Below are positions 1-64,000 of a stretch of 64,000 nucleotides of DNA, piece by piece. Positions within the stretch are counted from its first letter, which is position 1; the number at the start of each line of letters is the position of its first letter. Source of the DNA: Shimia sp. CNT1-13L.2. GTDB taxonomy: Bacteria; Pseudomonadota; Alphaproteobacteria; Rhodobacterales; Rhodobacteraceae. The position numbers and the translations under genes are program-made. The DNA lies in the NCBI RefSeq assembly GCF_024331145.1, contig NZ_JANDJO010000001.1:558001-622000 (forward strand), given 5' to 3'. The notes under the pieces are model-generated. The model saw only the letters and a list, made by a program, of their open reading frames with translations. It had not been told where the DNA came from and made no database searches.

Positions 1-1
1 T

Positions 2-514
2 ACGCAGCTATTGAACGATGACAGCTGGCTGCCCGAGGGCGCTGGTGTCATCAAGATCGAAACCACGTCTCGCAAGGTTTTGGTTGAGCCGCCTTACGCG
101 CCCGTTGGCCCCAATCGCCAGCTTGGCCGCCTTGGATCTCTGCATCTGGGAGCGGGCGGCTATATCCTGTCTCGTGACTTCGCCGCCACGTTGATCGACC
201 GCACAGAGCAATTTTCCGTGCCGGTGGATTATCTACTGTTTGATCAGACACATGGCCTTTCGATGGATGTGGACCGCTGGCAGTTGTTTCCGGCGATTTG
301 CGTTCAGCAGGTACGCTCAAAAGACAACTTCCTCCCAAGCGGCGCCGAGGCATCTGGTCTCGACAGCGCCCGTAAAGTTCTGAAACGCAAGGGTTTGGCA
401 AAGCTGCGTCGTGAATTGTCGCGCCCCTTCGTCGACGCCGCGAAAGAGATTTCCGCCCGATTGCACGCGCGGCGCATGGGCGGAAAATGGATCTTTATCG
501 ACTATAACGACTAA
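2..514 (+). CDS. Glycosyltransferase family 25 protein, C-terminal part (5' end outside window)
   Basis: The reading frame is open to the left edge, so the N-terminus is missing; about 170 residues are visible. The segment GAGGYILSRDFAATLI followed about 15 residues later by PVDYLLFD matches the Gly-Tyr-x-Ile-Ser and Pro-(I/V)-Asp blocks of family 25 glycosyltransferases, which add sugars to lipooligosaccharide or other surface glycans. The C-terminal 60 residues are basic. It converges on the peroxiredoxin gene with only 12 bp between stops and no obvious terminator hairpin. The family call rests on two motifs, so acceptor and donor are unknown. Confidence 0.65.
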   Translation, partial: TQLLNDDSWLPEGAGVIKIETTSRKVLVEPPYAPVGPNRQLGRLGSLHLGAGGYILSRDFAATLIDRTEQFSVPVDYLLFDQTHGLSMDVDRWQLFPAICVQQVRSKDNFLPSGAEASGLDSARKVLKRKGLAKLRRELSRPFVDAAKEISARLHARRMGGKWIFIDYND

Positions 515-526
515 CTTCGGTGAAGA

Positions 527-1180
527 TCACTCAGGCAGCTTCGTCATCCGCAGGTACGGGAAGTGGGTGGTGAACTCGCCGTACTTGGCCTTGGCGTCCT
601 CGTCACTGACGGCGACCGGGATCACCACGTCTCCACCCGGGGTCCAGTTGGCCGGGGTCGCGACGTTCTCCTTGGCTGCGGTCTGAAGACCGTCGAGTGC
701 GCGCAGAACCTCGGCAAAGTTGCGGCCAACGTTCATCGGGTAGGTCATCGACAGCTTGAGCTGTTTGTCCGGGCCGATGATAAAGACCGAGCGCACGGTT
801 GCGCTGTCGGCCGGGGTGCGACCATCCGGCAGGTAGGCTTCCGCCGGCAGCATGTCGAAGGCCTTGGACACGGCGAGACCCTCGTCGGCGATGATCGGAA
901 AACCTGCCTTGGTACCGGCAAAGCCTTCGATGTCGCTCTTCCAGCCCTTGTGGTCTTCAACGCCGTCGACAGAGACGCCGATCACCTTGCAGCCGCGCTT
1001 GTCCCATTCGTCGGCAAGCTGTGCCACGGCCCCGAATTCGGTGGTGCAGACCGGGGTGAAATCCTTGGGGTGCGAGAACAGGATGGCCCAGCTGTCGCCG
1101 ATCCAGTCGTGGAACGAGATGCTCCCCTGATCGGTTTCAGCCGTGAAATCGGGGACTGTATCGTTGATGCGCAAACCCAT
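527..1180 (-). CDS. 1-Cys peroxiredoxin (Prx6 type)
   Basis: Cytoplasmic thiol peroxidase of 217 residues that reduces hydrogen peroxide and organic hydroperoxides. The peroxidatic Cys45 sits in the signature KDFTPVCTTE. The C-terminal half lacks a resolving cysteine, and the length and C-terminal extension ending HFPYLRMTKLPE fit the 1-Cys Prx6 subfamily rather than AhpC. The start at 1180 is chosen because GGAGAG lies 4 bases upstream and the family begins at MGLRIND; a longer frame to 1243 has no ribosome site. It is divergent from an aldehyde dehydrogenase across a 215-bp gap that holds a 20-bp palindrome. The 1-Cys reductant is not identifiable here. Confidence 0.93.
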   Translation of the reverse strand: MGLRINDTVPDFTAETDQGSISFHDWIGDSWAILFSHPKDFTPVCTTEFGAVAQLADEWDKRGCKVIGVSVDGVEDHKGWKSDIEGFAGTKAGFPIIADEGLAVSKAFDMLPAEAYLPDGRTPADSATVRSVFIIGPDKQLKLSMTYPMNVGRNFAEVLRALDGLQTAAKENVATPANWTPGGDVVIPVAVSDEDAKAKYGEFTTHFPYLRMTKLPE

Positions 1181-1300
1181 GTGTCTCTCCTTGAAAATGC
1201 GTTTCATACTGAGATGAACATAAGTGATGGAAAGAGCCTGCATAGGGGGCAGTAGAACTTTCTTTGCAACTCAGGGAAACTTGGCGCTCTGGACTTCTGG

Positions 1301-1320
1301 AGAAATTTGATCAAATTTCT
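1301..1320. promoter_or_regulatory. 20-bp perfect palindrome between divergent peroxiredoxin and aldehyde dehydrogenase genes
   Basis: AGAAATTTGATCAAATTTCT is a perfect, spacer-free inverted repeat, AT-rich within a GC-rich neighbourhood, 120 bp from the peroxiredoxin start and 75 bp from the aldehyde dehydrogenase start. Such a site in a divergent intergenic region is most simply an operator for a dimeric regulator. The cognate factor is unknown; no regulator gene is adjacent. Confidence 0.5.
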
Positions 1321-1395
1321 TGTGACGGTGCGGCACGGGGGGTTGCGAGAGCCACGACCGCCTGACACAGTGCAGCAAATTCTGGGAGGAATACC

Positions 1396-2826
1396 ATGAT
1401 TGAGAAACGCCAATTCTATATCAACGGGCAATGGGTCTCACCGGCCGCCGCCCGCGATTTCGACGTGATCGATCCGGCCACCGAAGAGGTTTGCGCCGTG
1501 ATCTCGCTGGGTGATCAGGCCGATACAGACGCAGCCGTTGCCGCTGCCAAGGCCGCCTTCCCGTCGTGGGCTGAAACCCCGCTGGAAGAGCGCGTTACCC
1601 TGATCCGCCGACTGGGTGAGATTTACAAGGAACGCCGCGACGAGATGGGCGAGGCGATCCGCATGGAAATGGGCGCGCCGATTGATCTTGCGCGCAACAA
1701 CCAGTGGGGCGCGGGCAGCTGGCACCTTGACGGGTTCCTTGACGCGCTCGAGAACTTCGAGTTCGAAAAACCCTATAAGGGCGCAGACCGGATGCGCATG
1801 GAACCCATCGGTGTGTGTGGCCTGATCACGCCATGGAACTGGCCGATGAACCAGGTTGTGCTCAAGGCGATCCCGGCGATGGCCGTGGGCTGCACGATGG
1901 TCCTGAAACCCTCCGAGATCTCGCCGCTGTCTTCGCTCCTGTTTGCCGAGATGGTCGATCAGGCGGGTTTCCCGGCGGGCGTGTTCAACCTCGTCAACGG
2001 CGATGGCATGGGCGTGGGTTCGCAGCTTTCGTCGCATCCTGACGTCGATATGATCTCTTTCACCGGTTCGACCCGTGCCGGCATCGCGATCTCGAAGGCC
2101 GCCGCCGATACGCTCAAACGCGTGAGCCTTGAACTGGGTGGCAAGGGCGCGAACATCATCTTTGCAGACGCCGACGAGAAGGCCGTCAAACGCGGCGTGA
2201 TCCACTGCATGCAGAACTCGGGCCAGTCGTGCAACGCGCCGACCCGCATGATGGTGGAACGTTCGCTTTACCCGCAGGCGCTCGAGATTGCCAAGGCAGC
2301 AGCAGAGGCCACCTCGGTTGGCCCAACCACGGAATCCGGCCGTCACATCGGGCCGGTGGTGTCGGAATTGCAGTACAACAAGATCCAGGGCCTGATCGAA
2401 ACCGGCATCAAGGAAGGCGCGACGCTTCTGGCGGGTGGTCTGGGCCGTCCCGAGGGCATGAACAAGGGCTACTTCGTGCGCCCCACCGTCTTTGCCGACG
2501 TGACCCCGGAGATGACGATCTACCGCGAGGAAATCTTTGGTCCGGTCCTGTCGATCATGCCGTTCGACAGCGAAGAACACGCCGTGGAAATGGCCAATGA
2601 CACGGTCTATGGCCTGACCAACTATATCCAGACGCAGGACGACGACAAACGCCTGCGCGTGGCGCGTCGGGTGCGCTCTGGCATGGTGGAAACCAATGGT
2701 ATCGGCCGCCAGAACGGCTCGCCTTTTGGCGGCTACAAACAGTCGGGCAACGGACGCGAAGGCGGTGTCTGGGGCATCGAGGAATTCTGTGAGGTCAAGG
2801 CGATCTCGGGCTGCCCGATGGAGTGA
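1396..2826 (+). CDS. NAD(P)-dependent aldehyde dehydrogenase
   Basis: A 476-residue member of the ALDH superfamily that oxidises an aldehyde to the acid. The oxyanion Asn148 is in TPWNWP, the general base Glu246 in LELGGK, and the catalytic nucleophile Cys279 in NSGQSCNAP; the C-terminal FGGYKQSGNGRE block is also present. Full length for the family. GGGAGGA lies 5 bases before ATG. The motifs match broad-specificity medium-chain or aromatic aldehyde dehydrogenases; the substrate cannot be assigned. It stands alone, divergent from the peroxiredoxin, and ends in a strong terminator. Confidence 0.93.
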   Translation: MIEKRQFYINGQWVSPAAARDFDVIDPATEEVCAVISLGDQADTDAAVAAAKAAFPSWAETPLEERVTLIRRLGEIYKERRDEMGEAIRMEMGAPIDLARNNQWGAGSWHLDGFLDALENFEFEKPYKGADRMRMEPIGVCGLITPWNWPMNQVVLKAIPAMAVGCTMVLKPSEISPLSSLLFAEMVDQAGFPAGVFNLVNGDGMGVGSQLSSHPDVDMISFTGSTRAGIAISKAAADTLKRVSLELGGKGANIIFADADEKAVKRGVIHCMQNSGQSCNAPTRMMVERSLYPQALEIAKAAAEATSVGPTTESGRHIGPVVSELQYNKIQGLIETGIKEGATLLAGGLGRPEGMNKGYFVRPTVFADVTPEMTIYREEIFGPVLSIMPFDSEEHAVEMANDTVYGLTNYIQTQDDDKRLRVARRVRSGMVETNGIGRQNGSPFGGYKQSGNGREGGVWGIEEFCEVKAISGCPME

Positions 2827-2852
2827 TCCAGCCAAACTGACAGATCAGGAAA

Positions 2853-2884
2853 CGCCGGGGCATGTCCCCGGCGCTTTCCTTTTC
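2853..2884 (+). terminator. Rho-independent terminator of the aldehyde dehydrogenase gene
   Basis: Perfect 8-bp stem CGCCGGGG/CCCCGGCG around the loop CATGT, followed by CTTTCCTTTTC. It lies 26 bp past the stop and its T-rich tail overlaps the stop codon of the convergent gene. Confidence 0.85.
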
Positions 2885-3488
2885 AGACCCCCAAACCCTG
2901 TCGATGCCATTCCTCCCAGATGAAGGGATAGCTCCAGACGCAGTCATGGGTCAGCGCCATACGCGAGCGTATGGCGTCGCGCCGGGCTCTGTCACCCTCG
3001 CTCAGCTTGTGGAATTTGACGGTGATCCGGTCCACGCGGGTAATCAGTCCACGCTCCACCATCGCGGGCAGCAGATCGTATTCGCCGCCACGCGTATGCA
3101 CCTTGGCCAACGCCACGCGAGGCGTACCCAGCGTTTCAAATACCTCGCCCACATCTTTCAGGAACTGGTCCGACGCGCTGCCAAGGCCGAAGTCGTGCAC
3201 CACCACGTCCGAGCGCCCTTTGAACTTTTGCGACAGGCGAGACGCGTTGTCCCGGGTGTTGGGAAAGACATGCACCGTCACCGCATAGCGCGCGGTCATG
3301 GCGTCGGCCCAGTCGCCGGTTTCGGCGCCGATGTCCCAAACCATGTCGCCGGGTAAAAGGCCGGTGAACCCCTCGGGGGTGTCCTGACCATGGGCGGCGC
3401 GGTAGGCGCGCAGATCAGAGCGGTAGGCGCGATAGCCCGCGTCCGTCACCCAACGCCACAGATTTTGAAAAACCCCGCCCTCTTGCAT
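2883..3488 (-). CDS. FkbM-like SAM-dependent methyltransferase
   Basis: A 201-residue protein with a Rossmann-type glycine-rich segment VWDIGAETGDWADAM (about residues 50-64), as in class I methyltransferases. Further blocks follow the FkbM layout, with an acidic strand end (VHVFPN), a later VVHDFGLGS and a late RITVKFHK segment. The N-terminal 45 residues are charged and precede the fold. The start at 3488 is preceded by GGAGAG; a longer frame to 3548 has none. The substrate is unknown; FkbM proteins methylate sugar or polyketide hydroxyls. Confidence 0.6.
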   Translation of the reverse strand: MQEGGVFQNLWRWVTDAGYRAYRSDLRAYRAAHGQDTPEGFTGLLPGDMVWDIGAETGDWADAMTARYAVTVHVFPNTRDNASRLSQKFKGRSDVVVHDFGLGSASDQFLKDVGEVFETLGTPRVALAKVHTRGGEYDLLPAMVERGLITRVDRITVKFHKLSEGDRARRDAIRSRMALTHDCVWSYPFIWEEWHRQGLGV

Positions 3489-3574
3489 GTTGCTCTCCTT
3501 GGTTCCGCCCAAGAAGACGCGTTTCACGCGGTAAGCGCAAGATGGCACGGGATCGCGATTTGCCGCAGTGTTTC

Positions 3575-4231
3575 CTAGAAAGGCACCTTGGCGCGGAAAC
3601 TCATGCCTCGCCCGCCGTCAGGGTGGCGCACGCGCAGTTCCTCGGAGTGCAGCATCAGCCGGTCATGACTGTCCCGCGAATCGCCTTCGGCATAGAAGGG
3701 ATCGCCAAGGATCGGATGCCCGAGCGCCTGCATGTGTACGCGCAGCTGGTGGCTGCGCCCGGTCTTGGGGAACATGCGCACGCGGGTTTCGTCTTCGCCG
3801 TATTTCATCACCCGCCAGTCGGTGACGGCAGGCTTGCCATTCTCGTGATCAACCATCTGCTTGGGACGGTTCGGCCAGTCCACGATCAGGGGCAGATCGA
3901 CCGTGCCGGATTTCGGCTCAAGCCGCCCTGCAACCCGCGCGACATAGGTTTTCTTGGTGGTCCGCTTTTCGAACTGCATCGACAGATGGCGCTGCGCATG
4001 GGGTGTCAGACCGAAGATCATCACGCCCGACGTATCGCGATCCAGCCGATGCACCAGAAGTGCTGTCGGAAAGGCCACCTGAACGCGGGTCAGCAGGCAA
4101 TCGGCCAGATGTTCCCCCTTGCCCGGCACCGACAGCAGGCCCGAGGGCTTGTTCACCACGACGATCTCGTGATCCTCGTGCAGCACCTCAAGCGGGTCAT
4201 GGGGCGGGTTGTATTCGGCTGACGTATCCAT
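3575..4231 (-). CDS. rluA: RluA-family 23S rRNA/tRNA pseudouridine synthase
   Basis: A 218-residue enzyme that converts specific uridines to pseudouridine. The catalytic Asp64 is in the hallmark HRLDRDTSG; the NKPSGLLSVPG block near residue 27 and the GRSHQLRVHMQALGHP block near 160 complete the RluA fold. There is no N-terminal S4 domain and the length is near that of E. coli RluA (23S U746 and tRNA U32), which favours RluA over RluC/RluD. It is divergent from the SnoaL-like gene. The exact target uridine is inferred from size and domain content. Confidence 0.88.
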   Translation of the reverse strand: MDTSAEYNPPHDPLEVLHEDHEIVVVNKPSGLLSVPGKGEHLADCLLTRVQVAFPTALLVHRLDRDTSGVMIFGLTPHAQRHLSMQFEKRTTKKTYVARVAGRLEPKSGTVDLPLIVDWPNRPKQMVDHENGKPAVTDWRVMKYGEDETRVRMFPKTGRSHQLRVHMQALGHPILGDPFYAEGDSRDSHDRLMLHSEELRVRHPDGGRGMSFRAKVPF

Positions 4232-4330
4232 GCGCCCGCTTTAGTGCCAGTTGCGGATAGGGGCAACCCGACGTCATGCTTGCCCGAGACGGCGCATCTG
4301 GCAGGCTGGGGCAAATTGGAGGAAAAGACG

Positions 4331-4741
4331 ATGCACCCAACGATTGATCGCATGAAAGAGATTGTTGCCTCGGGGGACGATACGAAGATCATAGAAATCC
4401 TTGCCGATGACGTGCAGTTCCTGCCGCCGACCTACTACAAGACATGGACCGGAGCGGAACCCGCCGCCGCGATCCTTGGCCACGTCGGTCAGATTTTCGA
4501 GGACTTCACCTATCGCCGCATCATGGGCGAGGGCAACGACTGGGCGCTCGAGTTCCAATGCAGGGTTGGCGATCTGGATGCCGTGGGTGTCGACCTGATC
4601 ACGCTGAACGACGAGGGCAAGATCGCCAAGTTCGAAGTGGTCATGCGCCCCTACAAGACGGTTGGTGCGCTGCGTGATGCGATCATGGCCCGGGTGATGA
4701 AAGACCCGCGCTTTCTCAAGTTCAAAGATGCCCTGACCTGA
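4331..4741 (+). CDS. SnoaL/NTF2-like fold protein
   Basis: A 136-residue protein of the nuclear transport factor 2-like superfamily: N-terminal helix (HPTIDRMKEIVAS), a pocket region with FLPPTYYKTWTG, and curved-sheet strands (EFQCRVGDLDAVGVDLITLNDEGKI) ending in a C-terminal helix. Many relatives are small-molecule binders or isomerases; function cannot be read here. Start chosen for GGAGG 8 bases upstream and because residues before it have no family likeness. The SGNH hydrolase gene begins 1 base after the stop, so the two are co-transcribed and probably translationally coupled. Confidence 0.7.
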   Translation: MHPTIDRMKEIVASGDDTKIIEILADDVQFLPPTYYKTWTGAEPAAAILGHVGQIFEDFTYRRIMGEGNDWALEFQCRVGDLDAVGVDLITLNDEGKIAKFEVVMRPYKTVGALRDAIMARVMKDPRFLKFKDALT

Positions 4742-4742
4742 C

Positions 4743-5465
4743 ATGGCCATTGCCCCGGACCAAGTCGCCCGCGTCCTGCTGTTGCCTGTGTTGGTGGCAC
4801 AAGGCGTCTGGCTCGGGGTCCGGGCGATGCGCCTGCCAGAGCCCCCCGGCCCACGTGCGGGCATGGTTGGCAAGGGCCCTGCCCTGCGTCTGCTGATCCT
4901 CGGGGATTCCTCGGCGGCCGGGGTTGGGGCAATGTCGCAGGATACCGCGCTCAGCGGGCAGTTGACCCGCGTGCTGGCGGAACATGTCCACCTTGACTGG
5001 CACCTTGAGGGCGAAACCAGCGCCACCACCAAGACCTCTTTGGCCAAACTGAACCGCTTGCCTGATCAGGAGTTTGACATCGCCATCCTGATCCATGGCG
5101 TGAACGACACCACCCGCTTTACGCCGCGAAAAAAGTTCCACGCCCGCCAGTCCGCGCTGATCAAGGCCCTATGCGATCGACACGGCATCCGGCACTTTGT
5201 TCTTTCCGGAGTGCCCCCGTTGCGGCATTTCTCGCTTTTGCCGCACCCCTTGCGTTGGGTGCTTGGGAAACACGCCGACCGTCTTGATACCGTGCTTGCA
5301 GACATCGCTCGCACTGACGACGGCGTGACGCACCTGCAGCTGACATTACCCTACGAGCCGCGTTTCACGGCCATCGACGGGTTCCACCCCTCTGAGGCCG
5401 CCTATGCGGTCTGGGCAGGGATGCTGGCCGATTTGGTACTGGATCAGGCCGGGCGGCGCAGCTGA
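4743..5465 (+). CDS. SGNH/GDSL-type esterase
   Basis: A 240-residue serine esterase or acylhydrolase. Block I is LILGDSSAAGVG with nucleophile Ser56, block III is HGVNDTTRF, and the Asp/His pair lies in DGFHPSEAAY near the C-terminus. The N-terminal hydrophobic stretch VLLLPVLVAQGVWLGV suggests a membrane anchor or uncleaved signal, which would place the domain in the periplasm. It follows the SnoaL-like gene by 1 base. Its last 22 bp overlap the end of the convergent rarD-like gene. Confidence 0.82.
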   Translation: MAIAPDQVARVLLLPVLVAQGVWLGVRAMRLPEPPGPRAGMVGKGPALRLLILGDSSAAGVGAMSQDTALSGQLTRVLAEHVHLDWHLEGETSATTKTSLAKLNRLPDQEFDIAILIHGVNDTTRFTPRKKFHARQSALIKALCDRHGIRHFVLSGVPPLRHFSLLPHPLRWVLGKHADRLDTVLADIARTDDGVTHLQLTLPYEPRFTAIDGFHPSEAAYAVWAGMLADLVLDQAGRRS

Positions 5466-6346
5466 CGCACCATCGGCACGGAATAGACCACAAGCCCGGC
5501 CCAGATCAGCGGGAAGGCGATCATCCGGCCGCGATCGATTTCTTCGCCGAACAGGAAGATGGCAATCAGGAAGATCATCGTCGGCGCGATATATTGCAGA
5601 ATGCCCATGGTCGACAGGCGCACCAGCTTGGCCCCGTTTGCATAGATCAACAACGGCACCGCCGTGACAATGCCAGCCCCGGCCAGAAAGGCCGTATCAA
5701 AGGCGGTCGCACCGAAATGCCCGGTTCCCGTCGCACCCAGCCACAGCACGTATCCCAGCGCAGGGATAAGCAGGATCAGCACCTCGAGAAGGAAGCCCTG
5801 ATTGGGGCCAATCGGCAGCGAGCGCTTGAAAAAGGCATAGAAGCCCCAGGTGACCATCATTCCAAGCGCCGCCCAAGGCAGTGATCCGGCCTTGTAGATC
5901 AGCACTGCAACCCCCAGCGCCGCCAGGCCGACCGCGACCAGTTGCATCCGCGTCAGCGGCTCGCGCAGCAGGATGGCGCCTAGGGCGATGCTGAATAGGG
6001 GGTTGATGTAGTAGCCCAGCGCGGCATCCAGCGCGTTCCCGCTGGTCACCGCCCAGACATAGGTCGCCCAATTCAGGGAGATCAGCGCCGCCGTCACACA
6101 AGCCATCATGAGCATACGCGGATTGAGCAACGCTGCCCGCAGGTCTTTGGTGCGGCGCAGGATGATCAGAACCAGCCCGGCCAGAGGCACCGACCAGATC
6201 ACCCGATGCGCCACGATCTCGACCGCTGGCACATGGGCCACGGCCTTCATGTATAGCGGCAGGAAGCCCCAAAGCACATAGGCCGTCACGGCAAAGGCAA
6301 GGCCCTGTGGTGTATCTTCGTTCCGGGTCTGCGGGGTGTTGGCCAT
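5444..6346 (-). CDS. rarD: RarD-like EamA-family permease
   Basis: A 300-residue inner-membrane protein with about ten hydrophobic helices made of two EamA repeats. The opening GLAFAVTAYVLWGFLPLYMK and the ALGYYINPLFSI segment are characteristic of the RarD branch of the drug/metabolite transporter superfamily. Substrate is unknown; the E. coli name refers to a historical chloramphenicol phenotype. Start at 6346 has GGAG 7 bases upstream; an upstream TTG at 6364 does not. It overlaps the SGNH gene tail to tail. Confidence 0.85.
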   Translation of the reverse strand: MANTPQTRNEDTPQGLAFAVTAYVLWGFLPLYMKAVAHVPAVEIVAHRVIWSVPLAGLVLIILRRTKDLRAALLNPRMLMMACVTAALISLNWATYVWAVTSGNALDAALGYYINPLFSIALGAILLREPLTRMQLVAVGLAALGVAVLIYKAGSLPWAALGMMVTWGFYAFFKRSLPIGPNQGFLLEVLILLIPALGYVLWLGATGTGHFGATAFDTAFLAGAGIVTAVPLLIYANGAKLVRLSTMGILQYIAPTMIFLIAIFLFGEEIDRGRMIAFPLIWAGLVVYSVPMVRQLRRPA

Positions 6347-6445
6347 GTTGGTGCTCCAAATCAACCTGCGGACCCTACGACACCTTGCCGAAACCCAGAA
6401 CCGGAATTCTGTGATGCGGGTGATCGCGTTTCGTGATGGGTGGGA

Positions 6446-7324
6446 TCAGGCCACCCGCAGCGAGGCGAACTGCGACACGCCTGCCACCACCTCGCGGGCC
6501 AGCGCCCTGACGTGACGGGTGCGGGAGCGTGGACCTGTTCGCACGACATAGCTGAGGCCAGGCACTTTCGGGAACATGTCGTCGAGGATCGCCATCTCGC
6601 CCGTCACGTAGCGCCCCGGCAAGAGTGACACCCCAAGCCCCGCCTGCACGGCCGAGGCGATCCCCGCCGAGCTTGCACATTGCAGGACGGTTTCAAGCGG
6701 CAGGTCAGGCAGCTGCATTGCCCATTGATAGAAGAAACAGGCATCGTCATAGGCAAGGAACGGCAGCCTCCCTCCCTCCTCGATCACGAGATCCTGTGCC
6801 TTTACCCAATGCAGGGTGTCAGTATAGACCACCTCGTCGCCCGGCATCACCTGATGTGTGAAGACCTGCATGATGCCAAGATCGATCTCGCCGACCTGCA
6901 ACGCGTCCTGAAGCGTCAGGCTCTGGCGCACCTGGGTGCGGACCGTCACCTCGGGATGCAGACGTGTGAACCGCCCGAGGATGCGCGACAGATCGCTGCT
7001 GGTGACGTCTTCTGTCATGCCAAGGCGAATGCGGCCGGATAGCGGCTGTTTACTGATGCTGCCAAGGGCCTCGTCGTGCAGAGCAACGATGCGGCGGGCA
7101 TAGTCCAACAGGCGCTGCCCCTCCGCTGTCATGATCGGACCACCCGGTCGTCGGGTTAGCAGCGCGCAGCCGATGCTTTGCTCCAGCCGTCGAATGCGGT
7201 GGCTGACGGCGGATTGGGTCAGCGCAAGATGCTCGGACGCGCGGGTGATGCCGCCATTGTCCTGAACGGCGCACAACATGCGCAGCGCATCGATATCCAG
7301 TCTCTGGGTCACAAGCCACTCCAT
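6446..7324 (-). CDS. LysR-family transcriptional regulator
   Basis: A 292-residue LysR regulator with an N-terminal winged helix (LRMLCAVQDNGGITRASEHLALTQSAVSHRIRRLEQ, about residues 14-48) and a C-terminal periplasmic-binding-protein-like effector domain (RIRLGMTEDV onwards). It is divergent from a small membrane protein gene, the usual arrangement for a LysR target. Its own start codon is embedded in a 17-bp dyad containing a T-N11-A motif, so it probably represses itself and controls the divergent gene. The inducer is unknown. Confidence 0.9.
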   Translation of the reverse strand: MEWLVTQRLDIDALRMLCAVQDNGGITRASEHLALTQSAVSHRIRRLEQSIGCALLTRRPGGPIMTAEGQRLLDYARRIVALHDEALGSISKQPLSGRIRLGMTEDVTSSDLSRILGRFTRLHPEVTVRTQVRQSLTLQDALQVGEIDLGIMQVFTHQVMPGDEVVYTDTLHWVKAQDLVIEEGGRLPFLAYDDACFFYQWAMQLPDLPLETVLQCASSAGIASAVQAGLGVSLLPGRYVTGEMAILDDMFPKVPGLSYVVRTGPRSRTRHVRALAREVVAGVSQFASLRVA

Positions 7325-7338
7325 GACAAATTGTCATG
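7322..7338. promoter_or_regulatory. LysR-type T-N11-A operator overlapping the regulator's start codon
   Basis: CATGACAAATTGTCATG has perfect 8-bp arms around one central base. Inside it TGACAAATTGTCA is a T-N11-A dyad, the classical LysR recognition pattern. The first three bases are the complement of the regulator's ATG, so binding here would block its own transcription or translation. Confidence 0.6.
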
Positions 7339-7421
7339 AATCAATAAAATCATGCCATTTGCGTCACGGCAAGCGGAATGGCACATCCATTGCAAACCCA
7401 AGATAAAAAAGGATCTACACC

Positions 7422-7667
7422 ATGACCCTGCAGCTGGATCGTCACGGCCTCACCAAACTGTTTGAAGTTACCGGATCGGCGCTGGCCATCATCTACGCAG
7501 TCGCCATCGCCTCGAACACCGGCATGGAAATCCTCGGCTTCACCCTGCTCCTGATCTCGGCCAGCTTATTTGCCGCCTGGGCCGTGATCGACCGTCGCTG
7601 GGCCTTCCTGCTCTTGCAGGGGTTTTACATCGGTTCCGCTGTCCTGGGCCTTGTGCGCTGGGCCTGA
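7422..7667 (+). CDS. Small three-helix membrane protein of unknown function
   Basis: An 81-residue protein with three hydrophobic segments: about residues 13-30 (LFEVTGSALAIIYAVAIA), 33-53 (GMEILGFTLLLISASLFAAWA) and 58-78 (WAFLLLQGFYIGSAVLGLV). A single AVIDRR loop carries the charge between the last two. AAGGAT precedes ATG by 8 bases. I do not recognise a family with confidence. It is divergent from the LysR regulator and is the likely regulated target. Downstream lie three palindromes that may end its transcript. Confidence 0.7.
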   Translation: MTLQLDRHGLTKLFEVTGSALAIIYAVAIASNTGMEILGFTLLLISASLFAAWAVIDRRWAFLLLQGFYIGSAVLGLVRWA

Positions 7668-7675
7668 GACAGGAG

Positions 7676-7746
7676 AAGCGCCTTGAAAGGCGCTTGACCA
7701 GGCCATTTCGAAATGGCCTCGGCAAGGCTTTTGCAAAAGCCTTGCC
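7676..7746. repeat. Cluster of three consecutive perfect palindromes
   Basis: Three hairpins in 71 bp. AAGCGCCTT/AAGGCGCTT (7676-7695) has 9-bp arms and a 2-base spacer. AGGCCATTTCGAAATGGCCT (7700-7719) is a perfect 20-mer. A perfect 26-bp palindrome with half-site GGCAAGGCTTTTG occupies 7721-7746. They fill the gap between a plus-strand gene and the 3' end of the minus-strand operon. No U-run follows on either strand. They look like a composite REP-type element or transcript-end protection module. Confidence 0.65.
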
Positions 7747-7764
7747 CCTGTGTTTGGAACGGCC

Positions 7765-10218
7765 TCAGACCTTCACGCGTTCCGACTTGGGATCGTACAT
7801 CGGCTTGAGCGAGGCCTCGGCTTTGACCTTCACGCCACAGACGTCGATCTCGTAGGTCGACGCCAGCACATCCGCCGCCTTCTCGCCTTCGCACGGCACG
7901 TAGCCCAGGCCAACTGCGGCACCCAGCGTGTGGCCGTAGTTACCCGACGACAGGTAGCCCACGTATTCACCGTCACGGATGATTGGTTCATTGTGGAACA
8001 GCAAGGGTTCGCTGTCAGTCAGTTTGAACTGGACCAGACGGTTCTTGGGTCCGCTTTCCTTGCGCTCGATCACCGCCTGCTTGCCGATGAAGTCGCAGTC
8101 TTTGGTCGCCTTCACGGCAAAGCCCAGACCGGCATCCACGACGTGGTCTTCGCAGGTGATGTCGTGACCAAAGTGTCGGAAGCCCTTCTCGATCCGGCAG
8201 CTGTCCATCATGTGCATGCCGCAGAGTTTCAGGCCCATGTCCTGACCGGCTTCGAACAGGGTTTCAAAGGCATGCCCCGCCATATCCGAGGAGACATAGA
8301 TCTCCCAGCCCAGCTCGCCGACATAGGTCACGCGGTGTGCACGGGCGAGGCCCATGCCCAGCTCGATCTCCTGCGCGGTGCCGAAGGGGTTCGCGGCGTT
8401 CGAGAAATCAGCCGGGGACACGGCTTCCAGCAGTTTGCGCGAATTTGGTCCCATCACGGCCAGAACACCCTCGCCAGCGGTCACATCAGTGATCACCACG
8501 TTGAAGTTGCCCTTGTTGCGCATCATCCAGGTCTGGTCGGCCAGACGGGTCGCCGCCGGCGTCACCACGAGGTACGACGTCTCGGTCAGACGGGTCACTG
8601 TCACATCCGCTTCGATGCCGCCGCGGTTGTTCAGGAACTGGGTGTAGACGATCTTGCCGTTGGGCACCGAGTAGTCGCCGCCCCCGACATAGTTCATGAA
8701 GGCTTCGGCATCCGGGCCTTCGACGCGGATTTTGCCGAAGGACGACATGTCGTACATGCCGACGTTCTCGCGCACGGCACGGTGCTCGGCGGCCGAGTTC
8801 TCGAACCAGTTCTGGCGCTTCCAGCTGTACTGGTATTCGCGTTCCTGACCCTCGTTGGCGAACCAGTTTGCCCGTTCCCACCCGGCCAGTTCGCCCATCA
8901 CGGCGCCCTGTTCTTTCAGGTGGTGATGGAACGGCGTGCGGCGGACACCGCGAGCCGTGGCCTTCTGGCGATAGGGGAAGTGATCGGCATAAAGCAGGCC
9001 AAGCGTTTCCTTGGAGCGTTCGAAGAGGTACTGCTTGTTGCCCTGGAACGGCTGCATCCGGCTGATGTCAACATCGCCAAGGTCAAACGGCTTTTCGCCT
9101 GTATCCATCCATTCCGCCAGCGCCATGCCTGCGCCACCCGCCGACTGGATGCCGATCGAGTTGAAACCCGCAGCAACCCAGACGTTGTCCATCTCGGGTG
9201 CAAGGCCAAGGTGGTAGGCGTCATCGGGGGTAAAGGATTCAGGACCGTTGAAGAAGGTGTGAATGCCCGCCTCGGCCAGCATCGGCATCCGGTTGATCGC
9301 GTCTTCGAGGATCGGTTCGAAATGGTCGAAGTCTTCCGGCAGCTGGTCGAATTCAAAGCTGTCGGGAATGCCGTTCATCGCCCAGGGTTTTGCATTCGGC
9401 TCGAAGGCGCCAAGCATCATCTTGCCAGCATCTTCCTTGTAGTAGGCACATTCATCGGGAACGCGCAGAACCGGAAGCTGGGTCAGGCCTTCGATCGGCT
9501 CGGAGACGATGTAGAAGTGTTCACAGGCGTGCAGCGGTACGTTGACACCGGCCATGCGGCCCACTTCATGCCCCCACATGCCAGCACAGTTCACGATCAT
9601 GTCGCACTCGATATGGCCGGACGCCGAACCATCGTCGGCAACCCAGTCGACACCGGTGACCTTGCGGCCCTCCTTGACGATATCGGTGACCTTGATGCGT
9701 TCCTTCACGATGCCGCCTCGCTGGCGGGCCCCCTTGGCCAGCGCCAGGGCGATGTTCGCCGGGTCGCCCTGCCCGTCAAGCGGCAGGTAGACAGCCCCGA
9801 CAACGCCGTCGAGGTTCAGGTGCGGGTACATTTCCTGCACGCGTTCGTTCGAGATTTCCTCGACTTCGACGCCGAAGGCACGGGCCATCGCGGCCTGGCG
9901 GTAAATCTCTTCCTTGCGCTCCTCGGTCAGCGCCACGGTGATCGAGCCAACACGCTTGAAGCCGGTCGCCACACCGGTTTCCTCTTCCAGCGAGCCATAG
10001 AGTTCCTGGCTGTACTTTGCCAGCTTGGTCATGTTGGCCGTTGCGCGCAGCTGCGCGATCAGGCCAGCCGCGTGCCAGGTGGTGCCGGACGTCAACTGCT
10101 TGCGTTCAAGCAGCACAACATCCTCCCAGCCGAGTTTGGTCAGGTGATAGGCCACCGAACAGCCTACGACGCCACCGCCGATAATGACCACGCGGGCCTT
10201 GGTAGGAAGATCAGCCAT
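7765..10218 (-). CDS. Dimethylglycine/sarcosine dehydrogenase-like flavoprotein with GcvT domain (paralogue 1)
   Basis: An 817-residue two-part enzyme of the dimethylglycine/sarcosine dehydrogenase family, predicted to demethylate an N-methylated glycine and pass the one-carbon unit to tetrahydrofolate. Residues 10-19 (VVIIGGGVVG) form the FAD dinucleotide motif. His49 in TTWHAAG corresponds to the covalent FAD histidine of dimethylglycine dehydrogenase. The C-terminal half (from about residue 440) is a GcvT-like folate domain with GELGWEIYV and CRIEKGFRHFGHD blocks. The ATG at 10218 is better spaced from GGAGAG than the ATG at 10221. It is last in the presumed demethylation operon after a 98-bp gap that may hold its own promoter. 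Confidence 0.88.
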   Translation of the reverse strand: MADLPTKARVVIIGGGVVGCSVAYHLTKLGWEDVVLLERKQLTSGTTWHAAGLIAQLRATANMTKLAKYSQELYGSLEEETGVATGFKRVGSITVALTEERKEEIYRQAAMARAFGVEVEEISNERVQEMYPHLNLDGVVGAVYLPLDGQGDPANIALALAKGARQRGGIVKERIKVTDIVKEGRKVTGVDWVADDGSASGHIECDMIVNCAGMWGHEVGRMAGVNVPLHACEHFYIVSEPIEGLTQLPVLRVPDECAYYKEDAGKMMLGAFEPNAKPWAMNGIPDSFEFDQLPEDFDHFEPILEDAINRMPMLAEAGIHTFFNGPESFTPDDAYHLGLAPEMDNVWVAAGFNSIGIQSAGGAGMALAEWMDTGEKPFDLGDVDISRMQPFQGNKQYLFERSKETLGLLYADHFPYRQKATARGVRRTPFHHHLKEQGAVMGELAGWERANWFANEGQEREYQYSWKRQNWFENSAAEHRAVRENVGMYDMSSFGKIRVEGPDAEAFMNYVGGGDYSVPNGKIVYTQFLNNRGGIEADVTVTRLTETSYLVVTPAATRLADQTWMMRNKGNFNVVITDVTAGEGVLAVMGPNSRKLLEAVSPADFSNAANPFGTAQEIELGMGLARAHRVTYVGELGWEIYVSSDMAGHAFETLFEAGQDMGLKLCGMHMMDSCRIEKGFRHFGHDITCEDHVVDAGLGFAVKATKDCDFIGKQAVIERKESGPKNRLVQFKLTDSEPLLFHNEPIIRDGEYVGYLSSGNYGHTLGAAVGLGYVPCEGEKAADVLASTYEIDVCGVKVKAEASLKPMYDPKSERVKV

Positions 10219-10237
10219 CATGCTCTCCGAAATTCAG

Positions 10238-10254
10238 AATCTGATAAAATCTGA
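10238..10254. promoter_or_regulatory. Direct repeat AATCTGA x2 upstream of the distal demethylase gene
   Basis: AATCTGA occurs at 10238-10244 and 10248-10254, a 10-bp period (one helical turn), 20-36 bp before the demethylase start. Read on the minus strand this is TCAGATT-N3-TCAGATT. Phased direct repeats are the usual target of AraC-family activators, and a GlxA-like AraC regulator is the preceding gene. CACGAAA at 10289-10295, matching the core of the XRE-regulator repeats, also lies in this gap. Confidence 0.35.
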
Positions 10255-10319
10255 CACGGAGTTGCGGCGGGAAATCCACCAAAAACGCCACGAAATGTGA
10301 CGCATTCTACACCTTGTCG

Positions 10320-11306
10320 CTATTTCCCGTTCATTCTGCGCTGTTTGCGCATCGCCAGGGGGGTCACGCCGAAAAAGCTTTTGTAGAGGCCGGAAAAGCC
10401 GCTGCCAAAGCCGCAGGCAAGGCCGATCTCGCGCACGCTGAGGGTGGTGTTCAATAGCAGGTTGTTGGCCTTGCTCAGGCGAAGTTCGCGGTAATAGGTG
10501 TTGGGCGTGGTATCCAGGAAGGTGCGGAACTTGCGCTCGAGCGAGCGGTTGGAAATTCCCAGTAGACGCACCAACTCGTGGATCGGCAGCGGTTCCTCGA
10601 TATTGGCCGTCATGAGTTCGATACAGTCATCCAGCTCTTTGTCGCCCGTGTTGGTGCCCTTCACGCCGCTGTAGGGCTGCGGGGTCGAGAAGTCGCGGAT
10701 GCGTTCGTGCAGCAGGATGTCGGCGACCGTCATCTTTGCGGCGGCCGAGATATGGCGACCTGCCACGGCAAGGGCCACATCGATTGTGGCTTCCATTCCG
10801 GCACAGGTGACAACCTGTCCGTCTTCAATGGCCAAGAGCGAGTAGGCATCAAAGGTGCCCTGCTTCTCTCGCATGAAGGCGGAGTTTTCCCAATGGGTGG
10901 TCAGCGCCGCATGTTTGCCGCCGCGTTCGCTGATGTAACGCGCTGCGGCTTCGGCCAGCAGGTAGACCTGGGCATTGCGGAATGTATAGCGATCCACCTG
11001 TTGCCCAACCGAGAGCGCCGGGTTGCTGGGGTCAGAGTTGCCAAGCACGAAGAGATAGTCTGCCGTCGGGCGTGGCTCGACCGGTTTGGTTTCAACCAGA
11101 ACGCCAGTGCGGCTGCGCACCAGCCCCCCGTGCAGAGACCGGAAGGTCCAGCTGAACACCGGCTGTACACTGACCCGGTTGGCGATCATGAGAACATCCA
11201 CGATGCCCGCGAGTTCGATCAGCACGAACTCCTCGGCCAAGAGGATGTCAAAATGGAAGGTGCGTGTCGCGGATTCGAAATCGCGTTTACGTGCCGATGC
11301 CGTCAT
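10320..11306 (-). CDS. GlxA-like AraC-family transcriptional regulator
   Basis: A 328-residue regulator with an N-terminal DJ-1/PfpI-like sensing domain (about residues 20-200; LLAEEFVLIELAGIVDVLMIAN and CAGMEATIDVALAVAGRHI) and a C-terminal double helix-turn-helix of the AraC type (about 225-322; LVRLLGISNRSLERKFR and EIGLACGFGSGFSGLYKSFF). The family includes GbdR and CdhR, which activate glycine betaine and carnitine catabolism on binding the methylated amine. It starts 3 bases after the homocysteine methyltransferase stop, within the demethylation operon. GbdR-like function is inferred from architecture and context. Confidence 0.88.
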   Translation of the reverse strand: MTASARKRDFESATRTFHFDILLAEEFVLIELAGIVDVLMIANRVSVQPVFSWTFRSLHGGLVRSRTGVLVETKPVEPRPTADYLFVLGNSDPSNPALSVGQQVDRYTFRNAQVYLLAEAAARYISERGGKHAALTTHWENSAFMREKQGTFDAYSLLAIEDGQVVTCAGMEATIDVALAVAGRHISAAAKMTVADILLHERIRDFSTPQPYSGVKGTNTGDKELDDCIELMTANIEEPLPIHELVRLLGISNRSLERKFRTFLDTTPNTYYRELRLSKANNLLLNTTLSVREIGLACGFGSGFSGLYKSFFGVTPLAMRKQRRMNGK

Positions 11307-11309
11307 ATC

Positions 11310-12206
11310 TCAAACCACCTCATGTCCTGCGGCACGCAATGTACGCGCCAGTTCGGCGATGTGATCGGGCCCCACTTCGCAGCAGCCCCCGACAATGGTC
11401 GCGCCCTGTTCCACCCACTGCATTGCAAAAGCCGTGTAGGCCTTGGGCGTCAGATCGACCCGGGCCTGAAGGGCATCCACCGTCGGGCTGTCCTGAAGAA
11501 AGCCGTCGGAGATGCGGGTGAACCCGTTGCCATAGGCCCCGAAAGGTTTCCCAAACCCCTTGATGATATCGAGCGCCGCAGCAATCGCCTCCGGGCGCGA
11601 ACAGTTCACGAGAACCGCATCCGGCGCATAGGTTTCTACGATACCAGCCAGATCGCCTACGCCCTCGCCAGACCGCAGCAAGGACCCGTCGTCATCATTG
11701 ACCGTGACGGAAAGCCAGACCGGTTTGCTTGCGGCGCGACAACCGCGCAAGGCGCCTTCCGCCTGGGCAACGGACGAGGCCGTCTCGATCAGGAACAGGT
11801 CAACACGGGCATCCATCATCCCGACCAACTCGGCATAAGGCACTTCGGCTTCGTCAGGCGGAGGGCAGATGTCCGGGCGATAGGACGCGCCCAAAGGCCC
11901 GAGCGACGCGGCAATGCGTCCCGAACCGTGTTTGGCAACTGCCGCCTCGGCCTCTTGCAGCGCCATTTCGACCAGCTCGTCGAATTTGTCTTCAATGCCA
12001 CCCATCGGCAGGCGGTCGCGATGCACCGCATATGTGTTTGTCGTGGCGATGGTTGCGCCCACATCGAAATATTCGCCATGCACCTCGCGCACCAGGTGCG
12101 GATATTCAAGCATAACCGAGGTCGACCAGAGAGGAGTGGGACGGTCACCCGCCCGTTTCACGAGTTCCTGACCAATAGAGCCGTCAAGCAGAGTAATCTG
12201 GGTCAT
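11310..12206 (-). CDS. Homocysteine S-methyltransferase (betaine-homocysteine methyltransferase-like)
   Basis: A 298-residue zinc methyltransferase that moves a methyl group to homocysteine, giving methionine. The zinc ligands are visible as Cys202 (VNCSRP) and Cys275-Cys276 (GGCCEVGP), the hallmark of the BHMT/MmuM/MetH family. Between two dimethylglycine-dehydrogenase-like enzymes and beside a GbdR-like regulator, glycine betaine is the likely donor, with dimethylglycine as product. S-methylmethionine is the main alternative. Its start overlaps the previous stop by ATGA, with AGGAGG upstream, so it is translationally coupled to the quinone-reductase-like gene. Confidence 0.88.
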   Translation of the reverse strand: MTQITLLDGSIGQELVKRAGDRPTPLWSTSVMLEYPHLVREVHGEYFDVGATIATTNTYAVHRDRLPMGGIEDKFDELVEMALQEAEAAVAKHGSGRIAASLGPLGASYRPDICPPPDEAEVPYAELVGMMDARVDLFLIETASSVAQAEGALRGCRAASKPVWLSVTVNDDDGSLLRSGEGVGDLAGIVETYAPDAVLVNCSRPEAIAAALDIIKGFGKPFGAYGNGFTRISDGFLQDSPTVDALQARVDLTPKAYTAFAMQWVEQGATIVGGCCEVGPDHIAELARTLRAAGHEVV

Positions 12207-13267
12207 GTGGCCTCCTGTGGCGGAATAAGGACAAGTTTGCCCGGAAGAGTTTTTGCCATGAAATCCTCCTGAGCCTGCCCGATCATGCGCAAATCGTAGG
12301 TTTGCGACACCAATGGGCGAATTCGGCCTGCGTTCATGAGCATGACAAGACGTTCGAACACTTCGGGCGGTTGGTAAGTACAGCCGTGGATCGTGATGTC
12401 CGGCAGATAGATTTCCCGCAGATCGGCTTCGACGATCGGGCCGGCAATGGCACCGGACACGGCATAGTGCCCGCCCTGTTTGAGACTGCGGATCAGGTCG
12501 GGGAAGACAGGCCCGCCAACAACGTCGATGACCACATCGTAGGTGGAAAGCGCAGGCGTTTGCCCGCGTTCCAGAATGTCAGCCGCCCCGGCATTGCGCA
12601 CGACATCGGCCTTCGCGGCCGAGGTCTGACCGGTCACACGCGCGCCACGCAAGGCCGCGAGTTGAACCGCCGCAAGACCGACACCACCAGATGCACCGGT
12701 GATCAGCACCGATTGCCCGTCGCGCACCCCGGCGCGGGTCAGCAGGTTTTCAGCCGTGCCAAAGGCACAGGGGATCGCGGCGATTTCGATGTCTGACAGA
12801 GGGGACGCGGATACATCGTAGATGTCCGCCGCCTCGACAAGACAGTATTGCGCGAATGCGCCATCAACCTCGGAGCCCAGCGCGATATAGGCGGTCGGGT
12901 TTTCAGACGTGGGGCGTGGCAGGTTGATCGGCCCTGTCACACGTGCCCCGATCTGAAGATCGACACCTTCGCCGATGGCCACAACGATGCCACAGAGATC
13001 GCCGCCCTGAATACGTGGAAACTGAAGCGCTCCGGCATGGCCACCGGCCTCGACCTCCTGGTCGACATCATCGGTCGCTCCGGTCACGTCAGAGGAATAC
13101 CAGCCGATACGGGTGTTGATGTCGGTGTTGTTCACACCGGCGGCCAACACCCGCACCAGAACCTGCCCCGACACGGGTCGCGGGACAGGGATGTCCTCTC
13201 TCCATTCCAGCACCTCCGGGCCGCCATGCCCGGTCAGGTAAACGCCTTTCATCAGCTCTGGTATCAT
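12203..13267 (-). CDS. Zinc-type alcohol dehydrogenase/quinone oxidoreductase-like protein
   Basis: A 354-residue MDR-superfamily protein with a GroES-like N-terminal domain (GHGGPEVLEWRED, VLAAGVNNTDINTRIGW) and a Rossmann domain with VLITGASGGVGLAAVQLAALRG (about residues 185-206). The first catalytic-zinc cysteine position is replaced (NNTDIN), pointing to the zinc-free quinone oxidoreductase/zeta-crystallin branch. Substrate is unknown. Its place in the demethylation operon, coupled to the methyltransferase, suggests removal of a reactive carbonyl or a redox role. Confidence 0.8.
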   Translation of the reverse strand: MIPELMKGVYLTGHGGPEVLEWREDIPVPRPVSGQVLVRVLAAGVNNTDINTRIGWYSSDVTGATDDVDQEVEAGGHAGALQFPRIQGGDLCGIVVAIGEGVDLQIGARVTGPINLPRPTSENPTAYIALGSEVDGAFAQYCLVEAADIYDVSASPLSDIEIAAIPCAFGTAENLLTRAGVRDGQSVLITGASGGVGLAAVQLAALRGARVTGQTSAAKADVVRNAGAADILERGQTPALSTYDVVIDVVGGPVFPDLIRSLKQGGHYAVSGAIAGPIVEADLREIYLPDITIHGCTYQPPEVFERLVMLMNAGRIRPLVSQTYDLRMIGQAQEDFMAKTLPGKLVLIPPQEAT

Positions 13268-13304
13268 GGAGAGGTCCTTTCTTGTGCCCTGGATGCCCCT
13301 GCCA

Positions 13305-13326
13305 GCAGACGGAGTTTTCCGCCTGC
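13305..13326 (-). other. Intercistronic hairpin in the demethylation operon
   Basis: GCAGACGGA/TCCGCCTGC with a 4-base loop (on the minus-strand RNA one G-U pair completes the 9-bp stem). There is no U-run, so it is more likely an mRNA-stability or partial attenuation element than a full terminator. Confidence 0.4.
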
Positions 13327-13345
13327 CGACAAGGCTAACCCAAGG

Positions 13346-15799
13346 TTACGCACGCAGCCTTTCGTTGGCCGGATCCCAGAGAGGTTCGTCTTTCTGAACC
13401 ACGGCGCGATACTTCTCGCCATAGATCTCGACCTCAAGTTCCGTGCCCGGCTCGGCGTGTTCGGGCTTGATCATGCCCAGCGCGATGGATGCGCCGATGC
13501 GGTGACCGTAGCCACCCGAGGTGGTCTCGCCGATGATCTCGCCGTCCTTCCAGACACAGGACATGTAAGGTGCATCCGCATCTCCTGCGTCCACGATCAA
13601 GGTCACGAAGGTCTTCTTCACGCCCTGTTGCTTTTCCGAAAGGATCGCGGCCTTGCCCGGGAAGTCCTGCGGCTTGTCGAGTTTGACAAAGCGGCCAAGA
13701 CCACCTTCCAGCAGCGAATAGTCGGTCGACAGATCGCCCTTCCACGCACGATAGCCTTTTTCAAGACGCATCGAGTTGAGCGCATACATGCCAAACGGCT
13801 TGGCCCCGGCATCGAGGATCGCGTCATAGATGGCGGGCATGTCTTCGTTCAGCGCGTGGACTTCCCAGCCCAGTTCACCGGCAAAGGACACACGCACCAG
13901 ATGGGCGGGCTTGCCTGCCACAGTGGCGGCCTGATGGGTCAGCCAACCCAGCGAAAGGTCGGCATCGTCGCTGAGGCCACCAATGATCTCGCGCGATTTT
14001 GGGCCGGTCACGATCAGCGTGTCGCGGGTGGTGGTGACGTCTTCGACAGTCACACCAGCGGGCATTGCCTGAACCAGAATGTCACGGTCGTGCCACTGCG
14101 CGGTGGCGGCAGTGATCATCACGAACTCGTCCTCGCCCAGACGCAGACAGGACATTTCCGTCAGGATACGGCCACGCGGATCGGAGATGTAGACCAGGTT
14201 GATACGGCCCACCTTCGGAAGACCGCCGGCAACCAGCCCGCGCAGTGCCTCGGCGGCACCTTCGCCTTTGACCATGAAGCGCGAGAAACCCGGAAGATCC
14301 AGCACACCACAGTTGTCGCGGACGTTCTCGACCTCTTCCTTGATGCGCTGCTCCCAAGGACCAGAACGGCCCCAGGTGTGCGTTGCTTCTTCCGAAGTGT
14401 CGTCACCGTCTTTGGCAAACCAGTTGGCGCGTTCCCAACCGTTGTAGGCCCCCATCTGGCCGCCCAGCGCCTTGACCTTGTCGTGCACCGGCGACAGTTT
14501 CTTGTCGCGGGCTGCGGGCCATTCGTGGTGCGGATAGTGCATGGCGTATTCGTTGCCGTAGACTTCCATGCCTTTCTGATCGCAGTAATCCTGGTCGGTG
14601 TAGTCGGTATAGCGGCGCGGATCGACCGCCCACATATCCCACTCGGTGGCACCATCGACGATCCATTCGGCCATGACCTTACCGGCGCCACCGCCCTGCG
14701 CGATGCCGAAGGTAAAGACGCAAGCCTCGAAGGCGTTCTCGACACCCGGCATCGGGCCGATCAGCGGCAGACCATCAGGCGCATAGGGGATCGGGCCGTT
14801 GATGACACTCGAGACGCCCGAGGTTGCCATCAGCGGCACACGTTCCATTGCGTCGGTGACGATGTCTTCGATCCGGTCAAGATCTTCCTGCCAAAGCTGG
14901 AACGAGAAGTCCTCGGGCATCTTGTCATCGGTCGACGACAGCCAGTGGCCTTTGCAGTTCGGCTCGTAGGGGCCAAGGTTGTAGCCGTTCTTTTCCTGAC
15001 GCAGATAGTAGGACACATCCACGTCACGGATCAGCGGAAGCTTCTTGCCGTGCTCTTTGGACCAGGCTTCGACTTCGGGGATCTGCTCGGTCAGCAGGTA
15101 CTGGTGCTCCATGACCATCATCGGCACGGTGCGGCCGCCATAGGGCAGGAACCATTCGCCAACGCGCTGGGCATAGTAGCCGGCCGCGTTCACGACATAG
15201 TCACATTCGATGTCGCCCTTGTCGGTGTGCACGATCCAGGTCTTGTCTTCCTTCTGGGTCACGCCGGTGGCGGGGCAGAAACGGATGATTTTCTGTCCCA
15301 TGTCGCGCGCACCCTTGGCAAGCGCCTGGGTCACCTGTGCCGGGTCGATGTCACCATCGGTCGGATCCCACAGCACGCCTTCAAGGTCATGGGTTTCAAG
15401 GAACGGGTAATGCTCCTTGGTCTCTTCCGGGGTCCAGATCTCCATCTCGATACCCTGGTAGCGACCCATCGACTTGGCGCGTTCGAATTCCTGCATACGC
15501 TCTTTGGTATGCGCCAGACGGATCGAGCCCGACTGGTGATAGTTCATCGGATAGTCGACCTCTTCGCCGAGACGTGCATAGAGCTCGGTCGAGTAGCGCT
15601 GCATGTTCATGATCGCCCAGGAGGTCGAAAACGTCGGCACGTTGCCTGCGGCGTGCCAGGTCGAACCGGCGGTCAGCTCGTTCTTTTCGAGCAGCACACA
15701 ATCGGTCCAGCCTTTCTTGCCAAGGTGATACAACGTCGAGGCACCGATAACGCCGCCGCCGATGATGACCACACGGGCCTTGGATGGAAAATCAGACAT
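13346..15799 (-). CDS. Dimethylglycine/sarcosine dehydrogenase-like flavoprotein with GcvT domain (paralogue 2)
   Basis: An 817-residue paralogue of the enzyme at 7765-10218, with the same layout: VVIIGGGVIG at residues 10-19, covalent-FAD-type His49 in STWHAAG, and a GcvT folate-binding half with AGELGWEVHA and MRLEKGYRAW blocks. The sequence after the FAD histidine (NVPTFSTSW versus LIAQLRATA) differs sharply from paralogue 1, so different N-methyl substrates are likely. GGGAG precedes ATG by 6 bases. A 13-bp gap separates it from the Gfa-like gene upstream; a hairpin (13305-13326) lies in the 78-bp gap downstream. Confidence 0.88.
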   Translation of the reverse strand: MSDFPSKARVVIIGGGVIGASTLYHLGKKGWTDCVLLEKNELTAGSTWHAAGNVPTFSTSWAIMNMQRYSTELYARLGEEVDYPMNYHQSGSIRLAHTKERMQEFERAKSMGRYQGIEMEIWTPEETKEHYPFLETHDLEGVLWDPTDGDIDPAQVTQALAKGARDMGQKIIRFCPATGVTQKEDKTWIVHTDKGDIECDYVVNAAGYYAQRVGEWFLPYGGRTVPMMVMEHQYLLTEQIPEVEAWSKEHGKKLPLIRDVDVSYYLRQEKNGYNLGPYEPNCKGHWLSSTDDKMPEDFSFQLWQEDLDRIEDIVTDAMERVPLMATSGVSSVINGPIPYAPDGLPLIGPMPGVENAFEACVFTFGIAQGGGAGKVMAEWIVDGATEWDMWAVDPRRYTDYTDQDYCDQKGMEVYGNEYAMHYPHHEWPAARDKKLSPVHDKVKALGGQMGAYNGWERANWFAKDGDDTSEEATHTWGRSGPWEQRIKEEVENVRDNCGVLDLPGFSRFMVKGEGAAEALRGLVAGGLPKVGRINLVYISDPRGRILTEMSCLRLGEDEFVMITAATAQWHDRDILVQAMPAGVTVEDVTTTRDTLIVTGPKSREIIGGLSDDADLSLGWLTHQAATVAGKPAHLVRVSFAGELGWEVHALNEDMPAIYDAILDAGAKPFGMYALNSMRLEKGYRAWKGDLSTDYSLLEGGLGRFVKLDKPQDFPGKAAILSEKQQGVKKTFVTLIVDAGDADAPYMSCVWKDGEIIGETTSGGYGHRIGASIALGMIKPEHAEPGTELEVEIYGEKYRAVVQKDEPLWDPANERLRA

Positions 15800-15812
15800 G
15801 AGAACTCCCTAG

Positions 15813-16184
15813 TTAGTCTGTTTGCGGAACGCCGTCCGCAATCTCGTAGTAGTCGCCCTTGTCGGCGACAAAGATGTGCTTGGAGAGCTTGAGACCGGTT
15901 GGCCCGTCGACGGCTCCAAGGGAAAAGCTGATCGTGTCCTCATCATGGGCTTTCCAGAACAGGAAAGACCCGCACTTGGGACACAGGCCGCGTTTGGCCG
16001 TTTCGGAAGCGGCAAACCAAAGCACCTCTCCCGTGATCTTGAGATCGTCTTCGGCAACAAAGGCTGATGACCATACGCCACCGGATTGTTTGCGGCATTG
16101 GCTGCAATGGCACATAGACGGCCCTTGCGGCCGGGCCGACGTTTCGAAACGGATGTCTCCGCAAAGGCAGGATCCCTTAAGCAT
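15813..16184 (-). CDS. Gfa/CENP-V-family zinc protein (formaldehyde-glutathione adduct-forming enzyme-like)
   Basis: A 123-residue protein keeping all seven cysteines of the Gfa fold: Cys6-x-Cys8 (SCLCG), Cys25-x-Cys27-xx-Cys30 (MCHCSQC) and Cys68-xx-Cys71 (CPKCGS). Gfa proteins bind two zinc ions and are linked to glutathione-dependent formaldehyde handling, although many homologues have unknown substrates. In an operon with two demethylases that release one-carbon units, formaldehyde or glutathione-adduct handling is plausible. Start: ATG at 16184 with GAGGGG 8 bases upstream; a GTG at 16187 is the alternative. It follows the XRE regulator by about 10 bp. Confidence 0.85.
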   Translation of the reverse strand: MLKGSCLCGDIRFETSARPQGPSMCHCSQCRKQSGGVWSSAFVAEDDLKITGEVLWFAASETAKRGLCPKCGSFLFWKAHDEDTISFSLGAVDGPTGLKLSKHIFVADKGDYYEIADGVPQTD

Positions 16185-16194
16185 CACGCGCCCC

Positions 16195-16767
16195 TCAATA
16201 GACCGGCGGTGCGATCACCCAGATCGCCACGCAGGGGTCTTCATAGGGGTTGGACCACTGGTACTCTTCATTGCGGATACGAAAACTGTCGCCGGGACCG
16301 ACGGTGAAATCACGGCCACCAATACGCAGATCAAGGCGGCCAGAGATGATGTAGCCGACCTCCTGTGTCGGACGGCAGGCTGGCAATTGCATCTTCGAGA
16401 GCGGCTGGAAGGTGGAATGCACCATTTCGAAATCGTCCGTGAGATCGGGTGAAAGCAGCTCTTCCACGAGCCCCTCGGTGCTGCCCCCCATCGGGCGTCG
16501 TGCGCCGGCACGTACAACATATCCCTGCTCACCCGCAGGTACGCTGGAATGGCCGAACAACATCGACATCGGCACACCCAGAACCTCGCCGATCTGGCGC
16601 AGGTCGGAAATCGTCGGTTCGGATTTGTCGCGCTCCACCTGGCTGAGCCAGCCAACTGATCGGCCAAGACGCTCGGCCATCTCGACGAGGGTCAACCCGC
16701 GCGACTTGCGCAGCGCGCGGATGTCCGCGCCAAGGGTTTCCAGATCGGTGGGCGTCTTGTGTAGCAT
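16195..16767 (-). CDS. XRE-family regulator with cupin domain
   Basis: A 190-residue regulator with an N-terminal lambda-repressor-like helix-turn-helix (about residues 12-66; LRKSRGLTLVEMAERLGRSVGWLSQVERDKSEPTIS) and a C-terminal cupin (about 110-185; QEVGYIISGRLDLRIGGRDFTVGPGDSF). This class often represses amine or amino-acid catabolic operons and binds a small molecule in the cupin. It is the first gene of the demethylation operon. Its leader holds four TTTCGTGAAA-type sites, suggesting autoregulation of the whole operon. No clear Shine-Dalgarno sequence precedes the ATG. Confidence 0.9.
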   Translation of the reverse strand: MLHKTPTDLETLGADIRALRKSRGLTLVEMAERLGRSVGWLSQVERDKSEPTISDLRQIGEVLGVPMSMLFGHSSVPAGEQGYVVRAGARRPMGGSTEGLVEELLSPDLTDDFEMVHSTFQPLSKMQLPACRPTQEVGYIISGRLDLRIGGRDFTVGPGDSFRIRNEEYQWSNPYEDPCVAIWVIAPPVY

Positions 16768-16778
16768 GTGAAGCGATA

Positions 16779-16848
16779 TTTCGTGAAATTTTCTCGATGA
16801 ATTTCACGGTGCCTCAAGTTCGTGAAATTTCCAAGAGTTTTTTCACGA
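16779..16848. promoter_or_regulatory. Array of TTCGTGAAA-type repeats upstream of the XRE-cupin regulator
   Basis: Four related sites in 70 bp: TTTCGTGAAATTTTC (16779-16793), its inverse GATGAATTTCACGG (16796-16809), GTTCGTGAAATTTCC (16818-16832) and the inverse TTTCACGA (16841-16848). They form two inverted pairs immediately before the regulator start at 16767, the expected position for an autoregulatory operator over the operon promoter. Confidence 0.6.
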
Positions 16849-16907
16849 CGCAGCGCAGCAAAAATGACGCCACGGTAGTGACAGCGCCAATTGAGAGGTT
16901 TCCTTGC

Positions 16908-16935
16908 AAAGAAAAAGGAGGCCGAAGCCTCCTTT
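16908..16935 (-). terminator. Rho-independent terminator of the methionine sulfoxide reductase gene
   Basis: On the minus strand AAGGAGGC-TTCG-GCCTCCTT is followed by TTTCTTTG: an 8-bp stem closed by a UUCG tetraloop with a U-rich tail, directly after the stop codon at 16938. Confidence 0.9.
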
Positions 16936-16937
16936 GA

Positions 16938-17396
16938 TCACACCGCTTGCGCGAAGGTTCTTTCGATAATTTCTGTAATTTTATCAGCATCTTCCTGCGT
17001 AAAGGCATCCGGTTGATCACTGTCGATATCGAAGACGCCAAGCAGCTTGCCCGCGCTATCTCGCACAGGCAGAACCAATTCCGACCGTGTGCTCGAAGAA
17101 CAGGCAATATGACCGGGAAAGGCCTCGACATCGGCCACCAACTGCACGTCCCCGGTACGCGCCGCCGCGCCGCAGACCCCTCGAGAGAAGGGAATCACCA
17201 GACACCCGTGCCCGCCCTGATAGGGGCCGATCTTGAGAAGCTCGGGGCCAACCACGCGGTAAAACCCGGTCCAGTCGAACCGGTCATCGCTGTGATGCAC
17301 CTCGCAGGCGACCGTTGCCATCAGCGACACGGTGTCGGTTTCGTTCTCGGTAAGCGCGGAGATGACACGCCCCAATTCTTCGTAGTTCACCCGCAT
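16938..17396 (-). CDS. msrC: GAF-domain free methionine-(R)-sulfoxide reductase
   Basis: A 152-residue single-GAF enzyme that reduces free L-methionine-(R)-sulfoxide using thioredoxin. The three cysteines are Cys65 (HGCLVIPF), Cys75 (GVCGAAA) and Cys99 (HIACSSSTRSE). Their spacing of 10 and 24 residues equals that of Cys84, Cys94 and Cys118 in E. coli fRMsr, and the SSSTRSE(L/I)VLPV signature follows. It is monocistronic with its own terminator. It probably contributes to oxidative-damage repair; the cytoplasmic location follows from the absence of a signal peptide. Confidence 0.92.
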   Translation of the reverse strand: MRVNYEELGRVISALTENETDTVSLMATVACEVHHSDDRFDWTGFYRVVGPELLKIGPYQGGHGCLVIPFSRGVCGAAARTGDVQLVADVEAFPGHIACSSSTRSELVLPVRDSAGKLLGVFDIDSDQPDAFTQEDADKITEIIERTFAQAV

Positions 17397-17628
17397 TCAT
17401 CCCTCCTGCAAAATCCGGTCGAAAGGGACACACTCGTTCGCCGATTGCAATCCAAATTTGCAATTGCCTGAAAAAGGCAACCAAGGACTCGGTCTTGCGG
17501 CAAAAGCGATGCCGAGACAAAAAACACCCAGTACGGAATCTTGCTGCATGCGAAAGCCGCATGTTAAATATGCCACCGTAACGGTTTTCTATTTCATCCC
17601 ACTCACTCTGAAATCAATTGAGACAATT

Positions 17629-18693
17629 ATGAAACTTCTCCTCCATGTTGGCCCCCCGAAGTCCGGCACCTCCGCGATCCAAAGCTGCTTGCAACAATCG
17701 AAAGACGAACTTGCACAAAAAGGTATTTTTGCTGTTTGCGAAAAATCCCTCATGAATCAGGCGCTTTCTCTGGATCTCATGGAACAGGAACAGATGACGA
17801 AGGCAGCGGTCATCTTGAAGTTCGGTTCTGCGAAAGAGGCGCGAGAATGGAGTGCCGAGAACTGGAAAAATCTTGAGAAAGAGATCAAGGAAAAGCAGCC
17901 GAAACTGACGATCATCTCGGAAGAGTTCCTCTTTTCAGTTCCGGACAAGAACGCCCTGCGCGCGCGCTTGGAAACCATGTTCGATTCTATCTCGGTGGTT
18001 GCCTACCTGCGTGATCCGGTTGCCCGCTTTCCATCCGGATTTAACCAGAAAATCCGCGGGGGGAAGTCGTTGTCGGGTATTCTCCAACGGCGCAAGCTTG
18101 TCCCCGAGTTCAAACCAAACCTGATGCAGTACGTCGAGGCCTTTGGCCAGGAGGCCATGATCGTGCGGCATTTTGATCGGGCAAACTTTCCTGACGGGTC
18201 TCTCGAAAAGGATTTTGCTGGGATCATTTCATCTCTGATGGGCGAAGACATCACGCTCGTTGAAAGCGAAGCGACGGCGAACGAAAGCTTGCCGGGGGCG
18301 GCTGTTGCTGCACTGCTGATGATGAACGAATACTGGACACACAATAAGGATGCCTCGGATCGTCCGCTTGTCGCACGGCGCCGTAACCTGATCCGCCGTC
18401 TTCGCGAACTGCCCAGCATCATGGATTTGCCGCGCTTTGAGCTGACGGATGAAGCCATCAAATCGCACATCCGGGCCCAGATGGATGACGAAATCCGCTG
18501 GGCCAACGAGACGTTTTTCCAGGACCAGCCCCAAATTCCTACGGCAGACAGCTCTCAGCTGCTCAAACGCAAAGAGCTTGCTCACCGTCTGGTCGATTGG
18601 GTCTACTCATATCTTGAGGGCGATGCCGCGCGGATCGTAGCGCAGGAGACGCTGCGCAAACGCGCCCCGTCAGGCAAATCGGAAAGCGAATGA
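17629..18693 (+). CDS. Sulfotransferase-like protein
   Basis: A 354-residue protein opening with LLHVGPPKSGTSAIQ, the PAPS 5'-phosphosulfate loop of sulfotransferase-fold proteins, and having a later VVAYLRDPVARFPSGF block (about residues 122-137) that fits the 3'-phosphate-binding motif. The C-terminal third is helical and charged. The acceptor is unknown; relatives modify cell-surface carbohydrates. The start is set at this ATG because the P-loop begins 6 residues later, although the ribosome site is weak and a frame is open upstream. The leader is visibly AT-richer than its neighbours. Confidence 0.72.
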   Translation: MKLLLHVGPPKSGTSAIQSCLQQSKDELAQKGIFAVCEKSLMNQALSLDLMEQEQMTKAAVILKFGSAKEAREWSAENWKNLEKEIKEKQPKLTIISEEFLFSVPDKNALRARLETMFDSISVVAYLRDPVARFPSGFNQKIRGGKSLSGILQRRKLVPEFKPNLMQYVEAFGQEAMIVRHFDRANFPDGSLEKDFAGIISSLMGEDITLVESEATANESLPGAAVAALLMMNEYWTHNKDASDRPLVARRRNLIRRLRELPSIMDLPRFELTDEAIKSHIRAQMDDEIRWANETFFQDQPQIPTADSSQLLKRKELAHRLVDWVYSYLEGDAARIVAQETLRKRAPSGKSESE

Positions 18694-18699
18694 AACAAG

Positions 18700-18732
18700 A
18701 CCCGCCCCACAAATGAAACTTGGGGGCGGGCC
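18700..18732. terminator. Bidirectional terminator-like hairpin between sulfotransferase and thiolase genes
   Basis: CCCGCCCCacaa and ttgggGGCGGG pair with a 9-10 base loop. On the minus strand the stem is followed by TCTTGTTTC, so it best terminates the thiolase transcript; the plus-strand side lacks a U-run. Confidence 0.6.
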
Positions 18733-18753
18733 TCGTCAGATTTGCGGGCGACT

Positions 18754-19926
18754 TTAGACGCGCTCAATCGCGATGGCCGTGCCTTCGCCACCACCGATGC
18801 AGATCGCGGCAACGCCGCGTTTCAGCCCACGCTTTTCAAGCGCATTCAGCAAAGTGACCATGATACGGGCACCCGAGGCACCAATGGGATGGCCCAGCGC
18901 ACAGGCGCCGCCGTTCACGTTCACCTTGTCGCGCGGCAGGCCCATTTCATGCATGAAGGCCATGGGCACCACGGCGAAGGCTTCGTTCACTTCCCAAAGA
19001 TCCACGTCGTCCTTGGACCAGCCGATGTTTTCCAGAAGCTTTTGCGCGGCCGGAACGGGCGCGGTCGTGAACAGGCCCGGTGCCTGCGCATGGCTTGCGT
19101 GGCCAACGACGCGGGCGCGGATGTTCATGCCACGCTCTTTCGCGGCCTCTTCCGAGGCCAGAACCAAAGCCGCCGCGCCATCGGAAATCGAAGAGGAGTT
19201 GGCCGGTGTCACCGTGCCGTCCTTGCGGAAGGCGGGCTTCAGCTGCGGGATCTTCTCGGGGCGGGCATTGCCGGGCTGTTCGTCCTCAGCAAAGGTCACG
19301 TCGCCCTTGCGCGTCTGGATCACGACCGGTGCAATCTCGCCTTCGAAAGCGCCCGACTGCTGCGCTTCAAGCGCGTTTGAAAGCGACTTCAGCGCATATT
19401 CGTCCTGGGCTTCGCGGGTGAACTGAAAGTTTTCGGCGCAGTCTTCGGCAAAGGTGCCCATCAGGCGGCCCTTGTCATAGGCGTCTTCCAGACCGTCGAG
19501 GAACATGTGATCCTGCACCTGCTGGTGGCCGATCCGCGCCCCACCCCGCATCTTGGGAAGCACATAGGGGGCATTGGTCATGCTCTCCATGCCACCGGCG
19601 ATCATCACGTCGGTATTGCCGAGCGCGATCTGGTCAAAGCCGACCATCGCCGCCTTCATGCCCGAGCCGCACATCTTGTTGAGCGTGGTCGCGGGAACCT
19701 CTTCGCCAAGACCACCGGCAAACCCGGCCTGACGTGCGGGGGCCTGGCCCTGGCCAGCGGGCAGAACACAGCCCATGACCACCTCGTCCACGGTATCCGT
19801 TTTGGCATCTTCCAGCGCGGCCTTGATGGCGACACCACCCAGTTTCGCGGCCTCGACACCGTCGAACATGCCTTGGAACCCTCCCATCGGGGTCCGCGCT
19901 GCGCCTGCGATCACTACGTTTTTCAT
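18754..19926 (-). CDS. Acetyl-CoA C-acyltransferase (thiolase)
   Basis: A 390-residue thiolase that condenses two acetyl-CoA or cleaves 3-ketoacyl-CoA. The acyl-accepting Cys86 lies in LNKMCGSGMKA, His346 in GHPIGASG and the second catalytic Cys376 in CIGGGEG. Length and motifs fit the biosynthetic acetyl-CoA acetyltransferase branch (PhaA/AtoB). The presence of a PHB pathway nearby cannot be shown. ATG at 19926 is preceded by AGGAGG at 6 bases; an upstream frame to 19950 is rejected. A 25-bp dyad lies in its leader. Confidence 0.92.
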   Translation of the reverse strand: MKNVVIAGAARTPMGGFQGMFDGVEAAKLGGVAIKAALEDAKTDTVDEVVMGCVLPAGQGQAPARQAGFAGGLGEEVPATTLNKMCGSGMKAAMVGFDQIALGNTDVMIAGGMESMTNAPYVLPKMRGGARIGHQQVQDHMFLDGLEDAYDKGRLMGTFAEDCAENFQFTREAQDEYALKSLSNALEAQQSGAFEGEIAPVVIQTRKGDVTFAEDEQPGNARPEKIPQLKPAFRKDGTVTPANSSSISDGAAALVLASEEAAKERGMNIRARVVGHASHAQAPGLFTTAPVPAAQKLLENIGWSKDDVDLWEVNEAFAVVPMAFMHEMGLPRDKVNVNGGACALGHPIGASGARIMVTLLNALEKRGLKRGVAAICIGGGEGTAIAIERV

Positions 19927-19945
19927 CGTCGCCCTCCTCTGGCGA

Positions 19946-19970
19946 TTCATCTGACTGCCTTCCAGATGAA
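19946..19970. promoter_or_regulatory. Dyad in the thiolase upstream region
   Basis: TTCATCTG and CAGATGAA are perfect 8-bp inverted arms with a 9-base spacer, 20-44 bp before the thiolase ATG. It could be an operator or a 5'-leader hairpin close to the ribosome site. Confidence 0.4.
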
Positions 19971-20108
19971 GGACAATCCTTTCATGGATGTTTCAGGCGG
20001 CATCATCCCCTTGGCAGGCGACAAGGTCCATCCCGCGAAAATACGGGGCAACGGATTGGTAAGGGATTGGCCGTAACGTTGCGGGTATGGGCAACAAGGA
20101 CGGGCTTC

Positions 20109-20438
20109 ATGCAGCTTTCAAGTGACATGCAAAACGGCACGCTGGTGGTGACGGTGGATGAGCCGCGCATCGACGCCGCCATCGCGATCCAGTTCAAGGA
20201 CAGGATGCGCAGTGCCACGGAACAGGGCAAGGCGCGGGTGGTTCTCAATCTTGCAAAGGTGGATTTCATCGATTCCAGTGGCCTTGGCGCCATCGTTGCG
20301 GCGATGAAACAACTCGGGCAGCAGCGCCGCCTTGATCTGTCATGCCTCAACCCGAACGTCGACAAGGTGTTCCGCCTGACGCGGATGGACACGGTGTTTC
20401 GCATTCACGACACATTAGGAGACGCCCTCGCAGACTAG
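20109..20438 (+). CDS. STAS-domain anti-sigma factor antagonist
   Basis: A 109-residue single STAS domain of the SpoIIAA/RsbV type. The phospho-acceptor region VDFIDSSGLGAIV carries Ser56/Ser57, equivalent to the regulatory serine of SpoIIAA. Start chosen because AAGGA lies 8 bases upstream; the frame extends farther but without family likeness. A kinase-type anti-sigma gene follows after 19 bp, so the two form a partner-switching pair. No sigma factor or PP2C phosphatase is adjacent. Confidence 0.9.
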   Translation: MQLSSDMQNGTLVVTVDEPRIDAAIAIQFKDRMRSATEQGKARVVLNLAKVDFIDSSGLGAIVAAMKQLGQQRRLDLSCLNPNVDKVFRLTRMDTVFRIHDTLGDALAD

Positions 20439-20457
20439 CGCAATCCAACAGGACACG

Positions 20458-20901
20458 ATGGACAGTTTTGCCCCTGAATTCTCGCTTCAGTTTCCAAGTT
20501 CCGCCAAGGATGTGCGCGGGGCGCTGCTGAAGATGCGTAGCTACCTTGGTCACATCGGCATCACTGGCGATGCGGCGGGCCAGATCGAAATCGTTCTGGC
20601 GGAAATCCTCAACAATGTTGTCGAGCACGCCCTACAGGAAGCGGGTGAAGGCGTAATTCAGCTCAACTGTGAACCGCGGGAGGACATGCTGCGCTTTGCG
20701 GTATGCGACAACGGTGATGCGATGCCCGATGGCAGGGTGCCCGGCCCGCGCTTGCCATGCCTCAACACCGCGTTCCACGATCTCCCCGAGGGTGGCTTCG
20801 GCTGGGCCTTGGTGCATATGCTGGCCCGTGATCTGCACTATGAAAGGATCGCGACCAACAACATCCTCTACTTCTCGGTCGCGACGTCACACCCGACGTG
20901 A
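20458..20901 (+). CDS. RsbW/SpoIIAB-like serine kinase (anti-sigma regulatory factor)
   Basis: A 147-residue HATPase_c protein. The N box is EIVLAEILNNVVEHA (about residues 44-58), the G1 box is VCDNGDAMPDG, and the ATP-lid segment is PEGGFGWALVHML. It is predicted to phosphorylate the STAS protein encoded just upstream and to sequester a sigma factor or other target when free. The target is not identifiable here. ATG at 20458 follows the STAS stop by 19 bp. Confidence 0.88.
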   Translation: MDSFAPEFSLQFPSSAKDVRGALLKMRSYLGHIGITGDAAGQIEIVLAEILNNVVEHALQEAGEGVIQLNCEPREDMLRFAVCDNGDAMPDGRVPGPRLPCLNTAFHDLPEGGFGWALVHMLARDLHYERIATNNILYFSVATSHPT

Positions 20902-20930
20902 TTGGCAAACCCAAGACTGCGCCCTAAAGT
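20902..20930 (+). promoter_or_regulatory. Candidate sigma-70-type promoter of the gamma-glutamyltransferase-like gene
   Basis: TTGGCA (20902-20907) and TAAAGT (20925-20930) are separated by exactly 17 bp and match the consensus at 5/6 and 4/6 positions. The predicted start point is about 20 bp before the GGGGAG ribosome site and ATG at 20958. Confidence 0.5.
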
Positions 20931-20957
20931 CCCTTCGTGGAGAGAAGGGGAGACTTC

Positions 20958-22535
20958 ATGAGGGATTTCCATTTGCCCGGACGGTCGGCAGTATTCGCCG
21001 CCAACGGGATGTGCGCAACATCGCACCCATTGGCGGCCCAGACCGCCATCGACATTCTGAAACGCGGCGGCAACGCGATGGACGCGGCCATTGCGGGCGC
21101 GGTGCTGCTTGGCATTTGCGAACCACAGATGACCGGCATTGGGGGCGACTGTTTCGTCCTGTTCACGCCGCCCGGAAGCAACGACATCAAGGCGTTCAAC
21201 GGATCAGGGCGCGCCCCTGCCAAGGCCAGTGCCGCTGACCTGCGTGCGCGTGGCGAAACCACGGTGCCGCTCATGGGCCCCGAAGCGGTGACGATCCCCG
21301 GTGCAATTGACGCTTTTTGCCAACTGTCCGAGGCACACGGCAAACTGGGCCTTGAGGCCATTCTTGCCCCCTCGATCCACTATGCCGAGGAGGGTGTTCC
21401 GGTTGCGCCGCGCGTTGCCTTTGACTGGAACGCTGCCGAAGCGACCCTTCAGGGGGCCGCACGCCAGCATTATCTGATCGACGGCAAGGTTCCACAAATT
21501 GGCCAGATGTTCCGCAGCCCCGGTCAGGCCGAAGTGCTGCGCCGGATCGCTGCCAAGGGGCGCGATGCGTTTTACGAGGGTGAAATCGCCGAAGACATGA
21601 TCGCGGCCCTGAACGCCCTTGGTGGCGTCCAAACCGCCGGGGATTTCGCGGCAACCAAGGGCATGGAAACCACCCCCGTCTCTGGCGTCTACGGGGATAC
21701 CGAACTGGTTGAACATCCGCCGAACGGACAGGGGGCAACGGCGATCCTGATGCTCAACATCCTGCGCCATTTCGACATCGCTGGTATGGCTCCGTTTGGC
21801 ACGATGCGTGCCCATGTCGAGGCCGAAGCGGCAAAGCTTGCCTATGATGCGCGCAACAGGTTCCTTGCCGATCCGGATGCGAGCGCACGGCTGGACTATA
21901 TGCTTGCGCCGGAAACCGCGGCCGAGCTTGCCGCGCTGATCGACCTGAAACAGGCCATGCCGAATCCGGCAAAACTGACCGAGGCGGTGCACAAGGATAC
22001 GATCTATATCACGGTGGTTGATCGCGACCGCATGGCCGTTTCGCTGATCTACTCGATCTTTCATGGCTTCGGCTCGGGTATTGCCACGGAAAAGTTCGGC
22101 ATCCTGCTGCAGAACCGGGGCGCGGGCTTTACCCTTGAAGAGGGGCACCCGAACGAGATGGCAGGCGGCAAACGCCCGATGCACACAATTATTCCCGGAA
22201 TGCTGCGCCAGAATGGCCGCGTGACCATGCCCTTTGGGGTCATGGGCGGCGCCTATCAGCCCAACGGACATGCCCGGTTTGTTTCGAACCTTGTTGATTT
22301 CGATATGGACCCGCAGGCTGCCATCGACGCTCCGCGCGCCTTCTCGGACGCGGGCGACATGAAAGTAGAGAAAGGCTATTCCAATTCGGTGCGTCAGGAA
22401 CTGGCAGACATGGGCCATAAGGTGAGCATTCCCGACGGCCCGATTGGCGGCGCACAGGCGATCCGCATTGATGACAACGGCGTGCTTGTCGGCGCGTCGG
22501 ACCCCCGCAAAGATGGCTGCGCAATAGGATATTGA
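20958..22535 (+). CDS. Gamma-glutamyltransferase family protein (Ntn hydrolase)
   Basis: A 525-residue member of the gamma-glutamyltranspeptidase family, made as one chain that self-cleaves before a catalytic threonine. The nucleophile aligns with Thr348 in HKDTIYITVVD, in place of the usual TTHYSVVD, so the second Thr and the His are altered. The large-subunit blocks GGNAMDAAIA and MTGIGGDCF are intact. There is no signal peptide, so it should be cytoplasmic, unlike classical GGT. Glutathione-conjugate or gamma-glutamyl-amide hydrolysis is possible. A rhodanese gene follows 3 bp later. Confidence 0.85.
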   Translation: MRDFHLPGRSAVFAANGMCATSHPLAAQTAIDILKRGGNAMDAAIAGAVLLGICEPQMTGIGGDCFVLFTPPGSNDIKAFNGSGRAPAKASAADLRARGETTVPLMGPEAVTIPGAIDAFCQLSEAHGKLGLEAILAPSIHYAEEGVPVAPRVAFDWNAAEATLQGAARQHYLIDGKVPQIGQMFRSPGQAEVLRRIAAKGRDAFYEGEIAEDMIAALNALGGVQTAGDFAATKGMETTPVSGVYGDTELVEHPPNGQGATAILMLNILRHFDIAGMAPFGTMRAHVEAEAAKLAYDARNRFLADPDASARLDYMLAPETAAELAALIDLKQAMPNPAKLTEAVHKDTIYITVVDRDRMAVSLIYSIFHGFGSGIATEKFGILLQNRGAGFTLEEGHPNEMAGGKRPMHTIIPGMLRQNGRVTMPFGVMGGAYQPNGHARFVSNLVDFDMDPQAAIDAPRAFSDAGDMKVEKGYSNSVRQELADMGHKVSIPDGPIGGAQAIRIDDNGVLVGASDPRKDGCAIGY

Positions 22536-22538
22536 GAC

Positions 22539-22919
22539 ATGGCAATTACACCCGTGAAAACCCTCGTCGAAGAGGCAAAGAAAGAAATCACGACCTTGGA
22601 TCAGGACAAGGCGCAGGCGATGGTCGACGCCGGAGAAGCGATGTTTGTCGACATTCGCGACATTCGCGAACTTGAGCGGGAAGGCCGGATGCCCGGCGCC
22701 GTTCACGGCCCTCGGGGCATGCTGGAATTCTGGATCGACCCGGAAAGCCCCTATCACAAGCCGGTCTTTGATACCGACAAGACTCTGATCCTGTTCTGCG
22801 CTGGCGCATGGCGGTCGGCACTCGCCGTGAAGGCGCTTCAGGACATCGGTGTCGAGAACATCGCCGAGATGGAAGGCGGTTTCGGGTCCTGGAAGAAACA
22901 GGGGCGCCCTGTCGAATAG
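22539..22919 (+). CDS. Rhodanese-like sulfurtransferase
   Basis: A 126-residue single-domain rhodanese. The catalytic loop is CAGAWRS with Cys87; MFVDIRDIREL is the Asp/Arg strand near residue 35. The loop length of six fits sulfurtransferases rather than phosphatases of the Cdc25 type. It starts 3 bp after the gamma-glutamyltransferase-like gene, so a joint role in sulfur or glutathione-derived thiol turnover is plausible. It ends at a bidirectional terminator. Confidence 0.9.
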   Translation: MAITPVKTLVEEAKKEITTLDQDKAQAMVDAGEAMFVDIRDIRELEREGRMPGAVHGPRGMLEFWIDPESPYHKPVFDTDKTLILFCAGAWRSALAVKALQDIGVENIAEMEGGFGSWKKQGRPVE

Positions 22920-22926
22920 ACCAACA

Positions 22927-22952
22927 AAAAAGGCGGCTCCGGGCCGCCTTTC
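22927..22952. terminator. Bidirectional rho-independent terminator (rhodanese / hspQ)
   Basis: AAAGGCGGC and GCCGCCTTT form a perfect 9-bp stem around TCCGG. An A-run before and a T-run after the stem let it serve the plus-strand rhodanese transcript and the minus-strand hspQ transcript. Confidence 0.85.
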
Positions 22953-22953
22953 G

Positions 22954-23280
22954 TCAATTCAGCTGGAAGTGCAGCGGATACTGCCCGTCTTCGAACGGAC
23001 CAAACAGATCCCCGATGTCAGGGTGGTCCACCGGTTCGCCCGAATAGTCGGCGATCAGGTTCTGCTCGGACACATAGGCCACATAATAGGTGTGATCATT
23101 CTCGGCCAGCAGGTGATAGAACGGCTGCTCCTTGCGCGGCCGGCTGTCCTCGGGAATCGCGTCATACCACTCTTCGGTATTCGAGAATTCCGGATCGACA
23201 TCGAACACCACGCCGCGGAACGGATGCTTCCGGTGGCGAACGATCTGGCCAAGGTGATATTTTGCGCGTGTCTTCAACAT
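22954..23280 (-). CDS. hspQ: Heat-shock protein HspQ
   Basis: A 108-residue YccV/HspQ-family protein. The N-terminus MLKTRAKYHLGQIVRHR, the PFRGVVFDVDPEFSNTEEWY segment and the QPFYHLLAEND segment are typical. In E. coli HspQ is a heat-shock protein, a DnaA-related factor and a specificity-enhancing factor and substrate of Lon. Convergent with the rhodanese gene and divergent from the AEC transporter. I could not confirm a heat-shock promoter. Confidence 0.9.
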   Translation of the reverse strand: MLKTRAKYHLGQIVRHRKHPFRGVVFDVDPEFSNTEEWYDAIPEDSRPRKEQPFYHLLAENDHTYYVAYVSEQNLIADYSGEPVDHPDIGDLFGPFEDGQYPLHFQLN

Positions 23281-23363
23281 AGCTTGCAGCCCCTACCCCT
23301 CAACGGTATCCCTTTCAAGGGGGACTTGTCCAACTCTAGGCACAATTTTCGAGGAAACAGTCT

Positions 23364-24245
23364 GTGAACCTTGCTTTGACAGTCTTGGAGATAGTGTCGC
23401 CCGTTTTCCTGCTCGCGGGGGTGGGTTTCGTCTGGGTTCGAGCCGGATTCGAATACCGGATCGAGTTCGTGACACGCCTTGCCATGACGCTGGCTGTCCC
23501 CTGTCTGATCTTCACCGCACTGATGAAAACCGAAGCCGATCTGGGGGCCCTGTTCAACCTGACGCTGGCCTCGATCTGTGCCTATGCTGCGGTGGGCGTG
23601 GCGGGCTGGGTCCTGTTCAAGGCGCTTGGCATGAACCTGCGCACCTACCTTGCGCCCTTCATCTTCGGCAACACCGGCAATCTTGGCATTCCCCTTGCGC
23701 TTTTTGCCTTTGGGCAGCCGGGCCTAGAACGCGCGGTTGTTCTTCTCGCGGTCAGCGCGGTTCTGTCCTTCACCTTTGGCATCTGGCTGGTCGCGGGGCG
23801 CGGATCGTTTCTGAAAATCCTCAAGGAACCGATGATCGGCGCGACGCTTCTGGGGGCGCTGTTCCTGTGGCAGGGTTGGGAAACCCCGCGGTTCCTGACC
23901 AACACGCTGGATCTTGCGGGACAGATGGCGATTCCGATGATGCTGATTACCCTTGGAGTGGCTGTTGGCCGCCTCAGCCCGGGGCGGGTGTCGACGGCGA
24001 TCGTGCTGTCGATCATCAAGCTGGTTGTCTGCGCGGCGATTGCCTGGGGCATTGGCCTCGCCTTCAATCTCGACGACATCTCTTTTGGTGTGCTTGTCCT
24101 GCAAATCGCAACACCCGTTGCCGTCACCGCTTACCTTCTGGCCGAGAAATATGGCGCCGACGCTCAATCAGTCGCGGGCTTCGTCGTCGTTTCAACGCTG
24201 GTATCCGTGGCAGGTCTGCCGCTTTTGCTGGGCCTCCTGCTCTGA
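23364..24245 (+). CDS. AEC-family transporter (auxin efflux carrier superfamily)
   Basis: A 293-residue inner-membrane protein with about ten hydrophobic helices in two inverted repeats. Signature stretches are VTRLAMTLAVPCLIFTALMK and FIFGNTGNLGIPLALFAFG, the latter being the conserved Asn-Gly-rich region of AEC/BASS-type carriers. Homologues export malonate or organic anions; the substrate is unknown. It starts with GTG, with GAGGAAACA 4-5 bases upstream. Confidence 0.88.
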   Translation: MNLALTVLEIVSPVFLLAGVGFVWVRAGFEYRIEFVTRLAMTLAVPCLIFTALMKTEADLGALFNLTLASICAYAAVGVAGWVLFKALGMNLRTYLAPFIFGNTGNLGIPLALFAFGQPGLERAVVLLAVSAVLSFTFGIWLVAGRGSFLKILKEPMIGATLLGALFLWQGWETPRFLTNTLDLAGQMAIPMMLITLGVAVGRLSPGRVSTAIVLSIIKLVVCAAIAWGIGLAFNLDDISFGVLVLQIATPVAVTAYLLAEKYGADAQSVAGFVVVSTLVSVAGLPLLLGLLL

Positions 24246-24327
24246 ACCGCAGGAATGTGATTTGCCCTCTCGGTCTGATCCGGTAGAATGCAGGCAAACA
24301 AAGAATACACCTATAAGGCGAGAGGCC

Positions 24328-24912
24328 ATGAGCAGACACTTTCGCGCCCTGACACTTCTTCTGTTGCTTGCAGCTTGCGGCGGCGGATACGACAGCGCGC
24401 CGCGCAATCTGAATGATGCTTGTTCGATCCTGCGGCAGCGTCCCACCTACGAGCGTGCCTTCAAGGCGACCCAGCGCAAGTGGGGTGTGCCGATCAACGT
24501 GCAGATGGCGTTCATTTACCAGGAAAGCAAATTCAAGTCCGACGCCCGGACGCCCTACAAATACGTTCTGGGCGTGCTGCCGATGGGACGTCAGTCAAGC
24601 GCCTACGGGTACGCCCAGGCACTGGATGCCACTTGGAAGCAGTACCAGAAGGAAACCCGCAGCCGCAGCGCCAAGCGCAACAACATTCGCGACGCGTCGG
24701 ATTTCATCGGCTGGTACATGACGGAAACCCGCAATCGCAACGGCATCTCGCTGACCAATGCGCGTCACCAGTACCTTGCCTATCACGAAGGCCATACCGG
24801 CTATAGCCGTGGGACCTGGCGTCGCAAATCCTGGCTGGTGCGTGTCTCGCAAGAGGTGGAAAACCGTTCGCAGATGTACCGCGCGCAACTTCGCAACTGC
24901 CGCAAGCTCTAA
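24328..24912 (+). CDS. Lytic-transglycosylase-like lipoprotein
   Basis: A 194-residue lipoprotein: signal MSRHFRALTLLLLLAAC with lipobox LAAC and acylated Cys17. The mature part has a lysozyme-like SLT fold with probable catalytic Glu66 in AFIYQESKF, followed by SSAYGYAQALDATW and YLAYHEGHTGYSRG blocks typical of peptidoglycan transglycosylases. It should act on peptidoglycan from the membrane. The frame continues upstream, but the signal peptide and AGAGG ribosome site fix the start. Its stop overlaps the convergent kinase stop by 4 bp. Confidence 0.82.
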   Translation: MSRHFRALTLLLLLAACGGGYDSAPRNLNDACSILRQRPTYERAFKATQRKWGVPINVQMAFIYQESKFKSDARTPYKYVLGVLPMGRQSSAYGYAQALDATWKQYQKETRSRSAKRNNIRDASDFIGWYMTETRNRNGISLTNARHQYLAYHEGHTGYSRGTWRRKSWLVRVSQEVENRSQMYRAQLRNCRKL

Positions 24913-25400
24913 TCCCAGTCGTCTTTATACGTCTTGATGTCAAAGCCCTCTTCGGGCTTTGGCGCAACAAAGTGGCGGGTGATCGCATCGAACTGCGCAT
25001 CGTCCGGCGCAAACGGGTGATCCCCGCTCGCGTTTCGGGCATGCATCCGCGCCCGGCATATGTCGTCCGGCACATCCAGATAGTGCAGCAAATGCGCCAC
25101 CCCGGCATCGTCGACAAGGCCCTTCATCCAGGCCCTTGCGGGCAGGGTATTGGCCTGAAAATCCAGAACCACCGAGACACCAGAGTGCAAGAGCCGCAGG
25201 ATATGCGGCCCCATCACGCCCCGCAGACGACGCGAGTTGCGCACGAAATCTTCGATGCTGCGCATCTCTGGCCCATAAAGCGCCGCAAGCCATTCATCTT
25301 CGCTCAGGACAACCGTCGCCGGCGCCTGCCCCAGTTCGGCGGCAAGCGTCGACTTTCCCGATGCAATCTTGCCGACAAGGATATGCAACGTGGCGGTCAT
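24909..25400 (-). CDS. P-loop kinase (AAA_33/zeta-toxin-like)
   Basis: A 163-residue NTP-binding protein: Walker A GKIASGKST (residues 10-18), SEDEWLAALYG as substrate or magnesium region, and a charged lid with DICRARMHARN. It resembles small phosphotransferases such as chloramphenicol- or zeta-like kinases; the substrate is unknown. It follows lolA by 8 bp as the last gene of the minus-strand group aminotransferase-ftsK-lolA-kinase. The frame extends upstream, but residues before MTATLHILVG are antisense to lolA. Confidence 0.78.
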   Translation of the reverse strand: MTATLHILVGKIASGKSTLAAELGQAPATVVLSEDEWLAALYGPEMRSIEDFVRNSRRLRGVMGPHILRLLHSGVSVVLDFQANTLPARAWMKGLVDDAGVAHLLHYLDVPDDICRARMHARNASGDHPFAPDDAQFDAITRHFVAPKPEEGFDIKTYKDDWD

Positions 25401-25408
25401 GACAGGGC

Positions 25409-26008
25409 CTAGTTGTTGTGAGGCAGATGCAAGTCGATGTTGAACAGCGAATTTTTCAAAGACATGCCGGTGTGCATCTCGCCAAGGATCACTGTCGTGC
25501 GACCGCCGGAATTGTCGTTGATCACCCACTGGCGCAACTCGACCGGATCACCGGTAAAGACCATTTCGATGCTGCCATATTCCGGATGCTCGGGGTCTTG
25601 CGCGGTCACCACCGTGGCGGTGCCATCATAGGCGTGCCCGACAACCATGTTGGCGCGCGCCAGATCAACGTTCCGGGCAAGGATAACCGACAACGGCGTG
25701 CGCCCCAAAGGATAGGTTTCGGGCGGTTGGTTGGACCGGCCATCAAAGATCGCAACCGTATTGGCACTGGCCAGAACCATCGCCTTTTCCGGTGGATCGT
25801 ATTCGAAACGAACACGGCCGGGACGCTTGATAAAGACCCGCCCTGTCGAGACCGACCCATCGTCGTTGATCTGGGTGAACTTGGCCTCGGCCGTCTTCAG
25901 GTCGTTCAGGTAGTCAGAGACCTCGGACAAGGGCAGCTTGTCTGCAAAGGCAGGCATCGCCAATGCAAGGCTCAGCACGGGTACGCTCAGAAATCGCAAC
26001 ATTTTCAT
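25409..26008 (-). CDS. lolA: Outer-membrane lipoprotein carrier protein LolA
   Basis: A 199-residue periplasmic chaperone that carries lipoproteins from LolCDE to the outer membrane. A signal peptide (MKMLRFLSVPVLSLALAMPAFA) is followed by the LolA-type strands TAEAKFTQINDDGSVSTGRVFI and RPGRVRFEYDPPEK. It lies 69 bp after ftsK, a common alphaproteobacterial order. The GGGGG immediately upstream serves ATG at 26008 or at 26002. Confidence 0.92.
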   Translation of the reverse strand: MKMLRFLSVPVLSLALAMPAFADKLPLSEVSDYLNDLKTAEAKFTQINDDGSVSTGRVFIKRPGRVRFEYDPPEKAMVLASANTVAIFDGRSNQPPETYPLGRTPLSVILARNVDLARANMVVGHAYDGTATVVTAQDPEHPEYGSIEMVFTGDPVELRQWVINDNSGGRTTVILGEMHTGMSLKNSLFNIDLHLPHNN

Positions 26009-26077
26009 ACCCCCTAGATATGCAATCGCCGCCGGAAATACACCCCGGCGGCGCTCACTGTCTCGTGTGTCGGCACC

Positions 26078-28924
26078 TTATTGCTCGGGCACCAGGATTT
26101 CGCGTTTGCCAACGTGGTTGGCCGGGCTGACCAGCCCCTCTTCTTCCATCTGCTCCACAAGACGCGCTGCCTTGTTGTAGCCGATCGACAGCTTGCGCTG
26201 GATGTAAGAGGTCGAACACTTGCGATCCTTGATGACGATGGCAACCGCCGTGTCATAAAGCGCATCCTCGGCATCGGTGTTGCCACCGGTCGACAGCCCC
26301 AGAACCGCATCAATGTTGCTGGCCTTGTCATCATCCGGCCCTTCGACCACGCCACCAACGTAGTCCGGCGCGCCAAAGCTCTTGAGATGGTTCACGATCT
26401 CTTCGACTTCCTCGTCGCTGACAAAGGGTCCGTGGCAGCGGGTGATCTTGGCACCGCCCGCCATGTACAGCATGTCCCCCATGCCCAGAAGCTGTTCGGC
26501 CCCCATTTCGCCAAGGATCGTGCGGCTGTCCACTTTCGAGGTCACCTGGAAGGAAATCCGGGTCGGGAAGTTGGCCTTGATCGTGCCGGTGATCACGTCG
26601 ACCGAGGGGCGCTGAGTGGCCATGATGATGTGAATGCCAGAGGCACGCGCCATCTGGGCCAGACGCTGAATGCAGGCTTCGATTTCCTTGCCCGCGACCA
26701 TCATCAGGTCGGCCATCTCGTCCACGATCACGACGATATAGGGCATCTTCTCGGGGGCGAATTCCTCGGTCTCGAACACCGGTTCACCGGTCTCGTCATC
26801 AAAGCCGGTCTGCACCGTCCGCGAGAACATGTCGCCCTTGTCGAGCGCGTCTTTCACGCGGCTGTTATAGCCGTCGATGTTCCGCACGCCCATCTTGGAC
26901 ATCTTGCGATAGCGTTCTTCCATCTCGCCGACGACCCACTTGAGGGCAACAACCGCCTTCTTGGGGTCGGTCACAACCGGCGAAAGCAGGTGCGGAATGC
27001 CATCATAGACACTCAGTTCAAGCATCTTCGGGTCGATCATGATCATCCGGCATTCTTCCGGTGTCAGGCGATAAAGCAACGACAGGATCATGGTGTTGAT
27101 CGCAACCGACTTACCCGAACCGGTGGTCCCGGCAATCAACAGGTGAGGCATCTTGGCAAGGTTGGCCACAACCGGGTCACCGCCAATGTCCTTGCCCAGC
27201 GCCAGCGGCAGTTTCATGTTGGTGTCGCCAAAGTCACGCGCCGAGAGGATCTCGCGCAGCACCACCTTCTCGCGGTTCTCGTTCGGCAGTTCGATCCCGA
27301 TCACGCTGCGGCCCGGCACGGTGGAAACACGCGCCGACAGGGCGCTCATCGAGCGGGCGATATCGTCGGCCAGACCAATCACGCGGCTGGCCTTGAGGCC
27401 CGGCGCGGGTTCGAGTTCGTACATGGTGACGACGGGGCCAGGACGCACGCTGACGATCTCGCCCTTGACGCCATAGTCATCAAGAACGGTCTCAAGCATA
27501 CGGGCATTTTCTTCCAGCGCCTCGTCACTCAGGTGATGACGCTGAATGTCCATCGGGTTCGCCAGCAGGTTCAGTGGCGGCAGTTCGTATTCAACGCTGT
27601 TCTCGTCAAAGTTCAGCGACGGTTGCGCCTCGGCCTTGGCACGGGTCGACGGTTGCACAGGCTTCTGGCTGCGCGGTTGCACAACCTTCTTGGGTTCCTG
27701 CATCGGGATCGCGGCGCTTGTCACGGGCGGTGTCACCACCGGCTCGAGCGGCAGGGCCTGTTCCGGTTCGCTGTCGATGAAATCCTCAACCAGCGGCACA
27801 TCCTCGGCCATCGGCGCAGCGAAGGCGGCGGTCAGCGGCGGCTCGGGTGGCAGTTCGCCGTGCGGCATCGGGTCAAGGATCAACGGATCGGGGCCGCGAC
27901 CACGGCCACGGGTCAGCGGCGTGGCATCTTCGATGTCAATCTCGACATCCTGCGCGGCCTGTTCCTGCGCTTTGCGGTGGCGAATGACATCGGCAATCTT
28001 GGCGCGGATACGATCATCCCCCGGCGCGTCTGCGATGTCCTCGACAAAGATGTTTTCCACCAGTTCCGGCTCGGGCATCGGTTCCGGCGCGCGCTTGATC
28101 AGGGCAGGCATCCGCTTGAGGATACCCGGCTTCTCGATCACCTCTTCACGGGCGGGTTCTGCTGCGACGACCTCGGGCGCAGCGGACGCGGCAACGGTCT
28201 GTGCCTGCGCCTCTGCCTCGGCCTTGCGCTCCTGACGACGGGCCTGCGCACGTTGCGCCGCCTGTGCCGCTCCGCCCATGCCCTTGCCAAGAAGCGTCAT
28301 CAGCGAGGCATAGGACAGGATCACGCCCACAACCATGAACCGCGCCACCTTGCGCAGTTCCTCGCGGGTAAAGCCCAGCACGAAAAGGGCCAATGCAACA
28401 AAACCTAGCCCCATCACCAGCGACATCATCTTGACGCCAAACCCCACGCCAATCGGCAGGATAGTCAGGATCGCACCAAGCACGGTATCGCCGAACAGAC
28501 CGCCAAGGCCAAAGCTGTGGGTCCAGCCGTCTCCGGGAACAAGAGTCGAGGCATAGACCGAGCCAAGGGCCAGAACGATCGGGGCAAAGATCGCACGGTT
28601 CATCGCACGTTCCTCACCGATATGAAGCGAGAAGCGCAGCCCCCAGGCGATCAGGACCAGCGCGATCCCCCAGCTGCCGCCACCGACAATCATGTAGAGC
28701 GGGGCTGCAATCGACGCGCCCAACGCCCCCATCCAGTTTTCCACCGGCGCATCGGTCGCCGAAAGCCAGCTTGGGTCGTTTGGCGAATAGGAGAACACCA
28801 TCGCCGCAGCCATCAACCCGAGGAGGATGAGCGCGATGCCGATCAGTTCCTTTCCGCGTTTTTCAATCGCGGCCTGTGTTGTGCTGTCAAAGAGCGGGTC
28901 TCGTCCACGCGCCTGATATGCCAT
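26078..28924 (-). CDS. ftsK: DNA translocase FtsK
   Basis: A 948-residue septal DNA pump. Four to five membrane helices occupy about residues 25-190, followed by a proline/glutamate-rich linker (about 210-440). The motor has Walker [11 protein letters not shown] and Walker [12 protein letters not shown], and the C-terminal winged-helix gamma domain ([22 protein letters not shown]) reads KOPS sequences and activates XerCD. GAGGGAACGAG precedes ATG. It sits 19 bp after the aminotransferase gene and upstream of lolA. Confidence 0.97.
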
Positions 28925-28943
28925 ACTCGTTCCCTCGTTCTTC

Positions 28944-30119
28944 TTATCCGTAGATGCAGTCGCGCAACGTGATCAGCGCGTCCCGCACCTCGGTTTTTGG
29001 GGCCACCAAGGCGACCCGGATATATCCTTTGCCGGGGTTGCCGGCCTCTGTATCGCGGCTGAGATAGGCGCCAGGCAGAACCCGAATGCCGGTCTCGGTC
29101 CAGGCCTTCATGGCCGCCGCTTCACCATCGTCCACCGGCAGCCACAGGAAGAACCCCGCCTCGGGGCTCTGGTATCCGGGCACATCGGCAAACACCTCGT
29201 CGGCGATGGCGAATTTTTCCTGGTAAAGGCGGCGGTTCTCTTCCACATGCGCCTCGTCATCCCAGACCTTTGCCGCCGCCAGTTGCAGCGGCAGGGGCAG
29301 CGGCGCACCGGAATAGGCCCGCAACTGGCGGATGCGGCGGATGCACTCTGGCCCGCCTGCAACGAACCCCGAACGCAGCCCCGGCAGGTTCGACCGTTTC
29401 GACAGCGAATGAAAAATCACCACGCGCTCGGGATCAGCCCCCACTTCACGCGCCACTTCCAATGCCCCCGAAGGGGCCTCATTGCGATAGATTTCCGAGT
29501 AACACTCGTCTGCGAAGATGCGGAAATCATACTGTTCGGCAAGCGCGATCAAGTCGCGCCAGTATTGCCGCGTCGCCACTGCGCCCTGCGGATTGGCCGG
29601 CGAACAGATATAGGCTACTGCCACGCGCTCAAGCACCTCGGGTGCCAGCGTGGTGTAATCCGGCATAAAGCCATTCTCGGCCACGGCGTTCACGAAAACC
29701 GGCTCGGCGTTCACCGAGACCGTCGCCACGGCATAGACCTGATAGAAGGGGTTCGGCATCAGCACCACGGGCTGTTGGCCGTTCTTTTCCTCGGGGATCA
29801 GCGCCATCGCGGCATTGTAAAGCCCCTCGCGCGTGCCGTTCAGCGCCATGATTTGCGTCTCGGGCACCGCCACGCCATAGCGGCGGTTGATCCAGCCGGA
29901 AATCGCCGTCAGCAACTCGGGGCAGCCGTCATTCGGGGGGTATTTGTTGAAGCCCGCCGCATTGTCCGCGATCACATCGGTCACCCAGGCCGGAAACGCG
30001 TGTTTCGGCTCACCGATCGTCATGTGGACAATATCACCACCCGGCGCGTGATGGTCCAATAGCGCGCGCAAGCGCGGAAACGCATAAGCCGGAAGGTTCG
30101 AAAACCGCTCGGGAAACAT
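28944..30119 (-). CDS. Class I/II PLP aminotransferase (succinyldiaminopimelate transaminase-like)
   Basis: A 391-residue fold-type I aminotransferase. The PLP lysine is in [15 protein letters not shown]; other conserved blocks are [17 protein letters not shown] and [10 protein letters not shown]. The N-terminus [17 protein letters not shown] and the SKRSNLPG signature resemble DapC-type N-succinyl-LL-diaminopimelate aminotransferases of lysine/peptidoglycan synthesis, but related enzymes have other substrates. ATG at 30119 is preferred to the TTG at 30134, whose codons include the GAGG ribosome site. Confidence 0.85.
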
Positions 30120-30250
30120 ATTCAACTGCCTCAAGGTTCGGGATCATTGGCGCCCCGTTTGTCCCTAAACTACCCAAGGCAGGCCGCTTCGTCCAGAAAA
30201 ATGCCCTTTTGAACGGCGGTTGTTGCTTTTGCGCCAGCCCGTTGCGGGTG

Positions 30251-31582
30251 TCAGGCCCTCAGTGCCGTTTCGGCAGCCGCGGCCACGCGCAACAGGCGTT
30301 CTTCGGCCATCGGCGCGCCAAGCATCATCAAGCCACAGCTTGGCACGCCCGTGGGCAGCGACATGCCGCAGACGCCCATCAGGTTGCCAATCCGCGTGTT
30401 GCGCAGCGCCAGCAGGTTCTCGGTGACATAGTAGTCCTGATCTTGCATCAGGCGCTCTGCATCCGGCGGTAGAATCGGCGAGGTCGGCAAAAGAACCGCA
30501 TCAAACCCGGCCACCCGCGCATGCCAGGTGGCGCGCAGGGATTCGAGTTCCTGCCAGGCGGAAACATAGGTTGGCCCGTCAAACCCGGCACCAGACCGGA
30601 ACCGTTCAAGGACCTGATCGAACATCAGGTCGGGCTGCGATTCGATGACGTCGCGCCACGTTCCATAGGCCTCGGCCGTGAACAGCGGCCCCGACAGCGC
30701 CAGAGCGCGGGCCACTTCGGGTGCCGCGATCCGTTCCACCTTGGCTCCCATTGCCTCGAGACGGTCCACCGCCTGCGTAAAGCCCGCCAGCGGGGCCTCG
30801 CGCACATCGTCCATTGCGCCGGTTTCGAGAACCGCAAACCGCATGCCTTTGAGTGTTGCGCCCCGCAGGTCTGCCGCCTGCCCGCCTTCGAGAACGGCCA
30901 GCATCAGCGCGGCATCTTCCACTGTCCGGCACAACGGCCCGACGGTGTCAAACTTCTCGCAGAGCGGCACAACACCCTTTGCCGACACCCGTCCCTCGGT
31001 GGTTTTCAAGCCCACGAGGTCATTCCAGGCCGACGGGATACGCACCGATCCGCCGGTATCCGATCCCACGCCGACAGCAGACAATCCAAAGGCCACCGAT
31101 GCCGCCGCGCCCGAGGATGATCCCCCCGGCACCGCCTTTGGATCATTCACACAAGGTGGCGTCGCCGTCATCGGGTTGAGGCCAAGACCTGAGAAAGCCA
31201 GTTCCGACATATGCGTCTTGCCAAGGCACACCAGCCCCAGCGCCGTGGCATTGGCAAGCACCTCGGCATCCCGCGCGGGCACCCGCCCCTCCAGGAGCTT
31301 TGATCCCGCTTCGGTCGCGACACCGGCGCTGTCGAACAGGTCTTTCCAACTGATCGGCACACCGTCCAGCAACGACAGGCGATGCCCGGCGCGCGCGCGC
31401 TCGGCGGCGGCTTCGGCTTCGGCCATTGCCCTGTCGTGTGTCACTGCACTGAAAATGCGGTCGCGGGCATCGTGGCTATCAATCGCCCCAAGAAAGGCCT
31501 GCGTCAGCGCTACCGGATCAATCGATCCATTGCCAATACCGCGCCCCAGATCTGCCGCGCTCATCTCAAGCCAGTCGAACAT
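30251..31582 (-). CDS. Amidase (amidase signature family)
   Basis: A 443-residue amide hydrolase. The Ser-cisSer-Lys triad is visible: Lys80 (ISWKD), cis-Ser155 (PGGSSSG) and nucleophile Ser179 (GSDTGGS). It lacks GatA-specific context (no gatB or gatC), so a free amidase, for example on indole-acetamide-like or aryl amides, is more likely. The start at 31582 has GGTGGAG upstream; the open frame to 32710 is antisense to the neighbouring monooxygenase. It is divergent from that gene and 131 bp upstream of the aminotransferase. Confidence 0.88.
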   Translation of the reverse strand: MFDWLEMSAADLGRGIGNGSIDPVALTQAFLGAIDSHDARDRIFSAVTHDRAMAEAEAAAERARAGHRLSLLDGVPISWKDLFDSAGVATEAGSKLLEGRVPARDAEVLANATALGLVCLGKTHMSELAFSGLGLNPMTATPPCVNDPKAVPGGSSSGAAASVAFGLSAVGVGSDTGGSVRIPSAWNDLVGLKTTEGRVSAKGVVPLCEKFDTVGPLCRTVEDAALMLAVLEGGQAADLRGATLKGMRFAVLETGAMDDVREAPLAGFTQAVDRLEAMGAKVERIAAPEVARALALSGPLFTAEAYGTWRDVIESQPDLMFDQVLERFRSGAGFDGPTYVSAWQELESLRATWHARVAGFDAVLLPTSPILPPDAERLMQDQDYYVTENLLALRNTRIGNLMGVCGMSLPTGVPSCGLMMLGAPMAEERLLRVAAAAETALRA

Positions 31583-31669
31583 GCTCCACCCCCGGAAAAA
31601 TTCCTCGCAACCGACGGTAGCGACCCCGCGCAGCATGGACAATCCCGTTTCCACGCGCATATTGAGCGC

Positions 31670-32884
31670 ATGAGCTATGACACCGATATCCTGATCGCTG
31701 GCGGCGGCCTGAATGGCCCTGCCCTGGCCCTTGGTCTTGCACAGGCGGGCTTTGCCGTCACCGTTGTTGACGCCCGCCCCGAGACGGCCCGCGCCGATGA
31801 CAATTTCGACGGGCGCGGCTATGCGCTGGCATTGGCCTCCAAGCGGCTGCTGGATGCAATCGGTGTCTGGAAACCCGTCGGTGACAACGCGCAGGCCATG
31901 AACGAAATCAAGGTTTCGGACGGGCGCGCCGGTGAAGGCCCCTCGCCTTTCTTCCTGCACTTCGACAAGGCCGAACTGGAAGAAGGTCCGATGGGCTATA
32001 TGCTCGAAGACCGCTTCCTCTATCGCGCCTTCCTTGACGCCATGCGCGCGGAAGAGGCGATCACCAAGATCACCGAAGATAGCGTTGTCGATCAGGCGGT
32101 GGATGCCACCGGCGTCACCGCGACGCTGGCCTCTGGCAAAACCATCCGTGCGCGCCTTTTGGTGGGCTGCGATGGCCGCCAAAGCGGCGTGGCCCAACGT
32201 GCCGGCATCAAGCGCAGTGGCTGGGGATACGGCCAGACCGCGCTGGTCTGCGCCATCGCGCATGAAAAGCCGCACGGCGGTATCGCACACCAGTTCTTCA
32301 TGCCGCCCGGCCCGCTGGCCATTCTGCCCCTTCCCGGCAACATGTCGTCCATCGTCTGGAGCGAGACCGACGAAAACGCCAAGCGTATCAATGCCTTGTC
32401 CGACGAAGACTATATGGCCGTCCTGCGCCCGCGCTTTGGGGATTTCCTCGGCAAGATCGAACTGGCCGGGGCGCGCTTTACCTATCCCCTCAACCTGACC
32501 GTCGCCAACGAGTTCGTCGCCGAGCGCATCGCACTGGTGGGTGACGCGGCCCACGGGATGCACCCGATCGCCGGACAGGGCCTGAATGCCGGTCTGCGCG
32601 ATGTGGGTGCGTTGGTACAGATCCTCAGCGAAGCCCAGCGCCGCGGCGAAGACTTTGCCTCGATCCTCGTGCTGGGGCGCTATCAGGAATGGCGTCGCTT
32701 CGACACCCACGCGCTGGTGGCGGCCACCGACCTCACCAACAAACTGTTCTCCAACGACAACCCGCTGCTGCGGATCGGGCGCGACATAGGCATGGGGCTG
32801 GTCAACGCCTCCCCCCGCCTGCGCCGCACCTTCATGCGCGAAGCCGCGGGCCTGACGGGTGACCTTCCAGAGCTGATGCGCTAG
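31670..32884 (+). CDS. UbiH/UbiF/COQ6-family FAD monooxygenase
   Basis: A 404-residue class A flavin monooxygenase. The dinucleotide motif is [17 protein letters not shown] (about residues 8-24), the middle DG-type segment is [16 protein letters not shown], and the flavin-ribityl block is [23 protein letters not shown] near residue 290. This combination is that of ubiquinone-ring hydroxylases (UbiH, UbiF, UbiI). Which ring position it hydroxylates is unclear. The stop codon interleaves with that of the convergent Trm112-like gene. Confidence 0.88.
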
Positions 32885-33066
32885 TCGATCACGCGCGCTT
32901 CGTCGATCAGCATGACCGGAATGCCCGCGCGAATGGGAAACGCCAGTTTCGCCGCATCCGAGACCAGCTCCTGCTTCTCCGCGTCATAGCGCAGGGTCGA
33001 ACGTGTCTGCGGGCAGATCAGCGCCTCAAGCATGCGACGATCGAATTCCGGGGTTGTTTCACTCAT
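32881..33066 (-). CDS. Trm112-family protein
   Basis: A 61-residue small protein with the [14 protein letters not shown] start and the [18 protein letters not shown] end of the Trm112/YcaR family. The zinc-binding cysteine pairs of eukaryotic Trm112 are reduced to one cysteine here, usual for bacterial members. Eukaryotic relatives activate methyltransferases; the bacterial role is unclear. Its ATG overlaps the stop of the LON-domain gene (ATGA), so the two are coupled. Confidence 0.85.
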
Positions 33067-33707
33067 TGCATCAAATCCTCTCCGGCGCCGCCACGCAGCG
33101 CGAACTCGATCAGCGTGATAAGCGTTTCGCGCCGGGTTGCCAATGAGGGCGCTTCCAAAAGCGCCTGTTTGTCTTCCGGCTCGAACTCGAGAAGCATCGA
33201 CAGCGAGTTGATCAGCAACTCATCATCCGCGTCCTGAAGCGTTTCCCAATCCGTCGAAAGATCCAAGGCGGTGAAATAGCGCTTCAGCAACCCCATAAAA
33301 CCGGGCCGATCAAAGCAAGCGTCGTGTTCCTTCGGGCCAAGATCGCGGGCAAACCCGTCCCAGCTCACCTCGCAGCGCCGGTAGGGTTGAAACCCCTCCA
33401 CCTCTTTCTGCACCCGAAAGCGGGAAATCCCCGTGAGGGTGATAAGATAGCGGTGGTCCTCGGTCTCGGAAAACTGCGTGATCCGCCCGGCACAGCCAAT
33501 GGTCTGCAAACCAATACCTTCGCGGCCCGGCACCTCGTTCGGCTGCACCATCCCGATCAGCCGCCCCGGCGTCTTCAGGGCGTCGTCCAGCATGGTGAGA
33601 TAACGCGGCTCGAAGATATGCAGGGGCAGTCGCGAGCGCGGCAAAAGCAACGCCCCCGGCAGGGGAAAAACCGCAATGGTTTCGGGCAGATCGGAGGCCT
33701 TGAACAT
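33063..33707 (-). CDS. LON substrate-binding-domain protein
   Basis: A 214-residue stand-alone Lon N-terminal domain without ATPase or protease parts. [30 protein letters not shown] at the start and the [29 protein letters not shown] block are typical. Such proteins may bind proteins or act in quality control. It lies between the CnoX-like gene (27 bp) and the Trm112-like gene (4-bp overlap), an order common in alphaproteobacteria. Confidence 0.9.
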
Positions 33708-33734
33708 GGCTAAGAGCTTAGCGCGCTTTTCCGA

Positions 33735-34649
33735 TCAGGCAAATATCAGCGAACTCAGCTTGCGACGTCCGTTCAGCACGACAGGATCGTTCGGCTGAAG
33801 CGCGTCGAAGATGGTGAACAGCTGCGCCTTGGCGGCCCCGTCGTTCCATTCGCGATCCCGGCGGAACAGCTCAAGCAATTCAGCCACTGCGCCCTCTGCA
33901 TCGCCAGCCGCGTGCAATGCCTGCGCAAGGTCGAAACGGGCCTGCTGATCGGCAGGGTTGGCTTCAACCGCCGCCCGCAACTCGGCCACCGGGCCCGCAT
34001 TCTCGGCCTGACGCGCCAGTTCAAGCTGCGCCCGCGCCGCCTCGATCTCCGGTGCATTGGCCATATCGGATGGCACCCCGTCCAGAACCGCATCCGCCTG
34101 GTCCAGCGCATTCAGCGCGATATTGGCCCGCACAAGACCACCAAAGGCCGCCGCCATCGTCGGATCCTGCTGGATGATCGCCACAAAGGTCTCGCCCGCG
34201 CCCTGTGCATCACCGGCCTCGAGCATTTCTTCCGCCGCGGCCAGCGCATCGCCAAGGCCACCGTCGGCCTCGCCACCGCCTGCCTCGATCACGCGCTTGA
34301 CGAAGGCCTCGATCTCGCTCGGCGGCACCGCGCCCTGGAATCCGTCCACCGGCTGGCCCTGCCAGAAGGCATAAACCGTCGGGATCGACTGCACCCGCAT
34401 CTGGCCGGCAATCATCTGGTTCTCGTCAACATTGACCTTGGCCATCTTCACGGCCCCACCTGCCGCCGTCACCGCCGCTTCCAGCGCCGGACCAAGCGTC
34501 TTGCAGGGGCCGCACCAGGGCGCCCAGAAGTCGACAATCACGGGAACCGTCTGCGAGGCTTCGACAACCTCCACCATGAAATCCGCTTCCGAGACGTCCT
34601 TGATCAGATCGCCCGCCGGGGCCGCAGTGCCTTGTCCAAGTTCCAGCAT
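33735..34649 (-). CDS. Thioredoxin-domain co-chaperone (CnoX/YbbN-like)
   Basis: A 304-residue protein with an N-terminal thioredoxin domain (about residues 15-120, WAPWCGPCK with Cys46/Cys49) and a C-terminal TPR-like region rich in Ala/Glu helices (about 130-304). E. coli CnoX has a redox-inactive SxxC site; here the canonical CGPC is intact, so reductase activity is expected in addition to holdase function. GGGAAACG precedes ATG. It lies between exonuclease III and the LON-domain gene. Confidence 0.88.
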   Translation of the reverse strand: MLELGQGTAAPAGDLIKDVSEADFMVEVVEASQTVPVIVDFWAPWCGPCKTLGPALEAAVTAAGGAVKMAKVNVDENQMIAGQMRVQSIPTVYAFWQGQPVDGFQGAVPPSEIEAFVKRVIEAGGGEADGGLGDALAAAEEMLEAGDAQGAGETFVAIIQQDPTMAAAFGGLVRANIALNALDQADAVLDGVPSDMANAPEIEAARAQLELARQAENAGPVAELRAAVEANPADQQARFDLAQALHAAGDAEGAVAELLELFRRDREWNDGAAKAQLFTIFDALQPNDPVVLNGRRKLSSLIFA

Positions 34650-34723
34650 GGTTCGTTTCCCGTTTGTATATCAGCTTGCCGCCTAGATGGCGTATGGAAG
34701 GCATCGGCGCAAGGGGCCGGACC

Positions 34724-35512
34724 TTATAGATCGAAGGTTGCAAACACCGGCGCGTGGTCGCTCGGCTTTTCCCAGCCCCGCGCATCGCGCAGGATACGAC
34801 TGCCATGGCCCGCGTTGGAAATATCCGGCGTCGCCCAGACGTGATCCAGTCGGCGACCCTTGTCGGCGGCGTCCCAATCCCGCGCACGGTACGACCACCA
34901 GCTGTACAAAAGCCCCTCGGGAATATCCTGCCGGGTGATATCCACCCAGTTTCCCGCCTCCTGCGTTTGGGCAAGATGCTCAACTTCGATCGGCGTGTGG
35001 CTGACAATCTTCAACAGCTTCTTGTGATCCCAGACATCATCCTCGCGCGGGGCAATGTTCAGATCCCCGACAAGGATTGCCTTCTCGGGTGTGTTGGCAT
35101 GAAACCAATCCCGCATCTCGGTCAGGTAATCGAGCTTCTGGCCAAACTTCTCGTTGATCTCACGATCCGGCTTGTCGCCGCCTGCCGGCACATAGAAGTT
35201 GTGCACCGTGACACCATTCTCAAGCCGTCCCGCAATGTGGCGCGCATGACCAAGCGAGGCGAAATCCTCGCTGCCGGCTTCCTCCATCGGGATTTTCGAC
35301 AGGATCGCTACACCGTTATAGCCCTTCTGTCCGCGTGCCACCATGTGGGTGTAACCAAGCGCCTTGAACCCCTCGAGCGGGATCTTGTCGACCGGGCTCT
35401 TGCATTCCTGAAGGCACAACACGTCAGGCGCCTCTTCCTCCATCAGCTTCAGAACGATGGGTTCGCGAAGGCGAACCGAATTGATGTTCCAGGTGGCCAG
35501 GGTAAAGGACAT
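34724..35512 (-). CDS. xthA: Exodeoxyribonuclease III / AP endonuclease
   Basis: A 262-residue EEP-fold nuclease for base-excision repair. Metal and catalytic residues are visible in LCLQECK (Glu), GDLNIAPREDDVWD (Asp/Asn) and the terminal SDHAPVFATF (Asp-His). The start is MSFTLATWN at 35512 with GGGAG upstream; 11 further codons of open frame lack family likeness. It leads the minus-strand group xthA-cnoX-LON-trm112. Confidence 0.95.
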   Translation of the reverse strand: MSFTLATWNINSVRLREPIVLKLMEEEAPDVLCLQECKSPVDKIPLEGFKALGYTHMVARGQKGYNGVAILSKIPMEEAGSEDFASLGHARHIAGRLENGVTVHNFYVPAGGDKPDREINEKFGQKLDYLTEMRDWFHANTPEKAILVGDLNIAPREDDVWDHKKLLKIVSHTPIEVEHLAQTQEAGNWVDITRQDIPEGLLYSWWSYRARDWDAADKGRRLDHVWATPDISNAGHGSRILRDARGWEKPSDHAPVFATFDL

Positions 35513-35703
35513 GCGCGCGCTCCCGTGTCTCGTCTCTCGCGCCACCCTAACCGCGCCCGTCTCCGGTTACCATTGCGAAAACCGCCTGCTTCAATGCACG
35601 CCCAAATACTCCCGCCGGAGGCACCCGCCCCCGCGCCGTAACGGCACCCTCGACTTTTGCGGCGATCCCTCCAAGACTTGCCGAAACCACACCGGAGAGA
35701 GAT

Positions 35704-36333
35704 ATGATTTTCTACGATTGTTCCACCGCCCCCAGCCCCCGACGCGCCCGTATGTTCATCGCCGAGAAAGGGCTGGAGATCGACATCCGCGAGGTCTCCC
35801 TTCTGAAGGGCGAACAGCTCTCTCCCGAGTTCCTTGCCATCAACCCATCGGCCACGGTGCCGGTGCTGGTCACGGATGACGGAACCACGCTTTCGGAAAA
35901 CCTCGGGATCGCCGCCTATCTCGAAGCGGCCTTTCCCGAACCGCCGCTGATGGGCACGACGCCACAGGAAAAGGGCGAAATCCTGATGTGGACGGCGATT
36001 GCCGAGATGCAGGGCGGCCTGCCAGTGGCCGAGGCCCTGCGCAATTCCAACCCGCACATGAAGGGCCGCGCCATTCCCGGCCCCGCGAACTTTGACCAGA
36101 TTCCCGAACTTGCCGAACGGGGCATGACTCGCATCGGCCTGTTCTTCGACAAGATGAACGCGCACCTCGAAGGGCGTGACTTCGTGGCAACCGATCGCTT
36201 CACCCTGGCCGACATCACCGCCTTCGTGCTGATCGATTTTGCCCGCGTCGTGAAGATCAGGGTAAGCGATACCCATCCTCACCTGCTGCGCTGGTACGAG
36301 GCGATCAAGGCCCGCCCGAGCGCCGGCCTGTGA
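35704..36333 (+). CDS. Glutathione S-transferase family protein
   Basis: A 209-residue two-domain GST. The thioredoxin-like N-terminal domain carries FYDCSTAPSPRRARMFIAEKG and the cis-Pro/Glu-Ser-type segment ATVPVLVTDDGTTLSENLGIAAYLE; the C-terminal helical domain contains FTLADITAFVLIDF. GGAGAGAG precedes ATG. Substrate is unknown. The Cys or Ser near residue 6-7 may be catalytic, as in beta- or theta-class enzymes. Confidence 0.88.
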   Translation: MIFYDCSTAPSPRRARMFIAEKGLEIDIREVSLLKGEQLSPEFLAINPSATVPVLVTDDGTTLSENLGIAAYLEAAFPEPPLMGTTPQEKGEILMWTAIAEMQGGLPVAEALRNSNPHMKGRAIPGPANFDQIPELAERGMTRIGLFFDKMNAHLEGRDFVATDRFTLADITAFVLIDFARVVKIRVSDTHPHLLRWYEAIKARPSAGL

Positions 36334-36340
36334 CCCAGAC

Positions 36341-36368
36341 AAAAAAAGGCCCGGAGCAAGTCCGGGCC
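36341..36368 (-). terminator. Rho-independent terminator with seven-U tail
   Basis: On the minus strand GGCCCGGA-CTTGC-TCCGGGCC is followed by TTTTTTT. The perfect 8-bp GC stem and uninterrupted U-run make it the strongest terminator in this region. It ends a minus-strand transcript, about 170 bp beyond the response-regulator stop. Confidence 0.9.
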
Positions 36369-36441
36369 AGTCCAACAGGGAGGTGCATATCAATACCCGG
36401 ATATGCGCGGGTGACTGTGCAACATGGAAATCATGCGGCTG
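36341..36441 (-). ncRNA. Candidate FNR-controlled small RNA of about 100 nt
   Basis: Proposed from four aligned signals on the minus strand. An FNR box at 36476-36489 is centred 41.5 bp before a start at about 36441. TAAACA (36448-36453) lies at the -10 position. A 7-bp stem-loop GCATATC/GATATGC (36385-36406) follows. An unpaired ACCTCCC is next to it, complementary to Shine-Dalgarno sequences, and the RNA ends in a strong terminator (36341-36368). No conserved protein frame is visible; the only small frame, 14 codons, lacks a ribosome site. The alternative is a long 3' UTR of the response-regulator mRNA. Confidence 0.5.
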
Positions 36442-36475
36442 ACAACATGTTTAAAGGTACGGCCAGCATGTTTCT

Positions 36476-36489
36476 TTGATCCATGTCAA
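36476..36489. promoter_or_regulatory. FNR/FnrL-type box
   Basis: TTGATCCATGTCAA matches the TTGAT-N4-ATCAA consensus in nine of ten positions. It lies 50 bp downstream of the response-regulator stop and not before any annotated gene, so its natural target is the minus-strand candidate RNA. Confidence 0.6.
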
Positions 36490-36538
36490 CGAATATGGGC
36501 CACAACTGTTTCCAGAATATTTCCCATCCTTGCACGTA

Positions 36539-37225
36539 TCAGGCGACCAGTCGATAGCCTCCCGACTCGGTGATCAACAGGCGGGCGTTCGACGGATCGG
36601 GCTCGATCTTCTGACGCAGGCGATAGATGTGGGTCTCGAGCGTGTGGGTGGTCACCCCCGCATTGTAGCCCCAGACCTCGTGCAACAGCACGTCCCGCGC
36701 CACCACGCCATCGTTCGAGCGATACAGGAACTTCAGGATATTGGTCTCTTTCTCGGTCAGGCGGATCTTGCGCTCGTCCTCGGTGATCAGCATCTTCATC
36801 GCCGGCTTAAAGGTATATGGACCAAGCTGGAACACCGCGTCTTCCGACTGTTCATGCTGGCGCAGCTGGGCACGGATACGCGCCAGAAGCACCGGGAATT
36901 TGAAGGGCTTGGTGACATAGTCATTGGCACCCGCATCCAGACCAAGGATGGTGTCGGCATCGCTGTCATGGCCGGTCAGCATGATCACCGGGCATTTCAC
37001 ACCCTGCTTGCGCAGCAGGCGGCACAGCTCGCGGCCATCGGTATCCGGCAGACCCACATCAAGGATCATCAGGTCGTAAAGGCCTTCCTTGGCTTTCACC
37101 ATCGCCTCGGCACCGTTGCCGGCTTCGAAGACATCAAAATCCTCGGTCATGATAAGCTGTTCCGACAGCGCCTCGCGCAGATCGTCATCGTCGTCCACCA
37201 GCAGGATTTTCTTGAGCTGAGCCAT
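36539..37225 (-). CDS. OmpR-family response regulator (CenR-like)
   Basis: A 228-residue two-component regulator. The receiver domain has the acidic pocket DDDDD (residues 11-15), phospho-acceptor Asp56 in LMILDVGLP, and the conserved Lys in TKPFKFPVLLARI. A C-terminal winged helix (about 130-226; VWGYNAGVTTHTLETHIYRLRQKIE) follows. The start MAQLKKILLVDDDDD and the sequence resemble CenR, an essential cell-envelope regulator in Caulobacter and Rhodobacter; this is from memory. No sensor kinase is adjacent. GGAGGCCCGC precedes ATG, and an 18-bp dyad (37244-37261) lies upstream. Confidence 0.9.
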   Translation of the reverse strand: MAQLKKILLVDDDDDLREALSEQLIMTEDFDVFEAGNGAEAMVKAKEGLYDLMILDVGLPDTDGRELCRLLRKQGVKCPVIMLTGHDSDADTILGLDAGANDYVTKPFKFPVLLARIRAQLRQHEQSEDAVFQLGPYTFKPAMKMLITEDERKIRLTEKETNILKFLYRSNDGVVARDVLLHEVWGYNAGVTTHTLETHIYRLRQKIEPDPSNARLLITESGGYRLVA

Positions 37226-37403
37226 GCGGGCCTCCCGTTTTCGTGTTCATCTGTACGAACATGTGAGGCGCATCGACGTCAACGGCAAGATTTGCTGCAA
37301 TTCTCTCACGGCCTCGTGTAAATCTCGTGCGATATGTTTCATCTCGTTGCAAAAGCGGCTACATGTTTGGCCTGCATCTGTAACACTGCGCCCCGGTCCC
37401 TCG

Positions 37404-38495
37404 ATGAGTTTCGCTCCCGACATCCTTGAACGCCTCGCCCGCGCCCGCTCTGATCTGCGCATGGGTGTTCCGATTCTTCTGATCAAGGAAGGACAGGCCG
37501 TCCTTGTCCTGTCGGCGGAAACCCTAAAGGCGGACCGTCTGGAAGATGTGCGCGGCCTCGGGCATGAGCTGGTTCTGACGATCACGTCCCGCCGTGCCGA
37601 AACCCTCAAGGCCCGTGCCTACGATGGCGATCTGGCGCGCCTCGCTCTGCCGGCGGATGCCGGTATCAACTGGATCAAGGGCGTCGCCGATCCGCAGGAC
37701 GATCTCAACAAGCCGATGAAGGGCCCGCTGAAATCCCTGCGCGACGGATCGGCCGATCTGCACCGCACGGCGATCAAGCTGGTAAAGTCCGCGCGCCTTC
37801 TGCCCTCGGCGCTGGTGGTCGAGCTCGACAATGCCGCCGCCTTTGCCATGGCAAACGGCCTGACGGTCATTCCCGCCGACCTTGCCGCGCCGCATCTTGA
37901 AACCACCAGCCCTCTGAACTCGGTCGTACATGCACGCCTGCCGATGGAAGCAGCCGAGGCAGGCCGCCTGCATATCTTCCGTCCCGAGGACGGCGGCGAG
38001 GAACACTATGCCATCGAGATCGGCCGCCCCTCGCGGGACGAACCGGTTCTGGCACGGCTGCACTCGGCCTGTTTCACCGGCGATGTCCTTGGCAGCCTGA
38101 AATGTGATTGCGGCCCGCAGCTGAATGGTGCCCTTGCCCAGATGGGCAGCGAGGGCGCAGGCGTTCTGCTCTACCTCAACCAGGAAGGCCGCGGAATCGG
38201 CCTCGCCAACAAGATGCGTGCCTACTCGCTGCAGGATCAGGGCTTTGACACCGTCGAGGCCAATCACCGCCTTGGGTTCGAGGATGACGAGCGCGATTTC
38301 CGCATCGGCTCCAAGATTCTGCGCGAAATGGGGTTCTCATCGGTGCGGCTGCTCACCAACAACCCCCGCAAGATTTCCATGATGGAAAGCACGGGCATCA
38401 CGGTGGCGGAACGTGTCGCCCTGAAAGTCGGGGAAAATGCCCATAACACCGCCTATCTTGCAACCAAGGCGGCCAAGTCGGGGCACCTGCTGTGA
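37404..38495 (+). CDS. ribA: GTP cyclohydrolase II with degenerate N-terminal domain
   Basis: First step of riboflavin synthesis: GTP to 2,5-diamino-6-ribosylamino-pyrimidinone phosphate, formate and pyrophosphate. The zinc ligands Cys223, Cys234 and Cys236 (SACFTGDVLGSLKCDCG) and the NQEGRGIGLANKMRAY block are intact in the C-terminal half. At 363 residues it is much longer than E. coli RibA (196). The N-terminal 170 residues begin like a RibB domain (LERARSDLRMGVPILLI) but lack the acidic DDEDREN-type catalytic loop, so it is unlikely to make dihydroxybutanone phosphate. The L,D-transpeptidase-like gene overlaps its stop by GTGA. Confidence 0.9.
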   Translation: MSFAPDILERLARARSDLRMGVPILLIKEGQAVLVLSAETLKADRLEDVRGLGHELVLTITSRRAETLKARAYDGDLARLALPADAGINWIKGVADPQDDLNKPMKGPLKSLRDGSADLHRTAIKLVKSARLLPSALVVELDNAAAFAMANGLTVIPADLAAPHLETTSPLNSVVHARLPMEAAEAGRLHIFRPEDGGEEHYAIEIGRPSRDEPVLARLHSACFTGDVLGSLKCDCGPQLNGALAQMGSEGAGVLLYLNQEGRGIGLANKMRAYSLQDQGFDTVEANHRLGFEDDERDFRIGSKILREMGFSSVRLLTNNPRKISMMESTGITVAERVALKVGENAHNTAYLATKAAKSGHLL

Positions 38496-38986
38496 CACCC
38501 TCTGAAATGGTGCTCACCCCGACGGGCCTGCGGTTCATGGGGCGTCGGTTTCCCTGCACCATCGGCAAAGGCGGTATCCGCACCGACAAACGCGAGGGCG
38601 ACGGCGCCACGCCGCGCGGCATCCACACCATCACCGGCCTGCTGTATCGGCCTGACCGTATGGCGCAACCAACCCCCTGGGCGGAACCGATTCACAACGG
38701 CGATCTCTGGTCAGATGCCAGCGATGATCCGGCCTACAACACGCTTGTTCAGGCTCCCTATGGCCCCAGCCACGAAAAGCTGCGCCGCTCCGATCCACTC
38801 TATGATCTGGTTCTGCTGACCAACTGGAACTGGCCCAATGCGATTGCAGGCAAGGGATCGGCCATTTTCCTGCACCAGTACCGGCGCAAAGGCTTTCCGA
38901 CGGAGGGCTGCATCGCCTTTCGCCGTGACCACATGTACTGGATTGCCTGCCGCGCTGTACCCGGCACACGGGTGATCGTGCCCTAG
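38492..38986 (+). CDS. L,D-transpeptidase (YkuD) family protein
   Basis: A 164-residue YkuD-fold protein with His128 in AIFLHQY and nucleophile Cys140 in FPTEGCIAF, the catalytic pair of L,D-transpeptidases that form 3-3 or lipoprotein cross-links in peptidoglycan. The chain from the GTG start has no signal peptide or membrane anchor, odd for a periplasmic enzyme. The GTGA overlap with ribA fixes the start. Members of this short branch (COG3786-like) have unclear function. Confidence 0.8.
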   Translation: MTPSEMVLTPTGLRFMGRRFPCTIGKGGIRTDKREGDGATPRGIHTITGLLYRPDRMAQPTPWAEPIHNGDLWSDASDDPAYNTLVQAPYGPSHEKLRRSDPLYDLVLLTNWNWPNAIAGKGSAIFLHQYRRKGFPTEGCIAFRRDHMYWIACRAVPGTRVIVP

Positions 38987-38994
38987 GTCGGCGT

Positions 38995-39648
38995 TCAGCC
39001 GTAATCGCGTGCCCCGAAAATCGCCGAGCCAACGCGCACATGGGTCGCCCCAAGCGCCACGGCTCTCTCGAAATCGCCGCTCATGCCCATCGACAGCCCC
39101 TCAAGACCGTTTCGCGCGGCGATTTTTGCCAGAAGGGCAAAGTGCAACGAGGGTTCTTCGTCCACCGGCGGGATACACATCAGCCCGACCACGGGCAGAT
39201 CAAGCGCGCGACATTCGGCCACGAAGGCATCGGCATCGGCCGGCATGACCCCGGCCTTCTGTTCTTCCTCGCCCGTGTTCACCTGGATGAAAAGATTGGG
39301 GCAGTGGCCCAACTCCTGCGCCAGCCGCGCCAGGGTCTTGGCCAGCTTGGGGCGGTCGACGGAATGGATCACCTCGAACAACTCCATGGCCTGACGCGCC
39401 TTGTTGGTCTGCAACGGCCCAAGAAGATGCACTTTCACGCCGTCAAAACGCTCGCGAAAGGCGGGCCATTTCCCGGCTGCTTCCTGAACCTTGTTCTCAC
39501 CCAACACCCGATGCCCTTCTTCAAGAACGGCTTCGACGCGCTCATTGGGCTGCACCTTGCTCACCGCGATCAGTTCGGTCGCCCCGACAGGACGCCCGGC
39601 CAGCTCCTCGGCCTTGTGGATTCGTGCGGTGATTTCGGCAAGCGACAT
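38995..39648 (-). CDS. YggS/PROSC-family PLP homeostasis protein
   Basis: A 217-residue fold-type III PLP-binding protein. The cofactor lysine is Lys31 in LIAVSKVQPNE; VHLLGPLQTNKARQAME and the terminal LSMGMSGDFERAVALGATHVRVGSAIFG block are diagnostic. The family buffers pyridoxal phosphate and affects amino-acid pools. GGGGA lies 7 bases before ATG at 39648. It sits between a convergent L,D-transpeptidase-like gene and the porin terminators. Confidence 0.93.
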   Translation of the reverse strand: MSLAEITARIHKAEELAGRPVGATELIAVSKVQPNERVEAVLEEGHRVLGENKVQEAAGKWPAFRERFDGVKVHLLGPLQTNKARQAMELFEVIHSVDRPKLAKTLARLAQELGHCPNLFIQVNTGEEEQKAGVMPADADAFVAECRALDLPVVGLMCIPPVDEEPSLHFALLAKIAARNGLEGLSMGMSGDFERAVALGATHVRVGSAIFGARDYG

Positions 39649-39706
39649 GGCGTTTCCCCGTTGCGGTCCAATTGGCCGCACTAGAACACCATCACCTGCA
39701 AAAAGA

Positions 39707-39731
39707 AAAGCCCTCGGGAAAACCCAAGGGC
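39707..39731 (-). terminator. Second of two tandem terminators of the porin gene
   Basis: On the minus strand GCCCTTGGG-TTTT-CCCGAGGGC is followed by TTTTCTTTTTG. It lies just beyond the first terminator. Confidence 0.85.
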
Positions 39732-39734
39732 AAA

Positions 39735-39762
39735 AGAAAAGGGCAGGTCCGAAGACCTGCCC
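39735..39762 (-). terminator. First of two tandem terminators of the porin gene
   Basis: On the minus strand GGGCAGGTC-TTCG-GACCTGCCC is followed by TTTTCTTTTG: a 9-bp stem with UUCG loop. Two extra small hairpins, GAAAGC/GCTTTC at 39765-39779 and CTTCTAA/TTAGAAG over the stop codon, precede it. Confidence 0.9.
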
Positions 39763-39790
39763 TCGAAAGCGTAGCTTTCAGCTTCTAAGA

Positions 39791-40696
39791 TTAGAAGTTG
39801 AATACAACACCAGCGTCCGCCGAGGTAACGCCAGCGTAGTTGTCTACGATACCTGCGCGCAGCGAAACACCGCCGCCGAGGCTGTGACGTACGCCGATGC
39901 CCCATGCGGTTTGGTCAATGCCGCTGTCGCGGTTGATGTAGCCAGCCAGGGTGGTTGCGTCGCTTACAGCGTAGTTAACGCCCAGACCAAAGGTGCTGTC
40001 TGCGGTGCCGTTGTCAGCGTACTTGACGGTTACGTCTGCTGCGCCGAACGAACCCGAAGCGGTCAGAGCGAAGTCGGTGTCAGCTGCGTTGTCCGAATCT
40101 TGGATAGCTGCTGCAACGGTGTAGTTGCCTGCAGTGTACGAAACGGCCAGAGCGGTACGGTCGACTACGGTAGCACCGATCAGGTCGTCCGAGCTGTGCG
40201 ACAGGTGAACGCCGAATGCGCCTGCGCTGTACAGAACGTCAACGCCGAAGACGCCAGCGCCGCCCGACGAGTAAGCGTCGCCGCCACCGTAAACAGCTTC
40301 CAGGAAGCCCAGACCGGTGAAGCCAACACCACCGTCATACATGCCAGGCATGTTTTCCAGTGCGCCCAGAACGTTACCAACCGACAGGGTCAGGCCGCCG
40401 GTCGAAACCCAGAAACGCGGGGTGTTGAATGCCGCGATGTTGCCGGCGAAGTTGGACGAGTAGCCGTTTTCGTCGGCGTCAGCTTGGTAGCGGATTTGCG
40501 AACCAAACGACAGACCGTTGTCGGTTTCTGCGGTCGCAGTAACGATCAGACGCAGACGCGACGACAGAGTTACTTCGTTTGCAGCGCCATCAACGTACAG
40601 TACACCAAAACGGCCGTAGCCGCCGAAAGTTACGTCTGCTGCAGCAACACCAGCGGTTGCAACCAGAGCAGTCGTAGCGAAGAGAACTTTTTTCAT
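39791..40696 (-). CDS. Outer-membrane porin
   Basis: A 301-residue beta-barrel porin of the Rhodobacter type. The signal peptide MKKVLFATTALVATAGVAAA is followed by DVTFGGYGRFGVLY, and alternating amphipathic strands end in AGVVFNF with the C-terminal Phe required for BAM-mediated assembly. GAGGGA precedes ATG at 40696. Codon use is strongly biased (many CCG/GCG/GTT without rare codons) and two tandem terminators follow, both signs of very high expression. It is likely the major general-diffusion porin. Confidence 0.93.
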   Translation of the reverse strand: MKKVLFATTALVATAGVAAADVTFGGYGRFGVLYVDGAANEVTLSSRLRLIVTATAETDNGLSFGSQIRYQADADENGYSSNFAGNIAAFNTPRFWVSTGGLTLSVGNVLGALENMPGMYDGGVGFTGLGFLEAVYGGGDAYSSGGAGVFGVDVLYSAGAFGVHLSHSSDDLIGATVVDRTALAVSYTAGNYTVAAAIQDSDNAADTDFALTASGSFGAADVTVKYADNGTADSTFGLGVNYAVSDATTLAGYINRDSGIDQTAWGIGVRHSLGGGVSLRAGIVDNYAGVTSADAGVVFNF

Positions 40697-40955
40697 AGTT
40701 TTTCCCTCGGTTTTCCAATTCATGCGCCCAGTCAGGAGAATCCAGAGTGGGTGTGCCACTGTCTTTCACTCCTTTCGGGCCTTCGTTGCAAGCAAACGAA
40801 ACTCGTGAACAAGATTGCCGCCCAACATGGTGCAGAGATGCCACACATCCGCAAACCGCCTCAAACGGTATCAGAATGGCAGACCCACTATATCCTTGCT
40901 CCAAGGCGTCCTTATGGCTAGGACGGTACCAACGTTGAGATTTGGGCAAGAAATA

Positions 40956-41462
40956 ATGAATCTGACTGGTGTTCTGAAGCTTGTTGTCATGTGTACCGCA
41001 GTTGCAGCCGTTGCGGCTTGCGGCAACCGCAATAGTGACCCTTACGATAGAACGTACGGCGGCGAAGAATACCTCGCCAGGGCGGACACCGGAAACCCGA
41101 CGGAGCAGAACGTTGATGGACAAACCATCTGGGACATCTTCGCGCCGGACAACTCGGACGTTACCGTTCGCGTGAACAAATATATCTGGAATGCATCTCT
41201 GGAAGTCCTTGATTTCCTTCCAGTTCAATCGGTTGACCCCTTCTCGGGTGTCATCGTGACAGGTTATGGCACCCCTCCGGGTGGTGGCCGTTCCTATCGC
41301 GCCACCGTTTATGTACGCGACCCCTCGCTTGATGCGCGCTCGCTGCACGTGGCGATGCAAACCCGTGGCGGCCGTGCGGTTTCCGCAGGTACGGTTCGTG
41401 CAGTTGAAGATGCGATTCTCACCCGCGCCCGTCAGTTGCGCGTTGCAGACGGCAAGCTTTAA
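40956..41462 (+). CDS. DUF3576-family lipoprotein
   Basis: A 168-residue lipoprotein: signal MNLTGVLKLVVMCTAVAAVAAC with acylated Cys22. The mature region has TIWDIFAPDNSDVTVRVNKYIW and VTGYGTPPGGGRSYRATVYV, characteristic of the alphaproteobacterial DUF3576 family of unknown, probably envelope-related, function. The start is set by the lipoprotein signal; a frame open to 40815 lacks a ribosome site. It is 87 bp upstream of the leuS-side gene pair in reverse orientation only; no operon partner is visible. Confidence 0.85.
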   Translation: MNLTGVLKLVVMCTAVAAVAACGNRNSDPYDRTYGGEEYLARADTGNPTEQNVDGQTIWDIFAPDNSDVTVRVNKYIWNASLEVLDFLPVQSVDPFSGVIVTGYGTPPGGGRSYRATVYVRDPSLDARSLHVAMQTRGGRAVSAGTVRAVEDAILTRARQLRVADGKL

Positions 41463-41475
41463 GCCTGCCGTCTTT
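41447..41475 (+). terminator. Terminator overlapping the end of the DUF3576 gene
   Basis: AGACGGCA and TGCCGTCT pair with an inner GC/GC helix around the stop codon and are followed by TTTC. A second hairpin, TTCACA/TGTGAA at 41474-41495, overlaps the stop of the convergent glycosyltransferase gene. Confidence 0.55.
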
Positions 41476-41483
41476 CACATTGC

Positions 41484-42743
41484 TCAAAGTGTGAACTTGC
41501 CAGGCTCCATCGCGGCCAGTTGATCGATCCATTCCATCTGCCGCGGCAGGCATACGGATTGCAGATCGTATTTCTCCTGGGCGAATTTTCGCGCAGCGCG
41601 GCCAAGCTCGTCTGCCATCTCGCGATTCTCGAGAACCGTGCAGATTTCCTCGACCATTTTGTCCTGATCGAAGAACGGGAACAGGCGTCCGGTTTCACCG
41701 TGCTTGATCGCCTCTTTCAAAGGTGCGGTATCACTGGCGACAATCGGAGCCCCAGCGCTCATCGACTCGATCAGCGACCAACTCAGGACAAACGGGTAGG
41801 TCAGGTAAACATGCGCGCTCGAGACCTGAAGCAGGCGCAGGAACTGGTCATAGGGAATCCGGCCAAGGAAGTGCACGCGCTCCCAATCGGGCGTTGAAAT
41901 CTTGCCGCGCACCTCGTCGATATAGATCTGCTTCCAGGTCCGGCCGTCCGGCGGCTTGGCACCATAGCTGACCTCGTCGCCCCCGACCATCAGAACCCGC
42001 GCATTCGGGCGTTCCTTCAACAGCCGCGGCAGCGCCCGCATAAAGACATGATAACCGCGATAGGGTTCGAGGTTGCGGTTCACAAAGGTGATCACCTCGT
42101 CCTTGCGCGTCACCACCAGATCGTCGTTCACCTTCATCGCCACATCGGGGCTTGGCATCACATGGTTGGTGTCGATCCCGTCATGAATGACCGTGATCTT
42201 GTCGCGGAACTGTTGGGGGAAGGTGCCCGCCTGGAACTCGGTCGGGCTGACGCCCATATCGCCGACTTCCAGGTGCATGAGGTTGTTGAGATTCTTCAGC
42301 CGCAGGCGCATCGCCTCGACTTCCGGCATCTTCTGCGGGAACTCGGGATCAAAGCCCATGTCGCCATCGCGGGTGGTGTAATAGAGCTCGTAATAGAGCC
42401 CGATTCGCGCCTTGGGCCAGAGATCGCGCAGGAACATCGATTCCCCCCATCCTGGGTGAGCAACGATCAGGTCCGGCTCGAATCCCTGCTGCTTGAGTTG
42501 CTTGGCCGCGAGATAGCAAGACTCACCGCGCAACAGCTTGGTCTCGAAGTCCACCAGCCAGGGGTGCAGGTTCTGGCTGGGATTGCGGCGAATCTCGTAG
42601 GGCAGAAGCTGAACGCCCTGCCAGGCGCCAGGCTGTTTCACGCGCAGAGTGAGAGCAACACACCGATGCCCACGCGCAGCCAGCGCCGGGGCCAGATGCT
42701 TGTACTGGCCCGGAAAATTTTGGTGAATGAAGAGAATGTTCAT
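41484..42743 (-). CDS. Glycosyltransferase family 4 protein
   Basis: A 419-residue GT-B enzyme. The N-terminal half (MNILFIHQNFPGQYKHLAPALAARGH, DLIVAHPGWGESMFLRD) matches the Glyco_trans_4_3 domain; the C-terminal donor domain has FVNRNLEPYRGYHVFMRALP, VHFLGRIPYDQF and the ESMSAGAPIVASD E-x7-E-type segment. Probably transfers a sugar in surface polysaccharide synthesis; acceptor unknown. Upstream in-frame codons exist to 42797, but the Rossmann strand begins at MNILFIH. Confidence 0.87.
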   Translation of the reverse strand: MNILFIHQNFPGQYKHLAPALAARGHRCVALTLRVKQPGAWQGVQLLPYEIRRNPSQNLHPWLVDFETKLLRGESCYLAAKQLKQQGFEPDLIVAHPGWGESMFLRDLWPKARIGLYYELYYTTRDGDMGFDPEFPQKMPEVEAMRLRLKNLNNLMHLEVGDMGVSPTEFQAGTFPQQFRDKITVIHDGIDTNHVMPSPDVAMKVNDDLVVTRKDEVITFVNRNLEPYRGYHVFMRALPRLLKERPNARVLMVGGDEVSYGAKPPDGRTWKQIYIDEVRGKISTPDWERVHFLGRIPYDQFLRLLQVSSAHVYLTYPFVLSWSLIESMSAGAPIVASDTAPLKEAIKHGETGRLFPFFDQDKMVEEICTVLENREMADELGRAARKFAQEKYDLQSVCLPRQMEWIDQLAAMEPGKFTL

Positions 42744-42913
42744 TGGGAATGCTTTCTGAAAACCCGGTGCGTCCTTGTATATCCGAAAAATTCCCATGCC
42801 TAGCGTGTCATTTTTTCAAATTGAGGCCCCCAAGCCCTAGACCACGCGCTTTTGGGCGCATATCACCGCTGAAAACGCTGCACTGCCTGAATTCTAAGGA
42901 AAGGTGACTGTTT

Positions 42914-45487
42914 ATGTCGCGCTATTCTGCCGCCGAAATCGAAGCCAAATGGCAAGAAGCCTGGGCCAAGTCCGATACCTTCAAGGCCGTCCGGGACGAA
43001 TCCAAGCCCAAGTATTACGTCCTCGAGATGTTCCCCTACCCGTCGGGCAAGCTGCACATGGGGCACGTGCGCAACTACACGATGGGTGACGTGATCGCGC
43101 GCTACAAGATGTCGACCGGCCACAACGTGCTGCACCCGATGGGCTTTGACGCCTTCGGCATGCCCGCGGAAAACGCCGCGATGGCTTCTGGCGGCCACCC
43201 CAAGGACTGGACCTACGCCAACATCGACACGATGGTCGACCAGATGAAGCCGCTTGGCCTCTCGCTCGACTGGTCGCGCATGTTCGCCACCTGTGACGTG
43301 GAATATTATGGCCAGCAGCAGGCGCTGTTCCTCGACATGCTGGAAAAGGGCCTTGTCTACCGCAAGAACGCGGTTGTGAACTGGGATCCCGTCGACATGA
43401 CCGTTCTTGCCAATGAACAGGTCATCGACGGCAAGGGCTGGCGCTCGGGCGCGGATGTCGAACGCCGCGAACTGACCCAGTGGTTCTTCAACATCTCCTC
43501 GATGTCGGAAGAGCTGTTGTCGGCGCTGGATACGCTTGAGAACTGGCCCGCCAAGGTGCGCCTGATGCAGGAAAACTGGATCGGCAAATCGCGCGGCCTG
43601 CAATTCTCGTTCGAACGCACCGATGGTGAAGAGCCGATCACCGTCTACACCACCCGTCCGGACACGCTGAACGGTGCGTCCTTTGTCGGCATCTCGCCCG
43701 ATCACCCGATCGCCAAGGCGATGGAGGCCGAAAACCCCGAGGTCGCGGCCTTTGTTGCCGAATGCCGCAAGGGGGGCACCACCGAGGAAGCCATCGAGAC
43801 CGCCGAAAAGCTGGGCTATGACACCGGCATCAAGGTCAAGCACCCGCTGAACCCCGATTGGGAACTTCCGGTCTGGATCGCCAACTTCATCCTGATGGAT
43901 TACGGCACCGGCGCGATCTTTGCCTGTCCGGCGCATGACCAGCGCGACCTTGATTTCTGCCGCAAGTATGACCTGCCGGTGATCGACACCTTCTTTGCGC
44001 TGGACGACGCCACGCCGGTCGCGAACGAAGCCTTTGTGCCGCCGAAAACCGAAAAGGTGAAATGGGTCGATCACTTCGCCGGTCTGGATGAAGCCACCGG
44101 CGAAGAGGCCATCAACGCCACCGTCGATTTTGCCGAAAAGGCAGGTTGGGGCGAAGGCGTCACCAAGTACCGCCTGCGCGACTGGGGCCTGTCCCGCCAG
44201 CGGTATTGGGGCTGCCCGATCCCGGTTGTCCACTGCGACAGCTGCGGCGTGGTGCCCGAAAAGAAAGAGAACCTGCCGGTCGAACTGCCCTATGACGAAG
44301 ACGGCAAGGCGATTGATTTCTCGATCCCCGGCAACCCGCTGGACCGTCACCCGAACTGGCGTGACTGTTCCTGCCCGAAATGTGGCGCACCGGCGCAGCG
44401 CGAAACCGACACGATGGACACGTTTGTCGATTCGTCGTGGTATTTCGCCCGCTTCACCGCGCCGCGCGCCGACACCCCGACCGATCTGGCCGAAGCCGAA
44501 TACTGGATGAACGTCGACCAATACATCGGTGGCATCGAACACGCGATCCTGCACCTCTTGTATTCGCGCTTCTTTGCCCGCGCGATGAACATCACCGGCC
44601 ACCTGCCTGAGAAGTCGAAAGAACCCTTCGACGCGCTGTTCACGCAGGGCATGGTGACCCACGCGATCTACAAGAACGCCGAGCGCACCGATGAAAACGG
44701 CCGCGCGATCTATCACTACCCGGCCGAAGTCGAGGAACGTGATGGCGGCACCTTCGTCAAGGAAACTGGCGAAAAGATCGAGGTCATCCCCTCGGCCAAG
44801 ATGTCGAAGTCGAAAAACAACGTGGTCGACCCGCTGAACATCATCAGCAGCTATGGCGCAGACACTGCCCGTTGGTTCGTCCTGTCCGATTCGCCGCCCG
44901 AGCGTGACGTGGAATGGACCGCCTCGGGGGCCGAAGCCGCCGCCAAGCACCTTGCCCGCGTCCACCGCATCGCCTCCGAGATCGCCGAAATGCCTGCCGG
45001 CACCGGCAATGGGGATGAAGACCTGTTGCGCGAAATGCACAAGGCCATCCGCGACGTGACCCTGGGTGTCGAAAGCTTCGGCTTCAACGCCTCCATCGCC
45101 AAGCTTTACGGCTTTACCAACACGCTGGCCAAATCCAAGGCCGGTGGCGACGCCAAGCGCACAGCCGCCAAGACCCTTGCCCAGCTGATGTCGCCGATGA
45201 CCCCGCACCTCTCCGAGGAAGTCTGGACCATGCTGGGTGGCGAAGGTCTGGTCATCGATGCCGCCTGGCCCGTCGCCGATGAGGCCATGCTGGTCGAGGC
45301 CAACGTGACCCTGCCGATCCAGATCAACGGCAAACGTCGCGCGGAAATCAGCGTTCCCAAGGATATGGCGAAGGAAGAGGTTGAAAAACTTGTCCTCGCA
45401 CACGAAGCTGTCACTCGTGCGCTGGATGGGGCCCAGCCCAAGAAACTCATCGTTGTCCCCGGCCGGATCGTGAATGTCGTCATTTAA
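42914..45487 (+). CDS. leuS: Leucyl-tRNA synthetase
   Basis: An 857-residue class Ia synthetase. The HIGH motif appears as [13 protein letters not shown] (about residues 40-52), the CP1 editing domain carries [20 protein letters not shown], and the KMSKS motif is [14 protein letters not shown] (about 620-633). The anticodon-binding and C-terminal domains are complete to the end. The gene has few clear promoter marks; AAGG lies before ATG. Its last 14 bp overlap lptE, and holA follows, a standard alphaproteobacterial set. Confidence 0.97.
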
Positions 45488-45974
45488 CCGCCGCAGCTTC
45501 CTGTTGTTTGCCGCAGCCTCCGGGGTCACCCTCGCGGGCTGTGGTTTCACCCCCACCTACGGGCAAAAGGGCACCGCATCGCGGTTCCTGAACAACATCG
45601 CCGTCGACGCGCCAACGGATCAGAACACCTATGTTCTGGTGCGCGAACTCGAAGATCGCCTTGGCCGCGTGTCGCAGGGGGCATACGGCCTGAGCGTCGC
45701 CGTGAAAACCACGGAAGAAACCGCCGCCAAGAACATCCGCGGCGTGATCACCCGTTTTGACATCACCGGCGAGGCCACCTTTGCCCTGCGCGACATCGCT
45801 TCGGGCGAAGTGCTCACCAGCGGCAAGACACAGAACTTTGTCAGCTATTCGGCCTCGGGCACCACGGTGGCCACGCTGGCCGCCGAAACCGATGCCTATG
45901 AACGGCTGATGGTGATCCTGACCGATCAGATCGTGGCCAACCTGATGGCCTATGCGGCCCAAAACCCGTCATGA
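45474..45974 (+). CDS. lptE: LPS-assembly lipoprotein LptE
   Basis: A 166-residue outer-membrane lipoprotein, plug of the LptDE translocon that inserts lipopolysaccharide. The signal ends at the lipobox LAGC (Cys23), followed by GFTPTYG, the usual start of mature LptE. The signal begins [17 protein letters not shown], whose paired arginines and hydrophobic core resemble a Tat signal. It overlaps leuS by 14 bp and holA by 4 bp (ATGA). Confidence 0.85.
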
Positions 45975-46996
45975 AGCTGAACGCGCGGGACATCGCGCGC
46001 TATGTGACCAAGCCTGAAACAGATCGTACCGGGGTTCTGATCTACGGGGCCGACGCCATGCGCGTTGCCCTGCGCCGCCAGGAACTGGTCGCATCGCTGA
46101 TCGGCCCACAAGGCGAAGAGGAAATGCGCTTGTCGCGGATGCCCGGTGGCGATCTGCGCAAAGATCCGGCCCGCCTTGTCGATGCCATCAAGGCGGTAAG
46201 CTTCTTTCCCGGCCCCCGCGTGGCCTTTGTCGAAGATGCCAATGACACCGCCGCTCCCGCCGTTCTGGCCGCGCTCGAAGACTGGGCGCCGGGCGACGCG
46301 CAGATCATTGTCACCGCTGGCCAGCTCAAGGCATCTTCGAAAATCCGCAAGGCGTTTGAAAACCATCCCAACGCCTATGCCGTCGGCATCTACAACGACC
46401 CACCTTCACGCGAAGAGATCGAGGCCGAACTGGCCCGCTCCGGCCTGCGCGAAGTCGATCGTGACGCGATGACCGATCTCTCTAATCTCGCCAAGGAACT
46501 TGATCCAGGCGATTTCCGCCAGACCCTCGAGAAACTGTCGCTTTATAAGCTGAACGACAGCACCCCCGTCAGCAGCGATGACATTGTCGCCTGCGCCCCG
46601 ACCTCGACCGAGGCCGCGCTGGATGACGTCCTGAATATCACCGCCGAAGGCCGCGCTCCCGAACTTGGCCCGGTGCTGCGCAAGCTCGAAGCGCAGGGCA
46701 TGAACCCTGTCACCCTCTGTATCAGCGCCACCCGTCATTTCCGTGCGCTCTATACTGCCGCATCCGATCCCGGCGGCGCAGCAGCCGGCATTGCCCGGAT
46801 GCGCCCGCCGATCTTTGGCCCGCGCCGGGATCGCATGTTGCGACAGGCGCAGGGCTGGGGGGCTGCCAAGCTGGAACAGGCACTGACCATTCTCACCGAT
46901 ACTGACCTGCAACTGCGCTCGGCAGGGCAAAGCGCCCCCGCAATGGCACTTGTCGAACGGATGCTTCTGCGCCTCGCGATGCTCTCGCGCCGCTGA
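45971..46996 (+). CDS. holA: DNA polymerase III subunit delta
   Basis: A 341-residue clamp-loader subunit that opens the beta clamp. The N-terminal AAA-like region has VLIYGADAMRVALRRQELV and FFPGPRVAFVEDANDT; the middle contains DREALTDLSNLAKELDPGDFRQTLEKLSLY-type helices and the C-terminal collar AQGMNPVTLCISATRHFRALY. The ATGA overlap with lptE fixes the start. Confidence 0.92.
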   Translation: MKLNARDIARYVTKPETDRTGVLIYGADAMRVALRRQELVASLIGPQGEEEMRLSRMPGGDLRKDPARLVDAIKAVSFFPGPRVAFVEDANDTAAPAVLAALEDWAPGDAQIIVTAGQLKASSKIRKAFENHPNAYAVGIYNDPPSREEIEAELARSGLREVDRDAMTDLSNLAKELDPGDFRQTLEKLSLYKLNDSTPVSSDDIVACAPTSTEAALDDVLNITAEGRAPELGPVLRKLEAQGMNPVTLCISATRHFRALYTAASDPGGAAAGIARMRPPIFGPRRDRMLRQAQGWGAAKLEQALTILTDTDLQLRSAGQSAPAMALVERMLLRLAMLSRR

Positions 46997-47085
46997 CCCA
47001 TAAGTGACGGCAGGTCACACCACCCTTCTCTTGTTCCCCTTGGGAAAGCCTGCAAACCTGCGCGCAAACTTTGGGAGATCACATC

Positions 47086-47670
47086 ATGTATGAAGTCATT
47101 GGCAGCCCCACCACACGCGCCTTTCGTGTCTTGTGGGCTCTGGAAGAGCTCGGCCAACCCTACACCCTCGTCAAAGAAGGCCCCCATTCCGAAGCGGTGC
47201 TGGCGTTGAACCCGTCGGGCAAGGTTCCGGTGTTCAAGGATGGTGATCTTGTCCTGACCGATTCCACCGCCATCATGACCTATCTCGCGGATAAACACGG
47301 CGGCCTGACCCACACCGCCGGCACGCCTGACCGCGCGCGTCAGGATGCGCTGACGCATTGCATTCTCGATGAGATTGACGCCGTCCTGTGGACCGCGGCG
47401 CGCCACAGTTTCATCCTGCCCAAAGAGCATCGCGTTGCTGATGTGAAACCATCGCTGATGTGGGAATACGCCCACAACATCGAACGGTTGATGAACCGCC
47501 TCGAAGGCCCCTACCTGATGGGCGACACCTTCACGATTGCCGACATAATTCTCACCCATTGCGGAAGCTGGGCCAAGGTTGCGGGCTTTCCAACCGACAA
47601 CGAAGCATTTGCAACCTACATGCGCAACTGCCGGAGCCGCCCGGCCTTTCAGAAGCTGACAGGCAAGTAG
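47086..47670 (+). CDS. Glutathione S-transferase family protein
   Basis: A 194-residue GST. The N-terminal thioredoxin-like domain begins YEVIGSPTTRAFRVLWALEELG with a Ser/Thr-rich site and continues KVPVFKDGDLVLTDSTAIMTYLA; the C-terminal helical domain has FTIADIILTHCGSW. GGGAG lies 8 bases before ATG at 47086; 5 codons of frame upstream are excluded. It is a separate transcription unit after holA. Confidence 0.88.
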   Translation: MYEVIGSPTTRAFRVLWALEELGQPYTLVKEGPHSEAVLALNPSGKVPVFKDGDLVLTDSTAIMTYLADKHGGLTHTAGTPDRARQDALTHCILDEIDAVLWTAARHSFILPKEHRVADVKPSLMWEYAHNIERLMNRLEGPYLMGDTFTIADIILTHCGSWAKVAGFPTDNEAFATYMRNCRSRPAFQKLTGK

Positions 47671-47749
47671 GCAAACCCGCCATTGACGCGCCTCGGATCA
47701 CTCACCAGAGTGCGGGTATTGAATGTATGATTTCCCAAAGGAGTTCCGA

Positions 47750-47989
47750 ATGAAACGCGTCATTGCACTGTCTCTTGTCTCCCTCGCTCTTGCTACTACT
47801 CCCGCTCTGGCTGGCAACACCAGCATGAAGGATGGCAACGGCAACAAGCTTCGCATCAATTGCAAGAACAGCGGCTGTCTTGTTCAGACCAAGGAAAAGG
47901 GCGGCAAGTGGAAGAAGGAAAAACACGACGGCGGCCGCGAGAATTATCTCAAGCTGGTCGATGAATATAAGAAAAAGGGCTACAAGTAG
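47750..47989 (+). CDS. Small secreted lysine-rich protein
   Basis: A 79-residue protein with a clear signal peptide (MKRVIALSLVSLALATTPALA). The 58-residue mature form has Cys38 and Cys43 in INCKNSGC, probably one disulfide, and a tail rich in lysine (KEKGGKWKKEK, EYKKKGYK). AAAGGAG lies 6 bases before ATG, an excellent ribosome site. I do not recognise a named family. The basic charge suggests an envelope- or nucleic-acid-binding periplasmic protein. Confidence 0.82.
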   Translation: MKRVIALSLVSLALATTPALAGNTSMKDGNGNKLRINCKNSGCLVQTKEKGGKWKKEKHDGGRENYLKLVDEYKKKGYK

Positions 47990-48002
47990 TCGCCTAAAAC
48001 GG

Positions 48003-48031
48003 CCGGGGGCGCCCCGTTTGGGGCACCTCCG
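48003..48031 (+). terminator. Terminator-like hairpin after the small secreted protein gene
   Basis: GGGGGCGCCCC-GTTT-GGGGCACCTCC forms a long GC stem with one mismatch and one G-T pair. No U-run follows, so efficiency is uncertain. Confidence 0.45.
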
Positions 48032-48032
48032 C

Positions 48033-48060
48033 AATACCGACGTAATACCGACGTAATACA
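48033..48060. repeat. Tandem 11-bp repeat AATACCGACGT
   Basis: Two exact copies at 48033-48043 and 48044-48054, with a degenerate third start AATACA at 48055-48060. It lies in the 78-bp gap between two convergent genes. Confidence 0.6.
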
Positions 48061-48067
48061 GATAGCC

Positions 48068-49219
48068 TCAAACGCCGCAAAAATGCGCCGCGTTCTGCCC
48101 CGCCCATCTGCCCGTCGCAAGGCAGGCCGTCAGCAGATAGCCACCTGTCGGGGCCTCCCAGTCCAGCATCTCTCCGGCGGCAAAAACCCCCGGTTTCGCA
48201 GTTAGCATCAATCCCTTGTCCAGCGCCTCAAGGCGGATGCCACCGGCTGTCGAAATCGCCTGATCCATCGGTCGCGGACCGGCATGTCTGATCGGCAACG
48301 CCTTGAGAACAGGAGCTAAATCCGTCGGCAAGGGCCGTGCGAACTCCATCAGCAGCGCCTGTTTGACCGGATCCAGCTTGAGCGTTTTGCGCAGGAAGTT
48401 CGCCATGCTTGCCTTGCCCCTCGGCCGGTTCAACCTCTGGCGCAACGCCTCTTCGTCAAGATCCGGGAACAAATCGAGGAAAAGCGTTTCCCCCTCCCGC
48501 ATCCGGCGCGACACCGCATAGATACCGCCCCCTTCAAGCCCCTGTTCGGAAACGACAAATTCACCACGAACCCTCTGATCACCAGCCATCAGAGCAACGC
48601 CCTTGACCGGCGCACCAAAGTGTTTCGCCATATGCAGGGACCAGTCGACAACAAAGCCCATGTTCGCGGGCTGAAACGGCGCTGTCGGCACATCCAGAAA
48701 CCCCGCCCAGGCCCCATCCGACCCCAACCGCGCCCAACTCGCCCCGCCACAGGCCAGCACGGTCACATCCGGCGCTATCTCTTGCACGCCCTCGGGTGTC
48801 TCGAAGCGATACGCGCCCCCAACCCAGCGCCAACGGGTGCGGATTTCCACACCCTGCCCCGCCAGTCGCGCCAGCCAGGCCCGCAAAAGGGGCGAGGCTT
48901 TCATCATCTTCGGAAACACCCGTCCGGTGGAACCCGTGAACATCTCCTGCCCAAGCCCTTCGGCCCAGGCAACGGTCTCCTTGGGCCCAAAGGCTTCCAG
49001 CATTGGCCGCAGCACCGGCCCCGCCTCCTCGAAAACGGACATAAACCGTTCAAAAGGCTCATCTTTCGTGAGGTTCAGCCCCGACTTGCCAGCCATGAGG
49101 AACTTGCGGGCAACCGAAGGTTTCGCCTCGGCCACAACAACGCGCAATCCTGCCGCAGACATCTCGTCCGCCGCCATCAGACCCGCAGGTCCGGCCCCGA
49201 TCACAAGTGCTGTTTTCAT
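48068..49219 (-). CDS. HI0933-like flavoprotein (TIGR03862 type)
   Basis: A 383-residue FAD-binding oxidoreductase. The dinucleotide motif is ALVIGAGPAGLMAADEM (residues 4-20); FLMAGKSGLNLTKDEP and the final GVFAAGEMLDWEAPTGGYLL block are characteristic of the YhiN/BaiN/HI0933 family. Its substrate is unknown, although BaiN relatives act on bile-acid rings. Its start overlaps the stop of the MscS gene by ATGA, so it is translated from the same mRNA. Confidence 0.88.
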   Translation of the reverse strand: MKTALVIGAGPAGLMAADEMSAAGLRVVVAEAKPSVARKFLMAGKSGLNLTKDEPFERFMSVFEEAGPVLRPMLEAFGPKETVAWAEGLGQEMFTGSTGRVFPKMMKASPLLRAWLARLAGQGVEIRTRWRWVGGAYRFETPEGVQEIAPDVTVLACGGASWARLGSDGAWAGFLDVPTAPFQPANMGFVVDWSLHMAKHFGAPVKGVALMAGDQRVRGEFVVSEQGLEGGGIYAVSRRMREGETLFLDLFPDLDEEALRQRLNRPRGKASMANFLRKTLKLDPVKQALLMEFARPLPTDLAPVLKALPIRHAGPRPMDQAISTAGGIRLEALDKGLMLTAKPGVFAAGEMLDWEAPTGGYLLTACLATGRWAGQNAAHFCGV

Positions 49220-50535
49220 TTCATACGGGTTCGGATTTCGCCCTTCACCTGCACCACACGCTGCGGGAACGGGATCTCGATATTATGCGCCTTCAGGGCG
49301 TTCCAGATACAGAACAGGACGTCCGAGGTATACTTGTGCCGCCCGTCGTCGATCCCGTTCACCCAGAACTCGACCGCGAACTCGATGCCGCTGTCGCCAA
49401 AGGCCCGCAGCTCGCAATCCGGCGGAAAAGGCTCGCTCAGAACGTCCGGCATCGCCGCCACCGCGCTTTCAACGATATCGGGCACCAGGTTGATATCCGT
49501 GTCATAACTCACCGAAAACGGCGCCTCGTAGCGATTGGCCGATCCGCTGTCGGAATAGTTCACCACCCGCGTCGTGATGAAATCCTCGTTCGGCACAACA
49601 ATCCACTTGCCGTCATATGTCTCGAGGATCGCCGCCCGCGCGGTCATCTTGACGATGGTCCCCGCCTCGCCGCCATCCAGTTCGACATAATCGCCAACGG
49701 TTGCCTGCCCCTCCAAAAGAAGGATCACGCCGGAGATAAAGTTCGAGGCAATTTTTTGCAGGCCGAAACCAAGACCCACACCAATCGCGCCCCCCAGAAC
49801 CGCAAGCGATGTCAGCGAGATGCCCATGATGTTCATGACCAACAGGAAGGCCAGGCCGAAGATCGCGATCTCTGCGGCCTTGGCCGTCAGTTCGCGCATC
49901 GCCGGCCGCATCTCTTCCTGCCGCTTGATCGCCGCCGCGGTCTGGTCATTCGACCACCGGCCCAGCCAGAAGATCGCGCCGCCAACCAGAACAAAGCGGA
50001 TCAGGAACAAGAGCGAGAAGGACAGGTTACCTAAAGGCACAACCGTCTGGTCAAGGCGCGTCATCACCTCGTCCAGAAAGCCCACCGCGTAAAGCGCAGC
50101 GACCGGCAACAGGAAGTACTTGCCCAGAACCTTCAGAAGCGGGTCCTTGATGACCTCGTTCACCAGGATGCGCGCCGCGAGGAACATGAAAACCCGCTTG
50201 CCAAAGGCAATCACCGCCCCGGCATCAAAGATCGAGCGGGTCACGGTCTCACCGATCCCGGTGAGGCCATAGGCCAAGAGGGGCAGCATCAGCGGCAGGA
50301 AAGTCAGGATGAACCGGCGTGTCTTGGCGATGACATTGGTTTTTTCATCCGGCGGGGTCAGCAGGCGGTCCAGCACCGGCTGCAACCTGCGCGTCAGGAA
50401 CAGCGCCAGCAGGTAGGCCGCCACCAACAGGCCGAACTGCGTCCAGGCCTGGGGGCTCAGCAACCATTCCTTGGCCACGTCCCATCCCTGCACCGCGTAA
50501 CCCTGTGCCTTCTCGAGGATTTCCGTCTGATCCAC
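49216..50535 (-). CDS. MscS-family mechanosensitive channel
   Basis: A 439-residue inner-membrane protein with six or so N-terminal helices, of which the last, pore-lining one contains GGAIGVGLGFGLQKIASNFISGVILL. It is followed by the beta domain (EGQATVGDYVELDGGEAGTIVKM) and a C-terminal alpha/beta domain. The N-terminal extension exceeds E. coli MscS (286 residues). I prefer GTG at 50535, preceded by GGTTAGG, over the ATG at 50601, because the latter would overlap the divergent HNH gene. It is coupled to the flavoprotein gene. Confidence 0.85.
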   Translation of the reverse strand: MDQTEILEKAQGYAVQGWDVAKEWLLSPQAWTQFGLLVAAYLLALFLTRRLQPVLDRLLTPPDEKTNVIAKTRRFILTFLPLMLPLLAYGLTGIGETVTRSIFDAGAVIAFGKRVFMFLAARILVNEVIKDPLLKVLGKYFLLPVAALYAVGFLDEVMTRLDQTVVPLGNLSFSLLFLIRFVLVGGAIFWLGRWSNDQTAAAIKRQEEMRPAMRELTAKAAEIAIFGLAFLLVMNIMGISLTSLAVLGGAIGVGLGFGLQKIASNFISGVILLLEGQATVGDYVELDGGEAGTIVKMTARAAILETYDGKWIVVPNEDFITTRVVNYSDSGSANRYEAPFSVSYDTDINLVPDIVESAVAAMPDVLSEPFPPDCELRAFGDSGIEFAVEFWVNGIDDGRHKYTSDVLFCIWNALKAHNIEIPFPQRVVQVKGEIRTRMK

Positions 50536-50577
50536 GCTACCTAACCCTTTGAACTTACCAATACTTGGGTCATTCTC

Positions 50578-50907
50578 ATGCCCGACCACTCCGAAGGACA
50601 CAAGAAAAACCCCGTGTCAGACCCGATTTGCCCCCTATGCGGGCGTCCTATCCCCCCGGATGCACGCCAGAGCATGCACCACCTGGTGCCGCGCCTCAAA
50701 GGCGGCAAACATGGACCAACGGTGCTCTTGCACCAGATCTGTCACAATGAAATCCACGCGACCTTAAGCGAAGCAGACCTTGCGCGCGCCTATTTCACCA
50801 TCGATGCCCTGCGCGCCCATCCGCGGCTAGCCAAGTTCGTTCGCTGGGTCGCCAAACGTCCGCCGGGCTTTCATTCCAAGACGCCCGGGCCACGGCGCAA
50901 ACGATGA
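50578..50907 (+). CDS. HNH endonuclease-domain protein
   Basis: A 109-residue protein with a CPLC zinc-type pair (Cys18, Cys21), an HHLVPRLKGG segment and a downstream ICHNEIHATL segment: the H-H...H-N...H pattern of HNH nucleases. A basic tail (KTPGPRRKR) follows. No methylase, phage or restriction gene is near, so its role is unknown. No Shine-Dalgarno sequence precedes the ATG, which may be leaderless. Confidence 0.75.
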   Translation: MPDHSEGHKKNPVSDPICPLCGRPIPPDARQSMHHLVPRLKGGKHGPTVLLHQICHNEIHATLSEADLARAYFTIDALRAHPRLAKFVRWVAKRPPGFHSKTPGPRRKR

Positions 50908-50914
50908 TGGCTTC

Positions 50915-50977
50915 TTCTTGGTCCAAATATCCCCGGGGTGAATTGCCCCGTACGGGGCAAGAGGGGCAGCGCCCCTC
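50915..50977. repeat. Composite palindromic intergenic element
   Basis: Between HNH and enoyl-CoA hydratase genes: CCCCGGGG (50931-50938), the 18-bp perfect palindrome TTGCCCCGTACGGGGCAA (50943-50960), and GAGGGGC-AGC-GCCCCTC (50961-50977), preceded by TTGGTCCAAATATCC. The set resembles a dispersed repeat I associate with Rhodobacteraceae intergenic regions; no copy search could be run. Confidence 0.5.
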
Positions 50978-50988
50978 ATGCCATTGCC

Positions 50989-51600
50989 TCAGCAGCACAA
51001 TTCCTTGATGCCACGCGCGATCTCGGGTTTGGCCGCAAGCGTATCGGCGGCGATGTCACGTGCGGTCTCCAAAAGCGCCTCGGGCGCAACCAGCCGGTCC
51101 ACAAGACCGAATTGCAGCGCTTCCTCGGCAAGGATCTTCTGCCCGCCCATCAGGATCAGCTTGGCACGGCTTGGTCCGATCAGCGCCGCCATGCGTTTCG
51201 GGTCCGACGGCTGAGGCAGGAAACCCAGCTTCATCACCGGATAGAAGAACTTGGCCGTAGGCACCGACAGACGCAGGTCACAGGCCAGCGCCATACCCAT
51301 CGCGCCGCCTGCCAGCGTGCCGTTCAGCGCGGCAATCGTCAGCCCCGGAAGCGCCGCGATATTGCCCGAGAGCCGCTCCCACACATCCGACGTCGCCAGA
51401 CCGGCGCGCGCCTCGTCAAGGTCGGCCCCTGCCGAGAACACCTTGCCTTTCCCCGTCAGGATCAAACCGCTTGCCTCCTGCGCGGCCTCGGCGATGTCGG
51501 CCAGTTCCGAAAGCATTGCATGGGTCAGTGAATTTGCCTTGTCCGGGCGGTTGATTGTGGCAATCCACAGCCCGTTTTCTTCCTTGGTCAGTTCGATCAT
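50989..51600 (-). CDS. Enoyl-CoA hydratase/isomerase family protein (short)
   Basis: A 203-residue crotonase-fold protein, 50-60 residues shorter than usual. The oxyanion-hole segments are present (KGKVFSAGADL and ALNGTLAGGAMGMALACDLRL). The Glu positions of classical hydratases are not clearly conserved, so an isomerase or hydrolase role is possible. Its ATG overlaps the stop of the SDR gene (ATGA). Confidence 0.8.
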   Translation of the reverse strand: MIELTKEENGLWIATINRPDKANSLTHAMLSELADIAEAAQEASGLILTGKGKVFSAGADLDEARAGLATSDVWERLSGNIAALPGLTIAALNGTLAGGAMGMALACDLRLSVPTAKFFYPVMKLGFLPQPSDPKRMAALIGPSRAKLILMGGQKILAEEALQFGLVDRLVAPEALLETARDIAADTLAAKPEIARGIKELCC

Positions 51601-52349
51601 GTCAGTCCAACTTGTTTGCGAATATCCTCATCCCGCAGCGAGATCTCGTCACCAAGCCAGGAATCGGCCTCGGGTCCGCACATCCACAAAAGGCACTTGG
51701 CGGGCCATTCCGGCGGGATGTGGTCGGACCAGTCCAGCTGGCTGACCGGGTTGATTCCGCTGGCCTTGATCTCGCGCTGCATCTCGGTGGCCACGGTTCC
51801 CGGGCTCAGGCCAATGGCGCGAATGCCCTTGTCGCGGGCTTCCTTGTCGACACAGCGGGTCAGCATGTTCACCGCCGCCTTCGAGGCACAATAGTGGCTC
51901 CAGGCTTCAACCGGTCCATGCGCGGCACCTGAACTGATGGTGAGGATGCTGCCTCCGCCGGCCTTCTCCATGATCGGCATCACGGCGCGCATCCCGTGGT
52001 AGACCCCCTTGAGGTTGATGTCGATCACCTGTCCCCAACCTTCGGGATCAGAGGCATCAAGGTGCGAAATCGGCTCGATCACGCCTGCGTTGTTGATCAG
52101 GATATCTGCACCTCCAAAGCGGGCGACGGCCGCCTGTACCGCAGCCTCGACCTGCCCATAGTCGGCGACATCACAGGCGACGGCCATCGCCTTGTCACCG
52201 ATTTCCGCCGCGATCCGCTCGATTGCCTCGGCGCCACGCGCCAGCAAAACGACGTTGGCCCCCGCATCGGCGAAAACATGCGCAGCACTTTCCCCGATCC
52301 CGCGGCTGGCGCCCGTGATCAAAACCGTTTTTCCAGTCAAATCCACCAT
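51597..52349 (-). CDS. Short-chain dehydrogenase/reductase
   Basis: A 250-residue classical SDR. NAD(P)-binding TGASRGIGESA (residues 12-22), structural NNAG at about 88, catalytic Ser in ILTISSGAAHG and Tyr-x3-Lys in YCASKAA (about residue 158). The substrate is unknown. The enoyl-CoA hydratase-like gene follows with a 4-bp overlap, so both may act on acyl-CoA or hydroxyacid intermediates. Confidence 0.9.
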   Translation of the reverse strand: MVDLTGKTVLITGASRGIGESAAHVFADAGANVVLLARGAEAIERIAAEIGDKAMAVACDVADYGQVEAAVQAAVARFGGADILINNAGVIEPISHLDASDPEGWGQVIDINLKGVYHGMRAVMPIMEKAGGGSILTISSGAAHGPVEAWSHYCASKAAVNMLTRCVDKEARDKGIRAIGLSPGTVATEMQREIKASGINPVSQLDWSDHIPPEWPAKCLLWMCGPEADSWLGDEISLRDEDIRKQVGLT

Positions 52350-52478
52350 ATCGTAACCTCCCTCCCTGAATTCTCTTCCTCTGGTAAACCGCGATCCCCC
52401 GGTCGTCCAGAGGTTGCCCCTTGACCCCGTCCTTCTGGAGTCCGAAGCTTAGGGAAACTTTCATCAGGGAAGAGACTC

Positions 52479-53984
52479 ATGAATTTCTTGAAAAACATGG
52501 GCTGGACGGTTCCGGCCACGCTCGCCATTTCCAGCACCACCGCTTTTGCAGACGTCACGCCCGAGGATGTCTGGGCCCTCTGGCAAGATTACCTCACCTC
52601 CTCCGGTTACGAGGTGTCGGCCGACACCTCGACCTCCGGCAACGTTCTGATTGTCGACAACCTGACCCTGTCGATGGATCACGGCGAGGACATGGGGGGC
52701 TTCAGTGCCCAGATGGGCACCATGACCTTCAGCGACAACAAGGACGGCACCGTGCAGATCGGCTTTGCCGACAACATGCCCCTCACCATGAGCATGACCG
52801 ACGGGGAAGAGCCGCTCGATCTATCGATGGTGGTGTCCTACATCGGTCTCGACATGGTGGCTTCGGGCGTACCGACCAACCAGAAATACGACTTTACCGC
52901 CGACAACATGAAACTCGCCCTGACCGAAGTGGTCGTGGATGGCGAAGCCGTTGAAAACGCAAGCTTCAGCATGGATTTCGCTGGCTCCAAGGGCACAAGC
53001 AGCCTCGCCATTGCAGGTGACATGATCGAAACCATGCAGGCTATGACGTCCGGCGCCATCACCTTTACCGGTGCCTTTTCCGAGCCGGGCGAAGGCAGCA
53101 TGAACGTCAGCGGCAACTTTGCCGATACGATGCTGTCCACGAGTGCCAGCCTTCCTATCACCGAAGAGCCAAGCTCGGATCCCCTTGCCATGTTCTATGG
53201 TGGCATGCAGGGCACCACCAAGTTCACCTCGGGCGTCTCGACCGTATCGCTGTCGGGGCAGGACAACGACGGACCCTTCCAGATGGACGTCAGCGCCGCG
53301 TCAAACGCGCTGGAATTCGATATGGACAGCGATCACATTCGCTATGACACCGGTGCCGAAAGTATCGCCATGACCATGTTCGGCGGCGGCATCCCCTTCC
53401 CGCTGTCCTTCGAGATGGCAAGCACCAGCACCAATTTCGAAATGCCGCTGTCGCGGACCGAAACCCCCGCCCCCTTCGCGCTTGGCGTAACCTTTGCAGA
53501 CCTTTCCGTTCCCGAAATGCTCTGGGGCATGATCGATCCGACCGGACAGTTGCCGCATGATCCGGCCACCGTGTCGATCAACATCGGTGGCACGGCCACA
53601 CTGTTCGGCGATCTGCTCTCCGAGGACGTGATGGAAAGCGATGACATTCCGGGCGAGGTCAACACCGTCACCGTCGAAAACCTGCTGCTGCGCATCGCCG
53701 GTGCGGAACTGACAGGCGCGGGTGCGGCGACGCTCGACAACACGGACCTCACCACCTTTGACGGCATGCCCCGTCCCGAAGGCAGCCTCTCGCTCAAACT
53801 GGTGGGCGGCAACAAGCTGCTCGACACGCTGGTTGGTATGGGTCTTGTCCCCGAAGATCAGGCAATGGGCGCACGCATGATGATGGGCCTCTTCGCGATC
53901 CCGACTGGCGACGACCAGCTTGAATCGACGCTGGAGATCAACGCCGAGGGCCACATCCTCGCCAACGGCCAGCGCATCCAGTAA
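52479..53984 (+). CDS. DUF2125-domain periplasmic protein
   Basis: A 501-residue exported protein with signal MNFLKNMGWTVPATLAISSTTAFA. The mature part has repeated beta-rich units of the DUF2125 type (for example TSSGYEVSADTSTSGNVLIVDNLTLSM and MDFAGSKGTSSLAIAG), and it is rich in Met, Thr and Asp. Function is unknown; AsmA-like envelope proteins share this strand pattern. Start chosen for the signal peptide and GGGAAGAG upstream. It ends in a terminator at 54008. Confidence 0.8.
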   Translation: MNFLKNMGWTVPATLAISSTTAFADVTPEDVWALWQDYLTSSGYEVSADTSTSGNVLIVDNLTLSMDHGEDMGGFSAQMGTMTFSDNKDGTVQIGFADNMPLTMSMTDGEEPLDLSMVVSYIGLDMVASGVPTNQKYDFTADNMKLALTEVVVDGEAVENASFSMDFAGSKGTSSLAIAGDMIETMQAMTSGAITFTGAFSEPGEGSMNVSGNFADTMLSTSASLPITEEPSSDPLAMFYGGMQGTTKFTSGVSTVSLSGQDNDGPFQMDVSAASNALEFDMDSDHIRYDTGAESIAMTMFGGGIPFPLSFEMASTSTNFEMPLSRTETPAPFALGVTFADLSVPEMLWGMIDPTGQLPHDPATVSINIGGTATLFGDLLSEDVMESDDIPGEVNTVTVENLLLRIAGAELTGAGAATLDNTDLTTFDGMPRPEGSLSLKLVGGNKLLDTLVGMGLVPEDQAMGARMMMGLFAIPTGDDQLESTLEINAEGHILANGQRIQ

Positions 53985-54007
53985 GCGCCACACGACTTGG
54001 ACCGATC

Positions 54008-54037
54008 GGGGCGGCACCATCACGGAGCCGCCCTTTT
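54008..54037 (+). terminator. Terminator of the DUF2125 gene
   Basis: GGGCGGC (54009-54015) pairs with GCCGCCC (54027-54033) around an 11-base loop, followed by TTTT. Confidence 0.8.
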
Positions 54038-54105
54038 CGTACCCGCGCACTTGCACCACTGGCAAGCACGGTCTACCTGATTAAGCAACAAAAGATGGGG
54101 CACTC

Positions 54106-55452
54106 ATGAGCGGACACTTGGAAAACCTGGCGCAGGCGATGCTTGAGGCGGCGAAAAAGGCCGGTGCAGACGCGGCCGACGCCATCGCCATTCGCGGCAC
54201 CTCTGTTTCGATCGACGTGCGCGGCGGGGCTCTTGAACAGGCCGAACGCTCAGAAGGGACCGATCTTGGCTTGCGAGTTTTCCTCGGGCAACGTCAGGCC
54301 AATGTTTCCGTCTCGGACACAAGCGCAGAGACCATCGCCACAATGGCGGAACGCGCCGTGGCAATGGCAAAGGTCGCGCCGGAAGATCCCCACATCGGAC
54401 TTGCCGATCCGGGCCAGCTTGCCACGGGTTGGGATCTGGAGGCGCTCGAACTTTACGACCCCACCCCGGAACCCGCAGCCGAAGCCCTTCAGCAAGACGC
54501 CGTAGAGGCCGAGGCCGCCGCGCAGGCCGTCGAAGGCGTCACGCAGGTGCAGGCCGCCAATGCAGGCTTTAGCAGCAGCGAGGTCTTCCTTGCGGCCACC
54601 AACGGGTTCGCGGGCGGCTATGCCAGAACAAGCCGCGGTCTTTCCTGCGTCGCCATCGCCGGCGAAGGGGACCGCATGGAACGCGATCACGACGGCGACG
54701 GGCGCACTTTTCAGTCCGACATGCGCGATGCCGCCGAGATTGGCCGTGCCGCAGGTGAACGGGCGGTGGCCCGTCTTGATGCCGTTCAACCGCCCACCGG
54801 CGCCTATCCGGTCCTGTTTGACGAGCGTATCTCGGCCTCTCTGGTCGGGCACCTTCTGGGGGCTGCCAACGGGGCCAGCATTGCGCGTGGCGCGTCATGG
54901 CTGCGCGACTCGTTGGGGGAACAAGTCCTTCCCAAGGGCCTGAGCATTCTGGAAGATCCGCACCGCCCACGCATCAGCGGCTCGCGCCCGTTCGATGCTG
55001 AAGGTCTTGCGACCCGCAAGCGCGCAATTGTCGAGGATGGCGTGTTGCAGGGCTGGACCCTCGATCTGGCAAACGCCCGCAAGCTCGGACTGAACCCGAC
55101 AGGCAACGCGGCGCGGGGTGTCTCTTCGCCCCCGTCGCCCTCAACCTGGAACATTGCCCTGACGCAGGGCGACAAATCCCGTGAAGACCTTTTGCGCGAC
55201 ATGGGCACCGGCCTTCTGGTAACCTCCCTGATCGGCTCCACGATCAACCCCAACACGGGCGATTATTCGCGCGGGGCGGCCGGGTTCTGGGTCGAAAACG
55301 GCGAGATTGCCCATGCGGTGAACGAATGCACCATCGCCGGCAACCTGCTTGAGATGCTGCGCGGCATCACCCCGGCCAACGACGCGAGGAGTTACCTGTC
55401 GCGCGTTGTGCCCTCGCTTCTGGTAGAAGGTCTGACCCTTGCCGGAAACTGA
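54106..55452 (+). CDS. pmbA: TldD/PmbA-family protein (TldE/PmbA-like)
   Basis: A 448-residue member of the TldD/PmbA peptidase family. It lacks the HExxH site of TldD, as PmbA/TldE subunits do. The DHDGDGRTFQSDMRDAAEIGR, VLFDERISASLVGHLLGAANGAS and TGLLVTSLIGSTINPNTGDYSRG blocks are typical. In E. coli TldD-TldE process microcin B17 and degrade unstructured peptides. No tldD is in the window. The following cysQ-like gene overlaps its end by 14 bp. Confidence 0.88.
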   Translation: MSGHLENLAQAMLEAAKKAGADAADAIAIRGTSVSIDVRGGALEQAERSEGTDLGLRVFLGQRQANVSVSDTSAETIATMAERAVAMAKVAPEDPHIGLADPGQLATGWDLEALELYDPTPEPAAEALQQDAVEAEAAAQAVEGVTQVQAANAGFSSSEVFLAATNGFAGGYARTSRGLSCVAIAGEGDRMERDHDGDGRTFQSDMRDAAEIGRAAGERAVARLDAVQPPTGAYPVLFDERISASLVGHLLGAANGASIARGASWLRDSLGEQVLPKGLSILEDPHRPRISGSRPFDAEGLATRKRAIVEDGVLQGWTLDLANARKLGLNPTGNAARGVSSPPSPSTWNIALTQGDKSREDLLRDMGTGLLVTSLIGSTINPNTGDYSRGAAGFWVENGEIAHAVNECTIAGNLLEMLRGITPANDARSYLSRVVPSLLVEGLTLAGN

Positions 55453-56236
55453 CCTCAAACTCCTGATCGAGGCCGCCGAGGAAGCGGGGCGCATTGCCCG
55501 CCGCTTCTCGGGGCCAGTTGCGCAAAGCTGGGATAAACCTGATGGCGCGGGGCCGGTGACCGAGGCCGATCTTGCCGTCAACGAAATGCTCGAACACGAA
55601 CTGCGGGCCGCGCGCCCCGACTATGGCTGGCTCAGCGAAGAATCCGCCGACAACCAGGACCGGCTCTCGGCAGAGCGCGTTTTCATCATCGATCCGATCG
55701 ACGGCACTCGTTCCTTCATCGAAGGGTCGAACACCTGGGCGCATTCTCTTGCCATCGCCGAGAAAGGCGAGGTGATCGCGGCAGCGATTTTCCTGCCGAT
55801 GCGCGACAAGCTGTATACGGCTGCGCGCGGCATGGGGGCGTTCCTCAACTATGAACGCATCCATCCCACCACCCGCGCCGACATCACGGGGGCCAGCGTG
55901 CTTGCCGCCCGCCCGACGATGGACCGCCAGCATTGGCGCAACGCGCCCCCAGCGATGGACCGCAGCCATCGCCCGTCGCTTGCCTATCGCACCGCCCTTG
56001 TGGCGCAGGGGCGCTATGACGCGATGTTCACGCTGCGCCCGACATGGGAATGGGACATTGCCGCAGGCGACCTGATCCTGCGCGAAGCAGGGGCCAGAAC
56101 CTCGGATCGTTTCGGGGCGCCATTGGTTTTCAACAACCGCGACCCGCGCCAGAAAGGCATGGTCGCGGCAGGTCAGGGCATTCATCCCAAGATCACCGAA
56201 GCCCTCGTGCCGGAAGACGCGGTTCCGCGCATTTAG
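55439..56236 (+). CDS. cysQ: Inositol-monophosphatase-family phosphatase (CysQ-like)
   Basis: A 265-residue lithium-sensitive metal phosphatase. The metal motifs are PVTEADLAVNEML, the DPIDGTRSF signature (Asp/Asp pair) and WDIAAGDLILREAGA near the C-terminus. Relatives are PAP phosphatase CysQ or inositol monophosphatase; the choice is not decided by these motifs. TTG start; AAGG lies upstream. It overlaps pmbA by 14 bp and its stop interleaves with that of the convergent amidotransferase. Confidence 0.87.
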   Translation: MPETDLKLLIEAAEEAGRIARRFSGPVAQSWDKPDGAGPVTEADLAVNEMLEHELRAARPDYGWLSEESADNQDRLSAERVFIIDPIDGTRSFIEGSNTWAHSLAIAEKGEVIAAAIFLPMRDKLYTAARGMGAFLNYERIHPTTRADITGASVLAARPTMDRQHWRNAPPAMDRSHRPSLAYRTALVAQGRYDAMFTLRPTWEWDIAAGDLILREAGARTSDRFGAPLVFNNRDPRQKGMVAAGQGIHPKITEALVPEDAVPRI

Positions 56237-56973
56237 GCAGTGGCATACCGCTGCACGAAGTTGCGCAGGATCACCTCTGGCGCATGAACATCGGCGGCAC
56301 GGCACATCGCCACCAGCTTGTCTGCGTCCTCGGGCGGGAAGTAACCGCGATGCTTGTAGATCCCGATCCGCACCTCGAAGCCGTCGCTGTCCGCCTCTGG
56401 GTGGAACTGGGTGGCATAGACGTTCTCGCCAAAGCGGATCATCTGGTAAGGGCAGGTCGGTGAACTGACAAGGTGCGCACAGCCTTCCGGCAGACGCTGC
56501 ACCGCTTCCTTGTGGCCAACAAAGGCCTGAAAATTCTCTGGAATACCCTGCATCAGGGGATCGCTTCGCCCATCGTCTGTCAGGCTGCAATCCGCAGTTC
56601 CGACTTCCTCGCCATAGTTGTCCTTGTTCACCACCTTCGACAGGTGATGGCCAAGGATACCGATCCCGTAACAACATCCCATGAACGGGAAATCCCGTTC
56701 GGTGATCTCGGGCATCAGGCTTAGCACCGCGTCTTCGATCTGCTTCTCGACAGGGGATTTCTTGTCGAGCGGATCACTCACACACCCCGGCCCTCCACCA
56801 ACGATCACGCCTGAATAGTCATCCAGCGACAGGTTATCGGGCAATGCCTCCTGATCCAGACGGATGCGCACCACGTTTTCTTCCTTCAGATCCCCCTTGC
56901 GCAGAAACGCCTGAAACTCGTCATCCGAGGCTTCGGTTTCCGGGCGCAGTTGCAGGATCAGGAATGGTTTCAT
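56233..56973 (-). CDS. Class I glutamine amidotransferase-like protein
   Basis: A 246-residue GATase1 domain with the nucleophile Cys in MGCCYGIGILG and the His/Glu pair in TQFHPEAD. It has no partner synthetase domain, so it is a stand-alone glutamine- or gamma-glutamyl-hydrolase-like protein related to YfeJ/GMP-synthase-like members. The substrate is unknown. Convergent with the cysQ-like gene and divergent from the waaA leader. Confidence 0.87.
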   Translation of the reverse strand: MKPFLILQLRPETEASDDEFQAFLRKGDLKEENVVRIRLDQEALPDNLSLDDYSGVIVGGGPGCVSDPLDKKSPVEKQIEDAVLSLMPEITERDFPFMGCCYGIGILGHHLSKVVNKDNYGEEVGTADCSLTDDGRSDPLMQGIPENFQAFVGHKEAVQRLPEGCAHLVSSPTCPYQMIRFGENVYATQFHPEADSDGFEVRIGIYKHRGYFPPEDADKLVAMCRAADVHAPEVILRNFVQRYATA

Positions 56974-57137
56974 CGTCGTGGCCTCATGGCAGTTCGCTTC
57001 CCGTCGAAGTGCCGTATCGCATGGCGTGCGTCAACCGTGCACACTGCCTGCGGCTTGCCGAAAATTGCCGCATCCCCCTCTCTTGTAGCCCACAGGCGAA
57101 ACCCCTAGTTTGCCTCAAGGCCCGACCGGAGACATCA

Positions 57138-57203
57138 ATGCACATTCGCTTTTCCGACACCTCATTTTGCTGCAGGGGCAGATGTATGGTGGGTACGGTA
57201 TGA
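57138..57203 (+). CDS. Possible 21-codon leader peptide of waaA
   Basis: GGAG lies 6 bases before this ATG, and the TGA at 57201-57203 overlaps the waaA start codon (ATGA). The peptide begins MHIRFSDTSF and contains CCRGRC. It could be a translation-coupling leader or a chance frame; no amino-acid run of the attenuator type is present. Confidence 0.3.
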   Translation: MHIRFSDTSFCCRGRCMVGTV

Positions 57204-58417
57204 CGCGGTCTCTTGGTCTCTCCGCCTACTTGGCCTTTGCACGCCGTCAGGCTAGCACGCTCGAGGCGATATCAGAACAACGCCCGGATGGCGGCTTGCT
57301 TTGGCTGCACTGCTCCGAGCCGGAACGTATCACCGCGCTGGCCCAACTTGGGTTGCGGTTGATCGGCCTGCGCGGCGGGCTTTCCCTGATGCTCAGCACC
57401 TCGCCCGGCACAAAACGCCCTGCCAATCTGCCGGACAAGGTGATCTGGCAGGAAGGACCGTCCGAGAACCCCGCCGACATCCGCCTGTTTCTCGATCACT
57501 GGAAACCGGATGCAAGCCTCTGGCTTGGCCCCTACCTGCGGCCGGCCCTGATTGATGCAGCCCATCGGCGCGACATTCCAACTATCCTTGCCGATGCCGA
57601 TCAGGTGATGATCGAAAACAGCCGCTGGCGGGTCATTCCCGATCCGGTCAAGGCAACGCTGGCGCATTTCAAGACGATCCTCGCAGGCTCTTCCGAAGCC
57701 TATGGCAGGCTGCGCCGCCTGTTTCCGACCGGCAACAAGGTCCAGAAAAGCGGGCCATTGCTCGAAGACTGCCCGGCGTTGCCCCATTCTGAAACCGATC
57801 TCGAAGACCTCTCGGAAACACTGTCCGGCCGTCCGCTCTGGCTCGCATCCCGGCTTCAGCTGACCGAGCTGCGCAGCATCCTTTCGGCACACCGGGCGGT
57901 CGGACGCCTGACGCACCGGATGTTGCTCGTCGTCATCCCCGACAACGCCGCCGACGCGCCAAGGTTCCTTGAGGCCATTCGCGAAGATGGCTGGCGCGTG
58001 GCCAGCTGGGATGATGGCGAATTCCCCGACACCAACACACAGGTTGTCCTGAGCGGTGATCCTCGTGAACGCGGGCTTTGGTATCGCGTTGCCCCTGTTA
58101 CTTTCTTGGGCAGTTCGCTGGCCCCGGGCCACGGAGGCCGAAACCCGTTTGAACCTGCCGCGCTTGGCTCGGCCGTGCTCTATGGACCGGGGGTGCGCCG
58201 CCATCTTGGCAGCTATACCCGCTTGGCCAAGGCCGGGGCGGCCCGTATTGTGCGCGACACCGACAGCCTTGCCACCGCCCTAAGCCACCTGACAGCGCCC
58301 GATCAGGCGGCGACAATGGCCCATGCGGGTTGGGAAACCGTTTCAGAGGGGGCCGAAGTGTCTGACCAGATCATCACGCTTGTGCAGGACACGCTGGACG
58401 AAAAGGGGCTGTCGTGA
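57200..58417 (+). CDS. waaA: 3-deoxy-D-manno-octulosonic acid (Kdo) transferase
   Basis: A 405-residue GT-B enzyme that adds Kdo to lipid A precursor at the inner membrane. N-terminal glycosyltransferase_N domain [17 protein letters not shown] and [12 protein letters not shown], then the donor domain with the conserved [21 protein letters not shown] block (about residues 310-330). It is slightly shorter than usual and lacks an obvious membrane anchor. The lpxK gene starts on the overlapping TGATG at its end, forming a lipid A operon. Confidence 0.92.
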
Positions 58418-59424
58418 TGCGCGCGCCTTCTTTCTGGGACACCACGCCCGACAAACCCGCCCTGCCCGCAAGGCTGCTCGCCCCGCTGGGCCAGCTCTAT
58501 GCCAGCCAGACGGCCAAACGCCTCGCGCGTGGCACCGGCACCGCCTATCGGGCCAAAGTGCCGGTGATCTGCATCGGCAACCTGAACGCGGGCGGCACAG
58601 GAAAGACACCCACCACCATCGCGATCGCTCAGCACCTGCAAGCTCGCGGACTGACCCCCCATGTCGTTTCGCGCGGGTATGGCGGCAGCCTGGAAGGGCC
58701 GGTTCAGGTTGTTGAACGCACCCACAGCGCGGCCGAGGTCGGGGACGAACCGCTGCTCCTGGCGGCATTCACACCGACATGGGTCGCCAAGGACCGCGCG
58801 GCAGGTGCCAAACAGGCCGAGGCTGCCGGTGCCGACGTGATCCTGATGGACGACGGCTTTCAAAACCCCGCCCTGCACAAGGATATGTCGATCATCGTGG
58901 TGGACGCCCACAAGGGGTTCGGCAATGGCCGCTGCCTGCCCGCCGGGCCGCTGCGAGAACCGGTTGAGGTTGGGCTGTCCCGTGCCGACGTGCTGCTCTC
59001 CATCGGTGCCCCCGATGCACAGGCGAAATTCGCCGACATCTGGGCAGACGCCATTCAACTGCCGCATACCACCGGGGCGCTCGAGCCGTTGCAGATGGGG
59101 ATGGACTGGACCGACATGCCCTATCTTGCCTTTGCCGGCATCGGGCATCCGGAGAAATTCTTCAACACGCTGCGCGGCCTTGGCGCGACGCTGATCCACG
59201 GCGAAGCATTGACCGACCACCAGCCCTTTACCCCGGCATTGCTGGCGCGTCTTGAAGCGGATGCACGCCGCCACGGTGCGCAGATGGTGACCACCGAAAA
59301 AGACGCCGTGCGCCTTCCCGAGGACTTTCGCCGCAAGGTCCTGACGCTGCCGGTCCGTCTTCAGATTTCGGATTGGTCCGCGATTGATGACTGTCTCAAC
59401 CGCATTCTGGAGGCGCGGGGCTAA
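58417..59424 (+). CDS. lpxK: Tetraacyldisaccharide 4'-kinase
   Basis: A 335-residue inner-membrane kinase that phosphorylates the lipid A disaccharide at the 4' position. The Walker A motif is [15 protein letters not shown] (residues 52-66), preceded by [27 protein letters not shown] and the terminal [10 protein letters not shown] are family hallmarks. ATG at 58417 overlaps the waaA stop (TGATG); GTG at 58414 is the alternative. A hairpin encloses its stop codon. Confidence 0.95.
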
Positions 59425-59433
59425 ACGCCCCGC
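59415..59433. terminator. Stop-codon hairpin at the end of lpxK
   Basis: GCGGGGC-TAAAC-GCCCCGC is a perfect 7-bp stem whose loop contains the lpxK stop. No U-run follows, so it may be a weak terminator or mRNA 3'-end protector between the convergent lpxK and dsbA-like genes. Confidence 0.4.
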
Positions 59434-59442
59434 CCTGTTCGC

Positions 59443-60129
59443 TTAGCCGCCCAGCTTGGCGTCGAGGATCTTCTTGAGATCCGCGTAGCTCATGTTCGAG
59501 TGCTTCTCGCCGTCGATGATCAGCGACGGGGTGCCCGAAATCTTGTCGGCATTGGTGTTCTTCTCCGACCATGCCACCAGCGCCTTTGCCTTGGCTTCGT
59601 CCTGCATGCAGGCTGTCAGGGCATCATCGCTCAGGCCAGCCAAACGGCCAATCTTGCGCAGTTCACCCGCGATGGTCACAGGGTCGCCCGAACGCACCCA
59701 ATCGCTCTGGCTGGACATCATCAGATCGGTCATGCCAAAGAAACGCTCCTGGCCACCACAACGGGCAACCATCGAGGCCCAGAGGCCAATGCGATCGAAA
59801 TACACGTCGCGGAAGACGAACTTGACCTTGCCGGTATCCACATAGTCCGCCTTCAGCGGTTTGAGCACACGCTCGTGGAAAGTCGCGCAGTGCGGACAGG
59901 TGAACGACGCGTATTCAACAAGTGTGATCGGCGCATCTTCGGCCCCCATCACCATCTCGGTCACGCCCGAGGTGTCGGTTGCATCGGTTGCGTCACTTGC
60001 AGTTTGGCTCGACTGCGCGATCTGGGTCTGCCCCACGGTGTCGGCGGTCTCTTTGCCCTGTGTCAGCCACCAGGCGCCACCGGCCACAACGGCCAGCGCA
60101 ACAACAACTACGGGAATGATGCGGGTCAT
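59443..60129 (-). CDS. DsbA-like thiol oxidoreductase with N-terminal anchor
   Basis: A 228-residue periplasmic thioredoxin-fold protein. An N-terminal hydrophobic segment (MTRIIPVVVVALAVVAGGAWWL) is followed by a Gln/Ser/Thr/Asp-rich linker. The active site is CPHC (Cys78-Cys81) in SFTCPHCATF, and cis-proline is in ISGTPSLIIDG. CPHC with an anchored linker matches DsbA/BdbD-type disulfide oxidases, so it probably introduces disulfides in secreted proteins. It is followed by a DciA-like gene 12 bp upstream. Confidence 0.9.
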   Translation of the reverse strand: MTRIIPVVVVALAVVAGGAWWLTQGKETADTVGQTQIAQSSQTASDATDATDTSGVTEMVMGAEDAPITLVEYASFTCPHCATFHERVLKPLKADYVDTGKVKFVFRDVYFDRIGLWASMVARCGGQERFFGMTDLMMSSQSDWVRSGDPVTIAGELRKIGRLAGLSDDALTACMQDEAKAKALVAWSEKNTNADKISGTPSLIIDGEKHSNMSYADLKKILDAKLGG

Positions 60130-60141
60130 CGCAAAACCTTT

Positions 60142-60684
60142 CTAGCGGTTCGTTTTCGTTAGGTAATTTCCAGCCAGCCGCTCTAGCGCCTGGCGCAGCC
60201 CCTCATCCTGCACCGAAGCCGCCATGTCGCTGGCTTCTTTCTGGATTTCTGGCTTGATCTCTTTCTTCGCCGCTTTCGGCCTATGGGCAAACTGGGCCTG
60301 CCCCTCTGCAAAGCCTGTCGCGGCCGTCTGCGTGATGCGCAACCGTGCAATCGCGTTATAGCCATAAACGGCGTTCACCTTGTCGCGCAGCTTTTCCTTC
60401 TGCATCTCCAGCATCGGGGCCTGGGCACCGGTGGTCAGCACCGTCAACGTCGCCCCAAGGCCCTGACGATTGTATTTCACATCCACCGGCTTGCAGATCG
60501 CGGCAGTGTCATCCCCCACGATTTCCGCCCAATGGGTCAGAACCCGCGTCACCGCGAAACCACGGCTTTCGCCTGCCTTGCGAATGGTTTCGCGAAGCAG
60601 TGAAGACGTTCGGGCAAAGCCTTTGGTCGTGGGGCGGCGCATATGATCTTGCATCCCTTGGTTTGGCGCTATTTTAGTGTCCAC
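60142..60684 (-). CDS. DciA-like (DUF721) protein
   Basis: A 180-residue protein with the DUF721 core (VLTHWAEIVGDDTAAICKPVDVKY, LTVLTTGAQAPMLEMQKEKLRDKVN) in the first 120 residues and a charged tail (KAAKKEIKPEIQKEAS). DUF721 proteins of the DciA group help load replicative helicase DnaB in bacteria lacking DnaC. It is divergent from mutY with only 43 bp between starts and sits 12 bp upstream of the DsbA-like gene. Confidence 0.85.
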   Translation of the reverse strand: MDTKIAPNQGMQDHMRRPTTKGFARTSSLLRETIRKAGESRGFAVTRVLTHWAEIVGDDTAAICKPVDVKYNRQGLGATLTVLTTGAQAPMLEMQKEKLRDKVNAVYGYNAIARLRITQTAATGFAEGQAQFAHRPKAAKKEIKPEIQKEASDMAASVQDEGLRQALERLAGNYLTKTNR

Positions 60685-60727
60685 GCGGCGCGGTGCCAGC
60701 GAAACCGACCAAGTGGAGAGATAAATC

Positions 60728-61777
60728 TTGCGTGAACATCCGCAATCTTCGGATCTGCTGAACTGGTATGACCGTCACGCCCGCAAAATGCCGTGGCGTG
60801 TTGGCCCCTCTGATCGCCGTGCCGGCATCACACCCGATCCCTATCGCATCTGGCTGTCCGAGATCATGCTGCAACAGACAACCGTTGCCGCCGTTAAGGA
60901 CTATTTCGAACGTTTCACAGCGCTCTGGCCCACCGTCGGCGACCTTGCCGCCGCCGAAGATGCGCAGGTCATGGGGGAATGGGCGGGCCTCGGCTACTAT
61001 GCCCGCGCGCGCAACCTGCTCAAATGCGCGCGTGTTGTTGCGAACGAACGCGGGGGCGTCTTCCCTGACACTGTCGAGGAATTGCTGACCCTGCCGGGGG
61101 TTGGCCCCTATACCGCCGGTGCCATTGCCGCCATCGCCTTTGATCGCCCTGCGGTCGTGGTGGACGGCAACGTGGAACGTGTCATGGCACGCCTGTTCGA
61201 TGTGCACACGCCCCTGCCCGCCGCCAAGCCCGAACTCACCGAACACGCGACCGCACTTACGCCGCACCTGCGTGCCGGAGACCACGCGCAGGCCGTGATG
61301 GACCTTGGCGCAACAATCTGCACCCCGCGCAATCCGGCCTGCGGCATCTGCCCGTGGCGCGACAACTGTACTGCCCGCGTGAATGGCACAGCGGCAAACC
61401 TGCCCAAGAAAACCCCAAAAAAGCCCAAACCCATCCGGTTCGGCACCGCCTATATCGCGCGCCGCGTAGATGGTGCCTACCTATTGGAACGTCGACCCGA
61501 GAAAGGGCTTTTGGGCGGTATGCTTGGCTGGCCGGGGTCGGAATGGGTCGAGGGGGACACGCCGGAGCACAGGCAACCGATCCGGGCCGAGTGGAAAACA
61601 CTTCCCACCCAGGCCCGCCACACCTTCACCCACTTCCACCTGCGCCTGACCGTCAAGACCGCGCTTGTCCCGATGGACCGCACCCCGAAGATCGGTGAAT
61701 TTGTGGACCTTGCGGATTTTCGCCCATCCGACCTGCCCACGGTGATGCGCAAAGCCTTTGATCTGACCAAAGTTTGA
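60728..61777 (+). CDS. mutY: A/G-specific adenine glycosylase MutY
   Basis: A 349-residue repair glycosylase that removes adenine opposite 8-oxoguanine. The HhH-GPD domain has SEIMLQQTTVAAVKDYF with catalytic Glu45, LPGVGPYTAGAI and VVVDGNVERVM. The iron-sulfur cluster cysteines follow C-x6-C-x2-C-x5-C (CTPRNPACGICPWRDNC), and the NUDIX-like C-terminal domain recognises the oxidised base. It starts with TTG, preceded by GGAGAG. Confidence 0.95.
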   Translation: MREHPQSSDLLNWYDRHARKMPWRVGPSDRRAGITPDPYRIWLSEIMLQQTTVAAVKDYFERFTALWPTVGDLAAAEDAQVMGEWAGLGYYARARNLLKCARVVANERGGVFPDTVEELLTLPGVGPYTAGAIAAIAFDRPAVVVDGNVERVMARLFDVHTPLPAAKPELTEHATALTPHLRAGDHAQAVMDLGATICTPRNPACGICPWRDNCTARVNGTAANLPKKTPKKPKPIRFGTAYIARRVDGAYLLERRPEKGLLGGMLGWPGSEWVEGDTPEHRQPIRAEWKTLPTQARHTFTHFHLRLTVKTALVPMDRTPKIGEFVDLADFRPSDLPTVMRKAFDLTKV

Positions 61778-61845
61778 GGAAACGCATTGCACAGGCCCTT
61801 GGGCCAAATCATTATGTGCCCGCGCGTGCCAAGTTGGAGAGAGTT

Positions 61846-62979
61846 ATGATCCCGTCTGCCCAAGTCGCCAAATTCCAGAATGCCCTGCCCTTCTGGATGT
61901 CGCTGCTCCTGATCCCGCTGATCTGGATCGCCGCCTCGCTTGGGTCATGGTGGGTGCTGCTGGTGCCCGCCGCCACCTGGTATCTCTTCTCGGCGCTTGA
62001 TCAGGTCACCGGCCTGAACCTTGAAAATGCCGATCTCGACACCTCGGAGGAAGATCTGTTCTGGTATCGCGCTGTCACGATGATCTGGCCGTTTCTCCAG
62101 TTCTTCACGCTGTTCGGCCTGATCTGGTATGCCACGCATACAGATCACCTGTCGGTCGCTGCCAAGATCGGCCTGTTCTTCGGCGTCGGTGTCGTGACCG
62201 GAACCATCGGCATCAACTACTCACACGAGTTGATGCACCAGAAAGACAAGCGTGAACGCTGGCTGGCTGACATCCTGTTGTCGATGGTGCTTTATTCCCA
62301 TTTCCGCACCGAACACCTGCACGGGCACCACATCTATGTCGGCACCCCCCGCGATCCGGTCACGGCCCGTTACAACGAAGGCTTTCACCGCTATTTCCCA
62401 AGGGTTCTCTGGCAGGTGCCGGCATCGGCCTTCGCACTTGAAAAACAGAAACTCGCCCGCAAGGGCCTGCCCTGGACCGACCTGTCCAACCCCTTCTTTC
62501 GCTACTGGGCCCTACAGGGCGTGATGCTGGTGCTTGCCCTTGTCGTTGGCGGTTGGGTCGGGCTTCTCCTGTTCCTCTGGCAGGCCTACATCGCGATCTG
62601 GCAGCTCGAGCTGGTCAACTATGTCGAACACTACGGCCTGACCCGCAAACACCTGGGCGAGGGAAAATACGAACACGTCATGCCGCACCATTCGTGGAAT
62701 GCCGCGCACAAGGCCTCGAACTGGCTGTTGATCAACCTTCAGCGCCACTCTGACCATCACTACAAGCCCGACCGCCGCTTTCCGCTGCTACAGAACTATA
62801 CCGATGCCGACGCGCCGCAGTTGCCCTATGGCTATCCGATCATGACCATGGCGGCGATGGTGCCGCCGATCTGGAAACGTGTGATGAACCCGCGCGTGCG
62901 CAAATGGCGGGGCATGTACTATCCGGAAATCACGGACTGGCACGCCTACAACAAGGCAAAGACGCCGATGCCGCGTTAA
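61846..62979 (+). CDS. AlkB-type membrane di-iron hydroxylase (alkane 1-monooxygenase family)
   Basis: A 377-residue membrane protein with six or so helices and the three histidine boxes of the AlkB family: HELMHQKDK, EHLHGHH and LQRHSDHH, plus the NYVEHYG block. It hydroxylates terminal alkyl groups, given a rubredoxin and reductase. Neither is adjacent. GGAGAGAG lies 4 bases before ATG at 61846. The stop interleaves with the convergent cyclase stop. Confidence 0.92.
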   Translation: MIPSAQVAKFQNALPFWMSLLLIPLIWIAASLGSWWVLLVPAATWYLFSALDQVTGLNLENADLDTSEEDLFWYRAVTMIWPFLQFFTLFGLIWYATHTDHLSVAAKIGLFFGVGVVTGTIGINYSHELMHQKDKRERWLADILLSMVLYSHFRTEHLHGHHIYVGTPRDPVTARYNEGFHRYFPRVLWQVPASAFALEKQKLARKGLPWTDLSNPFFRYWALQGVMLVLALVVGGWVGLLLFLWQAYIAIWQLELVNYVEHYGLTRKHLGEGKYEHVMPHHSWNAAHKASNWLLINLQRHSDHHYKPDRRFPLLQNYTDADAPQLPYGYPIMTMAAMVPPIWKRVMNPRVRKWRGMYYPEITDWHAYNKAKTPMPR

Positions 62980-64000
62980 ACCTCGTGGTCGCTGGGCCGG
63001 CCCAGCGCCCAAACCGTCAGCTTCTGCTCGACCCCGCGAATGTCCTGTTCTTCGAACCTGCGCAGGCCCGCCAGGCATTCGTGGCCGCCTTCGCGGATCA
63101 CCTCGGCCCGCATTCCATCCGAAATCACCACCCGTGCATTCAGCCCACGGGTCAGGGCCTCAAGACGGCTCGCGATATTGACGGTGTTGCCGACGACCGC
63201 GAACTCAAGGCGGTGCGCGCCAATATCCGCAAGAACCGCCGGACCATAGTGAACTCCGAACCCGACACGCAGTGGCGTCTGGCCACGGGCAATGCGGTTG
63301 TTGTTCCATTCATCCAGCGCATCCATCATGTCGTGCACGCAGCGCAGCGCATTGATGGCATCATTTTCGGTCGGCTTGGGCGTGCCGAACGTTACCATAA
63401 GCCCATCGCCAAGGTATTTGTCCAAGGTGCCGTTGTGGGCAAACACGGACTTTTCCATCAAGCCGTGGAACTCTCGCAACGTCTTGATCACCTCTTCCGG
63501 ATCACGCGCTGCCGCGTATTCGGTGAAATGCACGATATCGACAAAAAGAACCGCAATATCGTGGCTGCGAATTTGCTTGAGCGGTTCATCGTTTGTCGAA
63601 AGCTCCTCAACCACGTTGGGCGAGAAGTAGCGGGACAGGTTGGTGCGCTCGCGTTCAAGCGCCGCGTTCGAACGCAAAAGACGGTTGGACCGGCGCACCG
63701 AAACGGCAAGCGTCAGGGCAACAAGGAGGAACAGCACAATTTCCTGAATACGGCGGTCAAACTGAAAGCTGGTCGGATCCATGATATAGGCCATGGCCTC
63801 GCGTTCGCCATATGCCGCGCGCACGGCCGCGCTCAGCTCTTCCTGCGGGGCAGCGAACCACCACGACACGAAGGTCGCAAAGGCCCACATACCGGACGTC
63901 CAGGTGCCGATCGCAATCACCGTGCGCCAGGAATAGGCCATGGTGCCCAGCGCCAGGATAATGAAGAAGTACTTGAAGTTGTCGAACTGGAACTGCATCG
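62976..64000 (-). CDS. Adenylate/guanylate cyclase-domain protein, partial (5' end outside window)
   Basis: The visible part holds an N-terminal membrane region (FFIILALGTMAYSW, MWAFATFVSWW, IVLFLLVALTLAVSV), a coiled-coil-like linker (RLLRSNAALERERTNL) and a class III cyclase catalytic domain. The metal Asp residues are in VLFVDIVHFTEYAAARDP and KYLGDGLMVTFG, and VGNTVNIASRLEALTR is the conserved end. It probably makes cAMP. A methionine codon at 63998 may be internal; the frame runs off the right edge. Confidence 0.87.
   Translation of the reverse strand, partial: MQFQFDNFKYFFIILALGTMAYSWRTVIAIGTWTSGMWAFATFVSWWFAAPQEELSAAVRAAYGEREAMAYIMDPTSFQFDRRIQEIVLFLLVALTLAVSVRRSNRLLRSNAALERERTNLSRYFSPNVVEELSTNDEPLKQIRSHDIAVLFVDIVHFTEYAAARDPEEVIKTLREFHGLMEKSVFAHNGTLDKYLGDGLMVTFGTPKPTENDAINALRCVHDMMDALDEWNNNRIARGQTPLRVGFGVHYGPAVLADIGAHRLEFAVVGNTVNIASRLEALTRGLNARVVISDGMRAEVIREGGHECLAGLRRFEEQDIRGVEQKLTVWALGRPSDHEV

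Follow-up and report, generated by a model that had tools for sequence, protein, structure and literature searches.

Does the gap between a glutathione transferase gene and a response regulator gene of Shimia sp. CNT1-13L.2 encode a regulatory RNA, which RNA is it, and does it possess an oxygen-responsive promoter of its own? An earlier note on the stretch of DNA analysed here (64 kb, hereafter the window) had placed at this spot a small RNA under FNR control that it did not recognise. The genes and frames of the locus are as follows, with coordinates in the window.

35704 to 36333, plus strand: glutathione transferase, convergent neighbour of SorX (Pfam GST_N and GST_C)
36539 to 37225, minus strand: OmpR-type response regulator, in the place of ompR-1 (Pfam Response_reg and Trans_reg_C)
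37259 to 37289, minus strand: conserved CTTG ... CACATGT element before the response regulator (CTTG in 21 of 23 aligned upstream regions)
36342 to 36413, minus strand: SorX small RNA, mature part (Rfam RF02784)
36431 to 36535, minus strand: RNA-strand ORF of 34 aa with a GTG start, touching the predicted transcript and stopping before SorX proper (list of ORFs of at least 30 aa)
35449 to 36393, minus strand: long frame antisense to the glutathione transferase gene (ORF list)

Identity of the small RNA

The proposal of a small regulatory RNA held, and the RNA that had gone unrecognised belongs to a known family: SorX (RF02784) matches positions 36413 to 36342 of the minus strand with 79 bits (cut-off 46.6, model positions 1 to 73 of 73). 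No other Rfam family exceeded its cut-off in the window and FnrS gave no match; with SorX as the sole match over cut-off, an identity with FnrS was rejected. The site is the 3' flank of an OmpR-type response regulator, and the Pfam domains agree with the neighbours named previously. A coding origin was rejected from the ORF list; the 34-aa frame ends ahead of SorX proper. Upstream of the response regulator, the window and 22 other loci share conserved TGAAACA, ACACG-N-CGTGA, and CTTG ... CACATNT motifs.

The RNA is almost certainly SorX, a known stress-response RNA. It could instead be SorY or another family sharing the CUCCCUGUUGGA stretch, as the SorY model (RF02651) does match the SorX site, with 28.8 bits; against this, the SorY cut-off is 111 and the SorX score 79, and this genome has its SorY-like copy at another place (locus L002, 1509-1590; 71.6 bits to SorY, itself under the cut-off). 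Score and neighbourhood already refute this identity, which we rejected and to which we assign a negligible probability. Two further SorX-like copies, of low score (L003 and L005, 33 and 28 bits), have related CTCCCTG stretches ahead of terminators.

A match over the SorX cut-off was present in all 24 same-genus genomes searched. Among 60 relatives covered by the same search, 44 had any match and 33 had one over the cut-off; 140 genomes sampled evenly from the family, each no less than 95% complete, gave SorX at E 1e-9 or better in 114 and over the cut-off in 111. At 51 of 80 named loci, the SorX motif lies at most 330 nt from the regulator stop (52 copies). For the promoter survey below, 118 loci were taken and 112, those with both regulator and pairing motif, were kept, amounting to 117 SorX copies. 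The six dropped loci, inspected by eye, comprise L066, a SorX without adjoining regulator that carries TTGCGTCAGATCAA; L108, whose pairing stretch is altered and in which no box was apparent; and four SorY-like loci (L119, L120, L126, L132). Shimia SorX is an ordinary member of its family, and its FNR-type promoter is well supported and little noticed.

A putative FnrL promoter upstream of SorX

36476 to 36489, no strand assigned: FNR/FnrL-type box TTGATCCATGTCAA, matching 9 of 10 consensus positions, centre 36482.5
36448 to 36453, minus strand: -10 element TAAACA (from the letters; TTTA with TA at -12/-11 is conserved in 37 box-aligned promoters)
36341 to 36441, minus strand: primary transcript of about 100 nt predicted to start from the FNR-type promoter (box centre minus 41.5 to the terminator U run, 36347-36341)

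Both elements were found where the earlier note had read them: the box centre lies exactly 41.5 bp upstream of the predicted start at 36441, and TAAACA occupies 36453 to 36448 on the minus strand. By letter geometry and with a predicted start, a TTGAT-N4-ATCAA-like box (9/10) centred at -41.5 and a -10 element are the features of an FnrL class II promoter. The 14-mer at 36476-36489 is the same as the listed R. sphaeroides FnrL site of uspA RSP0697 (PMC4634722). FnrL is encoded in the Shimia genome (NF045989, 466 bits, cut-off 300), with boxes TTGATCTGGGTCAA and TTGATCTGTGTCAA near its gene. A sigma-70 promoter scan of 35500-37500 found none. The strict pattern TTGAYN4RTCAA occurs once in the 64-kb window against 0.16 expected, and because such a site turns up in 16 of 100 shuffles, the Shimia box is weak evidence by itself. 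The Rfam match of 79 bits and the conservation described below, namely stem covariation and a box at a set place in relatives, lift the Shimia feature above chance. Judging from sequence, we put the probability that Shimia SorX has its own FnrL-type promoter at about 75%.

The box in relatives

Boxes were scored by matches to the 10 TTGATN4ATCAA positions, taking the best box in a stretch of at most 150 nt that ends at CCTCCC and begins no more than 90 nt inside the regulator gene. A score of at least 8/10 was reached in 59 of the 117 copies and at least 9/10 in 44, compared with 7.3% and 0.8% of dinucleotide shuffles of the same stretches; the coding sequence just upstream, sampled in 117 stretches of the same placement, never reached 8. 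In 53 of the 59 boxed copies, the box centre falls 70-81 nt before CCTCCC. The Rfam 5' end of SorX lies about 30 nt before CCTCCC, and a start governed from -41.5 would therefore fall at the RNA 5' end or at most about 10 nt upstream of it. In the Shimia window this distance is 99 nt, and in the R. sphaeroides-like genome G099 it is 102; the promoter-to-SorX spacing in the present species is 27 nt longer than the common form, which counts against the promoter proposed there. When 37 promoters were aligned on the box, excluding genus-mates of the window, an AG after the box and a TTTA emerged, with T in 75% at -12 and A in 81% at -11. These counts, together with an FnrL ChIP-seq site at RSs2461, the earlier name of R. 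sphaeroides SorX, bear out the proposal of a class II FNR/FnrL-type site.

Of the same-genus loci, 19 of 24 carry the box, and L022, L025, L026, L029, and L131 have no 8/10 box. Overall 58 of the 117 copies are without one, and copies with a 3' UTR shorter than about 55 nt have none at the usual place. In the named set, a box scoring 8 or more accompanies 25 of 52 copies and is placed at 70-81 nt in 19 of them; all eight loci named Ruegeria have it, each at 71 nt. Four loci with tandem SorX copies after the regulator (L018, L034, L035, L102) score 6-7 at the first copy, where the box is absent, and 9 at the second, so the box goes with the small RNA, past the terminator of the first copy. At a fifth tandem locus, L068, neither copy has a box. 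On the weakly supported regulator tree, box state changes 23 times versus 37.5 with shuffled labels (0 of 500 as low), a figure to which near copies contribute. This comparison of relatives suggests a low-oxygen switch proper to SorX in about half of those examined.

A pattern search of 248 family genomes with a gap of 30-60, a range that leaves out the usual arrangement, found a closer-set box in nine genomes. Ten loci (L036, L037, L039, L040, L041, L042, L208, L220, L229, L100) have an FNR-type box only about 42-46 nt before CCTCCC; there, a -41.5 start would give an RNA beginning at the pairing stretch without the 5' domain, or the box may simply overlie the regulator stop codon.

FnrL was found in 77 of 80 genomes searched. 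The box is present in 31 of 62 genomes whose FnrL is at least 66% identical to that of Shimia, and in none of 16 with no FnrL or a more distant one (78 genomes of known box state; Fisher p 1e-4, a value that ignores kinship and uses a 66% line drawn after seeing the data).

Structure of the RNA

36385 to 36406, minus strand: 7-bp stem-loop, 36406-36400 with 36391-36385 (7 of 7 pairs covary)
36371 to 36383, minus strand: invariant pairing stretch CCUCCCUGUUGGA (identical in 35 of 35 aligned SorX)
36341 to 36368, minus strand: intrinsic terminator, 8-bp stem (36368-36348) and 7 U (36347-36341) (terminator scan)
36395 to 36412, minus strand: possible pseudoknot helix, tail ACCCG (36412-36408) with loop CGGGU (36399-36395) (complementarity)

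The stem-loop and the terminator with its seven U had been read correctly from the letters, and the covariation analysis that had been proposed for the stem-loop showed changes on both sides at all seven pairs; over 35 sequences, 97.1% of cells are paired. The unpaired ACCUCCC, seen as an anti-Shine-Dalgarno loop, is present and exposed, but the conserved stretch is longer than that, being CCUCCCUGUUGGA. The 35 aligned sequences were drawn from high-scoring matches; the weaker copy L108 differs in the pairing stretch. Terminator-like sites number 2 in 35500-37500 versus 1.6 in shuffles, and the fold z is -2.55 for the 72-nt RNA and -2.61 for the predicted 100-nt transcript. In the best nested fold of the latter, the 7-bp stem gives way to a helix joining the 5' tail to the loop.

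The first loop nucleotides, CGGG, complement the CCCG of the tail, and four Watson-Crick pairs can form in 95 of 113 copies (the script found no stem in 4 of the 117); 1,000 tail-loop re-pairings gave 64 on average and never more than 74. Counting unique tail-loop pairs, 75 of 93 are fully paired versus a re-pairing maximum of 61. The variants CCCG/CGGG (59) and CCCC/GGGG (17) are joined by single GCCG/CGGC, TCCG/CGGA, ACCG/CGGT, and CCCT/AGGG, and such matched variants favour a genuine helix; together with the 7-bp stem it would form an H-type pseudoknot. A kinship-corrected test has just three independent pairs on well-supported branches and for this reason cannot reach significance; a fixed-register count has 81.4% of cells paired, because a 2-nt spacer shifts some copies out of register. 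We consider a pseudoknot at the SorX 5' end probable, the alternative being a mutually exclusive hairpin. The literature searched, outside which the original SorX paper lies, made no mention of SorX with a pseudoknot, and this covarying element is possibly new.

Two proposed routes to SorX and the alternatives

SorX is a textbook 3'-UTR-derived RNA. According to the parts of the literature consulted, R. sphaeroides SorX is cut by RNase E from the 3' UTR of the OmpR-type regulator gene, a release published for that species only, and this route is under RpoHI/RpoHII stress control. The FNR link is not new: FnrL ChIP-seq in R. sphaeroides gave 62 sites, of which two fall in the presumed promoter regions of RSs0019 and RSs2461, where, in the sections consulted, an effect of FnrL on the RNAs could not be established (PMC4263372). 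Low-oxygen control has mostly been left aside in the SorX studies as far as these were covered; our search returned no work following up the FnrL-SorX link, and the papers naming both, in the portions retrieved, tie FnrL to other RNAs.

Genome G099 holds SorX at 2598225-2598299, and because this agrees with the printed R. sphaeroides 5' end of 2,598,224, we take G099 to be R. sphaeroides 2.4.1. Its box TTGCGTGAGATCAA (8/10) overlaps the response-regulator stop codon, with TATAAA at the class II -10 place, and the site listed for hemN, TTGCGCAGGATCAA, resembles it in type; taken alone, the R. sphaeroides box of 8/10 could be a chance match, since 7% of shuffled regions score as high. The printed pre-SorX 5' end, 2,598,182, lies 14 nt upstream of the class II start predicted there, so the printed pre-SorX RNA is not the one predicted from the FNR promoter.

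It is likely, on the reading of the DNA, that SorX receives two inputs, the response-regulator mRNA and its own FnrL class II promoter. By the first, which we infer for Shimia from R. sphaeroides, transcription from the response-regulator promoter would enter the 3' UTR, from which RNase E would cut SorX, the stress route of RpoHI/RpoHII in R. sphaeroides. By the second, low oxygen would allow FnrL to act at 36476-36489 as a class II activator from -41.5, giving an RNA of about 100 nt that starts near 36441, ends at the same terminator, and has a leader of about 28 nt before SorX proper.

Alternatively, SorX may arise solely from the 3' UTR of the response-regulator mRNA, the box being a chance match or functionless. 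The published origin in R. sphaeroides fits this account, as do the half of SorX copies without a box, its absence from the usual place behind short 3' UTRs (under about 55 nt), the strict box that is not rare at one per 64 kb, and the conserved RpoH-like element before the response regulator. Against it stand the box-SorX spacing fixed in 53 of 59, the -10 element aligned across box-bearing promoters, the tandem loci where the box accompanies the second SorX, and the FnrL ChIP-seq site at R. sphaeroides SorX, and we regard it as quite improbable. The earlier note had set an RNA confined to the response-regulator 3' UTR against its proposal; the partly consulted literature does give 3'-UTR processing, but both origins can coexist. 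The box might also serve another CRP/FNR regulator of the Dnr/NnrR type, or repression, in which case nitric oxide or nitrate, and not oxygen, would be the signal for SorX. Five HTH_Crp_2 proteins score over cut-off in the Shimia genome, and sites common to FnrL and Dnr are described in the consulted part of a study of Dinoroseobacter shibae (PMC5398030); the ChIP-seq site at R. sphaeroides SorX belongs to FnrL, however, and a -41.5 box with an aligned -10 is an activating layout, which makes this option rather unlikely.

With FnrL retained as the second input, we tentatively suggest, at somewhat less than even odds, that SorX is at root an anaerobic, FnrL-started RNA with a pseudoknotted 5' end, its first nucleotides being set by the promoter start; RNase E cutting of the response-regulator mRNA would produce this 5' boundary instead, or in addition, in R. 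sphaeroides and other lineages. The pseudoknot is thereby offered as a reason for the fixed 5' end. A conserved low-oxygen-type promoter of its own would give SorX two modes of synthesis and have it in place ahead of the stress for which it was named, and the unexplained FnrL ChIP-seq peak of 2014 becomes a testable promoter. If true, SorX would link oxygen supply to RpoH stress control through a single pairing stretch that turns off genes of uptake and metabolism, non-phototrophs included.

Possible targets in Shimia

By masking ribosome-binding sites of the type CCAACAGGGAG, the exposed CCUCCCUGUUGGA may prevent transporter and metabolic genes from being translated. CAACAGGGAG stands 2-11 nt before the ATG of five genes other than the SorY-like gene (an oligopeptide-type ABC ATPase, a glucose/sorbosone dehydrogenase, a malate-CoA ligase beta, a mandelate-racemase-like enzyme, and a protein without Pfam match at 1e-5), and the reversed pattern at one; blocking of CAACAGGGAG sites is our proposed mode of action. 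Repression of potA is a trait of the SorX family; duplex scoring at PotA-like genes brought out no clear site, the best z being -0.92 in Shimia and -1.47 in G099, with uncertain starts and 2 of 7 loci without a candidate. A search of the Shimia genome for reaction-centre genes found none, so protection from singlet oxygen made by bacteriochlorophyll is an unlikely role here.

Comparison with known systems

The nearest system is SorX of R. sphaeroides (RF02784), which the Shimia RNA resembles in sequence and structure model, place after an OmpR-type regulator, pairing stretch, and terminator. The R. sphaeroides RNA differs in being described, in the literature consulted, as a 3'-UTR product under RpoHI/RpoHII control; its FNR-type box matches 8/10 positions versus 9/10 in Shimia, in whose genome no photosynthetic reaction-centre gene was found. 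FnrS of Escherichia coli is a small RNA under FNR control, as is proposed here for SorX, but the consulted part of PMC4263372 reports no sequence kinship, and FnrS has no Rfam match in the window. SorY (RF02651) has ACCUCCCUGUUGGAC and a terminator in common with SorX, and the sources at hand describe a promoter of its own for it in R. sphaeroides, a further resemblance; it differs in reaching only 28.8 bits at the SorX site and in having a separate SorY-like copy in the Shimia genome. PcrZ of R. sphaeroides is presumably distinct from SorX both as an RNA and in its targets.
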